This document shows positions 1 to 43,490 of a stretch of DNA of 43,490 nt, piece after piece. This DNA comes from Bacteroidota bacterium (lineage in GTDB: Bacteria > Bacteroidota > Bacteroidia > Flavobacteriales_D > Sanyastnellaceae). The notes beneath the pieces are model-generated. The model saw nothing but the letters and a program-made list of their open reading frames with translations. It was not told where the DNA came from and ran no database searches. Both the position numbers and the translations under genes were made by a program. Within the stretch, counting starts at the first letter, position 1; the number at the start of each line of letters is the position of its first letter. Location: contig JAQCJQ010000007.1 of the NCBI GenBank assembly GCA_027593035.1, forward strand, positions 1 through 43,490. Reading direction: 5' to 3'.

Positions 1-163
1 TGTCTGAGGCCGTGTAAAACCGCTTTCCTCGGGCATTCGTCCGTGGCTTTAGCACGGTGAATTCCTTTTCCCAATACCGCAGTTGAGAAGCGTTTACGCC
101 GAGCTCCTTGGCCACCTCCGTAATGGAGTGGTAACGCTTTTCAATGGGCTTGTTCAATGGCAT
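1..163 (-). CDS. MerR-family transcriptional regulator, N-terminal part (cut by window edge)
   Basis: The first 54 residues of a MerR-type regulator are visible; the rest lies outside the window. The protein opens with MPLNKPIEKRYHSITEVA, and the stretch SITEVAKELGVNASQLRYWE is the winged helix-turn-helix of this family, followed by the usual basic N-x-R-G-K-R-x-Y wing. The M23 peptidase gene lies 67 bases upstream on the same strand, so the two may be cotranscribed. The effector domain cannot be seen, so the inducing signal is unknown. Confidence 0.85.
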   Translation of the reverse strand, partial: MPLNKPIEKRYHSITEVAKELGVNASQLRYWEKEFTVLKPRTNARGKRFYTASD

Positions 164-230
164 AATTGACGATTTCAGCTTGTAACTTGATGATTCCCAA
201 TGTAAATCAACTTCGTAGGACTACCAAAAT

Positions 231-1208
231 TCAATCAAATGATTGGTTCGAATCATCCGCTTTCTCGAGCATTTCCTCATACTGTTCTGGGCTGAGGTCA
301 TTGAAGAAATACTGCGCAGGATTGACTCTTTTGCCATCTTTATGGACTTCATAATGCAAGTGGGGAGCACTCGATGTGCCGGTAGACCCCACCAATCCAA
401 TCACTTCGCCGCGTTTCACTTTCTGTCCCTTTTTCACCAGCGTCTGGCTCATGTGGGCATATAGCGTCTCATATCCGAAACCGTGTTTGATGATCACATG
501 ACGACCAAAGCCGTTGTAAAGTCTTTTCGATAGGATGACTTTGCCATCACCTGTTGCGAAAATCTCCGTGCCTGTGGGCGATGCGAAGTCCATGCCATGG
601 TGCATCTTTCGCACTTTGTATATCGGATGAATCCGGTATCCAAAACCACTGGCCATGCGCCGCAAGTCTTCATTTCGAACGGGCTGGATTGCCGGAATCG
701 ACTTCAACATCTCCGTTCGGTTTTGTGCCAATTCGAGCACGTCATCAAAAGAACGGCTCTGCGCAACCAACTTCCGCTGGAGCTCAGCCACCGTCTCCTC
801 CAATGAAATCACAGCTTCAGAGTGGGTGTACCCGCGCAGATCGCGGGTCCGATCAGAGCCGCCTATCCCCGGATTGCGCAAATGCTGTGGATACGGTTCC
901 GTACCAAAGATGGCCCGGTAGATGGCATCATCACGGCGTGATATGTCCTCGAGGATTACGCCCATGTTATTCAAATTTCCGGCAAGGCGATCCACCTCAG
1001 ATTCCAAAAAATGCAGCTCCCTCTCTCGCACACGATCCGCAGGACTATCGAAATATTGGTCGAACACAAAAACGCTCCCTCCAGCAATGCAGGAAAAAAA
1101 CAGGACTTTTTTGAATCCATAGAGCAAATAATCCCGTAAAGCAAAGGGCAACTCCTCCATTTGGAGGGTTCGCTCATTGAATCGAAACTTATGAAAGCGC
1201 TTCGCCAT
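231..1208 (-). CDS. M23 family metallopeptidase, membrane-anchored (LytM domain)
   Basis: A 325-residue zinc peptidase expected to cut peptide cross-links in murein, or to regulate such enzymes, from the periplasmic side of the inner membrane. A short basic cytoplasmic start is followed by one membrane segment (about residues 30-50), a predicted coiled coil (about 55-85 and 130-170) and a C-terminal LytM domain. All zinc ligands are present: H203 and D207 in HHGMDF, and H283/H285 in PHLHYEV. The open frame extends nine codons upstream to a GTG at 1235, but the ATG at 1208 is preferred because MAKRFHKF is the usual start in Bacteroidota homologues. Divergent from alaS. Confidence 0.9.
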   Translation of the reverse strand: MAKRFHKFRFNERTLQMEELPFALRDYLLYGFKKVLFFSCIAGGSVFVFDQYFDSPADRVRERELHFLESEVDRLAGNLNNMGVILEDISRRDDAIYRAIFGTEPYPQHLRNPGIGGSDRTRDLRGYTHSEAVISLEETVAELQRKLVAQSRSFDDVLELAQNRTEMLKSIPAIQPVRNEDLRRMASGFGYRIHPIYKVRKMHHGMDFASPTGTEIFATGDGKVILSKRLYNGFGRHVIIKHGFGYETLYAHMSQTLVKKGQKVKRGEVIGLVGSTGTSSAPHLHYEVHKDGKRVNPAQYFFNDLSPEQYEEMLEKADDSNQSFD

Positions 1209-1320
1209 TTGAACAAAGGTGCGACGTAATTTCACACTTCAACGAAAACGAAGCGGACCTTTTACAGATTTTTGCACGGAAAACTCCGTTCGATTGAACC
1301 ACAGCTAGCAATCTAATCAC

Positions 1321-3939
1321 ATGGAATCCCAACTGATTCGACAACACTTTCTCGACTTTTTCGCTTCCAAAGGGCATGAAATTGTTCCTTCGGCCCCGAT
1401 GGTGATCAAGGACGATCCGACGTTGATGTTCAACAATGCCGGCATGAATCCGTTCAAGGATTTATTCATGGGAAACAGTTCTATTGTGCATGCGCGCATT
1501 GCCGACACGCAGAAATGTTTAAGGGTAAGCGGTAAACACAATGACTTGGAAGAAGTGGGGGTGGACACCTACCACCACACCATGTTCGAGATGCTTGGAA
1601 ATTGGTCCTTCGGAGATTATTTCAAAAAAGAAGCCATCGATTGGGCATGGGAACTGCTCACAGATGTCTACAAATTGGACCCGGCTAAATTGTACATCAC
1701 CGTGTTCGAAGGGGATGAACAAGACGGATTGGATGAGGATCAAGAGGCCATTGATCTTTGGAGCAAACACGTACCCGAGGATCGGATTCTGAAGGCAAGC
1801 AAAAAGGACAATTTCTGGGAAATGGGCGAATCGGGGCCATGCGGCCCTTGCTCTGAGATCCACGTGGATTTAAGGGATGCCGCTGACATTGAGAAAATAC
1901 CCGGCCGGGATTTGGTCAATGCCGATCATCCTCAGGTCGTCGAAATCTGGAATCTCGTGTTCATGCAATACAACCGCATGGCAGACGGGTCATTGCAGCC
2001 ACTCCCCGCTGAACACATTGACACTGGAATGGGCTTTGAACGCTTGGCGATGGCGCTTCAAAACAAGCAATCCAACTACGACACGGATGTATTTTCCCCT
2101 TTGCTGAATCGTTTGGAAGCCATCTCTGGGAAGGTCTATGGACGAACGAACAGCAAAACGGACATTGCTTTTCGTGTGATTTCGGATCACATTCGAGCAG
2201 TCGCATTCAGCATCGCCGACGGACAGCTCCCGTCCAATACAGGTGCCGGTTATGTCATCCGCAGAATCTTAAGACGGGCCATTCGCTACGGCTACTCATT
2301 CTTGGATTTGTCCGAGCCATTCATGCACCAATTGGTGCCAACATTGGCGCAACAAATGGGTGACGCCTTTCCGGAATTGAACGCTCAGAAAGCACTGATT
2401 GATAAAGTCATCCTCGAAGAAGAAGAGTCTTTTTTGCGCACTCTATCCAAAGGGATCGATCGATTGGAAGGCTTGCTCAAGGCGCATAAATCTGAGAAAA
2501 CGCTGCCTGGTGACGTGGTATTTGAATTGAACGATACGTTCGGATTCCCCTTGGATTTAACGGCATTGATCGCGGGTGAAGCTGGGTACCAGGTGGATGA
2601 AGCTGGATTTGAAAAAGCCTTGCTCGCCTCCAAAGAACGAAGCCGAGCTGCCGGAAAGATTAGCACGGATGACTGGATCGAAGTGCATCCCGGGGAAGCA
2701 GGTCCTTTTGTTGGATACGATCAAATGGAGGCTGATGTCCGCATTCTTCGCTACCGACAAGTCACTTCCAAGAACAAAAAATTCTACCAGGTCGTCTTGG
2801 ATCAAACTCCGTTCTATCCAGAAGGCGGTGGGCAAGTGGGCGATTCCGGCACCTTGACTTCAAATGAAGGAAAGTCGATTCAGGTTTTTGACACCAAAAA
2901 GGAAAACAACCTGATCGTCCATTTCGTCAATGAATTGCCAACTGCAATGGACGGAGCATTCCGCGCGCAGGTAAAGACTGCCACGCGACTCGATACCCAA
3001 CGCAATCACACCGCCACTCATTTGCTGCACGAAGCCCTCCGCGAAGTCCTCGGAACTCACGTTGAACAGAAAGGCTCTCTGGTCAAAGCCCAAGCTTTGC
3101 GCTTTGATTTCTCGCATTTCTCCAAAGTGACTGAAGACGAATTGCAGGAAATTGAATCCTTGGTGAATCAGCGCATTCAATCCAACTTTGCTTTGAGCGA
3201 GCACCGGGATCTTCCCTTAGAGGAAGCCAAAAAACGAGGGGCTATGATGCTGTTCGGAGAGAAATACGGCGAACACGTTCGCATGATTGAGTTTGGGAAC
3301 TCACGTGAGTTGTGCGGAGGCACACATGCCTCAGCTACAGGAGCACTCGGACTGTTCCGAATCACCCAAGAAACGGCCGTGGCATCGGGAATTCGGCGCA
3401 TCGAAGCGACCACCGGAATGTCCTCCGTGCTTTTGGCTCGACAGGAGCAGCAGGCTTTGAAGTCAATCAAAGAGGCTTTGAAATCACCCCCCGATTTGAA
3501 CAAGGCGGTGGAAGAGTTGCTCAACAAGCAAACGGAACTCCAAAAAGAACTGGACGCGTTTCGCCATGAAGCTGCGCAGAACTTGAAAGCGCAGGTGATT
3601 CAAGAGTTGAAAATGGTGGATGGCATCTACGTCTACGTGGGTGAATTGCCTTTGGAGACGGGAGCGATCAAAGACATTGCCTTTCAACTGAAGCACGAGT
3701 ATGCCCCTTTCTTTGGGGTCTTTGGCTCCCGTATCGGCGGCAAACCCACCTTGTCCGTCGCACTCAGTGATGAACTCGTGTCAGAACGGAAGCTCAATGC
3801 CAGTACCATCGTTCGGGAATTGGCGCAATCCATTCAAGGTGGCGGCGGCGGACAGCCTTTCTTCGCTACAGCAGGCGGAAAAAAACCGGAGGGATTGGAA
3901 GAAGCGCTTGAATCAGCAAGGAAGCTGGTCAGCGAATGA
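1321..3939 (+). CDS. alaS: Alanine--tRNA ligase
   Basis: Charges tRNA-Ala and edits mischarged Ser/Gly in the cytoplasm. At 872 residues the length is normal. The N-terminal class II catalytic core is intact (start MESQLIRQHFLDFF, later FNNAGMNPFK). The editing domain carries zinc-site residues H563 and H567 (HTATH) plus C665 and H669 (CGGTH). A coiled coil near residues 720-760 leads to the C-terminal DHHA1-type domain with its glycine-rich GGGGGQP segment. The gene stands alone: it diverges from the M23 gene and ends at a strong hairpin terminator 12 bases after the stop codon. No T-box or other leader is evident in the 85-base upstream gap. Confidence 0.98.
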   Translation: MESQLIRQHFLDFFASKGHEIVPSAPMVIKDDPTLMFNNAGMNPFKDLFMGNSSIVHARIADTQKCLRVSGKHNDLEEVGVDTYHHTMFEMLGNWSFGDYFKKEAIDWAWELLTDVYKLDPAKLYITVFEGDEQDGLDEDQEAIDLWSKHVPEDRILKASKKDNFWEMGESGPCGPCSEIHVDLRDAADIEKIPGRDLVNADHPQVVEIWNLVFMQYNRMADGSLQPLPAEHIDTGMGFERLAMALQNKQSNYDTDVFSPLLNRLEAISGKVYGRTNSKTDIAFRVISDHIRAVAFSIADGQLPSNTGAGYVIRRILRRAIRYGYSFLDLSEPFMHQLVPTLAQQMGDAFPELNAQKALIDKVILEEEESFLRTLSKGIDRLEGLLKAHKSEKTLPGDVVFELNDTFGFPLDLTALIAGEAGYQVDEAGFEKALLASKERSRAAGKISTDDWIEVHPGEAGPFVGYDQMEADVRILRYRQVTSKNKKFYQVVLDQTPFYPEGGGQVGDSGTLTSNEGKSIQVFDTKKENNLIVHFVNELPTAMDGAFRAQVKTATRLDTQRNHTATHLLHEALREVLGTHVEQKGSLVKAQALRFDFSHFSKVTEDELQEIESLVNQRIQSNFALSEHRDLPLEEAKKRGAMMLFGEKYGEHVRMIEFGNSRELCGGTHASATGALGLFRITQETAVASGIRRIEATTGMSSVLLARQEQQALKSIKEALKSPPDLNKAVEELLNKQTELQKELDAFRHEAAQNLKAQVIQELKMVDGIYVYVGELPLETGAIKDIAFQLKHEYAPFFGVFGSRIGGKPTLSVALSDELVSERKLNASTIVRELAQSIQGGGGGQPFFATAGGKKPEGLEEALESARKLVSE

Positions 3940-3950
3940 GCCGTTCTATG

Positions 3951-3986
3951 GCATAAAAAAAGCGCTCCAGGGCGCTTTTTTTATGC
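3951..3986. terminator. Bidirectional rho-independent terminator
   Basis: A long perfect inverted repeat: GCATAAAAAAAGCGC, a short loop, then GCGCTTTTTTTATGC. It has A and T runs on both sides, so it can end alaS on the plus strand and the DUF5684 gene on the minus strand, which converge here. Confidence 0.9.
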
Positions 3987-4007
3987 AGTCCCGTTTGAGG
4001 CAACCGA

Positions 4008-4427
4008 TCAAGCTGCAGAAAAGTCTAAGGCATTCTTCTTATCAGCTGTCTCCCCATAAACCGGCCCGACATACTCTTCTTGATACGCCAAGCTCAAATT
4101 TAGCATGTAGAAAACATTGAAGAAGACGACCAAGAAATAATCGAGACTCGTTCGTTTCCCAAAAGATTGAGCCAACTCAATCATCGTACGCAACGCGAAA
4201 TACACATTGAACCCCGGGATCAAAAACAAAAGCGCATGGGACATGGGTCGACCAATGATGCGCATGGCAATCACTACGTTGTATCCGGGGACAAATGCAG
4301 CCCATCCCGGCTGTTCACATTTTAGAAATAACCTCCAATTCGCCCCCAGCGAAATCAGGGTGAAAAAAATCGAAACAAGCAGAAAGGCTCCGCTGAATTC
4401 GTATCCAAAAACAGTTATAGCGCTCAT
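4008..4427 (-). CDS. Small membrane protein, DUF5684-like (LepB N-domain-like)
   Basis: A 139-residue protein with three to four membrane segments. It carries the family pattern of a cysteine/proline/tryptophan turn (EQPGWAAFVPGYN), then IGRPM, then LIPGFNVYFALRTMIELAQSFG. The same pattern precedes the catalytic part of many Bacteroidota signal peptidase I proteins, but no Ser/Lys protease domain follows here, so a peptidase role should not be assumed. The open frame reaches a GTG at 4448; the ATG at 4427 is preferred because the seven extra residues look non-conserved. Function unknown. It follows the response regulator gene on the same strand after a 122-base gap. Confidence 0.7.
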   Translation of the reverse strand: MSAITVFGYEFSGAFLLVSIFFTLISLGANWRLFLKCEQPGWAAFVPGYNVVIAMRIIGRPMSHALLFLIPGFNVYFALRTMIELAQSFGKRTSLDYFLVVFFNVFYMLNLSLAYQEEYVGPVYGETADKKNALDFSAA

Positions 4428-4549
4428 GGTATAAAAAGTTGCGTTCACACTACTGACGAAGGCTCTTCGTAAAGGTTGCCTCTAAACAACTCCAGAGATA
4501 CTCAAAACCAACAACTTATAACTGGAAATATGTGGACGAATGTCCTATT

Positions 4550-5725
4550 TCATTCGGATAATCCCCCAAACTGCTTGACCAATTTTCCTGAAATCTTTTC
4601 TCCTTTTGGCGTCAAAATGACCATGCGTTCGACCACATTGCGCAATTCACGGATGTTGCCCGTCCAATTCGCCTGCTCAAGGTGCTTCATCGCTTCCGAG
4701 GTGACTTCCATCAACACCTTACCATGCTGCTCACAGATTCCTTCAAGAAAGTGCTGCACCAATACGGGGATATCCGAACGGCGCTCATTCAGCGCAGGTA
4801 CATGAAGAAGAATCACAGCCAATCGATGAAACAAGTCTTCACGAAACTGGCCTGATTGAATTTCTGATCGCAGATCCTTGTTCGTCGCGGCAACGATCCT
4901 CACGTTGACCGGAATTTCCTTTTCCCCTCCAACTCGAATGATCTTATTCTCTTGCAACGCCCGCAACACCTTCGCTTGAGCCGATGGACTCATATCGCCA
5001 ATCTCGTCCAAGAAGAGCGTTCCGCCCTCAGCCTGTTCGAACTTTCCTTTTCGTTGTTTGATGGCACTGGTGAACGATCCTTTTTCATGACCGAACAATT
5101 CGCTTTCAATCAACTCCGATGGAATGGCAGCGCAATTGACCTCAATGAAAGGCGCGTCATGCCGGGTACTCAGTTCGTGCAGCTGCCGCGCAACCAATTC
5201 CTTTCCGGTGCCATTGCCGCCTGTAATCAAAACCCGGGCATCCGTCGGGGCGACAGTGCAGATCATTTCAACAATTTCAACGATGGCCGATGAGTTCCCG
5301 ACGATGGCTGTCGAGCGCTCTGTCTGAATCTTGCGGTTCAATCGCTCTGTTTCCTTCACCAGCTCCCCCTGCTCTAAAGCATGGCGAACGGTCAAAAGAA
5401 TGCGATTCAAATCCAATGGTTTTTGGATGAAATCGTAAGCGCCCTTTTTCAAAGACTGCACGGCTGCTTCCACCGTGCCATGGCCGCTGATCATCACCAC
5501 ACAGGTTTTGATCAATTTTTCGGACAACGCATCCAGGACTTCCATTCCGTCCATCTCCGGCATTTTGATGTCGCAAAAAATGACATCGTAGGCAAATTTG
5601 GTGGCTAGACGCACCCCTTCCATGCCATTTTCAGCTTCCTGAACTTGATAACCTTCGTATTCCAAGATTTCACGGAGACTCGCTCGGATGGGAGCCTCAT
5701 CATCGATGATAAGAATTTTCGCCAT
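4550..5725 (-). CDS. Sigma-54-type response regulator lacking a DNA-binding domain
   Basis: 391 residues. A receiver domain (about 1-120) shows the acidic pocket IDDE, phospho-acceptor D52 in FCDIKMPEMDG, S80 and K102. An AAA+ domain (about 140-375) has Walker A GGNGTGKE (169-176) and Walker B FLDEIGD (near 238). The sigma-54 contact loop, normally GAFTGA, reads GSFTSA (216-221). The protein ends directly after the AAA+ lid with VKQFGGLSE, and no Fis-type helix-turn-helix follows. Helicobacter FlgR is a known NtrC-family regulator that also lacks this domain. The partner kinase is not in the window. Last but one in the minus-strand series that starts at grpE. Confidence 0.9.
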   Translation of the reverse strand: MAKILIIDDEAPIRASLREILEYEGYQVQEAENGMEGVRLATKFAYDVIFCDIKMPEMDGMEVLDALSEKLIKTCVVMISGHGTVEAAVQSLKKGAYDFIQKPLDLNRILLTVRHALEQGELVKETERLNRKIQTERSTAIVGNSSAIVEIVEMICTVAPTDARVLITGGNGTGKELVARQLHELSTRHDAPFIEVNCAAIPSELIESELFGHEKGSFTSAIKQRKGKFEQAEGGTLFLDEIGDMSPSAQAKVLRALQENKIIRVGGEKEIPVNVRIVAATNKDLRSEIQSGQFREDLFHRLAVILLHVPALNERRSDIPVLVQHFLEGICEQHGKVLMEVTSEAMKHLEQANWTGNIRELRNVVERMVILTPKGEKISGKLVKQFGGLSE

Positions 5726-5803
5726 GGGTCAATTGCCTTGATGGTTCTGTCGTTTCGAACAGGACTGGTGTTGCAAAGATGCTGCCAAAAAAAGCAACGG
5801 GGG

Positions 5804-6799
5804 TCAATGATCCAGCGCATCGCATAAAACTCCTTCGCGGAGTGCATACGCTGAACGCATGACCGTGGCATTCGGAGGCATCCAAGACAGCACGTGTTGA
5901 ATGAGCAAACTGGCCAATGGCATCATGCGAGCTCGCGGAGGTGCCATGCCTGGCATTACCAGGCGCTTTTGCAAATCGGACACCATCAACAGACCGTGCA
6001 ATTCCTCCAGAATCTTGCGGTCAATGACCTGGGCATGAGGATGGCCCCATTCAGAGCAATCGGGAGTGACATACGCCGGCTCCACTCCTCCATTGACCAG
6101 GTCCAAAAAGGTATCAAATGACCCACTGGACCCCACCAAGATGGTTGGTGCGAATTTCTTCAACGCTTCCTGAAGCGGAGCCAAGGTGTAGTCCAAAAAA
6201 GGCTGATAACGCTCTGCTCCTTTTTGACTCAAAGGATCCTCGGGTTTACCGAAATCTTCCAATCGAGCCACTCCTGCATCAAAACTCTGTTTCCACAGAA
6301 TCTCAGATATTCCGTCCGACGCCCCCATTTCAGCTACAATGAACTCCAAACTTCCCCCACCAATGTCCATGATCAAATGCCGCTCTTGCAATTCCGTGGT
6401 CGTGAAAGAGACACCTTGGTGGATCCATTGCGCTTCTTCATCACCGGATATGATTTGCATTTTCCAGCCCGTCATCTCCTCGGCCTTGGCACAAAACTCC
6501 TTTCCATTGAGCGCATCCCGCAGCACGCTCGTCGCAACGACACGCACTTCATCCACCGCATAATTCACCGTGGCCTGGTGCATGATGCGCAGCGCATCAA
6601 TGCCTTTCGCAAATCGATCCGGTAAAATGGAAGCTTGTTTGAATCCGCCTTGTCCCAAAAAGACCGCATGACGCATAAGGAACTGCACATCCCAACGCTG
6701 GTCATGAGCGTCCACGATAATCATGGAAAACGTATTGGAACCGCAATCAACGACCGCAATACGGCGACTCAATTCGGGAGTGACTGGCGGGGATTCCAT
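5804..6799 (-). CDS. Ppx/GppA family phosphatase
   Basis: A 331-residue cytoplasmic enzyme of the ASKHA fold that hydrolyses polyphosphate or pppGpp. The N-terminal phosphate-binding loop is VVDCGSNTF; the second phosphate loop is MDIGGGSLEF; the catalytic glutamate region is ATSVLRDALNG followed by ISGDEEAQW. It has only the two-lobed core (about 300 residues) and lacks the C-terminal HD-like extension of E. coli Ppx, as is common in Bacteroidota. It sits 39 bases behind the ABC permease and 78 bases ahead of the response regulator on the same strand. Exopolyphosphatase and pppGpp hydrolase activity cannot be told apart from sequence alone. Confidence 0.88.
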   Translation of the reverse strand: MESPPVTPELSRRIAVVDCGSNTFSMIIVDAHDQRWDVQFLMRHAVFLGQGGFKQASILPDRFAKGIDALRIMHQATVNYAVDEVRVVATSVLRDALNGKEFCAKAEEMTGWKMQIISGDEEAQWIHQGVSFTTTELQERHLIMDIGGGSLEFIVAEMGASDGISEILWKQSFDAGVARLEDFGKPEDPLSQKGAERYQPFLDYTLAPLQEALKKFAPTILVGSSGSFDTFLDLVNGGVEPAYVTPDCSEWGHPHAQVIDRKILEELHGLLMVSDLQKRLVMPGMAPPRARMMPLASLLIQHVLSWMPPNATVMRSAYALREGVLCDALDH

Positions 6800-6838
6800 G
6801 CCTACTTGATTCGAATGGAATTCCGAAAGTCCGAGCGA

Positions 6839-8158
6839 TTATTCCGCATGGCGGAACCATTTGAACAATGCTCTCCAAGTCGGCCTCTTGCCGTGCATCA
6901 GAATGCCCACCCGGTATATCCGCCCGGCCATTTTCAATAGCAGCCATGCCGTAAGGGCCACTCCCAACCAGGAGATGGCAATTTCCCACCACGCGACCCC
7001 CAAGGGAATGCGAATCAACATGACTACAGGAGCCGTAAAAGGCACAAAAGAAGCTACAACCGCCAGTGTGCCTTCCGGGTTTTCAATGGCCATGACGGCT
7101 AAGAAATAGGAGGCCAAAAGCGGCGCCATCGCCGGAATTAAGAAGTACTGGGCGTCCGCTTCTTGCTCAACGGCCGCGCCGATGGCCGCAAAACTCGCTG
7201 CGTACAGCGCAAATCCGACCACGTAAAACAAGGCCGTGGACGCGAGCATCACTGACCAATTGACATCCAGCAAGAAATTCAATTCCGATTGTCCTGCGAT
7301 CCATGTCTGAAGATCCAACCCCACCAAAGCATCCGATGATGACTTGAGCACCTCCGCGTGCTCCAACCAGGCGCTTCCCGCCAAAGTGATGAGCCAAATC
7401 AACAAGGAGAGCGCTACGAATTGGGTCAGTCCGACCAGACCAATTCCGATGACCTTGCCGGTCATCAGCACCGAGGGCTTCACCACACTGATAACAACCT
7501 CCACAATGCGATTGACCTTTTCTTCAATCACTCCACGCATGACATGCATGCCATAGATCAGGATTTGCATGAAGAGAAAAAGGCTGAAAACGAACCCAAT
7601 CAAACTCCGCCCAACCGCGTGGCCATCGCGTGTAATGATATCTTCACCGACTAAGGATATCTGGGTTTTGAGCCGTTGGTATGTCGCGAAGTCCAGGTCT
7701 TGGGTTTCTTTGACCTTGAACCGCTCCAACGCTTGGGATAAATCAGTTTTCAAGTGATTTTGGAGGTCAAATCCCGGCACATGTTCGTAATAATACATGG
7801 CCGTGTGATGCTGAAGAACAGCATCATCAAAAACCACCATGACATCGAAGTCTGAGGCTATGAACGTTTCATCATCTAGGCCTTCCGTCGCAAAACGATA
7901 CGTCAACGATTCCCGTTCGGGAAAACAATCGGGACAAATTGGCACCCACGACTCAACGCGTTCATCCCATTGACTCACCATGCCTGCCACATCCACCACC
8001 AGCACACGGGAATTTTCCGATTCGCCTTGTTCCAACCAATATCCAATGGCCATGCTGCCCATGAATAAGAGCGGCACAGCGAGTGTTCCGAGGATGAAGG
8101 CCTTCCGTCGAACGCGGGTAATCCATTCCCGATAGATGATGTGCCTCAATGCGCTCAT
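6839..8158 (-). CDS. ABC exporter permease, NatB-like
   Basis: A 439-residue ABC-2 type membrane subunit. One membrane segment near the N-terminus (ILGTLAVPLLFMGSMAIGYW) is followed by a large extracytoplasmic domain of about 170 residues, then five to six membrane segments in the C-terminal half, the layout of NatB. The start at 8158 is chosen because its ATG overlaps the TGA of the ATPase gene by four bases (ATGA), which indicates translational coupling; the open frame itself runs 39 codons further into the ATPase gene. Known NatAB systems export sodium; the substrate here is not shown by the sequence. Confidence 0.85.
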   Translation of the reverse strand: MSALRHIIYREWITRVRRKAFILGTLAVPLLFMGSMAIGYWLEQGESENSRVLVVDVAGMVSQWDERVESWVPICPDCFPERESLTYRFATEGLDDETFIASDFDVMVVFDDAVLQHHTAMYYYEHVPGFDLQNHLKTDLSQALERFKVKETQDLDFATYQRLKTQISLVGEDIITRDGHAVGRSLIGFVFSLFLFMQILIYGMHVMRGVIEEKVNRIVEVVISVVKPSVLMTGKVIGIGLVGLTQFVALSLLIWLITLAGSAWLEHAEVLKSSSDALVGLDLQTWIAGQSELNFLLDVNWSVMLASTALFYVVGFALYAASFAAIGAAVEQEADAQYFLIPAMAPLLASYFLAVMAIENPEGTLAVVASFVPFTAPVVMLIRIPLGVAWWEIAISWLGVALTAWLLLKMAGRIYRVGILMHGKRPTWRALFKWFRHAE

Positions 8159-9111
8159 AACGCGTTCAGTTTGGATTCGCGCTGTTCGACCGTTTGGATG
8201 AACACATCCCGCATGGACGGCTGCCACGGTGTGCAGGCCAAAACGGACACTTGGCCCGAAATCCAATGCAGCCACGAGGCGATATCGGTGTCCGGTGCAA
8301 GCCGCATCATCACCTCATGCTCCCCCACGGTTGCTTCAGGATGTAGCACTTCAATCAGTTCGGCACTGGCACCGATGGCGACTGTAAATTCCATCACGGT
8401 GCCTCGAAAACGCAAGGTAAATCGACCGTCTCGCGCTTGTTCACGCAACGACTCCACCGGACCGTCCAAAAGCACTTCCCCACGATTCAACAAGGCGACC
8501 TCATCGCACAATTCTTCTACACTTCCCATGTCATGGGTGGAAAGCAATATGGTGGTTCCTTGTTGCTCCTTCAATTCGACCACCGCATCGCGGACGCGTT
8601 GGGCATTGATCGGGTCAAACCCACTGAAAGGCTCATCCAAAATGAGCAAACGCGGTTGGTGCAAAACGGCAATGATGAACTGGACTTTCTGGGCCATTCC
8701 CTTGCTTAAATCCGCCACTTCACGGTTCCACCAACCCTCCACTTCCAACTTCTCAAACCACATGCGCAACCGGGATTCCGCCTCCTGTCGCTGCATGCCA
8801 CGCAAGCGAGCGAAGTACAACGCTTGTTCTCCTACCCGCATGGATTTGTAAAGACCGCGTTCTTCAGGTAAATAGCCAATCTGAGCAATGTGCTCACGCG
8901 TCAGGGGAGATCCGAAAAATGAGATGGATCCCGAGTCCGGAGCGGTAATGCCCGTCAGCATACGAATGAGTGTGGTCTTGCCGGCACCATTGGGCCCCAA
9001 CAACCCAAAGATCCTCCCCTCATTCACTTGGACATTCACCCCTTTCAGAGCATGATGATCCCGAAATGATTTCGCGACTTGTGATATGGCCAGGGCGGGC
9101 TTGCGTTGCAT
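8155..9111 (-). CDS. ABC exporter ATP-binding subunit, NatA-like
   Basis: A 318-residue ATPase that powers the NatB-like permease next to it. Walker A is GPNGAGKT (39-46), the signature is LSKGMAQK in place of LSGGQ, which is usual for NatA-type proteins, and Walker B is LLILDEPFSGFDP, with a switch histidine in LSTHDM. A DUF4162-type C-terminal extension follows the nucleotide-binding domain. The gene starts 21 bases after dnaJ on the same strand and overlaps the permease by four bases. The order dnaJ, ATPase, permease recurs in Bacteroidota (from memory), so the pairing is probably ancestral rather than accidental. Confidence 0.9.
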   Translation of the reverse strand: MQRKPALAISQVAKSFRDHHALKGVNVQVNEGRIFGLLGPNGAGKTTLIRMLTGITAPDSGSISFFGSPLTREHIAQIGYLPEERGLYKSMRVGEQALYFARLRGMQRQEAESRLRMWFEKLEVEGWWNREVADLSKGMAQKVQFIIAVLHQPRLLILDEPFSGFDPINAQRVRDAVVELKEQQGTTILLSTHDMGSVEELCDEVALLNRGEVLLDGPVESLREQARDGRFTLRFRGTVMEFTVAIGASAELIEVLHPEATVGEHEVMMRLAPDTDIASWLHWISGQVSVLACTPWQPSMRDVFIQTVEQRESKLNAL

Positions 9112-9132
9112 CGTACTCTCGAAGATGAGGCT

Positions 9133-10248
9133 TTAGGTGAACATATCCCGCACCTTCTCAAAAAATCCTTTCTCTTGGTGGTCCGCATCCGGTTCGAAAT
9201 TGCTCGAATCGCGCAATTGTTCCAGCAGTGATTTCTCTTCGTCCGTGAGTTTTTTTGGCGTCCAGACGTTGATGTTGATCAGCATGTCCCCGCTCCCGTA
9301 ACTGTCCACCGAGGGCAAGCCCTTTCCGCGCAATCGGACGATGCGCCCACTTTGCGTGCCGGGTTCAATTTTGATCTTCGCTTTCCCATCGATGATCGGC
9401 ACTTCCGCACTCGCTCCCAAGGCGGCATCCGTGAAGGGGATGTACAAATCGTAATGGATGTTTTTTCCGTTGCGCTGCAAATACGCATGGGGAATGGCTT
9501 CAATCACCACCAACAAATCCCCTGCCACACCACCCATCGGCGCACCGTTTCCTTCACCACGAACGTTGAGCTGCATGCCATCTTCAACGCCCGCTGGAAT
9601 TTGGATGGCCACAACCGATTCCTTTCGAACCATGCCCCATTCATCGGACCCTTGCGGGCGTTTCTTCACCGACTGGCCGCTACCCTGACACTGCGGACAG
9701 GTTGACGCCGTCTGCATTTGGCCCAGAATGGTGTTTTGAATTCGACGCACCTGCCCTGTTCCTCCACACGTTTGGCAATCACTGTATTCCGCCCCTTCCG
9801 CTTGCACTTGCTTCAGCACTTTGACCTTCTTCTCCACGCCAGAAGCGATTTCTTCCAAGGTCATCTTCACCTTAATGCGAAGATTGGATCCCTTCATGCG
9901 ACGACGACGACCTCCGCCACCTCCACCAGAATTCCCGCCAAACGCACCTCCGAAAACATCACCGAACTGGCTGAAGATGTCGTCCATATTCATGCCACCA
10001 AATCCGCCGCCACCGGGACCTCCTTTCAATCCATCGTGGCCAAAACGATCATACTTGGCTCGTTTTTGGTCGTCTTGAAGGACTTCGTATGCTTCCGCCG
10101 CTTCCTTGAATTTTTCTTCCGCACTCGCGTCATCCGGGTTTTTATCCGGATGGTGCTTCAGGGCCAGTTTCCGATAGGCCTTTTTGATATCTGAATCAGA
10201 GGCTTGACGGCCTACTCCCAAAATCTCATAGTAATCGCGCTTTGCCAT
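9133..10248 (-). CDS. dnaJ: Chaperone DnaJ with a single zinc centre
   Basis: A 371-residue co-chaperone that stimulates DnaK. The J domain (1-70) has the HPD triad at 33-35. A Gly/Phe-rich segment (about 70-115) follows, with a [10 protein letters not shown] run and a basic RRRR patch. The cysteine-rich region has only two CxxCxGxG motifs, CQTCGGTG (158-165) and CPQCQGSG (184-191), against four in E. coli. Their spacing matches repeats 2 and 3, so zinc centre II is kept and centre I is missing. Two C-terminal beta-sandwich substrate domains are complete. Directly downstream of grpE (18-base gap). Confidence 0.95.
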
Positions 10249-10266
10249 CTGTCTCCTTTCTACTGA

Positions 10267-10839
10267 TTATTCTCCTACCACCACTTTGGCATACCGGATG
10301 ACCGTTTCATTGAGCAGGTATCCTGACTCCACCACATCCACGACCTTGCCTGACAATTCAGGCGAGGGAATGCGCGTAATGGCTTCATGGAAATCCACAT
10401 CAAAAACATCCCCGGCATTGACCGCCATCACTGTGACGCCCTGCGACTCCATCAATTGTCTGAATTTGTTGTGAATCAACTGCTGGCCTTCTTTGAGGGC
10501 CGCTGCATCTTCTGATGCGCTTGAAGCAACCTCGGCTCGGACAAAATCATCCAAGACGGGCAACATCTTCTCAATGGAATCACGGGATGCGGTGCGGATC
10601 AACTCCACCCGCTCCCGCATGGTGCGTTTTCGATAATTATCAAACTCGGCATACAAACGCAAATAGCGATCCTGCCAATCCGTCTGCTCTTCTGATACGG
10701 GTTCTGCGTTTGGATCGGCCTCCTCGACCGGCACGGCAGTTTCCGTTGCGTTCTCCTCGGTGGCAGTCCCTTCGGAAGCCGACGTCGCTGCGGTGTCAGC
10801 TTCGTCTCCTGCAGACGCGTTTTTTGGTTCTAAGTCCAT
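10267..10839 (-). CDS. grpE: Nucleotide exchange factor GrpE
   Basis: A 190-residue DnaK nucleotide exchange factor. The first 55 residues are acidic and low in complexity (Glu, Ala, Thr), followed by the long helix YLRLYAEFDNYRKRTMRER and the C-terminal beta domain ending GYLLNETVIRYAKVVVGE, all typical of GrpE. First gene of a minus-strand series that continues with dnaJ. DnaK itself is not in this window. A candidate promoter lies about 25 bases upstream. Confidence 0.96.
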   Translation of the reverse strand: MDLEPKNASAGDEADTAATSASEGTATEENATETAVPVEEADPNAEPVSEEQTDWQDRYLRLYAEFDNYRKRTMRERVELIRTASRDSIEKMLPVLDDFVRAEVASSASEDAAALKEGQQLIHNKFRQLMESQGVTVMAVNAGDVFDVDFHEAITRIPSPELSGKVVDVVESGYLLNETVIRYAKVVVGE

Positions 10840-10864
10840 ATTCCTTGATTTGAATCCATCCTCT

Positions 10865-10896
10865 CAAATCCAGTGCCACAAGCAAGATGCGGACAA
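10865..10896 (-). promoter_or_regulatory. Candidate Bacteroidota-type promoter for grpE-dnaJ
   Basis: On the minus strand a TTG (10894-10896) is followed after 21 bases by TGGATTTG (10865-10872), one mismatch from the TAnnTTTG -7 element. It ends 25 bases before the grpE ATG. No CIRCE-like inverted repeat is seen. Confidence 0.35.
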
Positions 10897-10915
10897 CCTG
10901 TCAGTGTTGATCGGA

Positions 10916-11506
10916 TTAGAGACGTGCTACGTGTCGGTCAATTTGTCGGTGTAGCTCCATGCCGCGTAAATTCTTCCCGATGATCACCCCGTTCTCATCC
11001 ACTAAATAGCTCATTGGAATGGAATTCACTCCATACACGGCTGCTGCCTCACTGTTCCAACGCTTCAAATCCGAAACGTGGTTCTTCCAAACCAAACCAT
11101 CCGCATCAATCGCCGCCTCCCAGCGTGCTACATCGCTGTCCAATGACACGCTGTACACGTCAAAACCGTCGGCCGATTTGAACTTGGCTTTTTTGTACTT
11201 ATTGTAGGCGTTGACTACATTGGGATTCTCCCTTCTGCATGGACCACACCAGGAAGCCCAAAAGTCAATCAAGACCAGGTTCCCACGCAGCTCACTCAAC
11301 TTCATGGACTTGCCCTTGGGGTTGTTCAGCGCAATTTCAGGCGCGGTGTCTCCGATACCCGTTCCCACACGTCCACTCGGAACCACTTTTTGGTCGATGA
11401 TTTCAGTCGATCCCCTGCGCGAAGGCGCTTCCATTTCTACGACAGCACTGATCCACACGCCGGCAGCTATCGCCGCTGCACCCAATCCTATTTTCCATGT
11501 CAACAT
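10916..11506 (-). CDS. TlpA/ResA-type thiol-disulfide oxidoreductase
   Basis: A 196-residue protein with an N-terminal membrane anchor or signal (residues 5-22, Ala/Ile rich) and a thioredoxin-fold domain in the periplasm. The active site WCGPC has C87 and C90, and the fold is of the AhpC/TSA-redoxin type (GDTAPEIALNNPKGK). The cis-proline loop reads SIPMSYLVDENG. It likely reduces periplasmic disulfides, for example in cytochrome c maturation, but no partner is nearby. It lies 17 bases behind murA on the same strand and is probably cotranscribed with it. Confidence 0.88.
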   Translation of the reverse strand: MLTWKIGLGAAAIAAGVWISAVVEMEAPSRRGSTEIIDQKVVPSGRVGTGIGDTAPEIALNNPKGKSMKLSELRGNLVLIDFWASWCGPCRRENPNVVNAYNKYKKAKFKSADGFDVYSVSLDSDVARWEAAIDADGLVWKNHVSDLKRWNSEAAAVYGVNSIPMSYLVDENGVIIGKNLRGMELHRQIDRHVARL

Positions 11507-11523
11507 GGAGGCAATTTACAACT

Positions 11524-12834
11524 TCATTCCACCCTTTCAATGCTTGCGCCCAAAGCTTTAAGCCTCCCTTCGATGTCCTGATAGCCTCGATCGATCTGAC
11601 CGATGTTGTGAATAATGGATTCCCCTTCCGCTGATAAAGCCGCAATGAGGAGCGAAACACCGGCGCGAATATCTGGGGATGTCATCGTGACACCGCGCAA
11701 AGGACTCTTGTGATCCATACCGATGACCGTAGCTCGGTGCGGATCACAGAGGATGATTTGAGCCCCCATATCGATGAGTTTGTCCGTGAAGAACAAGCGG
11801 CTTTCAAACATCTTCTGATGAATCAACACGCTTCCTCGAGCCTGCGTTGCTGTGACCAGAATGATGGACAGCAAATCGGGCGTAAATCCGGGCCAAGGGG
11901 CGTCCGCGACGGTCAGAATCGAGCCATCGATGAACGTGTCAATTTCGTAACTCTCCTGCGCCGGGACGAACAAGTCATCCCCCCGACGTTCCAAGGCAAT
12001 GCCCATGCGTTTGAACACCCTTGGGATCATACCCAACTCGTCATACGCCACATCCTTGATGGTGATGCTGCTGCGGGTCATGGCCGCCAAACCGATGAAA
12101 CTCCCGATTTCAATCATGTCAGGAAGGCACCGATGGTCTGTTCCTCCAAGTTTTTCAACTCCTTCAATGATCAACAAGTTCGATCCAATGCCACTGATCT
12201 GACCGCCCATGCGGTTGATCATCTTGCACAACTGCTGCAAATAGGGCTCGCACGCCGCGTTGTAGATCGTGGTCGTGCCTTTGGCCATGCAAGCCGCCAT
12301 GACGATGTTGGCCGTGCCGGTAACGGACGCTTCGTCCAACAGCATGGACGTCCCAATCAAGCCGTCGCCCGCTGATGCTTCGAAGAATCCGCTTTTCGCG
12401 TCATAGGTGAACGTCGCTCCCAAGGCTTCGAATCCGATGAAGTGCGTGTCCATTCGGCGGCGTCCAATCTTATCTCCTCCGGGTTTGGGAATGGCGCCTT
12501 GTCCAAATCGAGCGAGCAACGGACCGAGCACCATGGTTGACCCGCGCAACGACCCTCCTTTTTCGCTGAACTCCTTCGTTTTGAAGTAATCCAAGTTGAC
12601 ATCATCTGCCTGGAAACGAAAAGCTCCCGGGCCCTGCTTTTGCGTTTTCACGCCCATGCTCGAAAGCAAATCAATCAACTTATTGACATCGACGATATCG
12701 GGTAAATTGGAAATGTTGACGGGCTCAGCCGTTAGCAATACGGCACACAAAATCTGCAACGCCTCGTTCTTGGCCCCTTGAGGAATGACCTCTCCAGACA
12801 ACTTTTTTCCTCCTTGAATGATAAAACTGGCCAT
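11524..12834 (-). CDS. murA: UDP-N-acetylglucosamine 1-carboxyvinyltransferase, Asp-type active site
   Basis: Catalyses the first committed step of peptidoglycan synthesis, transfer of enolpyruvate from PEP to UDP-GlcNAc. At 436 residues it is slightly longer than the roughly 420 of E. coli MurA. The substrate lysine/asparagine pair is present (GAKNEAL, K22 N23). The mobile loop is PGGDKIGRRRMDTHF: the cysteine that fosfomycin alkylates in most MurA proteins is replaced by aspartate (D121). The same Cys-to-Asp change makes Mycobacterium, Chlamydia and Borrelia MurA insensitive to fosfomycin. DUF4290 lies 179 bases upstream; tlpA follows closely. Confidence 0.96.
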   Translation of the reverse strand: MASFIIQGGKKLSGEVIPQGAKNEALQILCAVLLTAEPVNISNLPDIVDVNKLIDLLSSMGVKTQKQGPGAFRFQADDVNLDYFKTKEFSEKGGSLRGSTMVLGPLLARFGQGAIPKPGGDKIGRRRMDTHFIGFEALGATFTYDAKSGFFEASAGDGLIGTSMLLDEASVTGTANIVMAACMAKGTTTIYNAACEPYLQQLCKMINRMGGQISGIGSNLLIIEGVEKLGGTDHRCLPDMIEIGSFIGLAAMTRSSITIKDVAYDELGMIPRVFKRMGIALERRGDDLFVPAQESYEIDTFIDGSILTVADAPWPGFTPDLLSIILVTATQARGSVLIHQKMFESRLFFTDKLIDMGAQIILCDPHRATVIGMDHKSPLRGVTMTSPDIRAGVSLLIAALSAEGESIIHNIGQIDRGYQDIEGRLKALGASIERVE

Positions 12835-12891
12835 ATTGGGACTCTTCTCTTGTGTTTATTCTCTGTCTTTGCGCTTTCGAACAAAGGCGCC

Positions 12892-12915
12892 TTCCTTCAA
12901 GATCATTCCTTCAAG
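12892..12915. repeat. Paired 10-base direct repeat upstream of murA
   Basis: TTCCTTCAAG occurs at 12892-12901 and again at 12906-12915, separated by ATCA. A short GC-containing hairpin (AGGAGCT, 3-base loop, AGCTCTT) starts at once after the second copy. The pair lies 58-81 bases upstream of the murA start codon and could be an operator; no function is shown. Confidence 0.4.
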
Positions 12916-13013
12916 GAGCTAGCAGCTCTTCGAAATAACGGCATGACAAAACACAGATGCAGGCTTCCGTCAAAACTTTTCGACAGGAAGTCACGGACAA
13001 GAACCCAAGAAAA

Positions 13014-13634
13014 TTAGCGCTTCTTTTTCTTACCCTTCCAGCGGTCGAGGGCATCGCTTGTCTTGCGCTTGCTCTTCAAGATTTCGGCGGAACTCACCAA
13101 TTCAATGTCCTCCGCCAAAATCAATTGGCCTTCACTCATCTCTTTCAGCTGCTCGCGGATCAAGGCATTTTCAACCGTACTGCGATTCCAGGTCAAAAAA
13201 TGACGCTTCATGAGGTTGGCAATGGTCAAGACCAACGCGGCCTTCTCCTCGCCTTCTTCATACGCCTTCGCTTTTTCGATCAACTCCCGCGTCATCGCAC
13301 CGTAGTGACCCAACCGCGAAGTCGCGCCGGGATACGTTAGACGACCGGGCTTTTCTTCTCGGGATTCTCTCGTTGGGCGCTCATATGGACAATCCACATC
13401 CAAGTCGTAATCCGCCATGTAGAACAGCTGTCCCCAAAGTTTTTTCTCGGCGTCGTCCTTGTCTCCCTCCTGGGCGACAATGGACCCCATGATACTCACA
13501 ATCGCGACCGCACACCGATTGCGTTCTTCGCGATCGGCCAATGATTTAAGATGACTGACCATCTGATGAATGGTTCTCCCGTACTCCGGAATGGAGAGGT
13601 CATCGCGGGTGCTGTTGTACGTCATTTCAAGCAT
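13014..13634 (-). CDS. DUF4290 domain protein (Bacteroidota-specific)
   Basis: A 206-residue soluble protein of unknown function. The family hallmarks are the start MTYNSTRDDLSIPEYGR, a second conserved block KLWGQLFYMADYDLDVDCPYERP, and a highly basic tail ending in a run of lysines and arginine. The family is found next to murA in many Bacteroidota, as here, which suggests a cell-envelope or RNA-related role but proves neither. The start at 13634 could instead be the ATG three codons later (13625), which begins the conserved block directly. Confidence 0.82.
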   Translation of the reverse strand: MLEMTYNSTRDDLSIPEYGRTIHQMVSHLKSLADREERNRCAVAIVSIMGSIVAQEGDKDDAEKKLWGQLFYMADYDLDVDCPYERPTRESREEKPGRLTYPGATSRLGHYGAMTRELIEKAKAYEEGEEKAALVLTIANLMKRHFLTWNRSTVENALIREQLKEMSEGQLILAEDIELVSSAEILKSKRKTSDALDRWKGKKKKR

Positions 13635-13676
13635 GGCCCGAAGTTACGGATATCCCGCGCCAATTGCACAACGCCT

Positions 13677-14267
13677 TTACCAAGATGGCCATTTGGCTGA
13701 ACGCCGTGCCATCAAATCGGTCATCAACTCCAAAAACCGCTCCTCCAAGACCGATGCTCCAATGACGTCCACCGCCTCAAAGAGCTGATCTAGATTTGAT
13801 TCCCAAGCCAATCGAGCATCCATCGAAGCGCACACCTTGATCATTTCCTCCCGGTCACCATACCCCATGAGCCAACGGTGCTGTACCATGGCATTCAGAA
13901 ACCGCTGGGATCGCTCGGGCATTTCCAATTGACGCTCACTCAGGATGGTTTCCACATGACCCACAAACTGCCCTAGCGGCCATGCGGGAAGTACCGCTTC
14001 AAAGTTTTGGGCGAGAAAGTGATCATGAAGCAAATCCAATCCGACGGCGGACATCCGCCCCAATACCGGGCGCAGGTCAGCCCGAGATGCGATCGAAGCC
14101 GGATGCGCATCGGCCTCTGAATCAATCCATCGATGCATCATCACGCCCTCTGCAATGGCATCAGGAAGCAAGCTGTGGGCACGGCCCTTGATGGCATCGC
14201 CCATGAAATTGCCCACCATCAAATGGGGGTCGGGACCGCCAATGACCAAATGGGCTAAATAATTCAT
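13677..14267 (-). CDS. ACP phosphodiesterase-like protein (DUF479)
   Basis: A 196-residue, mainly helical protein resembling acyl-carrier-protein phosphodiesterase AcpH, which removes the phosphopantetheine arm from ACP. Seen are MNYLAHLVIG, the metal-site block VGNFMGDAIKG, HRWIDSEADAHP (family form HRxID) and LDLLHDHFLAQNF. The open frame extends 20 codons upstream, but the ATG at 14267 gives the canonical MNYLAH start. Some relatives are annotated only as DUF479, and AcpH activity has been shown for few of them. It may be cotranscribed with the DUF4290 gene 42 bases downstream. Confidence 0.83.
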   Translation of the reverse strand: MNYLAHLVIGGPDPHLMVGNFMGDAIKGRAHSLLPDAIAEGVMMHRWIDSEADAHPASIASRADLRPVLGRMSAVGLDLLHDHFLAQNFEAVLPAWPLGQFVGHVETILSERQLEMPERSQRFLNAMVQHRWLMGYGDREEMIKVCASMDARLAWESNLDQLFEAVDVIGASVLEERFLELMTDLMARRSAKWPSW

Positions 14268-14333
14268 GGCGCGAATTTCGTTCGGCTCGCTCTGCGAGTT
14301 CACATTGCTACACAATTTTTTTTGCATACAAGC

Positions 14334-14364
14334 TTTGCTCCTGCCTTACACTTCCGTAAATTTG
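14334..14364 (+). promoter_or_regulatory. Bacteroidota-type promoter for tRNA-Gly
   Basis: TTTG at 14334-14337, a 19-base spacer, then TAAATTTG at 14357-14364, a full match to TAnnTTTG. The expected transcription start (near 14371) lies about 26 bases before the mature tRNA. Confidence 0.7.
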
Positions 14365-14396
14365 CCGTCCCTTGGTTTGAAAGCAAGCCAACGTCT

Positions 14397-14468
14397 GCGA
14401 GAATAGCTCAGTGGTAGAGCACAACCTTGCCAAGGTTGGGGTCGCGAGTTCGAATCTCGTTTCTCGCT
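14397..14468 (+). tRNA. tRNA-Gly (anticodon GCC)
   Basis: The 7-bp acceptor stem GCGAGAA/TTCTCGC is complete, the D arm contains AGTGGTAGA, the anticodon stem CAACC/GGTTG encloses TTGCCAA (anticodon GCC), and the T arm is GCGAG-TTCGAAT-CTCGT. The discriminator base is U. The CCA end is not encoded. Confidence 0.97.
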
Positions 14469-14473
14469 CAATG

Positions 14474-14504
14474 AAAAAGCCTCCCGTTGTGGGAGGCTTT
14501 TTTT
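14474..14504 (+). terminator. Rho-independent terminator after tRNA-Gly
   Basis: Stem GCCTCCC / GGGAGGC with loop GTTGT, preceded by five A and followed by seven T. Confidence 0.9.
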
Positions 14505-14520
14505 ATTCGTGGTAGCTTTG
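14487..14520 (+). promoter_or_regulatory. Candidate promoter for the cyclophilin gene
   Basis: TTG at 14487-14489 and TAGCTTTG (full TAnnTTTG match) at 14513-14520, with a 23-base spacer that overlaps the terminator loop. It lies 42 bases before the ATG at 14563. Confidence 0.5.
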
Positions 14521-14562
14521 CCGCGCTTCCAATAGATGAAGATTGACTGAATCCCAAGAACC

Positions 14563-14994
14563 ATGCACGCAACAATTACGACAGACCAAGGCACCTTGAA
14601 GGTGGAATTATTTGCGAAAGACGCTCCCAACACGGTGGCCAATTTTGTCAAACTCGCTAAAGAAGGCTTTTACAACGGCTTGAAGTTCCATAGGGTCATT
14701 CCCGGATTTGTCGCCCAAGGTGGCTGTCCACAAGGCATCGGAAGCGGTGGACCCGGTTACAACATCGATTGCGAATTGAACGGTGAGAACCAGTTCCACG
14801 ACAAGGGCGTATTGTCCATGGCCCACGCGGGTCGAAACACAGGCGGATCTCAGTTCTTCTTGGTTCACAGCCGAGAAACCACCTCACACCTTGATCGCCA
14901 GCACACGTGTTTTGGCAAGGTAACGGAAGGCTTGGACCTCGTAACTCAAATCGCACAAGGCGACACGTTCTCGGTCGAGATCGTCGAAGACTGA
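14563..14994 (+). CDS. Peptidyl-prolyl cis-trans isomerase, cyclophilin type
   Basis: A 143-residue single-domain cyclophilin without a signal peptide, so cytoplasmic. The catalytic arginine lies in [13 protein letters not shown], and the substrate pocket residues are in GSQFFLVHS and [12 protein letters not shown] histidine (RQHTCF) takes the place of the tryptophan that binds cyclosporin A in human CypA, as in most bacterial PpiB proteins. The gene ends one base before the stop codon of the convergent coiled-coil gene, so the two messages must overlap at their 3' ends unless one is terminated inside the other. Confidence 0.94.
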
Positions 14995-14995
14995 A

Positions 14996-15301
14996 TCAGT
15001 CACGAGCCCATTGGGCTCCAGATTCCAACGCGCGCATCATTTCCAGCAAAAGCAAATGGCTTTGAAGGGAGTACACACTGGAATGGGCGCGCAAATGCTG
15101 TCGCTCCAGCTGAATGCGTTCAAACGGCGTCACCAAGCCTTGGCTTTCTCGATCCAATGATTGAGCCCGGGCTTCACTCGCTTGTTTTGCCGCTTCATTT
15201 TGTTGAGCCAACGCCTGATTGAGTAGCGTGACTCTTTTTTCCAGACTGCTCAGTTGTGCCGTGTGCTCTTGGTCCCAAACCAATGCGTCGGCCCCTGGCA
15301 C
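14996..15301 (-). CDS. Small coiled-coil protein, unrecognised
   Basis: No family was recognised. The 101 residues (from a GTG at 15301) contain a heptad-rich helix, LSSLEKRVTLLNQALAQQN, then a Gln/Ala/Glu-rich middle and a second amphipathic segment LQSHLLLLEMMRALESG. There is no signal peptide. The open frame continues upstream to 15499, but that part is antisense to the ABA4-like gene and looks like its shadow. No ATG exists in the well-behaved part, so GTG (15301) or TTG (15283) must be the start; this weakens the call. Divergent from the ABA4-like gene with only about 33 bases between the chosen starts. Confidence 0.45.
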   Translation of the reverse strand: MPGADALVWDQEHTAQLSSLEKRVTLLNQALAQQNEAAKQASEARAQSLDRESQGLVTPFERIQLERQHLRAHSSVYSLQSHLLLLEMMRALESGAQWARD

Positions 15302-15334
15302 TTCATCGGCCCCATCGCGATTTGGTTTCTCGTC

Positions 15335-15622
15335 ATGGGTCTGAATCCACAAGGCCTCGCAGACTTCATGAACAGCGGATCTCACCCCGATGGGTTTTTG
15401 GCGGGGCTGGCCGAGGGGATGGGGACAAAGGCGGGAATTACCGCTCTGTGGGCACACGTGGTAGCCGGCGATATTGCTGTGACGCGGTGGATTTGGCAAG
15501 ACAGCCTCAAGCGCGCTGCGCGGCCTTGGTCAACTCGAATTGCCGTCTTTTTTGGCGTGATGATGATGCCTTTGGGGCTCGCTCTTCACCTGCTACTTCG
15601 AAGCGGGAAACCCCGTGGCTAA
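15335..15622 (+). CDS. Short ABA4-like (DUF4281) membrane protein
   Basis: The C-terminal half of an ABA4-like protein is clear: TALWAHVVAGDIAVTRWIWQ corresponds to the family W-x-H-x3-x-D-x3-x-R-W block, and VMMMPLGLALHLLLR to the terminal G-P-x-G-L membrane segment. With the ATG at 15335 the protein has 95 residues; family members usually have about 140-150, with two more N-terminal membrane segments. The frame is open upstream to a stop at 15224, offering TTG 15254 or GTG 15263 as starts and adding one further hydrophobic stretch (IGPIAIWFLVMG). The gene may be truncated at its 5' end. Enzymatic role unknown. Confidence 0.6.
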   Translation: MGLNPQGLADFMNSGSHPDGFLAGLAEGMGTKAGITALWAHVVAGDIAVTRWIWQDSLKRAARPWSTRIAVFFGVMMMPLGLALHLLLRSGKPRG

Positions 15623-15642
15623 CGGCTAGGAATCCCGTGATT

Positions 15643-16047
15643 TCAGTCCCTTCGAATCCAAACGCAGTTTCTGAAAACACCGTTGCATTTCTCTTTGATT
15701 CGATTGCCGGCCACCCTGTATTCGGTCTGCTGCATTGTACCTAAAATAGGAGTGTACTGAAATGACGCGCTGTCCGGGTAGAGTATGACTGCAATGGTCG
15801 TGTCCACATGTAAAAAGCTATACGTCCCAGAATGTGCTTCACCGTTCTGAAATTCAAACGTGTAATATCCTGGGATTCCGTCGGCGATATCCGCGTCCTC
15901 AAACACCATCAATTCCGGTCCGTTTTCTTCGCAATTGGAACATCCGCTATCAACGTCAATGTCATACGTCCCCAAGATTTTCTCTTGGATGGGTTTGCAC
16001 CCAAACAAAGCAAGAGAGCAACTCAAAAACACGATCACGGATTTCAT
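15643..16047 (-). CDS. Small lipoprotein
   Basis: 134 residues with a lipoprotein signal: MKSVIVFLSCSLALFGC, lipobox LFGC, acylated cysteine at residue 17. The mature part is rich in acidic residues and has a CSNC motif and two further cysteines near the C-terminus (KCNGVFRNC), which could form disulfides. A segment of alternating hydrophobic residues (TIAVILYP, FQYTPIL) suggests a small lipocalin-like beta fold, but this is only an impression. The start at 16047 is chosen because it begins the signal peptide; the open frame runs 24 codons further. Convergent with the ABA4-like gene (20-base gap). Confidence 0.7.
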   Translation of the reverse strand: MKSVIVFLSCSLALFGCKPIQEKILGTYDIDVDSGCSNCEENGPELMVFEDADIADGIPGYYTFEFQNGEAHSGTYSFLHVDTTIAVILYPDSASFQYTPILGTMQQTEYRVAGNRIKEKCNGVFRNCVWIRRD

Positions 16048-16210
16048 ATCCATCAATATCGGGAAAACTCGGCGAAATGCGATGGATTCGCTGATACCAC
16101 AACTGAAATCACACTCCATTCATCGCGCCTTTCGCGATTCAACTCAACTCCCGATATCGCTGAGCACCGATGCATTAGCAATACCGAATGCCTGAAGCCG
16201 TTCACCCCTA

Positions 16211-16250
16211 AAACCAAAAACGGGAGACCGCATCGCTGCAATCCCCCCGT
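16211..16250 (-). repeat. Orphan copy of the tRNA-Leu terminator (direct repeat A)
   Basis: The 33 bases at 16211-16243 are identical to 19394-19426. Read on the minus strand they form a hairpin with GCGA tetraloop (about 11 bp, one G.U where copy B has A-U) followed by TTTTTGG. No minus-strand gene lies within 3 kb upstream of it, since the intervening gene runs on the other strand. Best read as a duplicate left by insertion or recombination. Confidence 0.8.
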
Positions 16251-16327
16251 GAACCAAAATGTTAAACTTCACACAATTAGCGAAGGAGGGCTATATTCAG
16301 GAAGTTAAAAAAACACGTTTGCCTTCA

Positions 16328-19318
16328 ATGAAAAATATCGCCCTATTTTATTTCATCCTTGTCGGTGGCGCTCTGAACGCACAACTCGTGATCAATGAAG
16401 GTTCGAATAAGAATTTCAACTCCATCCTCGATGAGGATGACGAATCTGAAGATTGGATAGAAATTTATAACTCAGGGACTGCCGCGGTTAACCTCGAAGG
16501 CTATTCTCTCACTGACGACGAACTGGATCTGCAGAAATGGACCTTTTCAGCGCATGAAATTCAACCAGGAGAATTTCTCCTCGTCTTTTGTAGCGGAAAG
16601 GATCGGCAGGTCAATCAGGTATTTCAAAGTGTAGCCTTGATTGAAAACTACACGCCCGAACCGGGATGGAATTCCCACGATTTCGATGCGCCTTTCGAAT
16701 GGGACGGGTCATCGAACATCCTCATTGATGTATGCTCTTATTACAACCAAGGCTACACCTCAAATTCCATATTCAACCAAACAGCGACCACCTTTCCATC
16801 TACGATTGTTAAGTACAACGACAACAGTGACGCATCCTGTGACGCAATTGGAGGTGGTGTTTACTATCAAAGACCCAATACACGATTCAATGCGAGCATC
16901 GTTGGAAATGACAACATTCAGAATTGCAATACATGCTATCCTGCCCCCTACGGAAACTGGTATTGGAGCGCAAGAAATCAGATGCTTTTCACTGCGGATG
17001 AACTTCTAACCGCTGGACTATCCGCTGGACCCATAAGCAATATGGCTTGGGATGTAGAAAGCACCCCCAGCGAAAACTACACGTATATCAGCATCAAAAT
17101 CAAGCACACCCTCGACGATGGCGTTTCGACGGCATTTGTGAATGACGACGGCGTGGAGTTCCATACCAATTTTAAAATAGATTCCCAAGGAGAGACGGTT
17201 TACCTGTCATCACCTGCTCAAGAAGTTCTAGACCAACTCTATGTTGACTGTCCTTCAACCCTGACCAGCCTCGGTTCTCTTCCTGACGGCAGCCTCTCAT
17301 CGGATGTGCTCACCCTCCCATCACCGGGAGCATCCAATGGAAACAGCACCCATCCTGACGGGATGTGCAGCGCTCCGTTGATCTCAGAAATAGGAGGCGT
17401 TTACAGCACAACACTCAGTGTGGAGATTTTCAATACGGGAGATGCAGAAACGCAAATTCGTTTCACGACGAACGGAGATGAACCGAACCAAGACTCAGAA
17501 ATCTATCTCGGTGAGGCGATAGCAATTTATCAATCCTCATCCATCCGAGCGAGAGCCTTCAAAGACAACTTCGTTCCCAGTTCGATTGCGTCGGAATCTT
17601 ACCTGTTAAACGTTTCCCACATCACCCCCATCTTATCCATTCAGGTCGATAACTCGAGCCTTTATGGCGAAGAGGGCATATTTGATCACTGGGGTGAGGA
17701 TTGGGAGAAATTTGCGCAAATAACCTACTACGACTCGACTTCGGCACACGCGTTCGTCTTCGACCGCGATGCGGCCATGCAAATTGATGGAGGAGCAGGG
17801 GGAAGCAGATCACATCCTCAACACTCCTTTCGGTTAGAGCTCGCCAAAAGCGCATTCGAAGAACCTCCAGTTGAATTGAGTCTGCTCTCCAATCGGCAAG
17901 AACGAGACACCTACTCGCGTCTTTATTTCCGGAATGGAAGCAACCAATGGTTAACACTCCCTTACAAGGACGCCTATTTAGTGGATGCGCTCACGAGCGG
18001 AACGCATTGCTACCACTCCGCCATGCGTCCCGTATCCGTTTACATCAATGGAGCCTATTTCGGTCTGTACGAAATGAGGGAGAAGTTGGATGCAGAATTC
18101 TGGGAGGAATACGACGACTTCCAAGTTCCAGAATCGGTCGACGTGATTTCTGTGAGCTATTGGTATGATCTCGCGCTCAGGGCGACCGAAGGACAAGCCC
18201 AAGACTATTTGAACAGTTGGGAAGACTTCCAAAGCCTTGATCCCGCTTCCGAAGATTTTATGCAAGAAGCGAACGCGATCTATGATCTTGAGAATTACTC
18301 TGATTACATCATCAGTCAGGGATGGATTGGTAATTTCGATTGGCCCTACAACAACATCAAAGCGTACCGATCGGACGCTTCAGACCTGAGGTGGAGATTT
18401 GCAACGATCGACCTGGAGTTGAGCCTACAACCGAATGGATGGTCCGGTTGTCAGGATAACGGACTGGATCACATCCTGGGCCAAGGGGAGGACAACCTCT
18501 TCGTAGGGGCCTGGAACCGGAGCATGGACAACGAAGATTACCGGGTTTATTTTATCAATCGTTTCGCAGACCTCAACAACACACTCTACCGATCAGAAAG
18601 GCTGCTCTCCATCGAGCAGAATTACTTCAACGAGTGGGCTCTTGAGATGCAACAAGAATATCAGCGATGGGGCAATCCCAATGAGGTTGCACAAGAAATG
18701 GATCAGTTCTACGACCGCCACAATCTGTTGAGGGATGATATAGAATGCAAAGCGGGCGTGATTCAAGACCAGATCCAGGATGCACTCGAGCTCGATGGAC
18801 AGTTTGACGTGCTCCTTGACGTGTACCCGGAGAATGCGGGCGTCATCCATCTCAACACCATCACTCCGACGGATTACCCTTGGGAAGGCATCTATTACAA
18901 GGGGATTCCCATTGAGCTCACTGCTGAAGCGAATCCAGGATACAACTTCGTTTTGTGGGGGGTCGACAGCGATGTCGACGACCAGACAAACCCCTATTGG
19001 ACGGGTGAAACCTATAGCAGCGAACTCAGCTTCACCGCAGTTTTCGAGGTGACCAACGAGGTGGAAGAAATCGACACGAACACGGTGGTTGATGTATACC
19101 CCAACCCCGCAAAGGACATCCTTCACATCAGGACGAGCTCAAATCGAATTCTAGGCTGGCAGATCTATGATCATCAGGGTCAAGTCGTGGAAGCGACAAC
19201 GAACCACGCGCTTGACACGCACGTTACCGTCAACATCAGTCAACTTGCTCCTGGAATCTACACCCTTTCAACTTCCACCGATTCAGGTGTCGAGGTCAAT
19301 CGTTGGGTGAAATTTTAA
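16328..19318 (+). CDS. Secreted CotH-kinase family protein with T9SS sorting domain
   Basis: 996 residues, exported. Order: signal peptide (MKNIALFYFILVGGALNAQ); lamin-tail domain beginning VINEGSN and DWIEIYNSG (from about 20); chitobiase C-terminal-like domain (about 346-426, RFTTNGDEPN); CotH kinase domain (about 490-770), with HSFRLELAK, YKDAYLVDAL, VYINGAYFGLYEMREKLD and the conserved FATIDLELSL; an InlB B-repeat-like segment (about 832-905, GYNFVLWGVD and FTAVFE); and a T9SS type A sorting domain (about 918-996, VDVYPNPAKDIL to the end WVKF). CotH of Bacillus is a protein kinase; the target here is unknown. The start at 16328 begins the signal peptide. The gene lies between 33-base direct repeats and looks more AT-rich than its neighbours by eye. 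Confidence 0.9.
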   Translation: MKNIALFYFILVGGALNAQLVINEGSNKNFNSILDEDDESEDWIEIYNSGTAAVNLEGYSLTDDELDLQKWTFSAHEIQPGEFLLVFCSGKDRQVNQVFQSVALIENYTPEPGWNSHDFDAPFEWDGSSNILIDVCSYYNQGYTSNSIFNQTATTFPSTIVKYNDNSDASCDAIGGGVYYQRPNTRFNASIVGNDNIQNCNTCYPAPYGNWYWSARNQMLFTADELLTAGLSAGPISNMAWDVESTPSENYTYISIKIKHTLDDGVSTAFVNDDGVEFHTNFKIDSQGETVYLSSPAQEVLDQLYVDCPSTLTSLGSLPDGSLSSDVLTLPSPGASNGNSTHPDGMCSAPLISEIGGVYSTTLSVEIFNTGDAETQIRFTTNGDEPNQDSEIYLGEAIAIYQSSSIRARAFKDNFVPSSIASESYLLNVSHITPILSIQVDNSSLYGEEGIFDHWGEDWEKFAQITYYDSTSAHAFVFDRDAAMQIDGGAGGSRSHPQHSFRLELAKSAFEEPPVELSLLSNRQERDTYSRLYFRNGSNQWLTLPYKDAYLVDALTSGTHCYHSAMRPVSVYINGAYFGLYEMREKLDAEFWEEYDDFQVPESVDVISVSYWYDLALRATEGQAQDYLNSWEDFQSLDPASEDFMQEANAIYDLENYSDYIISQGWIGNFDWPYNNIKAYRSDASDLRWRFATIDLELSLQPNGWSGCQDNGLDHILGQGEDNLFVGAWNRSMDNEDYRVYFINRFADLNNTLYRSERLLSIEQNYFNEWALEMQQEYQRWGNPNEVAQEMDQFYDRHNLLRDDIECKAGVIQDQIQDALELDGQFDVLLDVYPENAGVIHLNTITPTDYPWEGIYYKGIPIELTAEANPGYNFVLWGVDSDVDDQTNPYWTGETYSSELSFTAVFEVTNEVEEIDTNTVVDVYPNPAKDILHIRTSSNRILGWQIYDHQGQVVEATTNHALDTHVTVNISQLAPGIYTLSTSTDSGVEVNRWVKF

Positions 19319-19393
19319 TCCCTGAGGCCGTGCGCTGAGAATCCGATTTGAGGTCGCAAAACTCTGCTCATGCGCTTGTTCACCAAGTGTGTC

Positions 19394-19434
19394 AAACCAA
19401 AAACGGGAGACCGCATCGCTGCAATCTCCCGTTT
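19394..19434 (-). terminator. Terminator of tRNA-Leu, GCGA-tetraloop hairpin (direct repeat B)
   Basis: On the minus strand, directly after the CCA of tRNA-Leu: AAACGGGAGA, UU, GCA, loop GCGA, UGC, GG, UCUCCCGUUU, then U residues. All 15 positions of the stem can pair (two U.G). On the plus strand the CC/AA positions would mismatch, so the minus-strand RNA is the functional form. Bases 19394-19426 are identical to repeat A. Confidence 0.85.
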
Positions 19435-19520
19435 GGTACCCGGAGCGGGACTTGAACCCGCACGACCCTAAGGTCAACAGATTTTAAGTCTGTCGTGTCT
19501 ACCAATTCCACCATCCAGGC
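19434..19520 (-). tRNA. tRNA-Leu (anticodon UAA), CCA encoded
   Basis: Read on the minus strand: acceptor GCCTGGA pairs with TCCGGGT (one G.U at the first pair), D arm GGAATTGGTAGAC, anticodon stem CAGAC/GTCTG region around TTAAAA (anticodon TAA), a long class II variable arm, T arm GCGGG-TTCAAGT-CCCGC, discriminator A and encoded CCA. 87 bases with CCA. Confidence 0.96.
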
Positions 19521-19590
19521 ATGTGGCGAACCACGGCGCAAATTACGGCATTAAATCGCGAAGGTTGAAGGGGTTTTTTGCTTTTGAAGA

Positions 19591-20898
19591 TCACAACGAC
19601 AGCAAGCCCTCAGCTATGCGCTGAGCGGCCCCGGCATGGGCCATAGCAAACGACTGGGCCTGAAGTCCCTGATGTCTCAATGCCTTCGAATCACCAAGCG
19701 CCTGTTGCACTGCGAGGGTCAGGGCAGCTTCCGAATCCACAACGTGCAGTGCTCCGCTGGCCTGCAAGAGTTGAGCTTCTAGAAAACGACTGCAATTTGG
19801 ACCTACCCATACGGACACACCGTGCGCCGCGGGCTCGAGCGTGTTGTGGATCCCCGCACCAAAACCGCCGCCGACGACCGCCGCGTTGGCGACGGCATAG
19901 ATGCCGGTGAGAAATCCAATGGCATCCACCAGCAGTACTTTGGCAGGAGGCAACGCGGCACTGGGGTTCGCCTCCGATCGGTGATCGCTCCAAACAACAG
20001 CTTCATGCCCCCGTTTTTTCCATGCTTCTTTTTGCCCAGCAATCGAGTCTTCTGTCCACTCGTGAGGCACGACGATGACGCACCAGTTTTCGGTCCAACT
20101 GACTGCCAACATGGCTTCGATTTCAGGGTTCCAGGCACTCCCGACAACCAAGCACTGGCGTTGACCCACCCAGTTTTTCAATCCCGCATCGAAATGATCG
20201 GCGGACTCCTGAACCGTTTGCAATACACGGTCAAATCGCGGGTCGCCCAGGACTTTCGCACCTAGAATCCCCCAACGACTCAGTGTTTCTTCCGATTGCT
20301 GGTGTTGCACCCAGATGGCATCCAACTTCTCCCAAGCCTTCCGGTGCCACCCCCCTCCAACACGAAAGGGCCACCGACCCTCCACCGCGTGCGCCGCAAA
20401 CACCACGCATGGAATCTGATGCTTTTGCAACGCTGCCAACCAATTCGGCCAGACCTCATACTTCGCAAGGGCAAGCCAGGCGATGCTCGGGGCTAATTCC
20501 CCCGTTCGAGTCACCGCAGCCACGAATCTCCGCACGTGACTCGGACGATCCAAGGGGGATGGCGCCACACAATCCCGATCCGTCCACCAGGTCGGACGCC
20601 GTTTTTGAAACGCAATCCAGCCAGAAGGGCTGAAGAACGTGAGCAAGAAACGGGCCGACGGATTGGCCTTTCGATAGGCTTCCATCACCGGGCGAGCCTG
20701 TTCAAATTCACCCGCGGAAGCGCAATGAACCGCATGCCATTGTTCTTCGGGAGGAAGCACGCTGGTGGCCTCAGCCAACACAGACCACCCTTGGCTGCGC
20801 ATCGCCAACCAGCCCTTGGCTTTCTTGTGCCCAAAGGCCGAGGCCAATCTCAATAGCCCGCCATAAAGGACCAGGAAGAAAGAGTGCATCGCCTGCAT
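19591..20898 (-). CDS. waaA: 3-deoxy-D-manno-octulosonic acid (Kdo) transferase
   Basis: A 435-residue inner-membrane-anchored GT30 enzyme that adds Kdo to lipid A precursor at the cytoplasmic face. A hydrophobic N-terminal anchor (FFLVLYGGLLRLASAFG) precedes two Rossmann domains. The family blocks HCASAGEFEQARP (general base Glu), LAKYEVWPNW, GDPRFDRV, GSAWNPEIEAM, VPHEW and VGGGFGAGIHNTLEPAAHG are all visible. The ATG at 20898 overlaps the TGA of the upstream outer-membrane gene (TGATG pattern), which settles the start; the open frame extends 16 codons further. Length agrees with the family (about 410-430). Confidence 0.93.
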   Translation of the reverse strand: MQAMHSFFLVLYGGLLRLASAFGHKKAKGWLAMRSQGWSVLAEATSVLPPEEQWHAVHCASAGEFEQARPVMEAYRKANPSARFLLTFFSPSGWIAFQKRRPTWWTDRDCVAPSPLDRPSHVRRFVAAVTRTGELAPSIAWLALAKYEVWPNWLAALQKHQIPCVVFAAHAVEGRWPFRVGGGWHRKAWEKLDAIWVQHQQSEETLSRWGILGAKVLGDPRFDRVLQTVQESADHFDAGLKNWVGQRQCLVVGSAWNPEIEAMLAVSWTENWCVIVVPHEWTEDSIAGQKEAWKKRGHEAVVWSDHRSEANPSAALPPAKVLLVDAIGFLTGIYAVANAAVVGGGFGAGIHNTLEPAAHGVSVWVGPNCSRFLEAQLLQASGALHVVDSEAALTLAVQQALGDSKALRHQGLQAQSFAMAHAGAAQRIAEGLLSL

Positions 20899-21704
20899 CA
20901 ATTCCAATGTTCGACCGCAGTGCGTTTGTAGAAATGGAAAATCCACCCCACTTGAATGCCGCCATACAGATCCAATCGCGGAGAATCGTCCGTGGTCTGG
21001 GTGTCAAAATTCATGGGGCGCTGCGGCCAAGTTTTCGCTTCCCAAAGTTGGACGCCCGCGAAATAATTGACCAGACCATTGTCCGACATGTGCCAATACC
21101 CGACAAACTGCTTGAAGGCTATACCCCATGTGAGGCGATCGTACCCTGACAAATAGGGTTCATCCAATTGGGTGATGGGATTCTCTGTGTTTTCAAAATG
21201 CACGCGGTGGTGCACCGAACCCAGGCCAAAGTTGATCAGCACCCCCGAGTTGGCATTGGTCCTGCGCAGCGGAAAGAGCCTTCCCGCATCCAACGTCACC
21301 AATCCACTGCGCCCAGACAACGCCAGCAACGCTACCTGCCCCTCGTTGTCAATCAATTGACCCGCTGGATTCAACAAATTGGTCAAAACGCCTTGCTCCA
21401 ATAGTTTCATCCCAAAACCAAAATCAGCCTGCAAACCGGTGTAGAATCCGGACGGAAACTTGACATGCAGCCCCACTCCCACCTGCCCTCCTTGACCGAA
21501 TCGATCGCCCAAATCAGCCGCACACACACCCATTCCACCGTGCAAGTGGAAATGAGGAGAAAACAAGGCGCTATCACGCACTGAACGCGATTGTGCCGAG
21601 GCGTTTTGAACCATCAAAAGACACGCCAAAAAGCAGAGTAAAATGGGCCTGCTCGCTGCGTGCACATCGGGTCGGCACACCCGGCCTGGAATCATTCGAA
21701 ACAT
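20898..21704 (-). CDS. Predicted outer-membrane beta-barrel protein, unrecognised family
   Basis: 268 residues with a signal peptide of about 38 residues (RPILLCFLACLLMVQNASAQ). The mature part alternates aromatic and polar residues in strand-like segments (FHLHGGMGVCAADLG, GFYTGLQADFGFG, LINFGLGSVHHRVHF, WGIAFKQFVGYWHM) and ends with an aromatic-rich strand (GGIQVGWIFHFY), as in small porin-like barrels. No named family was recognised. The stop codon overlaps the waaA start, so the two are translationally coupled, which suggests a role in lipopolysaccharide or outer-membrane biology. The start at 21704 was chosen because the frame further upstream is antisense to the DegT gene. Confidence 0.65.
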   Translation of the reverse strand: MFRMIPGRVCRPDVHAASRPILLCFLACLLMVQNASAQSRSVRDSALFSPHFHLHGGMGVCAADLGDRFGQGGQVGVGLHVKFPSGFYTGLQADFGFGMKLLEQGVLTNLLNPAGQLIDNEGQVALLALSGRSGLVTLDAGRLFPLRRTNANSGVLINFGLGSVHHRVHFENTENPITQLDEPYLSGYDRLTWGIAFKQFVGYWHMSDNGLVNYFAGVQLWEAKTWPQRPMNFDTQTTDDSPRLDLYGGIQVGWIFHFYKRTAVEHWN

Positions 21705-21804
21705 GCCGCAAGTTACCAAGGGAAGCCTTGCATTTGTTGGGAATCCGGTCGCTCGCAATTCCCTGACCCGTTTGTACCTTCGTGGCTCACCCTGACTGCA
21801 CCCC

Positions 21805-22944
21805 ATGGAACCCATCCACATGGTTGATTTGATCGGCCAACACGCCGCGATCGAAAACGAGCTCCAAGACGCCATGCAGCGCGTCATGCAAACGGGGGCG
21901 TTTGTCAAGGGACCCGAAGTCCAAGCTTTTTCGGAGGAACTCCAAGCACACACCGGTTCGCGGTTTGTCATTCCCTGTGGCAACGGAACGGACGCCCTGC
22001 AAATTGCCCTGATGGCACTCGGTATCGGTCCCGGCGATGAAGTGATCACAACGGGATTCACCTTCATTTCCACCATCGAAGTGGTGGCCTTACTGGGCGC
22101 TACCCCCGTGCTGGTTGATGTCCATTCCGACACCTTCAACATCCAGGCGGAACAGGTCGCTGCCGCGATCACTTCGCGAACCAAAGCCATTGTCCCGGTG
22201 CACTTGTTCGGTCAAATGGCGGACATGGATGCCTTACTCGCCCTTTCGGAGAAAACAGGAATCCCCCTGATTGAAGACAACGCCCAAGCCATTTCGGCTC
22301 GCTGGTATGGTGCGGAGGGCGAGCGAAAAGACGCGCCTCAATCGGGTACGTTGGGTTTGATGGGCACCACCAGTTTCTTCCCCTCTAAGAACTTGGGCTG
22401 CATGGGCGACGGCGGGGCCATCATGACCAACGATGAAACCATCGCTCGGAAGCTCCAGCAGATCGCCAACCACGGGATGTCCAAACGTTATCACCACGAT
22501 GTGGTCGGTTTGAATTCGCGCCTCGACGGTCTGCAAGCGGCCATCTTACGGGTCAAACTTCAATACCTCGATGCGTATTGTGCCGCGCGACAGCAGGCAG
22601 CAGCGCGTTACGACGCCCTGCTCAACGACACGCCCGGCATTCAAATTCCAGTGCGTGACACGCGCAGCTCCCACGTCTTTCACCAGTACACCCTGCAGGT
22701 CGACCCGAATCGACGGGATGACTTGGTTGCGCACATGCAGGCCCACGGCATACCAACGGGCGTGTACTACCCGGTTCCCGGGCACCGACAAGCGGCCTTT
22801 GCTCCCTTCAATTTTGACCTCGACGCGCACCCCATTTCGGAGGCCCTTTCCGCTCGGGTCATTTCATTGCCCATGCACACTGAACTCACTCAGTCACAGC
22901 AAAACTTTATCTGCGCCACTTTGATTAAATTTGGATTGCAGTAA
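21805..22944 (+). CDS. DegT/DnrJ/EryC1/StrS sugar aminotransferase
   Basis: A 379-residue PLP-dependent aminotransferase acting on nucleotide-linked keto sugars. The Schiff-base lysine is K195 in FFPSKNLGCMGDGGAI, the phosphate-binding Asn-Gly run is CGNGTDALQIAL, and the distal block EDNAQA follows as in the family. It resembles WbpE, which makes the 3-amino group of UDP-GlcNAc3NA. First gene of the nucleotide-sugar operon, 28 bases ahead of the UDP-glucose dehydrogenase. A weak -7-like TACCTTCG lies about 22 bases upstream of the ATG, without a convincing -33 element. Substrate is inferred from the context, where the matching oxidase WbpB is not found. Confidence 0.9.
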   Translation: MEPIHMVDLIGQHAAIENELQDAMQRVMQTGAFVKGPEVQAFSEELQAHTGSRFVIPCGNGTDALQIALMALGIGPGDEVITTGFTFISTIEVVALLGATPVLVDVHSDTFNIQAEQVAAAITSRTKAIVPVHLFGQMADMDALLALSEKTGIPLIEDNAQAISARWYGAEGERKDAPQSGTLGLMGTTSFFPSKNLGCMGDGGAIMTNDETIARKLQQIANHGMSKRYHHDVVGLNSRLDGLQAAILRVKLQYLDAYCAARQQAAARYDALLNDTPGIQIPVRDTRSSHVFHQYTLQVDPNRRDDLVAHMQAHGIPTGVYYPVPGHRQAAFAPFNFDLDAHPISEALSARVISLPMHTELTQSQQNFICATLIKFGLQ

Positions 22945-22972
22945 GTCGACTTGACTCAAAAGAATCACACAC

Positions 22973-24298
22973 ATGAAGATTGCCGTCGTCGGAACAGGAT
23001 ATGTCGGGTTGGTTACGGGAACGTGCTTCGCAGAAACTGGCAACGATGTGACTTGTGTCGACATCGACCAGGTTAAAGTAGAATCCATGCAAGCGGGGAA
23101 AATCCCGATTTACGAGCCCCATCTGGATGTATTGTTTGAACGCAATATCAAAGCGGGTCGACTCACTTTTACCACAGACCTGAAAAGTGCCATCCAAGAT
23201 GCTTCGTTGATTTTTTTGGCGCTACCAACGCCACCTGGAGAAGAAGGCTCCGCTGATTTAAGCTATGTCTTGGGAGTTGCCGAGCAGCTGGGACATCTCA
23301 TGGAGGGCTATAAAGTTATCATCGACAAAAGCACCGTGCCCGTTGGAACAGCGGAACAGGTCCGATCCGTTGTCGCCGCCAATGCACGGGTTGATTTTGA
23401 TGTTGTTTCCAACCCTGAATTCTTAAGAGAAGGTTTCGCTGTAGACGATTTCATGAAGCCCGATCGCGTCGTCATTGGATGCTCTAGCGCACGCGCTCAG
23501 CAGCTGATGGAGGAATTGTACAAGCCATTTGTCCGCCAAGGCAACCCCATCCTGTTCATGGATGAAAAAAGCGCCGAATTGACGAAATACGCAGCCAACT
23601 CATTCTTGGCGACGAAGATTACGTTCATGAATGAAGTGGCCAACTTTTGCGAGCTCGTCGGAGCCGATGTCGACAAGGTGCGACGCGGCATGGGCACGGA
23701 CACCCGGATTGGTTCGCGCTTCCTCTTCCCCGGCATTGGTTACGGTGGAAGTTGCTTCCCGAAAGATGTCCAGGCACTGCACAAAAGCGGTGCAGAAAAC
23801 GGATTTGACTTCGCCATTCTTGATAGTGTAATGCGCGTCAATGAAACCCAGAAGACAGCCTTGTTCAATCCGATGCGGGATTATTTTAAAGGCGACTTGA
23901 AAGGAAAGAAAGTTGCCTTGTGGGGCTTGGCCTTCAAGCCCGAAACAGATGACATACGAGAAGCGCCTGCCTTGTACATGATCGACAAACTGACCGCAGC
24001 GGGAGCAAGCATCGTGGCCTTTGATCCGGAAGCCATGGACAATGTGCGAAAAGTGCTCGGCGATCAAATCGAATACAATGACTCGGCCATGGGAGCACTG
24101 GAAGGATGTGATGCGTTGCTCATATGCACAGAATGGCAGGTTTTCCGCAATCCAGATTTTGCCCAAATGAAAAAGAGCATGACCGGTCACGTCATCTTTG
24201 ACGGACGGAACTTGTACGATTTGGACACCATGCAAAAGCACAACTTCCATTACAAGAGCATCGGTCGTTCCACGGTTCACCCTTTAACGAGTCACTAA
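22973..24298 (+). CDS. UDP-glucose 6-dehydrogenase
   Basis: A 441-residue NAD-dependent enzyme converting UDP-glucose to UDP-glucuronate in two oxidations. The N-terminal Rossmann motif is [19 protein letters not shown]. The conserved central lysine block is [20 protein letters not shown], and the catalytic cysteine is C261 in [10 protein letters not shown]. The C-terminal domain contains [18 protein letters not shown]. The stop codon TAA overlaps the ATG of the next gene by one base. With the next enzyme (UDP-xylose synthase) it forms a two-step path UDP-glucose to UDP-glucuronate to UDP-xylose. Confidence 0.93.
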
Positions 24299-25284
24299 TG
24301 CAGCGTGTTCTCATCACCGGTGCAGCAGGATTTCTAGGATCTCACCTGTGTGACCGCTTCATCCGAGAAGGATTCCAAGTGTTGGCCATGGACAACCTCA
24401 TCACGGGGGACCTGAAGAACATCAACCATCTGATGGACCATGAGCACTTTACCTTCCACAACCACGATGTCTCAGTGCACATTGAAGTGGAAGGCCAGCT
24501 CGATCACATCCTGCATTTTGCGTCGCCCGCATCGCCCATTGACTACCTCCGGATTCCGATCCAGACCTTGAAAGTTGGATCTTTGGGGATCCACAATTGT
24601 CTGGGTTTGGCCAAGCACAAAGGAGCCCGGGTCACCATCGCTTCCACCAGTGAAATTTATGGCGATCCCGAGGTGCATCCGCAGCATGAGGAGTACTTCG
24701 GTAATGTCAACACCATCGGACCTCGTGGCGTCTATGACGAAGCCAAGCGATTCCAGGAATCCATGACCATGGCCTACCATCGTTACCATGGAGTGGAAAC
24801 GCGGATTGTGCGGATTTTCAACACCTATGGACCGCGCATGCGATTGAATGACGGCCGCGTTTTGCCGGCCTTCATTGGACAAGCGTTGCGGGGAGAGGAC
24901 CTGACCATTTTTGGAACGGGCTCCCAAACCCGAAGTTTTTGTTACGTTGACGATTTGGTGGAGGGCATTTTCCGTTTGCATTTCTCCGATGAAACCCGAC
25001 CGGTGAACATTGGCAACCCCGATGAAATCACCATCAGTCAATTTGCGGAAGAGATCATCTTGCTAACGGGCACAGACCAAAAGGTGGTGTACCGCGATCT
25101 GCCTGAAAATGACCCCAAGAAGCGCCAGCCGGACATTGCCCGAGCCCGTGAAGTGCTGGGATGGGAACCCCAGATTGACCGCAGCGAAGGACTCAAACGC
25201 ACTTACGCGTATTTCTTGACGTTGACGGAAGAGGAGCTATTCAAGTCAGAGCACAAGGATTTCGAAGCGTATTCCAAGAATTGA
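24298..25284 (+). CDS. UDP-glucuronate decarboxylase (UDP-xylose synthase)
   Basis: A 328-residue extended SDR enzyme. The NAD motif is [10 protein letters not shown], the catalytic pair is Y146/K150 in the UXS-typical block [11 protein letters not shown], and the upstream segment [11 protein letters not shown] is also typical of UDP-xylose synthase rather than of epimerases. It takes UDP-glucuronate from the gene before it and gives UDP-xylose. Its start overlaps the previous stop, and its own stop overlaps the next start (TGATG), so three consecutive genes are translationally linked. Confidence 0.92.
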
Positions 25285-25886
25285 TGGCAACTTATTTCGC
25301 ACATAAATCGGCTGTCATTGACCCCGGCGCTGCTGTCGGGTTGGACTGCAAAGTGTGGCATTTCAGCCACATCATGAACGGAGCCACATTGGGCGAGCGC
25401 TGCAACATTGGACAAAACGTGGTCGTCTCTCCCGGCGTCATTTTAGGCAACAACGTCAAGGTGCAAAACAACGTCTCCATTTATGAAGGCGTGACTTGCG
25501 ATGACGATGTTTTTCTCGGACCGAGCTGCGTCTTCACCAACATCATCAATCCACGGAGTGCCATCGTGCGCAAAGGACAGTATGCTCGTACCCACGTCGG
25601 AAAGGGCGCGTCCATCGGGGCCAACGCCACCATCGTGTGTGGCAACGACATCGGAACCTACGCCTTCATCGGCGCTGGTGCCGTGGTGACCAAGACTGTT
25701 CCTCCATTCGCCCTATTCATTGGCAATCCAGCGCAGCAAGCCGGATGGATGTCGGTCCATGGACACCGGTTGCACTTTGACTCCGACGGTATCGCCACCT
25801 GCCCTGAAGGAGGCGAGGCGTATCGTTTAACGACTGACCCTAAAGGGGTTGAAACCGTTCAAGTTGAACACCCCGAAAGCATTTGA
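25284..25886 (+). CDS. Left-handed beta-helix acyltransferase, WbpD/WlbB-like
   Basis: A 200-residue hexapeptide-repeat acetyltransferase. Repeats of the pattern [ILV]-G-x4 cover residues 12-150 (for example VWHFSHIM, NIGQNVVVSPGVILG, NNVKVQNNVSIYEGV, HVGKGASIGANATIVCG). The block FTNIINPRS and the end of the helix FIGNPAQQAGW match WlbB/WbpD, which acetylates the 3-amino group of UDP-GlcNAc3NA. A DegT aminotransferase at the head of the operon could supply this substrate. The frame opens one codon earlier with TTG; the ATG at 25284 is preferred. Confidence 0.88.
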   Translation: MATYFAHKSAVIDPGAAVGLDCKVWHFSHIMNGATLGERCNIGQNVVVSPGVILGNNVKVQNNVSIYEGVTCDDDVFLGPSCVFTNIINPRSAIVRKGQYARTHVGKGASIGANATIVCGNDIGTYAFIGAGAVVTKTVPPFALFIGNPAQQAGWMSVHGHRLHFDSDGIATCPEGGEAYRLTTDPKGVETVQVEHPESI

Positions 25887-25888
25887 CC

Positions 25889-27190
25889 ATGACCATGTAT
25901 GATAAATTGATCAACAAAGAGGCGACGATGAGCGTGGTGGGATTGGGCTATGTCGGATTGCCCATTGCATTGGCTTTTGCCAAGCATGTTCGCGTCATTG
26001 GATTCGACATCAATACCGAGCGGATTGAAATGATGAAACAACGGATCGACCCCTCGGAAGAATTGGAGGCGGCTGATTTCGACGGCTGTGACATCACTTT
26101 CAGTGCCAATCCCGAAGACCTCAAGAAGGCGCACTTCCACATCGTGGCAGTGCCCACACCGATCAACCCATCCAATCAACCGGATCTCACCCCATTGCTC
26201 GGTGCCTCCCGGACGGTCGGACAGGCTCTGAAGGCCGGTGATTATGTCGTCTATGAATCCACGGTTTACCCTGGATGTACCGAAGAAGATTGCGTTCCTG
26301 TTTTGGAAGCGGTCAGCGGGCTCAAATTCGGCACCGACTTCAAGGTGGGCTATAGTCCCGAACGCATCAATCCAGGAGACAAGGTGAACACCATCGAAAC
26401 CATCGTCAAGGTCGTTTCAGGATCGGATGAAGAAAGCACCGACGCCATCGCGAAAACGTATGACCTCGTCGTGAAGGCCGGTACCCACCGCGCCTCCAGC
26501 ATCAAGGTGGCCGAAGCCTCTAAAATCATTGAGAACACCCAGCGCGACGTCAACATTGCCCTGATCAACGAATTGAGCATCATTTTCGATCGGATTGGCA
26601 TCAACACCTATGAGGTATTGGAAGCGGCCGGCACGAAATGGAATTTCCTCAAATTCTCACCGGGTCTCGTCGGCGGGCATTGCATTGGCATTGACCCGTA
26701 TTACTTGACGTGGAAGTCGAGTAAGTTGGGATACCATGCGCGGGTGATCAATTCCGGACGCTATGTCAATGACGCCATGGGCGCCCACGTCGGCAAACAA
26801 ACCGTCAAACGCATGCTCGAACTCGGCAAGAATCCCCTCGAATCGAAGGTGCTGGTGATGGGACTCACCTTCAAGGAGGACGTATCGGACATCCGCAACA
26901 CCAAGGTGGTGGACGTGATCCGAGAACTGGAGAGCTACAACATTGCCGTGGACGTCGTGGACCCGATGGCCAATCCCGCTCAAGTGAAGCACGAGTACGA
27001 TCTCGACCTCGTCAGCGAACCGAAAGCCAATGGCTACGACGCCGTGATCGTCGCGGTGAACCACGAACCGTATCGGAATTTCAAAGAAGCCGACTTCGAA
27101 GCCCTGATGCGCGATGACAAAGGCGTGCTGGTCGATTTGAAGGGTCTGTTCCGCAATCACATTCAGCGGCTAAGCTACTGGAGTCTCTAA
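25889..27190 (+). CDS. UDP-N-acetylhexosamine 6-dehydrogenase (WbpA/WbpO/TviB type)
   Basis: A 433-residue NAD-dependent dehydrogenase oxidising UDP-GlcNAc or UDP-GalNAc to the uronic acid. The Rossmann motif is VVGLGYVGLPIALAF, the active-site block is KFSPGLVGGHCIGIDPYYL with catalytic C265, and GLTFKEDVSDIRNT follows in the C-terminal domain. This block separates the group from UDP-glucose dehydrogenases such as the gene at 22973, so the operon holds one dehydrogenase of each clade. The first ATG after the previous stop is used; a second ATG two codons later is possible. GlcNAc and GalNAc forms cannot be told apart here. Confidence 0.9.
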   Translation: MTMYDKLINKEATMSVVGLGYVGLPIALAFAKHVRVIGFDINTERIEMMKQRIDPSEELEAADFDGCDITFSANPEDLKKAHFHIVAVPTPINPSNQPDLTPLLGASRTVGQALKAGDYVVYESTVYPGCTEEDCVPVLEAVSGLKFGTDFKVGYSPERINPGDKVNTIETIVKVVSGSDEESTDAIAKTYDLVVKAGTHRASSIKVAEASKIIENTQRDVNIALINELSIIFDRIGINTYEVLEAAGTKWNFLKFSPGLVGGHCIGIDPYYLTWKSSKLGYHARVINSGRYVNDAMGAHVGKQTVKRMLELGKNPLESKVLVMGLTFKEDVSDIRNTKVVDVIRELESYNIAVDVVDPMANPAQVKHEYDLDLVSEPKANGYDAVIVAVNHEPYRNFKEADFEALMRDDKGVLVDLKGLFRNHIQRLSYWSL

Positions 27191-27200
27191 CACCTGACCG

Positions 27201-28271
27201 ATGAAGCAATTCAAGACCGTATTGGTGACCGGGGGAGCCGGATTCATCGGATCCCATGTCATTCGCAGGCTGCTCAAAGAGCATGCCGACATGCACGTGG
27301 TCAACTTGGACTTGCTGACATATGCGGGCAACTTGGAGAACTTACGCGATCTCGAATCGAATGAGCGCTACGCTTTCATCAAAGGCGACATCGGTGACAC
27401 GGCCTTGATCCAGCAACTTTTTGATCAACACGATTTCGATGCCGTAGTGCATTTGGCCGCTGAGAGCCATGTGGACCGCAGCATTGAAAATCCCATGGCC
27501 TTTCTGGAGACGAACATCATCGGCACGGCGACTTTGTTACACGCCGCTAAAAATGCTTGGCTAGGGGATGGCAAGGATGCGAGCAACCGCTGTTTTTACC
27601 ACGTTTCGACCGATGAAGTCTATGGGTCTTTGGGAGCGGAGGGGGTGTTTTCGGAAGAAACGCCTTACGACCCACGCAGTCCATACAGTTCTTCCAAAGC
27701 TTCGAGCGACCACCTGGTGCGCGCATGGCATCACACCTACGGATTGCCCATCGTCATCTCCAATTGTTCCAACAATTATGGCGCCCATCAATTTCCCGAG
27801 AAGCTCATTCCATTGATGATTCGGAATGTCCGAGATCAACGTCCTTTGCCGGTTTACGGAGAAGGCTTGAACATCCGGGATTGGTTGTGGGTGGAAGACC
27901 ACGCGTCGGCCATCGATACCATCCTGCACAACGGAACATCCGGACGAACTTACAACATTGGTGGATTGAATGAGTGGCGCAACATCGATTTGGTGCACGC
28001 CTTGATCCGAGAAGTGGATGCTGCCATGGGGCGCCCGGAAGGCACCTCGCTGGCCTTGATCACCTTTGTGACGGACCGTGCTGGACACGATATGCGGTAT
28101 GCCATTGACGCTTCCCGCATCGAGTCGGAATTGGGGTGGCAACCGTCCATCCAATTTGAAGACGGCTTGAAGGAAACGGTCCGTTGGTATTTGGACAACG
28201 CGGAGTGGATGGATTCGGTGACTTCAGGAAACTACCAACAGTATTACGAAACCATGTACGGCAACCGCTGA
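27201..28271 (+). CDS. rfbB: dTDP-glucose 4,6-dehydratase
   Basis: A 356-residue SDR enzyme converting dTDP-glucose to dTDP-4-keto-6-deoxyglucose. NAD motif GGAGFIGSHVIRRL; active-site residues in VSTDEVYGSLG; catalytic pair Y162/K166 in SPYSSSKASSDH; substrate block NCSNNYGAHQFPEKLIP and the RmlB-typical VEDHASAID. Length agrees with RmlB (about 350-360). The other rhamnose genes (rfbA, rfbC, rfbD) are absent from the window, so the product may go to rhamnose or to another 6-deoxy sugar. The stop codon overlaps the next start (TGATG). Confidence 0.93.
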   Translation: MKQFKTVLVTGGAGFIGSHVIRRLLKEHADMHVVNLDLLTYAGNLENLRDLESNERYAFIKGDIGDTALIQQLFDQHDFDAVVHLAAESHVDRSIENPMAFLETNIIGTATLLHAAKNAWLGDGKDASNRCFYHVSTDEVYGSLGAEGVFSEETPYDPRSPYSSSKASSDHLVRAWHHTYGLPIVISNCSNNYGAHQFPEKLIPLMIRNVRDQRPLPVYGEGLNIRDWLWVEDHASAIDTILHNGTSGRTYNIGGLNEWRNIDLVHALIREVDAAMGRPEGTSLALITFVTDRAGHDMRYAIDASRIESELGWQPSIQFEDGLKETVRWYLDNAEWMDSVTSGNYQQYYETMYGNR

Positions 28272-29086
28272 TGAGTTGGTGGAATCGCTTCCGGTCTTCT
28301 CCAGGAAAATCGGCTCAACCTGAGTTCAACCAACCCGCCATGCGATTGGGCGAGCACCTCATCACCGATGTGCATTCTCACATCGTTCCGGGCGTGGATG
28401 ATGGCTCTGAAAATCTGGAGCAATCCCTCAAGATGATCGAGCGCCTGGTAGGCTTGGGATACCAGCGGGCTGTGTTGACCTCGCACATCCATTCGGACAT
28501 CTACCCCAACTCGAAGCACACCTTGACAGCGCCATTCCTGCAATTGCAAGAAGCGGTCGGTGAGCGATGGCCTGGATTCCGAATCCATCTCGCCGCCGAG
28601 TACTTTCTCGATGGACACTTTGAGGACTGCGTCGCCGCCAATGACCTGCTGTGGTTTCCTGCACTCGATGAAAATGGACGAGCGATTCGGTGTGTCTTGT
28701 TTGAATTTGGCTTCCACGAGCCGCCGATCAACCACCACCAAGCGCTATTTGATTTGCAAATGGCCGGCTACACCCCCGTTTTAGCTCACGCCGAACGTTA
28801 TCCTTATTGGCATCGAGAACTCCGTGAAATTGAGAGTCTCCACGACCGCGGTGTTTGGATCACGGTCAATGGGGCTTCTCTCGCCGGAGCGTATGGCCCT
28901 GAGACCTATCAGGTCGCCAAAACACTGATCGAAAAAGGCCTGGTCAAGATGATTTGTTCCGATGCTCACGCTGAACGTCACATGGATAGCTTGCAAGCCA
29001 TTGGCAAGTCGGCGCTGGTTCAACAATGGATTCAAAGCGACGCGCCCATGAACCCCACAGTCGCCATCGAACCGACCGCCCGTTAG
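28271..29086 (+). CDS. CpsB/CapC-type protein tyrosine phosphatase (PHP family)
   Basis: A 271-residue manganese-dependent phosphatase that in other bacteria dephosphorylates the tyrosine kinase controlling polysaccharide chain length. The metal-binding start is TDVHSHIVPGVDDGS (H35, H37), followed by LTSHIHSDIYPN, HLAAEYFLDG, LAHAERYPYW and CSDAHAERH, all expected for the PHP fold. The first 25 residues (basic, Pro/Ser rich) are an unusual extension. Last gene of the nucleotide-sugar operon; no Wzc-type kinase is present in the window. Only three bases separate its stop from that of the convergent ferredoxin gene. Confidence 0.88.
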   Translation: MSWWNRFRSSPGKSAQPEFNQPAMRLGEHLITDVHSHIVPGVDDGSENLEQSLKMIERLVGLGYQRAVLTSHIHSDIYPNSKHTLTAPFLQLQEAVGERWPGFRIHLAAEYFLDGHFEDCVAANDLLWFPALDENGRAIRCVLFEFGFHEPPINHHQALFDLQMAGYTPVLAHAERYPYWHRELREIESLHDRGVWITVNGASLAGAYGPETYQVAKTLIEKGLVKMICSDAHAERHMDSLQAIGKSALVQQWIQSDAPMNPTVAIEPTAR

Positions 29087-29089
29087 GAC

Positions 29090-29416
29090 TTACTGGCCAA
29101 CAGGAGCCAGCCGTACTGTCAGCCCGTCCAGATCGTCTGCCAAATGGATTTGACAACCCAAGCGGCTGTTGTCCTCCACAAAAAATGCTTCATCGAGCAT
29201 GTCCTCCTCGTCGTCTGATTTCGAAGGAATCACATGCTGGCTCTCCACATACATGTGGCAGCTCGCACACATGGCCATGCCCCCACACGTTCCTTCCACC
29301 GGAAGTTCGGCGCTCTTGCACAACTCCATCATGTTCATCCCCATGTCCGTGGGGGCCTCCAGCTTGTGGAGTTGGCCATCCCGATCGATGACATTGACTT
29401 CAATGATGTGATCCAT
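29090..29416 (-). CDS. 2Fe-2S ferredoxin, adrenodoxin type
   Basis: A 108-residue electron carrier. Four cluster cysteines fit the pattern C44-x5-C50-x2-C53 ... C88 (EGTCGGMAMCASC and LGCQIH). It lies nine bases behind the ferredoxin reductase gene on the same strand, so the two probably form a redox pair fed by NADPH. The acidic segment SDDEEDMLDE (about 67-76) before the last cysteine is the usual partner-binding surface. Likely roles are cluster assembly or reductive biosynthesis; no dedicated oxygenase is nearby. Confidence 0.9.
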   Translation of the reverse strand: MDHIIEVNVIDRDGQLHKLEAPTDMGMNMMELCKSAELPVEGTCGGMAMCASCHMYVESQHVIPSKSDDEEDMLDEAFFVEDNSRLGCQIHLADDLDGLTVRLAPVGQ

Positions 29417-29425
29417 TTCGCTCGC

Positions 29426-30433
29426 TTAAAAACCGTTGATTCCGTTGACCGTGGTGTATTTTAAAACCAAGTTCTTATCCGGATAGATGCGTTTGAAGGC
29501 ACTCTGAACCATCAACGTCGCTTCATGGAATCCACACAAGATCAACTTCAACTTACCAGGGTAGCTGTTGATGTCGCCAATGGCATAAATCCCAGGGATG
29601 TTGGTGCTGTAGTCGAAGGTGTTGACCTCGACCGCATTCTTGTTGATGTTCAAATTCCAATCCGCAATTGGCCCCAACTTGGGACTCAGGCCGAATAGTG
29701 GAACCCAATGGTCGGTCTCCAATGTGAGCTCACCTTCGGTCTTGTGCTTGACAACCAAAGTCTTCAATGCCCCATCGCCATGCGCTTCGGTCACTTCAGA
29801 ATCAGTCAACAATTGAATCTTCCCCGTCGCGGCCATGTCCATCGCTTTTTGAACGCTATCGAGATGGCCCCGAAACTCTTGCCGGCGGTGAATCAGCGTC
29901 ACTTCGGAGGCCACGCCATCCGCCAAGAAAATGGCCCAATCCAAGGCCGAGTCTCCTCCACCGCTGATCACCACCCGTTTCCCGCGATATAATTCGGGAT
30001 CCTTGATGATGTACTCTACACCGTGATCTTCCAGCGCTGCCAATCCGGGAACTGGTGGTTTTCGGGGTTCAAAGCAACCCAAACCGCCGGCAATGGCGAT
30101 GATGGGAGCGCGGTGTTTCGTGCCCCGATTGGTCGTCAAAATGAATTGATCCTCGCTGTCCTTTTCGATGCTCTCCGCCCTTTCACCCAACGTAAATCCA
30201 GGCTGGAAGGGAGCCGCTTGCTCCATCAACTTATCGACCAAGTCACCCGCCAAAATCGAAGGGTAAGCCGGGATGTCATAAATCGGTTTTTTCGGATAAA
30301 TCTCCGAGCATTGCCCCCCTGCTTGTGGCAAAGCATCAATGAGATGACAACGCAACTTCAGCAGTCCTGCTTCAAATACTGTGAACAAGCCGCAGGGCCC
30401 GGCTCCGATAATGAGAATGTCCGTTTGGATCAT
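29426..30433 (-). CDS. Ferredoxin--NADP reductase, thioredoxin-reductase-like
   Basis: A 335-residue flavoprotein that moves electrons between NADPH and ferredoxin. FAD motif LIIGAGPCGLFTVFEAG; second FAD block PQAGGQCSEIYP; NADPH motif VISGGGDSALDWA; FAD-binding end GIYAIGDINSYPG. It lacks the CxxC disulfide of true thioredoxin reductases, which places it with the YumC/type II FNR group, and it precedes a ferredoxin gene. The C-terminus extends past the FAD domain (IYPDKNLVLKYTTVNG), as in this group. Confidence 0.9.
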   Translation of the reverse strand: MIQTDILIIGAGPCGLFTVFEAGLLKLRCHLIDALPQAGGQCSEIYPKKPIYDIPAYPSILAGDLVDKLMEQAAPFQPGFTLGERAESIEKDSEDQFILTTNRGTKHRAPIIAIAGGLGCFEPRKPPVPGLAALEDHGVEYIIKDPELYRGKRVVISGGGDSALDWAIFLADGVASEVTLIHRRQEFRGHLDSVQKAMDMAATGKIQLLTDSEVTEAHGDGALKTLVVKHKTEGELTLETDHWVPLFGLSPKLGPIADWNLNINKNAVEVNTFDYSTNIPGIYAIGDINSYPGKLKLILCGFHEATLMVQSAFKRIYPDKNLVLKYTTVNGINGF

Positions 30434-30538
30434 GGCAATGTGTAAACCCGTTCAGAACTCCCTGCGTGGGAATTTTGATAGCGCGAAAGTAAGGAAGCAA
30501 CAAGAGGAATGCACCGGATGTTCTCTTGAAATTGGGTG

Positions 30539-30805
30539 TCAAGCGGAAGGCCAATTGATGGCTTCTACTTTCGAAATTTCAGGAGCTGCTTGACGGATCG
30601 CCTGCTCCACACCGCCTTTCATGGTCATGTGGATCATTTGGCAATCGGCACAAGCTCCATGCAACTCTACCTTGACACACAAGTCTTTGGTAATTTCAAC
30701 CAACTGGATATCGCCGCCATCCGCCTCCAGGTAGGGGCGCAAATCCGTGAGGGCGCGTTGTATACGGCCTTCCAGATTTTCCATTGACGTGCGGTCTGTA
30801 TTCAT
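30539..30805 (-). CDS. NifU C-terminal domain iron-sulfur scaffold
   Basis: An 88-residue protein consisting of the NifU-C domain only. The cluster-binding motif is GACADCQM with C52 and C55; [16 protein letters not shown] is the family N-terminal block. It accepts or passes an Fe-S cluster. Its ATG overlaps the TGA of the upstream mrp gene (ATGA), so expression of the two is coupled and a direct exchange of cluster between them is plausible. A gap of 105 bases without features separates it from the reductase gene. Confidence 0.92.
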
Positions 30806-31872
30806 TCGACGTTTTTCCCCAATTGCTTCAGCAAGTTAGACAAGATGAGGCGGAAAGCCGCAGCAGCCGGTGAATCTCCTTGAAGCATGGCCGGTCGACC
30901 GGCATCGCCCGCTTCTCGAATTGTTTGCATCAAGGGCAATTCCCCCAAGAAGGGAACATCCAAGGATGCCGATAACCGCTTCGCTCCGTCTGTTCCAAAG
31001 ATGTCATACCGCTTTTCGGGGGCATCGGGCGGCGAGAAATACGCCATGTTCTCAATGATTCCGAGCACAGGCACTTGCACGCTTTCCAACCGGAACATTC
31101 CCACGCCTTTCCGGGCATCGGCCAACGCCACTTCCTGAGGCGTGCTCACCACCACCGCGCCTGTCAGCGGCACTTCCTGCACCAAAGAAAGGTGAATGTC
31201 ACCCGTTCCTGGCGGCAAATCGATCAGCATGAAATCCAACTCACCCCAATGGGTGTCAGTAAAGAGCTGGGTCAAGGCGCGACTTGCCATGGGACCACGC
31301 CATACGATGGCTTGATCGGGATCCGCAAAAAAACCGATGGAGAGAACCTTGACACCATATTGTTCAATCGGCTGAATGAGCGTGCGCTCTCCCACCTCGA
31401 TTGGCTCAGGTTTTTCTTTGGTGACATCAAACATCGTGGGAACACTGGGACCATAGATATCCGCATCACACAATCCCACTTTGTATCCTAGTTGGGCCAG
31501 CCCCACGGCCAAATTGGCCGCCACCGTGCTTTTTCCCACACCGCCTTTGCCCGAAGCAATCGCGATGATTTGTTGAACCCCAGGAAGCACTTTACGCGTT
31601 TCGGAAGTGCGCTCGTCCTTTTTCAAGGTGGAGACGGTCACTTCGACCTCAACTTCAGCTCCCACAGCGCGTTCCAAGGCAAACTCCACTGCTTCTTGCA
31701 ACCGCGTGCGCGCGTGCATGGCTGGATTGGAGGATTTTACCTCCACCGCGACACCGGAGTCGGTGATTTCAATGGCGGTCACAAAGTCCAAGGCCACCAA
31801 GTCCTTACCCAATTCCGGGTCCACTACCAGCCGCAAGGCTTCCAACACCACTTCCTTCGTTATGCTCTTCAT
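30802..31872 (-). CDS. Mrp/NBP35-type P-loop ATPase with DUF59 domain
   Basis: A 356-residue Fe-S cluster carrier. The N-terminal DUF59 (MIP18-like) domain spans about residues 1-85; the P-loop is GKGGVGKST (108-116), followed by [14 protein letters not shown]. ApbC and NBP35 bind a cluster through a CxxC pair after the ENM motif; here that stretch reads [19 protein letters not shown] with no cysteine. The start at 31872 is used because the frame upstream is antisense-like and overlaps the ATL gene. Coupled by ATGA overlap to nifU-C. Confidence 0.9.
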
Positions 31873-31882
31873 CCGTTTGCTT

Positions 31883-32233
31883 TCAATCCAACCATTCAAC
31901 TTGCGGGTCCCAAAAAACTGCTTCAAAATTCACGACACCGTGGTCCGTTACCTCGATGCCCTCCGCCTCCAGTTGGGCCTCCATGGAATGCCCTTCCGGG
32001 AAATGCATGCGCCCCGTGAGCAATCCCTTTCGATTCACCACACGATGAGCGGGCACCGGAGGGACCGCCTCGAAGCTCGTATTCAGCACCCAGCCCACGC
32101 GACGCGATGCGCCCGCGGCACCAATGCTCCTGGCAATGGCTCCGTACGAAGTGACTCGACCAAAGGGAATGGCCCGTGTGAGTTCAAACACATCCCGCTG
32201 AAAAACATCCACCTTGACGTCCTGTTGGGGCAT
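31883..32233 (-). CDS. Alkyltransferase-like protein (ATL, MGMT family)
   Basis: A 116-residue DNA-binding protein of the O6-methylguanine methyltransferase fold. The helix-turn-helix and arginine finger are in [15 protein letters not shown] and SRRVGWVLN. The active-site motif, PCHRV in true methyltransferases, reads PAHRV (A62), so alkyl transfer is not expected. ATL proteins bind O6-alkylguanine and pass it to nucleotide excision repair. It begins directly after the trmB stop codon (no intervening base) and ends 10 bases before mrp. Confidence 0.88.
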
Positions 32234-32923
32234 TCAGATGCGAATTTGGAGGTAGTGAATCTTTCGGCCCTCTTCCAACCACATTTGCTCATAAAACGTC
32301 TTCACTTCCAGCAAGCTGCGCAGGTCATCCGGCACCCGGTGAACCAATTCGCCATAAACATCGTCACTCGCATACAAGATCTCATAGCCCGCCTCCTCAT
32401 ATCCCTCCTTCGTGAGCTGGTACAACAACGGACTATCACTTTTGACGTGAATCAAGCTGCCGGGCTTCAGAAACTTCCGATAGCGCTGCTCAATGAAGAT
32501 GGAGGAGGTAATGCGCTTTGTGCCCTTTTCATCCTTTGGCTGGGGATCACTGAATGTCAGCCAAATTTCACTGACCTCATTGGGACCGAAATAACGATCG
32601 ACAAATTCAATCCGCGTCCGCAAGAAAGCCACATGCATCAGGTCTTCCTCATGCGCGGTTTTCGCTCCTCTCCAAACCCGCTGGCCCTTGATGTCCACGC
32701 CGATGTAATTGCGGCTGGGATCTCGACGTGCTTGAGCGATGGTGTACTCCCCTTTGCCACATCCCAATTCAAGGACGATGGGATGGTCATTCCCAAACAC
32801 CTTCTCGGACCAAGAGCCTTTCAACTCAAAATCCATTCCGTCCACAGCTTCCTGCAACGTTGGCTCAAAAACCCTTTCAAAGGTTGCGAGCTCCTGCCAT
32901 TTGACCAATTTTCCTTTGCCCAT
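32234..32923 (-). CDS. trmB: tRNA (guanine-N7)-methyltransferase
   Basis: A 229-residue SAM-dependent enzyme that forms m7G46 in tRNA. The SAM site is VLELGCGKGEYTIAQA, then GVDIKGQRVWRGAK; the catalytic aspartate lies in LTFSDPQPKDEKGTKR, matching the family block FPDPWPKxRHxKRR in a Bacteroidota form. The C-terminal T-x-Y-E segment is FYEQMW. The ATG at 32923 gives the start MGKGKLVKW; the open frame extends 19 codons into the divergent gene. First of the minus-strand series trmB, ATL, mrp, nifU-C, fnr, fdx. Confidence 0.93.
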   Translation of the reverse strand: MGKGKLVKWQELATFERVFEPTLQEAVDGMDFELKGSWSEKVFGNDHPIVLELGCGKGEYTIAQARRDPSRNYIGVDIKGQRVWRGAKTAHEEDLMHVAFLRTRIEFVDRYFGPNEVSEIWLTFSDPQPKDEKGTKRITSSIFIEQRYRKFLKPGSLIHVKSDSPLLYQLTKEGYEEAGYEILYASDDVYGELVHRVPDDLRSLLEVKTFYEQMWLEEGRKIHYLQIRI

Positions 32924-32931
32924 AGATTGGC

Positions 32932-32964
32932 CAAAATTACGGAACTTACACGGCGATGAGCCAA
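32932..32964 (-). promoter_or_regulatory. Candidate promoter for the trmB series
   Basis: Minus strand: TTG (32962-32964), 22-base spacer, TAATTTTG (32932-32939, full TAnnTTTG match). The -7 element ends only 8 bases before the trmB ATG, so the message would be leaderless or nearly so. The -33 element falls inside the start of the divergent glycosyltransferase gene. Confidence 0.45.
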
Positions 32965-34029
32965 ACGGATTCCACATCACCTCGCCTTTTATTCACGGTG
33001 CTCAATTGGGGCATGGGACACGCTACGCGTTCTCTCCCCTTGATCGAGGAAGCCGGACGCAACGGATGGACTGTTCATGTGGCATCGAACGGGACCGCCT
33101 TGCAGTTCTTACGCACCCAATGCGCCCAAGTCCGCGTGTTCTTTCATGAGAAACCCAACCAGGAAATTCTGTACGCCAAGCGTGGCAATCGATTGAAAAT
33201 AGCCCTGCAAATGCCCGGGTTTTTACGCAACATTCGTACTGAAAGGCAGTGGACTGAACAATTCGTTGCGGCCCATGACATCACCCACGTGGTCAGTGAC
33301 AACTGTTACGGGGTGAACACGCCCCGCGTGCCGTGCGCTCTGATTTCGCACCAATGGCACCTTCCCGTTCAATCGATTGGCCAGTGGGCCGTCGACGCGT
33401 TTGTGCGGAAACAGGCTCGCCACTTCGATGCGCTTTGGACTCCGGACATCGATGACTTGCCCGGATTGAGCGGAAAATTGGGAGCCCCGACTGGCATGCC
33501 TTCGCATCTGCAACGGATTGGCGTATTGAGTCGATTGCCCCAAAGTGGCACACCGCAAAACTGGAAACGAGTGGGAATGGTGAGTGGACCCGAACCGCAG
33601 CGGAGTCTGATGGAGTGTGCTTTGAAAAAGTGGATGTCCCACGACGGACTCGGAGGGCTGATCATTTCAGGAAACCCCGACGGCATCGTCCAAGAAGACC
33701 AAGGAGTTACGACGTGGCCCAACCCTTCGGCCGAGCAATTGGCGGGGGCATTGCAAAGTGCCGACACGGTCATTTGTCGATCGGGATACTCGTCTCTTTT
33801 GGACTTGGCGGCACTGGGAGTCCGAGCCATATTGGTGCCCACTCCCGGTCAATCAGAACAGATCTACCTGGCTGAACATTGGGCCCAATCCTTCGGCTTC
33901 GCTATTTGCACTCAATTGGACTTGGAGGAGGGTCGAATTCCTGAAATTCAAGGTGCCATCCCTTCACAACCGGCCAACATGCGCGCATTGGAGACCTTGA
34001 ACAACTGGGTCCACACCACGACATCCTGA
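32956..34029 (+). CDS. MurG-like glycosyltransferase (GT-B fold, family 28-like)
   Basis: 357 residues. The N-terminal donor/acceptor loop is VLNWGMGHATRSLPLIE, common to glycosyltransferases of the MurG/MGDG-synthase type; the C-terminal nucleotide-binding half has CRSGYSSLLDLAALGVRAILVP followed by PGQSEQ, the expected UDP-sugar site. In Bacteroidota such proteins are annotated only as glycosyltransferases; the substrate is unknown. No signal peptide. It diverges from trmB and is followed 13 bases later by tadA. Confidence 0.82.
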   Translation: MSQTDSTSPRLLFTVLNWGMGHATRSLPLIEEAGRNGWTVHVASNGTALQFLRTQCAQVRVFFHEKPNQEILYAKRGNRLKIALQMPGFLRNIRTERQWTEQFVAAHDITHVVSDNCYGVNTPRVPCALISHQWHLPVQSIGQWAVDAFVRKQARHFDALWTPDIDDLPGLSGKLGAPTGMPSHLQRIGVLSRLPQSGTPQNWKRVGMVSGPEPQRSLMECALKKWMSHDGLGGLIISGNPDGIVQEDQGVTTWPNPSAEQLAGALQSADTVICRSGYSSLLDLAALGVRAILVPTPGQSEQIYLAEHWAQSFGFAICTQLDLEEGRIPEIQGAIPSQPANMRALETLNNWVHTTTS

Positions 34030-34042
34030 CTTTTAAAGAGCA

Positions 34043-34510
34043 ATGGAACAACCTTTGAACGACGAACATTTCATGCGCTTGGCATTGGCTGAAGCGCAGC
34101 ACGCTTTTGAACAGGATGAGGTGCCCGTTGGCGCGGTGATCGTCGCGCGCAACCAAGTCATCGCTCGAGGACACAACCTGTGCGAGCGACTGCATGACTT
34201 CACCGCACACGCCGAAATGCAAGCCTTCACTGCAGCCTCTGAGTTTCTCGGGGGCAAGCACCTGGATCAATGCACGCTTTTCGTGACGTTGGAGCCTTGC
34301 CCCATGTGTGCGGGCGCCGCCTTTTGGACGCGTGTTGGGCGCATCGTATATGGTGCGTCGGATGAGAAAAGAGGCTTCCAACGATGGCATTCCCATTCCG
34401 ACCAACGCCTCTTGCATCCCAAAACGGTGGTGGATGGCGGAGTCTTGCAAGATGAATGCAGCACGCTGATCCAATACTTTTTCGCCTCCAAAAGGAAGAA
34501 ATTGAGTTGA
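34043..34510 (+). CDS. tadA: tRNA-specific adenosine deaminase
   Basis: A 155-residue zinc deaminase that converts A34 to inosine in tRNA-Arg(ACG). Zinc ligands are H56 (HAE, with catalytic E58), C86 and C89 (PCPMC). The following block AFWTRVGRIVYGASDEKRGF agrees with TadA rather than with cytosine or guanine deaminases. Start MEQPLNDEHFMRLAL is family-typical. It lies close behind the glycosyltransferase gene and ahead of mgtE with its own promoter. Confidence 0.9.
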   Translation: MEQPLNDEHFMRLALAEAQHAFEQDEVPVGAVIVARNQVIARGHNLCERLHDFTAHAEMQAFTAASEFLGGKHLDQCTLFVTLEPCPMCAGAAFWTRVGRIVYGASDEKRGFQRWHSHSDQRLLHPKTVVDGGVLQDECSTLIQYFFASKRKKLS

Positions 34511-34550
34511 GTCCTGCGCACTTGTAATCTTACAGGTCCAATCTTACCCG

Positions 34551-34558
34551 TACCTTTG
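34551..34558 (+). promoter_or_regulatory. Candidate -7 promoter element for mgtE
   Basis: TACCTTTG is a full match to TAnnTTTG; the nearest upstream TTG (34522-34524) is 26 bases away, longer than usual. The element overlaps the GTG at 34558 that opens the mgtE frame, so transcription would start after that codon, which favours the ATG at 34588 as the true start. Confidence 0.45.
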
Positions 34559-34587
34559 TGCTGCATTGCTGCACAATCCCTCTGGTC

Positions 34588-35946
34588 ATGCTGCATCTAG
34601 ATAAACAATTTTTTCAAATACTGCACGAGCAAATTGAGGCGGGACTTGACCGCGACTTGCTTGCTCAATTGGTAGATTTTCGTGCAGCCGACATCGCAGA
34701 AGTCATCGAGAATTTGCGCGTCGAAGACGCTCATTATCTCTACCGTCTGCTGGAGAACGAGCTGAAGGCGGATGTCCTGATTGCGCTGGACGAGGAAAAT
34801 CGGCATGAACTCCTGAGCGGCATGACAGCGGGCGAAATCGCCGAAGAAGTGCTTGAAAATTTGGACTCGGATGACGCCGCCGACATCATGTCCGAATTGC
34901 CCGAATCCAAGGCGGAAGAGGTCATCCAAATGTTGGAGGACAACAAGCAAGCTTCGGACATCCGAGATTTGCTCAACTATGAGGAGGGCACTGCTGGTGC
35001 GATGATGGCCAAGGAATTGGTCAAAGTCCAGGCCGAATGGACGGTCAATCGCGCGATCCGCGAAATCCGCCGTCAAGCCGAAGAATTGGAACAAGTCTAC
35101 ACGATTTACGTCGTGGATCCAGAGGGCCGATTGACCGGTCGTCTTAGCTTAAAGCATTTGTTATTGAATGCCGAGAGCACGCGCACTAAAATCAATGAGA
35201 TTCAGGAAACAGCGGACATCATCACCATCCAAGTGCATGAATCCTCTGAGAAAGCGACGAAGCTGATGGAACGCTATGATTTGGTGGCGCTTCCTGTCGT
35301 CAATCATGAACATGAGCTCATCGGCCGCATTACCATTGATGACGCCGTCGACGCGATGATCGAGGATGCCGAAAGGGACTACCAGTTGGCCAGCGGCATC
35401 TCGGAAGACGTGGAATCCCGCGACAGCGTATGGACGTTGACACGGGCCCGGCTACCTTGGCTCCTGATCGGATTGGTCGGCGGGATCGGAGGGGCTTATG
35501 TCATTGGCGCTTTTGACATCCAGAAAAATGCGGAAATGGCCCTATTCATTCCACTGATTGCCGCGATGGGTGGCAATGTAGGCGTGCAATCAGCAGCCAT
35601 CGTGGTGCAGGGATTGGCTTCCAGCAACATGGGGACTCAAAACATGTTGTCCCGACTGTCCAAGGAATTGGGCGTTGGCATCATCAATGGTCTAATCTGC
35701 GGCCTATTGATTTTGGCCTCTAGCCTCCTACTGGGATTTGGCACATCCTTGAGCATCACGGTGAGCCTTTCTCTGATTTGTGTCATCATCTTCGCCGCCT
35801 TGTTTGGAACCTTCGTTCCGCTGATGCTCAACCGCTACAAAATCGACCCCGCATTGGCCACAGGCCCCTTCATCACCACCGTCAATGACATCATTGGTCT
35901 GATGATTTATTTCGCCGTTGGTACCCTCATTGTTGGCATGATTTGA
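34588..35946 (+). CDS. mgtE: Magnesium transporter MgtE
   Basis: 452 residues. A cytoplasmic N domain of MgtE repeats (about 20-130, ELPESKAEEVIQMLE), two CBS domains that sense Mg2+ (about 130-255), a plug helix and five membrane segments (from about 285). The selectivity region PLIAAMGGNVGVQSAAIVVQGLAS carries the conserved N-x-G-x-Q motif of the ion site, and ATGPFITTVNDIIGLMIYF contains the acidic residue of the last membrane pair. The ATG at 34588 is preferred over GTG 34558 (promoter overlap). Followed eight bases later by a dehydrogenase gene. No M-box-like leader is seen. Confidence 0.94.
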   Translation: MLHLDKQFFQILHEQIEAGLDRDLLAQLVDFRAADIAEVIENLRVEDAHYLYRLLENELKADVLIALDEENRHELLSGMTAGEIAEEVLENLDSDDAADIMSELPESKAEEVIQMLEDNKQASDIRDLLNYEEGTAGAMMAKELVKVQAEWTVNRAIREIRRQAEELEQVYTIYVVDPEGRLTGRLSLKHLLLNAESTRTKINEIQETADIITIQVHESSEKATKLMERYDLVALPVVNHEHELIGRITIDDAVDAMIEDAERDYQLASGISEDVESRDSVWTLTRARLPWLLIGLVGGIGGAYVIGAFDIQKNAEMALFIPLIAAMGGNVGVQSAAIVVQGLASSNMGTQNMLSRLSKELGVGIINGLICGLLILASSLLLGFGTSLSITVSLSLICVIIFAALFGTFVPLMLNRYKIDPALATGPFITTVNDIIGLMIYFAVGTLIVGMI

Positions 35947-35953
35947 CGGAGAC

Positions 35954-36916
35954 ATGATAGAGCGCGTTGCCTTTTTGGATGCTGTTCACCCCGTGCTTCA
36001 AGAACGATTGGAAACCGCTGGATGGGTCTGCAATCATCTGGAAGAACTCACGCGACAACAAATCCTCGACGGCGCTCTAGCGACGTATTCCGGAATCGTT
36101 CTGCGAGCACGCATCCAACTGGACCCCACACTTTTTGCTGCAATTCCTGCCCTGAAATTCGTTGCCCGAAGTGGCGCTGGCCTTGAGAACATTGACGTAC
36201 TCTACGCGCAAAACCACGGAATTCAAGTCTTCAATTCGCCTGAAGGCAATGCCGATGCCGTTGGGGAACATGCCTTGGGGCAACTGCTCATGCTATTTCA
36301 CAGGTTGCGTCTGGCCGACCGCAGTGTCCGCCAGCATCTTTGGGAACGCGAAGCGCATCGTGGAATGGAACTTAGCGGAAAGACGGTTGCCATCATCGGA
36401 TTCGGACACATGGGCCGCAGCTTCGCTCGAAAGCTCAGCGGAATGAACTGCCGAGTGGTTGCGTACGACAAATACGTGCAAGGATTCAGCGGTGAGGAAA
36501 ACGTGCACGAATGGACCATGGAACAGGTTTGGGAACATGCGGATGTTGTGAGCCTCCATTTACCATTGACCGAAGAAACCCATCAACTTGTTAAACGCGA
36601 TTGGCTGCTTCGATTCAAGCGCCCCATTGTACTCATCAATACCGCTCGAGGAGGCATCGTTAACACGGCGCATCTGCTGGACGCCTTGGATTCCCAACGC
36701 TTGCAGGGGGCGGCTTTGGACGTCCTCGAATTCGAACGTCGCAGTCTGGAAGGACTGTCCGATCGGCCCGAAGCATTGGAACGCTTGCTCACACATGAAC
36801 AGGTCATCCTCAGCCCCCATGTTGCTGGATGGAGCGTTGAGAGCTACTTCAAACTCAGCCAAGTCCTAGCCGACAAAATACTGACATGGCACGCCTCGCT
36901 ATCGCTTACTGACTGA
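35954..36916 (+). CDS. D-isomer-specific 2-hydroxyacid dehydrogenase
   Basis: A 320-residue NAD-dependent dehydrogenase related to 3-phosphoglycerate dehydrogenase. The N-terminal substrate block is VARSGAGLENID, the NAD motif is VAIIGFGHMGRSFARKL, and the catalytic residues are the arginine of NTARGGIVN and the histidine of SPHVAGW. It lacks the ACT or regulatory domain of SerA. The substrate cannot be fixed; phosphoglycerate, glyoxylate or hydroxypyruvate are possible. It starts eight bases after mgtE with a GGAGAC Shine-Dalgarno-like run ahead of the ATG and ends at a bidirectional terminator. Confidence 0.88.
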   Translation: MIERVAFLDAVHPVLQERLETAGWVCNHLEELTRQQILDGALATYSGIVLRARIQLDPTLFAAIPALKFVARSGAGLENIDVLYAQNHGIQVFNSPEGNADAVGEHALGQLLMLFHRLRLADRSVRQHLWEREAHRGMELSGKTVAIIGFGHMGRSFARKLSGMNCRVVAYDKYVQGFSGEENVHEWTMEQVWEHADVVSLHLPLTEETHQLVKRDWLLRFKRPIVLINTARGGIVNTAHLLDALDSQRLQGAALDVLEFERRSLEGLSDRPEALERLLTHEQVILSPHVAGWSVESYFKLSQVLADKILTWHASLSLTD

Positions 36917-36958
36917 TTCCTGATGGCTTCGAGCGACAACCCGTTCGAGCCAACAGCG

Positions 36959-37004
36959 CATAAAAAAACCTCAAACTGAATCCCAGCTGAGGTTTTTTTT
37001 TATG
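36959..37004. terminator. Bidirectional rho-independent terminator
   Basis: Inverted repeat CATAAAAAAACCTCA ... TGAGGTTTTTTTTTATG with a 14-base loop. It lies between the convergent dehydrogenase and ExbD genes and has A/T runs on both sides, so it can serve both. Confidence 0.9.
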
Positions 37005-37019
37005 GAGTCCGATTCAAGC

Positions 37020-37496
37020 TTACTCCTCAATCGTCCCGGTTCGTTCACGACTTGTGGCAGAGTACAACACCTTCAAGGCTGACGCCTTGCGCAACTCCTG
37101 CTTTACATCCGTTACAATGCCCATCTTCGTGTCTTGATCGACCTTCAACGAAACCCACATCTTGCTTTGCTCCGATTCCGCCAAAGTCAAGCGCTCCGTA
37201 ATGACCCAATCCTGGATCATCTCCGGCGATGAGAAGGCATCATTCAACTGCATGATGGGTTCCGTTCCATATCGCTTGTCCATGGGAATCCCGATGTTGA
37301 CGTAGCGAATCAAGTGCTTCTTTTCAATCTTATACAGTTCGGAAGCTTCCGGCCGAATCAACCGCACCTTTTCATCTTCCGTCCTCAAAACCGTCGCTAC
37401 CATGAAGAAGAACAGCAACATGAAGACGATGTCGGGAAGTGACGCTGTCGAGATGGTGGCCATGCCCCTTTTCGCTCCTTTCCTAAACTTGCTCAT
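37020..37496 (-). CDS. ExbD/TolR family biopolymer transport protein (second copy)
   Basis: 158 residues. A basic start (MSKFRKGAKRG) precedes one membrane helix with the proton-channel aspartate in SLPDIVFMLLFFFMVAT, then a periplasmic domain of about 110 residues. It works with ExbB in a TonB- or TolA-like energised system. Last of a four-gene operon; it begins one base after the stop of the first exbD. The start at 37496 is chosen for the conserved MSKF start; the frame extends 24 codons into exbD1. Confidence 0.9.
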   Translation of the reverse strand: MSKFRKGAKRGMATISTASLPDIVFMLLFFFMVATVLRTEDEKVRLIRPEASELYKIEKKHLIRYVNIGIPMDKRYGTEPIMQLNDAFSSPEMIQDWVITERLTLAESEQSKMWVSLKVDQDTKMGIVTDVKQELRKASALKVLYSATSRERTGTIEE

Positions 37497-37497
37497 A

Positions 37498-38322
37498 TCA
37501 GTAGTAGGTTGATCCTTCGCGCGGCTCTGCCTCCGAGATCCTTTGAGGATACACCGAACGCACGGCAACGATTTTACTTAGCAACACCTTGTCATCCGCA
37601 TTCCGGTCGTACAAGTCTTCAAGCTCTCTGTAGGTCCGGCCAAACTTCGCCACGGCTAACTCATCTCTCAACTCATTCACTGCCGATTGAAGTTCGTTTT
37701 GAACTTGCAGGTAGGTATTGTAAGTCGTGTTGTTGTCGTTTTGCATTGAAATCAAGGCAGACGATGGCAGCTCTTTATAATCTCCCCCGAGGAGATCAAT
37801 CGTCGCCAGTTTTTCCCGCCAATTCTCAAGCACCTTGGAGTAATTCTTCCGACGGTTTTCATCCGTAGCGGTCGCAACGAACATCTCATACTCCGCGATC
37901 CGTTGTTTCACATCCGCTTTTCGAACCCAAACACGTTCCGGGAATGCCGCGTTCGTCTTGCCATTGGATCCCGTCACAAGCACAACCTCACGGCTGCGAC
38001 CAATCAGATCTCCACTCACAGGGTGGGACATGACTCCATCGCCTGTAGCGATCAAAAAATCTTTGGCCTTGTCTTTAAGATCCTCAATGTCCAACGGTTC
38101 ACCCTCAACAAGCAACAAGTCCAAGAAATTGACCTTTACGTTGAAAACGTTCTGTTCCTTGGCTTGGGGCACATCAATGTCTGGCGGAACAGGAGGCGGC
38201 AGCTGTCGCTTGATCCCTTCATCCGAGTCAATGGTGGTGGTGACCAACCAAAAAATCAGAAGGAGGAACGCGATGTCCGCCATCGAGCCTGCGTTGATTT
38301 CTGCTAATTCTCGGCGAGCCAT
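37498..38322 (-). CDS. ExbD/TolR family protein with extended periplasmic domain (first copy)
   Basis: 274 residues, about twice the usual length of ExbD. Start MARRELAEINAGSMADIAF carries the channel aspartate in the single membrane helix (ADIAFLLLIFWLVTT), followed by a proline-rich linker (PPPVPPDIDVP), the ExbD periplasmic fold and a long charged helical insertion (about 130-240, with KQRIAEYEMFVATATDENRR and VQNELQSAVNEL). The extension may contact a partner in the envelope. It lies eight bases after the small membrane protein gene. Confidence 0.88.
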   Translation of the reverse strand: MARRELAEINAGSMADIAFLLLIFWLVTTTIDSDEGIKRQLPPPVPPDIDVPQAKEQNVFNVKVNFLDLLLVEGEPLDIEDLKDKAKDFLIATGDGVMSHPVSGDLIGRSREVVLVTGSNGKTNAAFPERVWVRKADVKQRIAEYEMFVATATDENRRKNYSKVLENWREKLATIDLLGGDYKELPSSALISMQNDNNTTYNTYLQVQNELQSAVNELRDELAVAKFGRTYRELEDLYDRNADDKVLLSKIVAVRSVYPQRISEAEPREGSTYY

Positions 38323-38329
38323 TGTCTGG

Positions 38330-38797
38330 TTATTTCAACGCGCTGCGCACTTCTGCAGCTACGATGGTCAGAATGGAAAGTCCTCCGAGGAGGTACACAA
38401 AATACAATCCGCCTCCAGCAAACATGCTTTCTCCGGCAGTCACTGTGATGCCGCTGGCTTCATAAGCCCGCATCACCGTATCATCGGCCAGCACATAAAA
38501 GCTGATCAAACCCAAGATCAAGAATCCAACGACCCCTGCCAGGGTGCCCATCTTTTCTTTGATGTTCGAAACGAAAAATATCAATCCGAAAGTGATGGCT
38601 GCGGCAGCACAAGCGATGCCGACAAAGTAGATGATGTAAAACAATCCATCCAACAAGGCACCATAACGCTCTTGGCCTTCAACAAAGGTCTCATCCGATC
38701 CGCTTCGGGAGGTGATCAAGTAGCTGAGCAAAATGCCCGCAACGATGACCGCAATCCGGAGGCCGGACAAGCCTAAACGTAGTCCTTTATCTCCCAT
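38330..38797 (-). CDS. Four-helix membrane protein in the ExbBD operon
   Basis: 155 residues with four membrane segments (about 12-30, 52-75, 85-102, 128-150) and a short polar loop with ITSRSGSDETF between the first two. No named family was recognised. It sits between exbB and exbD with short gaps (11 and 7 bases), an arrangement I associate with Bacteroidota ExbB/ExbD operons, which suggests that it belongs to the same membrane complex. Confidence 0.75.
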   Translation of the reverse strand: MGDKGLRLGLSGLRIAVIVAGILLSYLITSRSGSDETFVEGQERYGALLDGLFYIIYFVGIACAAAAITFGLIFFVSNIKEKMGTLAGVVGFLILGLISFYVLADDTVMRAYEASGITVTAGESMFAGGGLYFVYLLGGLSILTIVAAEVRSALK

Positions 38798-38808
38798 GAT
38801 TGCTCAGA

Positions 38809-39675
38809 TTATTTGCCTTGAAGTTTACGCTTGTACAGCAAGTCCACAAGGTCCATAGAAGACTCTTCCATGTCCAAAACAATGCTATCAATCTTCGACA
38901 AAATGTAATTGTAAAAAATCTGCAAGATGATGGCAACAATCAAACCGGATACGGTTGTGATCAAGGCGACCTTGATACCACCTGCAACGATCGATGCGTT
39001 GATGGTGTTGGCCTCAGCGATCTTATCGAAAGCGGAGATCATTCCAATTACAGTTCCCATAAAGCCCAACATCGGAGCCAGTGCAATGAACAAGCTGATC
39101 CAGCTCAAGCCGCGCTCCAACTTGGACATCTCAACACTACCATAGTCTTCAATGGCCTTCGCGACTTCTTCGTAACTACCTGCCGAACGGTCCAATCCTT
39201 GATAAAAGATGGTCGCTACCGGTCCACGTGTATTGCGGCACACCTCTTTGGCTCCGTCTACGCCACCCTTTCCGAGCGCCTCTTCGATTTCTTCCACCAA
39301 CTTTCCTGAATTGGTTGTGGCCATGTTCAGGTAAATGATGCGCTCGATGCTCAAAGCCAGTCCGAGAATCAAACAGATCAAGACGAAAGCCATGAAAGTT
39401 GCTCCACCCTCAATGAAATAGCGCTTCACCGTCTGGTGAAAGCTCAAGACTTCACGGGTCTCCTCTACCGGTTCAGCAACCGCTTCCACTGCGGGCGCTT
39501 CTTCCATGACAGTTGAGTCCATCATGGCTTCTCCAACAGCAGTGGAGTCCATGTCCGCTGCCGTGGCGGATGTGTCTACAGCAAGTTCCGTTGCGGCCTC
39601 TTGGGACCACGCAGTCATGGGAACATTTACGAGAATCAGCCCTGCAATTGCGAGGAGGGCAAACAACTTCTTCAT
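38809..39675 (-). CDS. MotA/TolQ/ExbB proton channel protein
   Basis: 288 residues. Unlike E. coli ExbB it starts with a cleavable-looking signal sequence (MKKLFALLAIAGLILVNVPMTAWSQ), followed by a 55-residue acidic, Ala/Thr-rich periplasmic stretch. The three channel helices are in the C-terminal two thirds, with the family blocks LSWISLFIALAPMLGFMGTV and SIVAGGIKVALITTVSGLIVAI. First gene of the operon exbB, small membrane protein, exbD, exbD; it provides proton-driven energy for outer-membrane transport or gliding-type processes. The start at 39675 is taken from the signal peptide; a strong promoter lies about 70 bases upstream. Confidence 0.92.
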   Translation of the reverse strand: MKKLFALLAIAGLILVNVPMTAWSQEAATELAVDTSATAADMDSTAVGEAMMDSTVMEEAPAVEAVAEPVEETREVLSFHQTVKRYFIEGGATFMAFVLICLILGLALSIERIIYLNMATTNSGKLVEEIEEALGKGGVDGAKEVCRNTRGPVATIFYQGLDRSAGSYEEVAKAIEDYGSVEMSKLERGLSWISLFIALAPMLGFMGTVIGMISAFDKIAEANTINASIVAGGIKVALITTVSGLIVAIILQIFYNYILSKIDSIVLDMEESSMDLVDLLYKRKLQGK

Positions 39676-39744
39676 GTGTGAATCAGGTTGGTGAAATTTA
39701 CTCAAAGGTCTCGGACGCTTGCAACATCGCAAGCCAACCGATTG

Positions 39745-39775
39745 CAAATGTAGGCAGTACTCTCGCTTTGAGCAA
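39745..39775 (-). promoter_or_regulatory. Bacteroidota-type promoter for the exbB operon
   Basis: Minus strand: TTG (39773-39775), 20-base spacer, TACATTTG (39745-39752, full TAnnTTTG match). The expected message has a leader of about 60 bases before the exbB ATG. Confidence 0.65.
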
Positions 39776-39889
39776 GCGAAAAAAACAGGACGTAAAACCA
39801 GCCCACATTGGGAATTAAAGCATTTATTTCTAGTTGCTTACAAATCCGACGGGGCTGTGCCTGATTTCAATTCGAATCGACATAACAGC

Positions 39890-39918
39890 AAAAAGGGCCG
39901 CATCGCTGCAGCCCCTTT
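39890..39918 (-). terminator. GCGA-tetraloop terminator after the NTF2-like gene
   Basis: Minus-strand RNA: AAAGGGGCUGCA, loop GCGA, UGCGGCCCUUU, then U residues; all 12 pairs can form (one U.G, one G.U). Its apical sequence (13 bases) equals that of the tRNA-Leu terminator. It starts 22 bases after the stop codon of the gene at 39941. Confidence 0.85.
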
Positions 39919-39940
39919 CCATCCAACAAATCAACTCCCA

Positions 39941-40702
39941 TTAAGGGGTTTGTTCGCTGTAAAATTCCAAGGTATTCATCTTAACACCGGCATTCTCTGC
40001 ACTTGCTGCTCCTTCAGGACCGCTCGTGAATGCTTCGAAAGCAGGCACATCCGTCACATCAAAAAGAACGGCCGTGCCGTTGGCGTTAGCAGGATTAGCC
40101 GATTGAAACAAGCGAGCCGAGACTCCCATTGCTTTGAACGTCTCATAATCAGTTGCACCGGGCACCCACGCGGCCATCCAAGCACTCGCATCCTTCACAT
40201 CATGGGTTGCGAGGAACGTGGTCACATCCGGAGCGACAGCGTCCATAAGGCCTCCAAAATCAAAGAAGTCACCCGACTGGCTAATCTTACCATCCGTAAA
40301 ACTGAAGTAATGGTAAGCATTCAAGATGGCCGTCTTTCCAGATGGAACAAACGTGCTCGTCCACTTCCCATAACACCGAACACTCCCGTCGGGTCGACCT
40401 GTTTCATCATTCACGCCTGGCAACCAAATTGCATCCGTGAATTTGATGTCATCAAACGCCGCGTGGTACATACCGATTTGCTCTTTTTGCTGAACCAAGT
40501 CGATGATCCCTGCTCCGTAGACAGGTGATTCATGCTTCAAACTGTCCGAAAAGTGAGCTACCCAAGCCTCGATGTCCTCGTTTTCGTGGGCCGCAATTGC
40601 GGACTGAGCCAACGCCAAGTTGGAGGCATAATCCGCGTGATTTCCGCCCGAAGAGCAGCTCGCTAAAAGAGCCCCTGCCACAATAAAATGATACAACTTC
40701 AT
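39941..40702 (-). CDS. NTF2-like (SnoaL-type) lipoprotein
   Basis: 253 residues with a lipoprotein signal (MKLYHFIVAGALLASCSSG, lipobox LASC, acylated C16). Two halves: an NTF2/SnoaL-like domain (about 25-150: AIAAHENEDIEAWVAHFSD, then YHYFSFTDGKISQSGDFFD) and a C-terminal domain (about 155-253) with VPGATDYETFKAMG and TAVLFDVTDVPAFEAF, which resembles a dimeric alpha/beta-barrel repeat. No catalytic function is assigned. The start at 40702 begins the signal peptide; the open frame runs 45 codons further upstream. Confidence 0.75.
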   Translation of the reverse strand: MKLYHFIVAGALLASCSSGGNHADYASNLALAQSAIAAHENEDIEAWVAHFSDSLKHESPVYGAGIIDLVQQKEQIGMYHAAFDDIKFTDAIWLPGVNDETGRPDGSVRCYGKWTSTFVPSGKTAILNAYHYFSFTDGKISQSGDFFDFGGLMDAVAPDVTTFLATHDVKDASAWMAAWVPGATDYETFKAMGVSARLFQSANPANANGTAVLFDVTDVPAFEAFTSGPEGAASAENAGVKMNTLEFYSEQTP

Positions 40703-40717
40703 GGTAAATAATTTGCG

Positions 40718-40745
40718 CAAAACTAGTTCACACAGCCCTTCACAA
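40718..40745 (-). promoter_or_regulatory. Candidate promoter for the NTF2-like lipoprotein gene
   Basis: Minus strand: TTG (40743-40745), 17-base spacer, TAGTTTTG (40718-40725, full TAnnTTTG match), 15 bases before the ATG at 40702. Confidence 0.5.
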
Positions 40746-40795
40746 AACATGCCATTCTCCAATTGGACAAGGACATTAAAATGTAATTTACCCCC

Positions 40796-41584
40796 ATGGA
40801 TCTCACCCTTTTTCAAATTGACGCTTTCACAAATCAACTATTTTTAGGCAACCCGGCCTGTGTTGTTCTTCTCGATTCCTGGCTGTCCGATGACCAGATG
40901 CTGGCTATGGCCGCAGAAAACGCCGTGGCCGAAACGGCCTTCATCGTGGAGCAGGCAGGGCGCTTTCAACTTCGCTGGTTTACGCCCGACATCGAAATGG
41001 ATCTGTGCGGTCACGCCACCCTCGCCGCGGGTCATGCGGTGCTCCATCACCTGCATCCCGATTGGCTTACAGTGCATTTCGACACCTTGAGTGGTCCGCT
41101 TCTTGTCATCAAAGAGGACACGGGCTATCGGATGGACCTTCCCAATCGGCCTCCCGTTGAGAGTTTGTTGCCCGAAGCGATTGAAAACGCATTGAGCAGG
41201 AAACCCACAAAAGTTCTGAAAGGGTGTGATTACGTCTTGGTCTATGACGATGAGCACGCTGTGCGCAGCATGCAAATCGATCGACCTGTATTCGACCAGA
41301 TTAATCTGGGGACGGGCGGAGTCATTGTTACTGCGCCGGGCGAATCGTGTGATTTCGTTTCGCGATTCTTCACACCGCAAGCCACCATTCTAGAAGACCC
41401 CGTGACAGGGTCTGCCCATTGTTCGTTGGTGCCGTATTGGTCAGAAATATTCGGAAAAACAGAACTCACTGCCCAACAACTCTCTGCACGGGGCGGGTTC
41501 TTGAATTGCCGATTAGTCGGTGATCGGGTTCACCTCATTGGTGAAGCGGTGACCACCCTCCAGGGTACAATTCAATTGGATTGA
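40796..41584 (+). CDS. PhzF family isomerase
   Basis: 262 residues, two-lobed diaminopimelate-epimerase-like fold. Starts MDLTLFQIDAFTNQLFLGNPACVVLL; the catalytic glutamate is in NAVAETAFIVE (near residue 45) and the substrate site is in FTPDIEMDLCGHATLAAGHAV. The second lobe contains EDPVTGSAHCSLVPYWSE, also conserved. PhzF isomerises a phenazine precursor, but most family members act on unknown small metabolites; no phenazine genes are nearby. Stands alone, divergent from the lipoprotein gene. Confidence 0.9.
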   Translation: MDLTLFQIDAFTNQLFLGNPACVVLLDSWLSDDQMLAMAAENAVAETAFIVEQAGRFQLRWFTPDIEMDLCGHATLAAGHAVLHHLHPDWLTVHFDTLSGPLLVIKEDTGYRMDLPNRPPVESLLPEAIENALSRKPTKVLKGCDYVLVYDDEHAVRSMQIDRPVFDQINLGTGGVIVTAPGESCDFVSRFFTPQATILEDPVTGSAHCSLVPYWSEIFGKTELTAQQLSARGGFLNCRLVGDRVHLIGEAVTTLQGTIQLD

Positions 41585-41614
41585 GTCGACGCCATTGGAT
41601 TGCAAACCAAGTGT

Positions 41615-42133
41615 TTACAATGGCAAACTGTATGGGCTTGGGATCCTCGATAAGTCGAGCAGCAAGTACCACGTGGCAAAGAAAGCCATGACGAGGATCC
41701 CCAAGAAAACATCCCTCAACTTGGCTTCCTGCGGGTAAACCACGCTCGTTTTCGTTCTGTAAGTTTTCAGAAAATGAAGTGGCAAGATGCCAAACAAGAT
41801 GATGCTCACACTCCAAGAAAGGAGGAAATTGGCATCCGGCCAATGCATCACTTTGAAGAGCGCTCCTAAAATCAAGGAGCTTAAAAAAAAGCTCCCCATT
41901 GCCAAAACAATCCGCCCTTTCTTGAAGAGGTCCACCATCAAGACCGGGATGAAGCCGAAGCAAAAAAGCGACATGCCTGCGATGAACACGAAGGCCGCTC
42001 CCTGAAGATGGAAGGCCTTGAAGACGCAACCGAGCAGGATGGTCGAGGCAGATGCCATTCCAATCCAAACGCTCATTTTAGAATTGAGTCCTTGCATGGC
42101 CTTTTGTTTCCTCACAAGGTACCGCATCTCCAT
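41615..42133 (-). CDS. Membrane protein with two GldL-like F-K-x2-H motifs
   Basis: 172 residues with five predicted membrane segments. Two internal repeats share the pattern L-G-x2-F-K-x2-H: LLGCVFKAFHLQGAAFVF and LILGALFKVMHWPDANFLL. The second matches the F-K-x2-H-W-P motif of the gliding/T9SS motor protein GldL and of several uncharacterised Bacteroidota membrane proteins. The frame extends into tRNA-Ser (start 42235), which is ruled out; ATG at 42133, 42127, 42097 or 42076 are possible, and the first after the tRNA terminator is given. Function unknown; a relation to gliding is only suggested by the motif. Confidence 0.65.
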   Translation of the reverse strand: MEMRYLVRKQKAMQGLNSKMSVWIGMASASTILLGCVFKAFHLQGAAFVFIAGMSLFCFGFIPVLMVDLFKKGRIVLAMGSFFLSSLILGALFKVMHWPDANFLLSWSVSIILFGILPLHFLKTYRTKTSVVYPQEAKLRDVFLGILVMAFFATWYLLLDLSRIPSPYSLPL

Positions 42134-42137
42134 AAAA

Positions 42138-42179
42138 AAAAACGGAGTCCAAACTCTAGATGAGCTCGACTCCGTTTTT
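42138..42179 (-). terminator. Terminator after tRNA-Ser
   Basis: Inverted repeat AAAAACGGAGTC ... GACTCCGTTTTT with an 18-base loop holding a smaller stem (CTC ... GAG). It begins one to two bases after the tRNA 3' end on the minus strand, with a long T run on that strand. Confidence 0.85.
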
Positions 42180-42180
42180 G

Positions 42181-42267
42181 TGGAGAGACCGGGATTCGAA
42201 CCCGGGTTACCCTCTCGAGTAAACACGCTTTCCAAGCGTGCGCCTTAAGCCACTCGGCCACCTCTCC
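42181..42267 (-). tRNA. tRNA-Ser (anticodon GGA)
   Basis: Minus strand: acceptor GGAGAGG/TCTCTCC (last pair G.U), D arm GGCCGAGTGGCTTAAGGC, anticodon stem CACGC/GCGTG around TTGGAAA (anticodon GGA), class II variable arm (TTTACTCGAGAGGGTAA) and T arm CCGGG-TTCGAAT-CCCGG. Discriminator A by this alignment, where serine tRNAs usually have G; CCA not encoded. Confidence 0.95.
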
Positions 42268-42298
42268 ATTCCCAAACACCTATTCAGCGACGGGGGTG

Positions 42299-42330
42299 CA
42301 AAAATACCATAAACCAACGTTCTAAACCAA
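42299..42330 (-). promoter_or_regulatory. Bacteroidota-type promoter for tRNA-Ser
   Basis: Minus strand: TTG (42328-42330), 21-base spacer, TATTTTTG (42299-42306, full match), about 32 bases before the tRNA 5' end. Confidence 0.65.
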
Positions 42331-42413
42331 GACCACTTGACAAGTCTCAGAAATACAATCCGCATTCGTTTTTAACTTGCCCCTTTCGACGACCTCAACG
42401 CCCTATTGCCCCC

Positions 42414-42812
42414 ATGTTGACCAACATCCCCTCTTTTCTTGTCTTGATCCTGGCTTGTTTTCTCCCGCTCTCCATGCAAGGACAAGACAGCGGACTCTGC
42501 GGAGTGGAGGTGACAGAGGTCAAAGCGTCCACTGCATTTGGACATTTGGTCGGGTATTCCGTGAAATTCCTAAACACGAAACAACAGACCATTGATCACC
42601 TGATTTGGCGTGTTGATTTTGAAGACAATGCCGGAGTCGTGCTGCATCATACCACTGGAGTGTTCAATTCCACCGATTTGATTGCCCCCATTCAACCTGG
42701 GAATTCCAAATTGTTTTTGCGCACCCCGTCCAAGGTCAAAGGGGCTTCCCGCGCGCGAATTGCCATCACCCGGGTGCACACCATCTCGGGAGAAACGTGC
42801 AAAGTGAATTGA
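42414..42812 (+). CDS. Secreted protein, unrecognised
   Basis: 132 residues with a signal peptide of about 24 residues (SFLVLILACFLPLSMQGQ). The mature part has strand-like segments (LVGYSVKFLNTKQQTIDHLIWRVDF, RARIAITRVHTISG) and two cysteines, near the start (GLCGVEV) and at the end (ETCKVN), that could form a disulfide; an Ig-like fold is possible. No family was recognised. It converges on the asparaginase gene with a gap of three bases; no terminator is seen between them. Confidence 0.6.
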   Translation: MLTNIPSFLVLILACFLPLSMQGQDSGLCGVEVTEVKASTAFGHLVGYSVKFLNTKQQTIDHLIWRVDFEDNAGVVLHHTTGVFNSTDLIAPIQPGNSKLFLRTPSKVKGASRARIAITRVHTISGETCKVN

Positions 42813-42815
42813 ACC

Positions 42816-43490
42816 TCAGGAAACCAGACTGCTGAATCGGGTCAGTTCGCCGCGCATATTCCCGAGCATGGCCGCACGCATTTCTTCTCCTTTCCATCCT
42901 CTTCCCAGGGTCACCATCAATTTGGTGAGGGCTGCTTCTGTGGTCATGTCCCCCCCAGGGATGACACCGCAATCCCGCAATAAATGCGCCGTGGCATAAC
43001 GCTCAGGGTGCACGGCACCGTGACCACATTGGCTCACATTGACCAGGACAACACCCCGGTCATGGGCTTCGGATAAAGCGGCTTTCAATTCTGCATTGGA
43101 CGGCGCATTGCCTGAACCAAAGGTGGACAACACCAATCCCTTCAATTCGGGCCATTCTGTCACGCGTCGAATCAAATTCGCCGGTTGCCCTGGAAACAAG
43201 GGCAACCAAGCCACATTGGACTCAAGGATATCCAACAAGCCAAAGTGCTCCGTCGGATCACGGAACATTTGAGCATCATTGTAAATGATGTCGACTCCCG
43301 CCTCTGCGAGCGACTGGAAATTCGGACTGATGATGGCTTGCATGGACTCAGCGCTGGCCTTGTGGGTTCGGTTTCCTCGGAACAAGGATGAGCCAAAATA
43401 GACGGCGACTTCTTGCACAATGGGCTCACCCAATCGCGACGCAGCGGCGATTTCCACGGCGGCCAGTAAGTTTTCGCGACCATCGGTTCG
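42816..43490 (-). CDS. ansA: Type I L-asparaginase, C-terminal part (cut by window edge)
   Basis: 225 codons of a cytoplasmic asparaginase; the N-terminal part with the catalytic threonines lies outside the window. Visible are DGRENLLAAVEIAA, VYFGSSLFRGNRTHK, VLSTFGSGNAPSN, VNVSQCGHGAV and the C-terminal block GGDMTTEAALTKLM, all typical of the AnsA branch. The reading frame stays open to the last base of the window, so no start is given. Confidence 0.9.
   Translation of the reverse strand, partial: RTDGRENLLAAVEIAAASRLGEPIVQEVAVYFGSSLFRGNRTHKASAESMQAIISPNFQSLAEAGVDIIYNDAQMFRDPTEHFGLLDILESNVAWLPLFPGQPANLIRRVTEWPELKGLVLSTFGSGNAPSNAELKAALSEAHDRGVVLVNVSQCGHGAVHPERYATAHLLRDCGVIPGGDMTTEAALTKLMVTLGRGWKGEEMRAAMLGNMRGELTRFSSLVS

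Follow-up and report, generated by a model that had tools for sequence, protein, structure and literature searches.

Plankton from marine habitats is known to carry variable genomic islands anchored at tRNA genes. In the tycheposons of the marine picocyanobacteria the recombinases are of the tyrosine type, and many units are without a recombinase of their own. The suicidal integrases of archaea target tRNA genes as well. A review from 2021 describes such self-splitting (suicidal) integrases, which are of the tyrosine type and belong to elements such as SSV1, pTN3 and pT26-2, as exclusively archaeal (PMC8371274). The SCC and ECC cassette chromosomes use the CcrAB large serine recombinases and the 3′ end of rlmH (PMC6222049), while background on tRNA-integrated genomic islands of the Islander/TIGER type is given in PMC12884075.

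Here, we analyzed a window of 43,490 nucleotides, the whole stretch under study, from a Bacteroidota bacterium of the family Sanyastnellaceae, order Flavobacteriales (GCA_027593035.1). With a probability of roughly 80%, the 3′ end of its tRNA-Leu is a hot spot for elements which owe their mobility to a large serine recombinase (LSR) and come with a terminator of their own. The LSR gene would be split, and a unit encoding a CotH protein would be one eroded member of these elements.

The likely target is a tRNA-Leu(UAA) gene with encoded CCA (19434–19520, minus strand), with the putative attB in its 3′ part. The sequence AAACCAAAAACGGGAGACCGCATCGCTGCAATC, exactly 33 bp long, is found in two identical copies at 16211–16243 and 19394–19426, with a spacing of 3183 bp. 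Extended to 37 bp, the copies agree at 36 of 37 positions. This confirms the original prediction of an exact duplication with a single CotH/T9SS gene in between. Copy B (19394–19431, minus strand) is located directly downstream of the tRNA and folds on the tRNA strand into a stable hairpin with a U run after it (−27.2 kcal/mol, z −5.0). It is the terminator of tRNA-Leu, probably supplied by an element. Copy A (16211–16247, minus strand) still folds (−18.6), has no tRNA upstream, and likely represents an eroded junction. The 33 bp themselves contain no tRNA gene sequence. The core of the repeat had no match in shuffled sequence. A dispersed repeat was considered and dropped, because the whole genome (2.22 Mb) holds two copies only, with up to three mismatches allowed. 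The encoded CCA was likewise dropped as a mark of element-supplied ends, being inconsistent between tRNAs.

Between copies A and B there is one gene only, the cargo of the unit (16328–19318, plus strand). It encodes a secreted protein with CotH, lamin-tail, chitobiase-C/Fn3-associated and Por_Secre_tail domains, the latter a T9SS sorting tail. The outer border of the site is formed by a small lipoprotein-like gene (15643–16119, minus strand; lipobox seen by eye), with a homologue in nine other genomes of the genus, and the inner border, beside tRNA-Leu, by kdtA/waaA (3-deoxy-manno-octulosonate transferase; 19591–20946, minus strand). Further out, at 15290–15293, the window joins two flanks where the relatives G005 and G019 carry ~5.4 kb more, with three large genes (1029–1044, 358 and 429 aa).

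The order lipoprotein gene, hairpin, unit, hairpin, tRNA-Leu and kdtA is common to the window genome and to G014, in which the unit consists of one gene for a 1366-aa protein with a signal-peptide-like start. In G010, kdtA and tRNA-Leu are followed by one hairpin and the lipoprotein gene, which is the empty site, with one terminator between tRNA and lipoprotein gene, that the original prediction had called for. G005 and G019 are homologous to the window from 15290 to 16247, through copy A, and then pass into a different element's far end. Insertion beside the tRNA with duplication of the terminator, as first proposed, is shown by this comparison of sequences.

From 16328 to 19451 the CotH unit is 92.3% identical to contig C82 of G019. 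The homology extends past the repeat and stops at 19451, inside the T-loop of the tRNA, beyond which the G019 sequence turns into a far end that belongs to a different element. A later unit thus probably entered between the tRNA and the CotH gene of G019, as stacking predicts. The tRNA 3′ segment at 19432–19451 (minus strand) is also common to the far junctions of the relatives and is the candidate crossover region. The CotH protein has a 94% identical relative in G019 only, and its identity to any other match within the genus does not exceed 33%. As the homology to G019 begins there, the gene probably starts at the ATG at 16328 rather than at 16259, to which the open reading frame can be extended.

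The LSR is found in relatives of the window genome. It has Resolvase, Recombinase and Zn-ribbon domains and lies beside the tRNA-Leu hairpin in G016 and, as a 77% identical protein, at the same place in G019. The one case of a complete LSR unit in one contig is C85 of G016, a 5.7-kb unit between two sites, in which the 3′ end of the LSR gene faces the tRNA. This unit also encodes an HNH endonuclease and a C5-cytosine methyltransferase, both matched by type II restriction-modification models of PADLOC, and a weakly MerR-like protein. Other genomes of the family have more distant LSRs, which are located at tRNA-Leu, tRNA-Asn and tRNA-Arg 3′ ends. Beyond the family, but within the order, related LSR 3′ ends are found at tRNA-Leu and tRNA-Glu. 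Plasmids and phages yielded only recombinases less than 60% identical to the LSR, and no LSR relative was confirmed among viral contigs. Because of its association with the site and the junctions, the LSR is strongly supported as the likely agent of insertion. The claim that no integrase is present holds for the window and, by homology to the G016-type LSR or to PF07508, for its genome, but not for the relatives, which carry the LSR in the unit touching tRNA-Leu. As a separate observation, contigs C85 and C165 of G016 (L056, L057) both carry tRNA-Leu(UAA) with different neighboring units, possibly as two strain alleles.

Similar to SCC and ECC, the insertion appears to be driven by an LSR at the 3′ end of a conserved gene, with att direct repeats at the ends, highly variable cargo, and element remnants at the site. 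Here, in contrast, the target is the 3′ end of tRNA-Leu and not rlmH, the terminator seems to be supplied by the element, the attP apparently lies inside the LSR gene, and stacks are frequent. The linked recombinase is a single LSR with general LSR domains.

The far ends of the elements share ~170 bp (as judged by eye; a 149-bp query was used to search for them). In stacks, this end is followed by GTCCCGCTCCGGGTACC and the hairpin. In G093, G077 and G091, what comes next is a 3′ fragment of tRNA-Leu and then a plain terminator rich in GC. A similar GC-rich terminator stands directly after tRNA-Leu in relatives without the hairpin. G016, G093 and G077 each show both ends within one contig, the intact tRNA on one side and the displaced tRNA 3′ fragment on the opposite side, and in G091 the two ends are on two contigs. 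The tRNA fragment followed by an ordinary terminator therefore suggests that the element restores the tRNA end, supplies a new terminator, and displaces the old one. Islander/TIGER islands likewise complete the tRNA and leave a tRNA 3′ fragment at the far end, and here, too, a relative (G010) has the empty site. Unlike in those islands, among which tyrosine integrases are more abundant, the recombinase is an LSR, the terminator is replaced as well, and the units often consist of one secreted-protein gene and no integrase. The units of G093 and G077 (2–2.6 kb) are each essentially one large gene, without LSR, and the gene of G093 encodes lectin-like and Fib_succ_major domains. In addition, G104 has a unit of ~1 kb at tRNA-Leu(CAA) (L290:1299-2450), which is bounded on either side by a diverged hairpin, includes an LSR tail, and is possibly a minimal derivative.

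The hairpin could also be nothing else than the vertically inherited terminator of tRNA-Leu, with copy A as an ordinary local duplication and no mobile DNA involved. Indeed, wherever a contig of the genus extends past tRNA-Leu(UAA), the hairpin comes next. However, the same hairpin follows tRNA-Leu(CAG) and tRNA-Leu(CAA) and is found in another genus, and the ordinary terminators displaced behind the far ends of G093, G077 and G091 contradict this explanation, which we consider very improbable. Conservation of tRNA terminators alone was ruled out by a control, as the tRNA-Gly terminators of the same genomes differ from the hairpin in the loop and flanks.

With up to two mismatches, the 22-bp core of the repeat is present in 14 of the 22 genomes of the genus and in two genomes of another genus of the same family, either at tRNA-Leu 3′ ends or in same-direction stacks 3–7 kb apart. 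Several contigs hold two or three such copies. A scan of 84,980 species genomes for the exact pattern returned 22 stretches, mostly tRNA-Leu ends or stacks rather than very many unrelated sites. All are Flavobacteriales contigs from metagenome-assembled genomes (MAGs), one of them in a record titled Crocinitomicaceae. Viral contigs had no match to the core pattern. All genomes with the site are draft MAGs whose contigs often break at these repeats, and many contigs end at or near a core copy or tRNA-Leu, as expected where repeats break assemblies. Outside the tRNA-Leu site, G019 (L059) and G010 (L067) have the hairpin between a 990-aa gene and tRNA-Asn. In G002 and G009 (L053, L068), hairpin-type sites flank a gene for aconitase B, next to which a very large secreted protein is encoded.

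Many units consist of just one gene flanked by repeated, equally oriented hairpins, which is reminiscent of an integron, in which the hairpins would be the attC sites of a gene-cassette system. Yet the recombinase at these sites belongs to the serine type and not to the IntI tyrosine integrases, the junctions obey the logic of a tRNA 3′ end, and several units have more than one gene. Of all the explanations weighed here, we give this one the least credence.

A more serious alternative, though still an unlikely one, is that short terminator repeats underwent homologous or replication-slippage exchange and the CotH gene was thereby gained, without a site-specific recombinase. Only the hairpin, with neither tRNA fragment nor LSR tail, is present at copy A and where the 1400-aa units (G014, G017 and G002) have their far junctions, and the window genome has no LSR of this kind. 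These hairpin-only junctions of the 1400-aa units are the weakest point of the LSR model, which explains them by later erosion or exchange only. Against the exchange, 33 bp are short for homologous recombination, relatives have LSR genes at this very site, and in other units the far junction breaks off exactly within the T-loop and has a conserved LSR-coding end. G019 shows such a precise junction for the CotH unit itself, on the tRNA side. The originally predicted exchange between terminators is therefore not supported as the main process, in view of the T-loop junctions and the LSR of the relatives.

Within the LSR model, the CotH unit of the window is best read as an LSR-less, stranded, and partly eroded member of a stack. 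Of the two element ends, it has kept the tRNA side alone. This reading follows from the lack of such an LSR in the genome, from copy A being without the tRNA 3′ fragment and LSR-tail end found here in relatives, and from the 80 bp between copy A and the CotH start (16248–16327), which have no homology to the sequence upstream of CotH in G019. Its presumed membership in the element family rests on its relatives. Homologous exchange or deletion may have contributed to the eroded junction.

Further indications come from the LSR gene. When the ends of the G016 unit are connected via the tRNA segment that they share, 578 codons can be read without interruption through the hairpin and the tRNA end and on into the far end. 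Once the element is integrated, the LSR frame extends into the antisense of tRNA-Leu. The part of the frame on the far end encodes 48 residues ending in YRP and a stop. Across three genera, eight far ends have this tail in frame, with identical length and the same stop. Among five tails, the differences by codon position are 34/24/98, a pattern indicative of coding sequence. A small open reading frame (MAN..GKKFGGREKGTPNK..) starts 21 bases after the tail in four of the five far ends compared. In six LSRs tested, no stop interrupts the frame from a conserved YRT motif across the hairpin up to the tRNA (chance 0.03–0.35 each), and an open frame through to the tRNA is also seen at LSR 3′ ends in other families. 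The exception is G019, where the frame stops before the hairpin, with a 4-bp repeat difference. The CAGT tetranucleotide run near the LSR 3′ end (L056:5797 and L061:5928 regions) differs by one unit between G016 and G019, possibly due to slippage, and this difference shifts the G019 LSR out of frame ahead of the hairpin. The amino-acid motif at the junction may partly reflect the constraint of the hairpin. An unsplit open LSR with its tail, sought at the level of the order, was not found, and neither was a circular form of the element. Taken from the DNA, an attP inside the LSR gene is supported, so that integration would split off the last ~48 codons.

The elements would function as follows. 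The attP, probably within the 3′ part of the LSR gene, would comprise a copy of the tRNA 3′ end and, behind it, the element's own terminator hairpin. During integration, this copy would complete the tRNA, the hairpin would serve as its new terminator, and the old tRNA 3′ fragment with the old terminator would be left at the far end, while the last ~48 codons of the LSR gene would be separated from the rest. Newcomers would enter at the restored tRNA, and therefore successive units would line up in the same orientation, each separated from the next by one hairpin. The CotH unit would have entered as an LSR-less unit, its far junction having eroded to the hairpin. We infer that LSR-less units are mobilized in trans.

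More broadly, these elements may constitute a bacterial family of self-splitting LSRs, a proposal for which we see even odds. In such a family, one stretch of DNA would be recombinase coding sequence, tRNA 3′ end, and terminator at the same time. Integration would truncate the LSR and lock the element in, and the complete LSR of a newcomer would mobilize, in trans, short LSR-less units, often with a single secreted-protein gene. As in the archaeal suicidal integrases, the att site would lie within the integrase gene and integration would split it, as judged here from sequence alone. In contrast to the archaeal enzymes, the recombinase here is bacterial and of the serine type, and it would lose no more than its last ~48 codons. 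Similar to tycheposons, these are tRNA-anchored variable islands of marine plankton with many recombinase-less units, yet with an LSR in place of tyrosine recombinases.

If true, there would be a bacterial serine-recombinase counterpart to the self-splitting integrases called exclusively archaeal in the 2021 review, and a mobile element which rewrites the transcription stop of a tRNA gene. As target site and recombinase are named, the proposal is directly testable. For the uncultured marine Flavobacteriales, it would mean a defined route by which to swap surface-protein and restriction-modification genes.
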